A stretch of DNA of 8,533 nt from Kiritimatiellia bacterium (GTDB lineage Bacteria; Verrucomicrobiota; Kiritimatiellia; RFP12; DVOR01), in the NCBI GenBank assembly GCA_017646485.1, contig JAGCML010000078.1, positions 1-8,533 of the forward strand, in the 5' to 3' direction. Positions 1-8,533 of this stretch are shown here, piece by piece. Position numbers and translations under genes: made by a program. The notes beneath the pieces are model-generated. The model worked only from the letters and a program-made list of their open reading frames with translations, ran no database searches and was not told the DNA's origin. Positions within the stretch are counted from its first letter, which is position 1; each line of letters opens with the position of its first letter.

Positions 1-2220
1 GGTGCCGACTTCATCCAACGGCAAGACGAAGGTGTTGATGATGCCTTCTGTGTTATTGGGGAAGCGCGGCAAGGTGCACTTCTCGCAGCGCACGCCATCC
101 ACATAAAGTTGCGTACGACCGGGTTCGCCCACCAATTGTAAGACCACGCGCTTACCAACGGGCAACTTACAATTATAGGAGAACTCCATGCTGTCATCAC
201 GGCGGAAACCAATCGTACCGTCCTTCAATGCAGCGCAGAAGACACCTTCTGGCGACTTGAGCAAGATTTGTTCTTCGCCGGCAACGGGAGCGGCATCCAT
301 CTGCACTTCCATGGTCATCGTATAATTGGGGCCCATAGCGGGACGTGCAATCTTACAAGGAAGCGATGCGGGGGTGCACACATACACTGCGCCATCCTGC
401 CAGAGATAACCGGGATTAATGCCAGGTACGTTGCCAACCGTCTTCAAACGTTGGATGTGTGCATCGTAGCCTACATCTGGCGTATCGCATCCCCAGAGTT
501 TGCCCGCGAGGATATCAACGGAAGAGGTGAACATGTTCCACGTGTCATAGGCGCTATAACCCACATAGCGCAGGTCAATCATGTCGTTCCAGATACCAAA
601 TGCTGCGCCAATCAACTGCGGATGGCCCGATGGCACCACTTGGCCGGCGATTTCATTCACGCGCCAATAGGTGTAAATACCGGGTTGGTTCCAGTCCATA
701 CGATAGTAAGGTGCGAAGGGTACGATATAGAGTGCGCCATCGGTGGTGTTGATCACATCAAAGCCCTGATTGATGGAATCCCAAGCCTTTGACCACGACC
801 CATTCCAGAGGTTCATCTGGGCACCCTTACCATAGACAGGGGTCTTGCCCTTCTTCTCATTCAAGCTACCCCAGATACGCGGTGTGTAGCCTTTGCGTTG
901 GACCATATCAAGAATCCAGGAGGCATACGAACGGTAGTGTTCGGCGTCGCCATGGAATTCATCGGCGCCCACATGCATCACATCGCACCCCTCAAAGACT
1001 GCGGGGGCACCACCCTGCGGTAAGAGATATTCATTGAAGACGCCCTCCACAAACTCGCGTGTGGCAGGATTGGTCGCATCCAACATCTCTGCGCCGCGCA
1101 GATTATGGCTCTTGTAGATCAAGTCAGGGCGTACCTTCGTAAATGCGAGGGCGTGGGCCGGCGTATCAAATTCAGGGATAATCTTTACGCCATACGCATT
1201 CGCAAAGGCAATGAAGTCGCGGAACTCCGCCTTTGTGTACGAAAGGTCATCTGCGGTCAACTTCTGACCGTTCTCGCCCACTACATTCGATTCCAAACGG
1301 AAAGCAGAGTAAGCCTCCTTCAAGGGATCGCGCTTGGCATTAACATAATCTTCCAAGAAGATGAAGTTATCATTTAAGTGAATGTGTAAGTCATTCATCT
1401 TGTACCAGGCCATATACTTGACCACTTCGTACAAGTACGGCATCGGGATCGGCAAACGGCCCACATCTAAAAGGAAACCACGCACCTTGTAACGCGGCAC
1501 GTCTAAGGCCTTACCGCAGGGAAGCGCATTCGCATTCGTAGAAAGCATCTGCATCAAGGAACGCGTTGCCCAGAAGTGACCCGTCTGCGTATTCGCCGCA
1601 ACCGCCACACCGCTATTCGTAATCGACAACGTGTACCCTTCGTCGTCCAAACGCGCATCCTTGCACGTGGAGAAGGTGAAGTCAGCGGGTTCACCCACTG
1701 GCACCACACGTACCGTCCGACCAAAAAGCGCATTCAGTTCATCGGCTAAAAGCCCCGCCAATTTAGGTGAAGCCCCAGCGATACGCACCTCTTTACCCAG
1801 TTGATACGAACCTGTACCGCCCACCCAGTTTAAGAGTTCGGGGAAGACAAAGGGTCGAGGATTGGCGCCCGCTGCAGGGGTTTCAAGGCCAGGAACAACC
1901 ACGTCATAGTCGCGCGAAATCACCGTTTCACGACCGCGACTCACCGTGAAGCTCACCTTCACTCGTGTATCGGCCAACGGCTTCTGCACGCGGCCATTCG
2001 GCAGAATTAACTGTTCGTAGTCCGCCCCCAAGAAGGTTACCTGCGCATCAGGGAGAACGGGCAACTGCAAGACCTCCCCTTCCACGCGAGGCGCGATATT
2101 AAGCGTATCCGCGACTTGTTGCAATGGAAGCGGCGGAGTTTGCGATTGCTGAGCAGAATCTGCCATCACGGACGTCGCCGTCATCGCAGCCAATAAGGAA
2201 AAAAGTGTGAGCGTTTTCAT
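1..2220 (-). CDS. Secreted GH20 glycosidase (beta-N-acetylhexosaminidase / lacto-N-biosidase-like), C-terminus cut by window edge
   Basis: Reading down the minus strand from ATG at 2220, 740 codons are open with no stop, so the gene continues past base 1. Residues 1-20 form a signal peptide (MKTLTLFSLL..., cleavage probably after VMA). Residues ~36-112 look like an atrophied bacterial Ig-like domain, ~123-240 a GH20 N-terminal domain, and ~246-560 the GH20 barrel. Barrel motifs are RGFLLDVGR (247-255), HIHLNDN (279-285), IIPEFDTPAH (347-356) and HVGADE (416-421), where D420-E421 is the expected catalytic pair for substrate-assisted hydrolysis. After a WND motif (544-546), residues ~604 onward resemble a LamG/concanavalin-like binding domain (IGFRRDD, QLYVDGV). 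The product should be periplasmic or secreted and act on terminal GlcNAc-type or lacto-N-biose-type sugars. It is divergent from galM and a paralogue of the gene at 6414. Family assignment is strong; substrate is inference. Confidence 0.92.
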   Translation of the reverse strand, partial: MKTLTLFSLLAAMTATSVMADSAQQSQTPPLPLQQVADTLNIAPRVEGEVLQLPVLPDAQVTFLGADYEQLILPNGRVQKPLADTRVKVSFTVSRGRETVISRDYDVVVPGLETPAAGANPRPFVFPELLNWVGGTGSYQLGKEVRIAGASPKLAGLLADELNALFGRTVRVVPVGEPADFTFSTCKDARLDDEGYTLSITNSGVAVAANTQTGHFWATRSLMQMLSTNANALPCGKALDVPRYKVRGFLLDVGRLPIPMPYLYEVVKYMAWYKMNDLHIHLNDNFIFLEDYVNAKRDPLKEAYSAFRLESNVVGENGQKLTADDLSYTKAEFRDFIAFANAYGVKIIPEFDTPAHALAFTKVRPDLIYKSHNLRGAEMLDATNPATREFVEGVFNEYLLPQGGAPAVFEGCDVMHVGADEFHGDAEHYRSYASWILDMVQRKGYTPRIWGSLNEKKGKTPVYGKGAQMNLWNGSWSKAWDSINQGFDVINTTDGALYIVPFAPYYRMDWNQPGIYTYWRVNEIAGQVVPSGHPQLIGAAFGIWNDMIDLRYVGYSAYDTWNMFTSSVDILAGKLWGCDTPDVGYDAHIQRLKTVGNVPGINPGYLWQDGAVYVCTPASLPCKIARPAMGPNYTMTMEVQMDAAPVAGEEQILLKSPEGVFCAALKDGTIGFRRDDSMEFSYNCKLPVGKRVVLQLVGEPGRTQLYVDGVRCEKCTLPRFPNNTEGIINTFVLPLDEVGT

Positions 2221-2229
2221 AATAACCTT

Positions 2230-2258
2230 ATTATGTACTCTTTTTAAAGCCCCGTCAA
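2230..2258 (-). promoter_or_regulatory. Candidate sigma70-type promoter of the minus-strand GH20 gene
   Basis: On the minus strand, TTGACG (2258-2253) is followed after 17 bp by CATAAT (2235-2230), close matches to -35 and -10. The -10 box ends only 9 nt before the ATG at 2220, so a start at the usual distance would give a transcript with almost no leader. A weak AAGG ribosome site (2229-2226) lies directly behind the -10 box and would be upstream of that start. The promoter is predicted from sequence only. Confidence 0.55.
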
Positions 2259-2300
2259 CCCCTTTCTACCCCCACTCCACCCCTGCACCTCTGCGTGCCC

Positions 2301-2438
2301 AGGAGTGAGAAGAGAGGAGAAAGGAGTGAGAAGGGAGGAGTAAGGAGAAAGAAGGGAAGAGGAAGAAGTAAGGAGAGAGAAGAGAGGAGAAGGGAGGAGA
2401 GAAGGATGGATGGATGGAGAGAGGGATGGTGGAGAAGA
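2301..2438. repeat. 138-bp purine tract, no C on the + strand
   Basis: From 2301 to 2438 the + strand has no C and only nine T (2306, 2327, 2341, 2369, 2407, 2411, 2415, 2427, 2430); the other 129 bases are purines. It consists of irregular GGAGA/GAAGG units and a short GGAT run (2404-2418). Several overlapping open frames cross it on both strands, but they are low-complexity and I do not regard them as genes. Such mirror-like purine DNA can form triplex structures in principle. It lies about 45 bp upstream of the minus-strand GH20 promoter. Confidence 0.85.
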
Positions 2439-2439
2439 C

Positions 2440-2819
2440 GTGGGGCTTACGCAGCCCCACACCCCGCGGCAGGACTGAGTCCTGCACGCTGCACATCCTC
2501 GGATGTGCTCACAGGTGCTCACGGAAAAGGACTGCATGCAGGGTGGCTACGCCACAGTTCTGGGTTCTGAGGTCTGAGGTCCGAGTTAGCGCTGCGCGCA
2601 GGACTGCTAGGGGATGATGGCATCGAGGAGAGGCGCGAGTGCGCCCCTTACCAACCAACGGGGTGGCTGTACTCTCCGCTCCCCTAACAACGCAGCAAGG
2701 TGCTCACAACATGACACGCTGACACCCTCCCTACAGCCGTAGGCTGGCTCATTCACGCAGGGCGTGGGTCAGCAGGCGCATTCCTATGAGTGGTGCCGCA
2801 GGGTGCGACGTCACCCTGC
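2440..2819. repeat. Cluster of short perfect hairpins in non-coding DNA
   Basis: At least nine inverted repeats lie nearly end to end. They are GTGGGGCT/AGCCCCAC (2440-2460), GCAGGACT/AGTCCTGC (2469-2485), GCACATCC/GGATGTGC (2491-2508), CTGCATGCAG (2532-2541) and GTGGC-tac-GCCAC (2543-2555). Further along are GGCGC/GCGCC (2632-2645), CAGCC-gta-GGCTG (2734-2746), CACGC-agg-GCGTG (2754-2766) and GCAGGGTG/CACCCTGC (2798-2819). None is followed by a T-run, so they are not ordinary terminators. No credible gene is present. Stems differ in sequence while pairing is kept, and three-base loops recur. Confidence 0.8.
2550..2616 (+). repeat. Dispersed intergenic repeat, copy 1
   Basis: Bases 2550-2572 are identical to 8336-8358 (23 nt). 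The similarity continues through GAGTTAGCGC (2583-2592) and a GCGCAGGACTGC end (2596-2607). A 19-nt run at 2589-2607 is also identical to 8401-8419. Copy 1 differs from the 8.3-kb copy by a small extra CTGAGG-type duplication near 2573-2582. It is in the same orientation as the other copy, so the two are direct repeats about 5.8 kb apart, bracketing galM, the symporter and the second GH20 gene. Confidence 0.8.
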
Positions 2820-2827
2820 ATCTCTCC

Positions 2828-2997
2828 TCCACAGCATGCGCCAGCATGCGTAATCTACAGCGAGCCCCGCTCGCGTAATCCACAGGGCCGTCAGGCCCGG
2901 ATATATGCGCCCGAGCACGAAGTGCTGGGAAATCCACAGCATGCGTAATCCACAGTGGCGAAGCCACGTAATCCACCGCACCATCAGGTGCGTAAAC
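2828..2997 (+). repeat. Constant-linker / variable-hairpin array
   Basis: A 10-nt linker recurs at 2850 (GTAATCTACA), 2875 (GTAATCCACA), 2929 (GAAATCCACA), 2945 (GTAATCCACA) and 2968 (GTAATCCACC), with partial copies at 2828 and 2992. Between linkers lie short hairpins of unrelated stem sequence: GCATGC-gcca-GCATGC (2834-2849), GCGAGC-ccc-GCTCGC (2860-2874), GGGCC-gtca-GGCCC (2885-2898), AGCAC-gaa-GTGCT (2914-2926), GTGGC-gaa-GCCAC (2955-2967) and GCACC-atca-GGTGC (2978-2991). One slot has only a half element, GCATGC (2939-2944), and one linker (2899-2912) is atypical. Regular units are 23-25 nt. The array stops 19 bp before the -35 box of galM. Its role is unknown. Confidence 0.85.
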
Positions 2998-3010
2998 TTT
3001 CTACTTGATT

Positions 3011-3039
3011 TTGGCACGCTAAAAGCGTATCCTTATAAG
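3011..3039 (+). promoter_or_regulatory. Candidate promoter of galM-symporter operon with internal palindrome
   Basis: TTGGCA (3011-3016) is separated by 17 bp from TATAAG (3034-3039), each one base from the sigma70 consensus. The spacer contains the inverted repeat ACGCT-aaa-AGCGT (3016-3028), a possible operator where a bound repressor would block polymerase. A start near 3046 gives a leader of about 27 nt that includes the ribosome site GAGGA (3062-3066), 6 nt before the galM ATG. No regulator gene is in the window. Confidence 0.6.
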
Positions 3040-3072
3040 AAAGAATAGTTTTTCCTTCTTTGAGGATTTTGT

Positions 3073-4161
3073 ATGAATGCGGAAACGCCAAAAGCTGACC
3101 CAACCGTTGAAGTGACCCAATTCGGGAAGTTGCCCGATGGTACAATGGTCTTAAAGTATGTCCTGCGCAATGGTCTCGGGGCCGAATTAGAAGTTTTGGA
3201 ATATGGTGGCACGGTACGCGCATTCAAAGTACCTGGACCTGATGGCCAACTCCGCAATATCATTGTTGGGCCCGACACGCTTGAGGGGTGGCTTGAAAAT
3301 CCCTATTACGGCGCCCTGATTGGCCGCGTGGGCAACCGCATCGCAGATGGCATCTTTTCCCTTGAAGGCAAGACCTACAAACTCGCTACGAACAATGCAC
3401 CTGGCGGCATCCCCTGCGCCCTGCATGGTGGCGAAGAAGGATTTAATGCGCGCATGTGGAAGATTAGGGCCTTCTTTGAAGGTGAAGATGCGTGCATTCG
3501 CATGACCTTAGACTCGCCCGATGGCGACCAAGGTTATCCTGGTGCTGTGCATGCCGAAGTCGTCTATGCGCTCACCCCCGACAATACCTGGCGCATCTCC
3601 TACGAGATTACCGCTGACGCACCCACCCCTGTGAGCATGACGCAACATGCCTACTTTAATTTGAAAGGGTGCGCACAAGGAGACATCCTCGACCACAAGA
3701 TGCTCGTGGATGCAGCGCGCTACACCCCTGTTAATGCAGGCCTGATCCCCACGGGCGAACTCGCCTCGGTGAAGGGAACGCCCTTTGATTTCACCACCCC
3801 CCGCGCCCTCGGCGAAGACATCGATGCCGACAACGACCAGATTCAGTATGGCGCGGGCTATGATCACAATTTTGTGTTGGACCATCCTGAAGGAGAATTG
3901 GGACGCGCCTGCGTCTTGACCGCTCCCGATGGTATGGCAATGGAAGTCTGGACAGACCAACCCGGCATGCAAGTCTACACGGGCAATTACATCCCCGATG
4001 GCATGCTCACGCCGGAAGGTCCGACAGTCCGTCGCGGAGGCGTAGCGCTGGAAACCCAGCATTTCGCTGACAGCGTGAACCGCCCCGACTTCCCCAGCGT
4101 AATCCTTCGCCCCGGCGAGACCTTACGCTCCACCACAGAATATCGCTTCCCCAAGGCGTAA
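3073..4161 (+). CDS. galM: Aldose 1-epimerase (mutarotase)
   Basis: This 362-residue protein has no signal peptide and should be cytoplasmic. GalM interconverts the alpha and beta anomers of galactose, glucose and related aldoses, the entry step of galactose metabolism. Family motifs run in order: GRVGNRIADG (84-93), LHGG (117-120), DGDQGYPG (150-157), QHAYFNL (191-197), TPVNAGLIPTGE (218-229), GYDHNF (262-267), YTGNY (302-306) and LETQHFADSVN (326-336). H118, H192, D264 and E327 fall where the family has its substrate-binding and catalytic residues (acid His, base Glu). Length is normal for the family. The start is supported by GAGGA six bases upstream. The symporter begins 47 bp downstream with no terminator between, so the two are probably co-transcribed, which fits uptake followed by mutarotation. 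Confidence 0.96.
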   Translation: MNAETPKADPTVEVTQFGKLPDGTMVLKYVLRNGLGAELEVLEYGGTVRAFKVPGPDGQLRNIIVGPDTLEGWLENPYYGALIGRVGNRIADGIFSLEGKTYKLATNNAPGGIPCALHGGEEGFNARMWKIRAFFEGEDACIRMTLDSPDGDQGYPGAVHAEVVYALTPDNTWRISYEITADAPTPVSMTQHAYFNLKGCAQGDILDHKMLVDAARYTPVNAGLIPTGELASVKGTPFDFTTPRALGEDIDADNDQIQYGAGYDHNFVLDHPEGELGRACVLTAPDGMAMEVWTDQPGMQVYTGNYIPDGMLTPEGPTVRRGGVALETQHFADSVNRPDFPSVILRPGETLRSTTEYRFPKA

Positions 4162-4196
4162 GCCGCGGGAAATTCACCTCCCCTACACTCACTCAC

Positions 4197-4202
4197 AAGG
4201 AA
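4197..4202 (+). promoter_or_regulatory. Ribosome binding site of the symporter
   Basis: AAGGAA sits six bases before the ATG at 4209. It sets the symporter start and shows that translation initiation remains intact upstream of the internal stop codon. Confidence 0.75.
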
Positions 4203-4208
4203 TAAACT

Positions 4209-4466
4209 ATGGGAAACCTAATCGTTGACGCGTTAGTCTTCTTTGGCTTTATCGCGTGTGTACTCTTTGTCGGCTTCTTTAAGGGCCGCAGTGGCAAGAA
4301 GCCTGAAGGCGAAGAAAATGCCGAAGATTACTTCCTCGCAGGTCGTGGTCTGAGCTGGTGGCTCATCGGCTTCTCGTTGATCGCCGCCAACATCTCCGCC
4401 GAACAGTTCGTCGGTATGTCTGGTCAGGGCGCTGGCCTCGAGGGCATCTCTTGCGCCTCTTGGTAA
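4209..4466 (+). CDS. N-terminal fragment of the symporter (first two membrane segments)
   Basis: These 85 residues, ending at the internal TAA, carry the first helix (residues ~5-24), the DYFLAGR motif typical of the SSS family (40-46), a second helix (~50-62) and SAEQFVGMSG (63-72). The product alone lacks almost the whole transport core and would not be expected to transport. It has a good ribosome site and would be the only translated part unless the stop is bypassed. Confidence 0.6.
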   Translation: MGNLIVDALVFFGFIACVLFVGFFKGRSGKKPEGEENAEDYFLAGRGLSWWLIGFSLIAANISAEQFVGMSGQGAGLEGISCASW

Positions 4467-4487
4467 TGGATTGCTGCTATCACGCTC

Positions 4488-6230
4488 GTGGTCGTGGCCT
4501 TCTGCATGCTCCCCTACTTCTTGAAGACCGGTATCACCACGATGCCTGAATTCTTGGAAGTGCGCTACAACCATGTGGCTCGTACGTTGATGACCATCTC
4601 TATGATTGGCATCTTGATTGTGGCTTCGCTCATCGGCGTGACCTACGCAGGTTCGCTCGTGATGTTCCAGCTCTTCAATTCCTTTGGCGTTAGCATTGAC
4701 TTCACCACCTGCTGCATTATCATGTCGGTGATTGCGGGTGCTTACGTGCTCTTCGGTGGCCTTAAGGCCTGCGCATGGGCAGACCTCATCCAGGGTGCAG
4801 CCCTCATCGTTGGTGGCGGCGTGATTGCCTACTTCGCCATCAAGTACCTCGGCGAAACCCCCGCTGCAGAACTCACCGGCTTCGGCGGTGCAACCACCAC
4901 CGACGCTGCAGGCGTCCTCGAACGCTTCAACGACCTCAATGCTGCCAAGATGCATATGGGCCGTCCTGCTACCGACGCTGCAATGCCTTGGACCATTCTC
5001 ATCATGGGCATCTGGATCCCCAACTTCTACTACTGGGGTCTCAACCAGTACATCACCCAGCGCATCCTCGGCTCTGGCTCCCTCGCTGACGGTCAGAAGG
5101 GTATCGTATTCGCTGCAGCACTCAAGCTCATCATCCCCTTCATCATCGTGATCCCTGGCATCATCGCCTTCAACCTCTGCGCCCCCAAGATGGCTGGCGA
5201 CACGGCTAAGGCTGTGGTTGAAAAGTTCAATAAGGGCGAATACTCCCAGAATGACTTGGTGGTCTTCTACGCCATGGGCGCAGATGCAGACACCGCCGCT
5301 CAGACCAACGTCGCCCTCACGAAGGCTGTTGGCCCTGAAGTCGCTGCAAAGATTAACGTCCATAACGAACCCATCTACAAGCGCATCGCTGCTGACCAGG
5401 GCATCCCCCTCGCAGAAGTGGTGAAGCCTGCCGTCATCCAGAAGCTCTCCGAACAGGGCAAGGCTGGCGAAATCGCACTTAAGGACAACACTGTGATTAA
5501 GGTTGTTGGCAACACCTACAAGTACGATGGTGCACTCGGTCACTTGATGGACATGCTCCCGAAGAACAAGGGTGTGCTCGGCTTCGTGCTCGCCGCACTC
5601 CTCGGTGCAATCGTCTCCTCCCTCGCTGCAGTGCTCAACGCCACCTCCACCCTCTTCACGATGGATATCTTCCAGCGCTACATCAAGCCAGATGCCAAGC
5701 CCGCTACACTCGTGTTCACGGGTCGTGTCATCACGGTGATTCTCGCAGTGGTGGGTTGCGTCGTGGCAGCAGCTCTGAACACCGACACCATCTTCGGTTA
5801 CATCCAGGAAATCCAGTGCTACGTCTCCCCTGGCATCTTCGCCGTCTTCGCCTTCGGTATGCTCAACCGCTCCGCTGGCAAGTGGTCGGGTGTCTGCGGC
5901 TTGATCTTCGGCCCTGTGGTGTTCTACTTCCTCAACACCTACGGCTGGGACTGCTTCCCCTCCTGCGTGCTCGCACTGCTCAGCAAGATTGAATGCCTCG
6001 GCATCCCCGCTGAAGGTGGCTCGATGCACTACCTCATCGCCGCTTCCTATACGCTGGTGCTGACCTTCATCTTCATGTTCATCTACAGCCTCATCTGGAA
6101 GTTGCCGAAGGAAGAAGTGGTGGAATTCAAGTCCAATACCACGTTGGACATGACCACCTCCAAGGGCGCACTCATCGCAGGCATCCTCGTCTGCATTGTC
6201 ACCGTGGTGCTCTACGTCTTCTTCTGGTAA
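4488..6230 (+). CDS. C-terminal fragment of the symporter (remaining membrane core)
   Basis: This fragment is in the same frame as the N-terminal piece and would need GTG at 4488 or a later ATG to start independently. No ribosome site precedes 4488, and the fragment would lack the first helices that carry part of the sugar and Na+ sites, so separate translation into a working protein is unlikely. Motifs include TMPEFLEVRYN, YYWGLNQYITQR, KGIVFAA, AIVSSLAAVLNA, LFTMDIFQRYI and YIQEIQCYVSPGI, with a hydrophobic last helix ending in YVFFW, as in vSGLT. Confidence 0.65.
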   Translation: MVVAFCMLPYFLKTGITTMPEFLEVRYNHVARTLMTISMIGILIVASLIGVTYAGSLVMFQLFNSFGVSIDFTTCCIIMSVIAGAYVLFGGLKACAWADLIQGAALIVGGGVIAYFAIKYLGETPAAELTGFGGATTTDAAGVLERFNDLNAAKMHMGRPATDAAMPWTILIMGIWIPNFYYWGLNQYITQRILGSGSLADGQKGIVFAAALKLIIPFIIVIPGIIAFNLCAPKMAGDTAKAVVEKFNKGEYSQNDLVVFYAMGADADTAAQTNVALTKAVGPEVAAKINVHNEPIYKRIAADQGIPLAEVVKPAVIQKLSEQGKAGEIALKDNTVIKVVGNTYKYDGALGHLMDMLPKNKGVLGFVLAALLGAIVSSLAAVLNATSTLFTMDIFQRYIKPDAKPATLVFTGRVITVILAVVGCVVAAALNTDTIFGYIQEIQCYVSPGIFAVFAFGMLNRSAGKWSGVCGLIFGPVVFYFLNTYGWDCFPSCVLALLSKIECLGIPAEGGSMHYLIAASYTLVLTFIFMFIYSLIWKLPKEEVVEFKSNTTLDMTTSKGALIAGILVCIVTVVLYVFFW

Positions 6231-6258
6231 GACGCATCGCCCTACGGCTCCAATTACA

Positions 6259-6294
6259 AACACCGCTTCCATTTGGAGGCGGTGTTTTTCTTTT
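6259..6294 (+). terminator. Rho-independent terminator of the galM-symporter unit
   Basis: AACACCGCTTCC (6259-6270) pairs with GGAGGCGGTGTT (6275-6286), a 12-bp stem with one G-U pair and an ATTT loop. It is followed by T-rich sequence through 6294 (TTT-C-TTTT). It lies 28 bp after the symporter stop and separates that unit from the second GH20 gene. Confidence 0.9.
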
Positions 6295-6375
6295 TCCTCC
6301 GTCACTCCTCTTTTCCCTGCGCACAAGCCGCCTGCTTTCAAAAGGTGGCAAAGGCGTTTTTACACAGGTTTGACC

Positions 6376-6405
6376 TTGCCCAGCCGCGTCACATCGTGTT
6401 ACTAT
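6376..6405 (+). promoter_or_regulatory. Candidate promoter of the second GH20 gene
   Basis: TTGCCC (6376-6381) is followed after 18 bp by TACTAT (6400-6405), preceded by TG at 6397-6398, an extended -10 arrangement. The -10 box ends 8 nt before the ATG at 6414, and no ribosome site is visible in those bases, so the transcript may be leaderless or nearly so. An overlapping TTGACC (6370-6375) is a better -35 match but is spaced too far (24 bp). Confidence 0.45.
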
Positions 6406-6413
6406 TCAATTTT

Positions 6414-8255
6414 ATGAAAACGTTACTTTTAGCTTTTACAATGTTGGCGGGGGCCACCGCATGGTGTGCCAAACCCGAAGTGATTCCAGAACTCAAGCAG
6501 TGGACCGATGGCACAGGGTGCTACACCCGCAGTGCAGCCACCCGCGTGGTCGTGCCTGAAAAGGCATGCGATGCACTCAAGGGTTATGCTCAGACCTTTG
6601 CGAACGAAATCAATGCGCCCCTCGTGGTCTCTGATGCCACCCAGAAGGGTGACATTCTCTTACGTGGTGCGTGCGAAACGCCGAACGCCAAGGAGAATGC
6701 AGAACGCTACACGATTGATGTCACTGCAGACCAAATCGTCATCACAGGTCAGTCTCCGCTCGCAACTTACTGGGGCACGCGCACCCTTATGCAGGTGTTT
6801 AATGCACAAAACAACACCTTCCCCTGCGGTGTCGCCACTGACTGGCCGGACTATCCCGTGCGTGGTTTCATGTTTGACTGCGGCCGCAAGCCCTTCACGT
6901 TGACCTCCTTGCGTCAGATGATTGATATCTGCGCCTACTACAAACTCAATGAGCTCCAGCTTCACCTCTCGGACAACTATATCTGGTTGCACAACTACCC
7001 AGGCGTCAAGACCCCTCAGGATGTGCTCGCCCTCGAACCCTCCGCTGGCGCTTTCCGTTTGGAATCCAAGATCCCTGGCCTCACCGCCACCGACATCTCC
7101 TACACCAAGCAGGACTATCGCACGCTTGAGGCTTATGCCAATCAGCGCGGTGTGAAGATTATCCCCGAACTCGATGTGCCCGGTCACGCCCTCGCCATGG
7201 TGCGCGTGCGCCCTGACCTCATGTACAAGGGTTCTGTGGGCAACAAGCATGACTGCGAACGCGCCGCTATGCTCGACCTCACCAATCCCCAGACCTTCCC
7301 CTTCGTCTCCTCCATCTTTGATGAATACCTCGACGAAGGCGTCTTCAGCAACGACATCATCCACATCGGCACCGATGAATACTATGGCGACAATGAAAGC
7401 TATCGTGCCTTCGCCGACAAGATGTTGAAGCACATCCGCGCTAAGGGCAAGACGCCGCGCTTGTGGGGTTCCTTTACATGGAAGAAGGGCACCACCCCCG
7501 TCACCAGCGAAGGTGTGCAGATGAATATCTGGTCGCTCGGTTGGCAAGACCCCACCGAAGCCATTAATGCAGGTTATGATATCGTCAATATCCTCGATGT
7601 TTACACCTACGTCGTCCCCAATGGTAAGTGGAATATCGGTGGTTACGGCGATGACCTCGACACCAAGTTCCTCTGGGAAACGTGGAACCCCGCCTTCTTC
7701 GGCAAGGCCAGCATTGACCCCAACAACCCTCGCCTCCTCGGTGGCGCATGGGCACTCTGGAATGATAACGCCTTCCTCACCGACCCCGGTCTCACCGGTC
7801 GCGACCTGATGCCGCGTATCGTTCGCAACTGCGCTGTCTTCGCCCAGAAGACCTGGAAGCGTGAAAAGCCCGCCATTTCCTATGGCAACTTCCTCCGCCT
7901 CTTGGATGCCGTCGGCACGCCCGTTTGCATGACGCTCCCGCAGTGGACACGCACCTATGCCGTGACCCGCACCAATGACGAACCGCTCAAGATTGCAGAA
8001 GGCGATGAAACCGACCTCTACGCCGTCTCTCCCGTGAATGGTAAGGTTGGCTTCCGTCGTGAAGGCGCACACTACACCTTCAACTATGCCCTCCCCAAGG
8101 ACCGCGAAGTCGCCCTCACCTTCCGCGCCTCCCCGTTGAGCGTCCAACTCTTCGTGGATGGTCGTCCCGCTGGTGGCATCCCCCAACGTCAATACTATCC
8201 CGAATCCTGCAAGTTCTTCACCCTCCCTGCGCCAGAGCGCGACCTCGTGAAGTAA
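6414..8255 (+). CDS. Secreted GH20 glycosidase (beta-N-acetylhexosaminidase / lacto-N-biosidase-like)
   Basis: I start the gene at 6414, giving 613 residues. The open frame reaches back to 6273, but that extension runs through the terminator and would bury the signal peptide MKTLLLAFTMLAGATAWCA. Residues ~22-145 are the GH20 N-terminal domain and ~149-480 the barrel: RGFMFDCGRKP (150-160), LQLHLSDN (181-188), IIPELDVPGH (249-258) and HIGTDEYYGD (317-326), with D321-E322 the expected catalytic pair. WND (449-451) stands where hexosaminidases have WGE. GYDIVNILDVYTYVVP (387-402) resembles dispersin B. Residues ~535-613 (VGFRREG, QLFVDGRP) match the LamG-like tail of the minus-strand paralogue. 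It lacks that paralogue's Ig-like domain. Exported glycan hydrolysis feeding the neighbouring uptake genes is inferred; exact substrate is not known. Confidence 0.94.
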   Translation: MKTLLLAFTMLAGATAWCAKPEVIPELKQWTDGTGCYTRSAATRVVVPEKACDALKGYAQTFANEINAPLVVSDATQKGDILLRGACETPNAKENAERYTIDVTADQIVITGQSPLATYWGTRTLMQVFNAQNNTFPCGVATDWPDYPVRGFMFDCGRKPFTLTSLRQMIDICAYYKLNELQLHLSDNYIWLHNYPGVKTPQDVLALEPSAGAFRLESKIPGLTATDISYTKQDYRTLEAYANQRGVKIIPELDVPGHALAMVRVRPDLMYKGSVGNKHDCERAAMLDLTNPQTFPFVSSIFDEYLDEGVFSNDIIHIGTDEYYGDNESYRAFADKMLKHIRAKGKTPRLWGSFTWKKGTTPVTSEGVQMNIWSLGWQDPTEAINAGYDIVNILDVYTYVVPNGKWNIGGYGDDLDTKFLWETWNPAFFGKASIDPNNPRLLGGAWALWNDNAFLTDPGLTGRDLMPRIVRNCAVFAQKTWKREKPAISYGNFLRLLDAVGTPVCMTLPQWTRTYAVTRTNDEPLKIAEGDETDLYAVSPVNGKVGFRREGAHYTFNYALPKDREVALTFRASPLSVQLFVDGRPAGGIPQRQYYPESCKFFTLPAPERDLVK

Positions 8256-8282
8256 CCTGCTCCTTATAAGGATAAACCAACT

Positions 8283-8308
8283 GGGCGACCCAAGGGTCGC
8301 CCTTTTTT
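8283..8308 (+). terminator. Strong rho-independent terminator
   Basis: GGGCGACCC (8283-8291) pairs perfectly with GGGTCGCCC (8294-8302); opening the top pair leaves a CAAG loop. Six T follow (8303-8308). It closes the second GH20 transcript 27 bp after its stop codon. A palindrome CCTTATAAGG (8262-8271) lies between stop and terminator. Confidence 0.95.
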
Positions 8309-8330
8309 ATAGGATTAGAAACCATGGGGA

Positions 8331-8422
8331 GGCTGCGCCACAGTTCTGGGTTCTGAGGCCTGAGTTAGCGCCTGCGGCGCAGGACTGCATGTGGGATGTG
8401 GCGCTGCGCGCAGGACTGCATG
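8331..8422 (+). repeat. Dispersed intergenic repeat, copy 2 with an internal partial duplication
   Basis: Bases 8336-8358 are identical to 2550-2572, and 8401-8419 is identical to 2589-2607. Within this copy, the CTGCGGCGCAGGACTGCATG segment (8372-8391) is nearly repeated at 8403-8422. CCTGC-ggc-GCAGG (8372-8383) and CTGCGCGCAG (8404-8413) are small inverted repeats. No coding frame is credible here. It is probably a member of a genome-wide repeat family, but only these copies are visible. Confidence 0.8.
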
Positions 8423-8450
8423 TATTTTTAACGCAAGTACGCTATCTCTT

Positions 8451-8521
8451 GTTCCGTCGCGCAACTCGGACGCTAGGGAGATTCTGCTTCGCAGTCTCTC
8501 CCCCGAGTATGCCGACGGAAC
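8451..8521. other. Large imperfect hairpin, possible structured RNA or repeat-borne element
   Basis: Nested arms pair in order: GTTCCGTCG (8451-8459) with CGACGGAAC (8513-8521), GCA (8461-8463) with TGC (8510-8512), CTCGG (8465-8469) with CCGAG (8503-8507), GGGAGA (8476-8481) with TCTCCC (8497-8502), and CTGC (8484-8487) with GCAG (8491-8494) around a TTC loop. That makes about 27 pairs with a six-base bulge (8470-8475) and a small internal loop. There is no T-run, so it is not a simple terminator. No known RNA family is recognised. Strand cannot be decided from symmetry. Confidence 0.6.
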
Positions 8522-8533
8522 GCTCCCACTCCA

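Follow-up and report, generated by a model that had tools for sequence, protein, structure and literature searches.

Hairpins with stems that vary in sequence and mostly stay paired between fixed 10-nt linkers, likely a variant of the REP kind, in a Kiritimatiellia genome

A repeat mosaic between a hexosaminidase gene and an aldose epimerase gene

The window, meaning the whole stretch of DNA analyzed here (8,533 nt), is contig C1 of G000, a MAG of 1.48 Mb on 334 contigs that is 66% complete. A mosaic of repeats lies between a hexosaminidase gene and an aldose epimerase gene (galM) and ends in an array of short hairpins at 2828 to 2997. A purine-rich GGAGARR tract (2301 to 2433) separates the hexosaminidase gene from the repeats, and a similar tract is found downstream of the RAYT gene at C14:84k in a relative, G016 (Kiritimatiellae bacterium isolate RGIG7486 from water buffalo colon, contig JAFYWN010000028.1). 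A sodium-solute symporter-like gene (named by eye) at 4209 to 6230 is split by an in-frame stop at 4464 to 4466; the gene of G016 reads through at this position, and the window copy is either a pseudogene or an assembly error. The features of the mosaic are as follows, with stems in capitals and loops in lowercase.

2436-2524, minus strand: element B, a three-hairpin repeat of ~95 nt that directly precedes the linker array at several other loci
2632-2682, no strand assigned: sibling repeat of the ACCAACCAACGGGG type, like repeats on both sides of the RAYT-like gene G016:C14:28.2k (79% identity over 52 nt, E 1e-7)
2725-2766, minus strand: sibling repeat like the palindromic repeats flanking both sides of the RAYT-like gene G016:C14:54.7k (79-89% identity over 28-43 nt, E 8e-7 to 1e-4)
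2828-2833, plus strand: partial linker TCCACA, seen in the sequence
2834-2849, plus strand: hairpin GCATGC-gcca-GCATGC, shuffle-tested; the word also occurs in L005, L014, L017, and L020
2850-2859, plus strand: linker GTAATCTACA, one mismatch
2860-2874, plus strand: hairpin GCGAGC-ccc-GCTCGC, shuffle-tested; recurs in L011 and L019
2875-2884, plus strand: linker GTAATCCACA
2885-2898, plus strand: hairpin GGGCC-gtca-GGCCC, shuffle-tested; recurs in L020
2899-2928, plus strand: 30-nt module GGATATATGCGCCC GAGCAC-gaa-GTGCT GG, directly after the third hairpin; found elsewhere in the genome also without a linker
2914-2926, plus strand: hairpin AGCAC-gaa-GTGCT inside the 30-nt module, shuffle-tested
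2929-2938, plus strand: linker GAAATCCACA, at the junction with the 30-nt module
2939-2944, plus strand: truncated unit GCATGC, no hairpin
2945-2954, plus strand: linker GTAATCCACA
2955-2967, plus strand: hairpin GTGGC-gaa-GCCAC, shuffle-tested; recurs in L011, L019, and L020
2968-2977, plus strand: linker GTAATCCACC
2978-2991, plus strand: hairpin GCACC-atca-GGTGC, the last unit, shuffle-tested
2992 onward: partial linker GTAAAC
3005-3034, plus strand: promoter-like stretch TTGATT...GCGTATCCTT before the aldose epimerase gene, read by eye; a similar stretch without an array is present at the G016 ortholog

An earlier sequence-only reading of the window had described five linkers with at most one mismatch each to GTAATCCACA, plus two partial copies, and these were recovered at 2850, 2875, 2929, 2945, and 2968, with the partial copies at 2828 and 2992. 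The whole window holds six linker matches at up to one mismatch, the sixth (1619) being within a gene, while shuffled sequences averaged 0.42 matches and none of 200 reached six; at least three linkers in the region from 2828 to 2997 were obtained in 0 of 2,000 shuffles. Counting only perfect stems of at least 5 bp with loops of 3 to 4 nt, this region contains six hairpins, a number reached in 0 of 5,000 shuffles (mean, 0.32; maximum, 3). The same reading had placed perfectly paired stems between the linkers, which is correct for these six hairpins and fails at 2939 to 2944, where the unit is truncated and has no hairpin, and after the third hairpin, which is followed by the 30-nt module before the next linker.

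Among the congeners compared, G016 has the aldose epimerase closest to that of the window (95% identity). Its galM locus lacks the array, retains the similar promoter stretch, and has a different upstream gene. The hexosaminidase ortholog in G016 (77% identity) has a RAYT-like gene ~330 nt upstream, on the side of the window's repeat mosaic. A search of the window for a RAYT remnant found none, with the best of 47 queries giving an E value of 0.048 (inside a gene) and 0.32 within 2221 to 3072. Upstream of galM in the congener G013 (L095), a tandem repeat of CTACGGCTATAGCCCAA with a short variable spacer was observed.

Linkers, hairpin words, and covariation across the genome

Exact copies of GTAATCCACA numbered 54 in G000, compared with a single copy of the reversed pattern. 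A second linker (up to one mismatch) lay within 62 nt of 46 of these copies, on 18 contigs, and 38 of the 54 abutted a hairpin perfectly paired over 5 bp or more; linkers scattered without hairpins, the outcome that the sequence-only reading had named as speaking against its proposal, were thus not seen. Of the eight exact linkers outside arrays, four resemble array remnants when judged by eye (C163, C198, C261, and C329) and four are lone copies (C7, C31, C98, and C272). The tandem pattern AATCCACAG-N4-18-CNNAATCCACAG was found 39 times in G000 and three times in G016, the remaining 15 of the 17 genomes of the genus having none. A stricter tandem pattern, applied to the GTDB r220 collection (which may omit the records of G000 itself), matched only G016 and one contig of Synechococcus sp. 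CS-1325. The latter match (L042, ~4975 to 5030) consists of about four copies of a plain 14- to 15-bp repeat that contains GTAATCCACA and has no hairpins, and it was taken as chance. Viral contigs gave no match. In G016, an array with another linker, TGGTTAA, was noted (L027, 1309 to 1405; G016:C29), with the variable hairpins GCGGC, GGTGC, GCGGC, GGGCGC, and CGAGC.

Within an array all linkers are on one strand and the units run head to tail, commonly with a period of about 21 to 26 nt (range, 17 to more than 50 nt). The array loci are intergenic, mostly 13 to 250 nt from the next gene, and the neighboring genes occur in either orientation, so the arrays are not tied to one gene type. Intergenic stretches at these loci contain 124 hairpins (stem of at least 5 bp, loop of 3 to 4 nt) against 17 to 28 in five shuffles, and coding stretches contain 221 against 161 to 200.

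Units delimited by neighboring linkers totaled 65. Perfect end-to-end hairpins made up 44 of them and composites carrying an additional module 8; another 2 read GCGAAGC, and the last 11 are mismatched or truncated, the mismatched ones including GCGAGC...GCGAGC words that are direct repeats and do not pair. When linker sites were defined loosely, a perfect hairpin directly followed 56 of 102, yielding 26 distinct words with 11 stems, one of which (TGAA) is probably a stray site; the remaining 46 sites include overlapping-linker header artifacts, truncated units, the ends of arrays, and isolated sites unrelated to them. The same words recur across arrays in different order, as a small set reshuffled between loci. 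The initial impression that the stems share no sequence is accordingly right inside the window and wrong genome-wide.

Nearly all of the 26 words begin with G (n = 25) and close with C-G (n = 24). The loop C(GN1-2A)G is present on the linker strand in 16 words, accounting for 41 of the 56 occurrences, and the complementary form C(TN1-2C)G is present in one word. For DNA hairpins, a tetraloop rule, d(cGNNAg), is known, as is the stability of d(GCGAAGC). GNA loops form very stable DNA minihairpins, according to the available portion of PMC6479982, which cites Yoshizawa 1997. On 20 other G000 contigs (C2 to C22 without C7), such loops made up 7% of the hairpins with loops of 3 to 4 nt, compared with 27% at array loci and 3 to 15% in congener samples, indicating that the repeats are clustered and not everywhere. 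These data also bear on whether the arrays act as RNA, that is, as transcribed strings of hairpins that stop, process, or stabilize transcripts. The hairpins are GC-rich and their intergenic positions close to genes would suit this role, but the orientation to genes is not fixed, the array had no Rfam match at gathering scores, GNRA, a stable RNA form, occurs in 0 of 10 tetraloop words, and no T-run follows the inner units as read from the sequence; we consider an RNA function decidedly unlikely.

Covariation was assessed on 15 of the 16 distinct 13-nt spacers of G000 and G016 (GGGCCGATAGGCC was left out), using a measure that counts related rows many times, and 97.3% of cells were paired compared with 68.3% in shuffled sets, double changes that preserve pairing occupied 19 of 75 cells compared with 6.0, and the covariation score was 0.705 compared with 0.131 (0 of 500 shuffles in each case). 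Neither pairs with a double change (3 versus 2.5; 266 of 500 shuffles as high) nor further pair types (8 versus 6.0; 61 of 500 as high) were exceptional in number. In the five-bp stem of these units, the outer G-C and the closing C-G are nearly fixed and the inner three pairs vary. The excess of pairing-preserving double changes supports the earlier suggestion of selection for structure or of a copying process based on structure.

The module seen in the window, in the form ATGCGCCCGAGCAC-GNA-GTGCTGG, has 28 sites at up to three mismatches, versus one for a reversed control, and between the same flanks its stem takes the forms AGCAC/GTGCT and AGCCC/GGGCT, alongside some mismatched copies. At L183 (G000:C242, 4115 to 4196) the module ATGCGCCCGAGCACAACGTGCTGG is arranged in tandem with a 29-nt period. 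Twenty-two copies of element B were aligned and 21 used for covariation (one cut by a contig end was left out). The signal was weaker here, with a score of 0.164 versus 0.101 shuffled (0 of 500) and one clear covarying pair; in 13 of the 21 copies one base pair is open, and further pair types showed no excess (equaled in 499 of 500 shuffles).

A linker that serves as a protein site on duplex DNA, with the hairpins as mere spacers, would account for a constant 10-nt motif that often recurs every 23 to 26 nt, and the linker is one base away from the DnaA box TTATCCACA. Spacers need no pairing, yet the stems covary; the spacing also varies over the range given above, and 15 of 17 genomes of the genus lack the tandem pattern, which makes this explanation very improbable.

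The gain or loss of units, which the sequence-only reading had proposed to follow by comparing strains, could be seen in one strain-like pair only. The contigs C87 and C294 of G000 share a common header and ~130 nt of flank with a few differences, and exactly two linker-hairpin units are absent from C294; the two may be paralogous loci or two strains within one MAG. At L012, adjacent duplicates of one word with differing loops occur inside a single array. Slippage and template switching between hairpin arms are recognized mechanisms, and both observations are what would be expected if no dedicated enzyme were involved, with replication slippage between linkers growing and shuffling the arrays and arm-to-arm template switching keeping the stems paired; arm copying would indeed yield stems that are free yet paired. 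By itself, however, slippage leaves unexplained the at least 18 dispersed array contigs with the same linker and the preference of the loops for one strand, and as a full account we judge it rather unlikely.

RAYT-like genes with a DprA-like domain in relatives

The sequence-only reading had hinted at a REP-associated tyrosine transposase, and such genes, flanked by sibling repeats, were found in the closest relative, G016. That genome has six genes for RAYT-like HUH transposases with a fused DprA-like domain (L160, L045, L044, L158, L178, and L179). Using a profile of 12 homologs, 14 full-length RAYT-like genes were identified in 6 of 17 genomes. G016 has six of them, G012 three, and G004 two, while G000 (C65), G011, and G013 have one each; the C-terminal part (the DprA-like domain) matched by itself in 9 of the 17. 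Pfam Y1_Tnp alone found nothing in G000 and gave matches in G016 and G012, one of them over the cut-off, and the G000 gene was found through a G016 protein and the profile of its homologs. With the NCBIfam model REP_Tyr_transpos, four of five scanned proteins matched at 27 to 49 bits, below the cut-off of 80. Three of 82 relatives carry the JGI name RayT.

H86 and Y146 are present in 12 of 12 aligned rows and H88 in 11 of 12, the G000 protein having HVY, and all three residues are invariant in 35 homologs chosen from the 82 relatives. The predicted structure of a homolog 97% identical to the G016:C15 protein has a mean pLDDT of 91.9. Its top Foldseek match is 4er8, TnpA-REP bound to a REP hairpin, and its C-terminal part matches DprA; a profile search agrees on a RAYT-like part and a DprA-like C-terminal domain. 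By sequence and model, the G016 genes thus combine the HUH motif and the putative catalytic tyrosine in a Y1 fold that are used to recognize RAYTs. A literature search, with many subscription journals outside its reach, returned no paper with both RAYT and DprA among the matches listed.

Repeats common to both flanks (at least 30 nt at 75% identity or more) accompany 6 of 6 RAYT-like genes of G016 and 3 of 67 other open reading frames (Fisher p 5e-7), although the match at C15 is pyrimidine-rich and of low complexity, leaving 5 of 6 convincing. Hairpin counts alone gave a smaller contrast, as one or more stems of 6 in each flank were present at 5 of 6 RAYT genes and at 13 of 71 others. Both sides of the C14:54.7k gene carry hairpins in tandem (ACACGC/GCGTG, CGCCC/GGGCG, and AGCC/GGCT), alternating with the constant stretches AATGAGCC and GGAGG.... 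The C27 family has GTGTGG/CCACAC or GTGAAGC/GCTTCAC as the stem of one slot and GCCTCC/GGAGGC or GCCTTC/GAAGGC as that of a second slot. In both families the linkers are constant and the stems differ yet pair, which is the design of the window's array. Slippage by itself would also leave unexplained these sibling repeats on both sides of RAYT-like genes.

A cognate gene for the GTAATCCACA family was not found among the 14 full-length RAYT-like loci, each of which has at most one linker-like match, in a set whose own MAG is 66% complete. The only full-length RAYT-like gene of G000 (C65) has HVY for HUH and other repeats beside it, and four congeners that lack these arrays have RAYT-like genes as well. 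Transposition events were not observed. Downstream of the C65 gene (L177, 480 to 960), about three copies of a ~150-nt repeat with a TCGGTCCA/TGGACCGA hairpin were observed.

Relation to known repeats and a proposed mechanism

The arrays resemble REPs in being short extragenic palindromes in high copy, with 54 exact linkers, 46 of them in arrays, at intergenic loci. A GTAG or CGTC tag at the foot of the hairpin is absent (the feet read CACA at the 5' end and GTAA at the 3' end), and a largely conserved stem was not found, there being 11 stems among 26 words; because of these two results, the arrays were not placed as members of the REPs. The claim that no named repeat class comes near was nevertheless too strong. 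REPs with GTAG or CGTC tags, in the available text of PMC3733652, are likewise many-copy small extragenic palindromes with short loops, a constant unpaired foot tag, complementary stem variants, and occurrence in clusters, and since such stem variants are known there, the arrays are read as a variant of the REP kind. The same text links GTAG-type REPs to RAYTs and reports tagged REPs from a member of the Verrucomicrobia (PMC3733652). In contrast to those elements, the present arrays have a constant 10-nt linker without GTAG or CGTC, head-to-tail units, and different stems in neighboring units.

REPINs and BIMEs are also nonautonomous, RAYT-linked, and mosaic, and tandem REP arrays are known (PMC3116915, in part). 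REPINs, however, are inverted pairs of one conserved REP according to the same source; two inverted REPs as a replicative unit were not seen in the arrays, whose linkers are all on one strand, and here the palindrome is the variable part. The genes of the relatives resemble RAYT/TnpA-REP in the HUH motif with one tyrosine, the structural match to 4er8, and the flanking palindromic repeats (PMC6006769 and PMC8266576, available sections). They differ in the DprA-like C-terminal domain, and that portion of PMC6006769 describes RAYT subclasses whose C-terminal domain is large as not REP-associated. The LIMP palindromes of Lobosphaera mitochondria are also an intergenic palindrome family with a fixed non-stem part, but they are found in an organelle and have a fixed 7-nt loop and repeated pentanucleotide stems, with no linker array in the accessible part of their description (PMC4524435). 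The literature search, subject to the limited journal coverage stated above, returned no description of constant-linker, variable-stem arrays.

The comparison to a CRISPR with its logic reversed, made in the sequence-only reading, does not extend to kinship, as identical repeats with unique spacers were not found and the words between linkers are hairpins that recur in many loci. The attC sites of integrons conserve structure more than stem sequence, and the arrays likewise keep structure over stem letters. An attC-like origin is nonetheless scarcely credible, given that no cassettes lie between units and that an integron integrase model scored over its cut-off in 0 of 17 genomes of the genus (the MAG G000 being incomplete), with weak matches of this kind also in 14 of 14 control genomes.

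Overall, the arrays are likely a variant of the REP kind. With a probability of slightly under 0.6, we propose that they form a REP-like family spread by a RAYT-type HUH (Y1) single-stranded DNA transposase, predicted to read the linker, the short loop, and the perfect pairing and not the letters of the stem. Such an enzyme would act on the GTAATCCACA family, copying or joining of hairpins would take place in single-stranded DNA, the lagging-strand template being one possible site, and units would be shuffled at the linkers. The stems would drift in step because any mismatch would be corrected using the other arm or else fail to be propagated. For group 3 TnpA-REP enzymes, the available part of PMC8266576 reports that cleavage needs the tag, particular loop bases, and an unbroken stem, and that swapped stem letters have mild effects, so repeats subject to an enzyme of this kind would be expected to combine a constant tag and a constrained loop with well-paired stems of free sequence. 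The arrays show this combination, which by analogy is consistent with the action of an enzyme of this type. Slippage and arm copying may well operate together with RAYT-type spread.

A more specific form of the proposal is tentative, and we hold it with less assurance than the spread by a RAYT-type enzyme: a RAYT-DprA fusion system in Kiritimatiellae may copy hairpins by shape, requiring only the linker, a GNA-type loop, and perfect pairing, which would leave the stems free to vary in concert and let each genome assemble its own combinatorial set of words. If true, the arrays would be natural, genome-wide evidence that a REP-type transposase recognizes single-stranded DNA through its structure, and they would amount to a ready-made collection of substrates that the enzyme accepts. 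RAYTs would then be linked to DprA, a single-strand DNA-binding protein, and the way in which REPs spread could be tested using a small enzyme together with short oligonucleotides.
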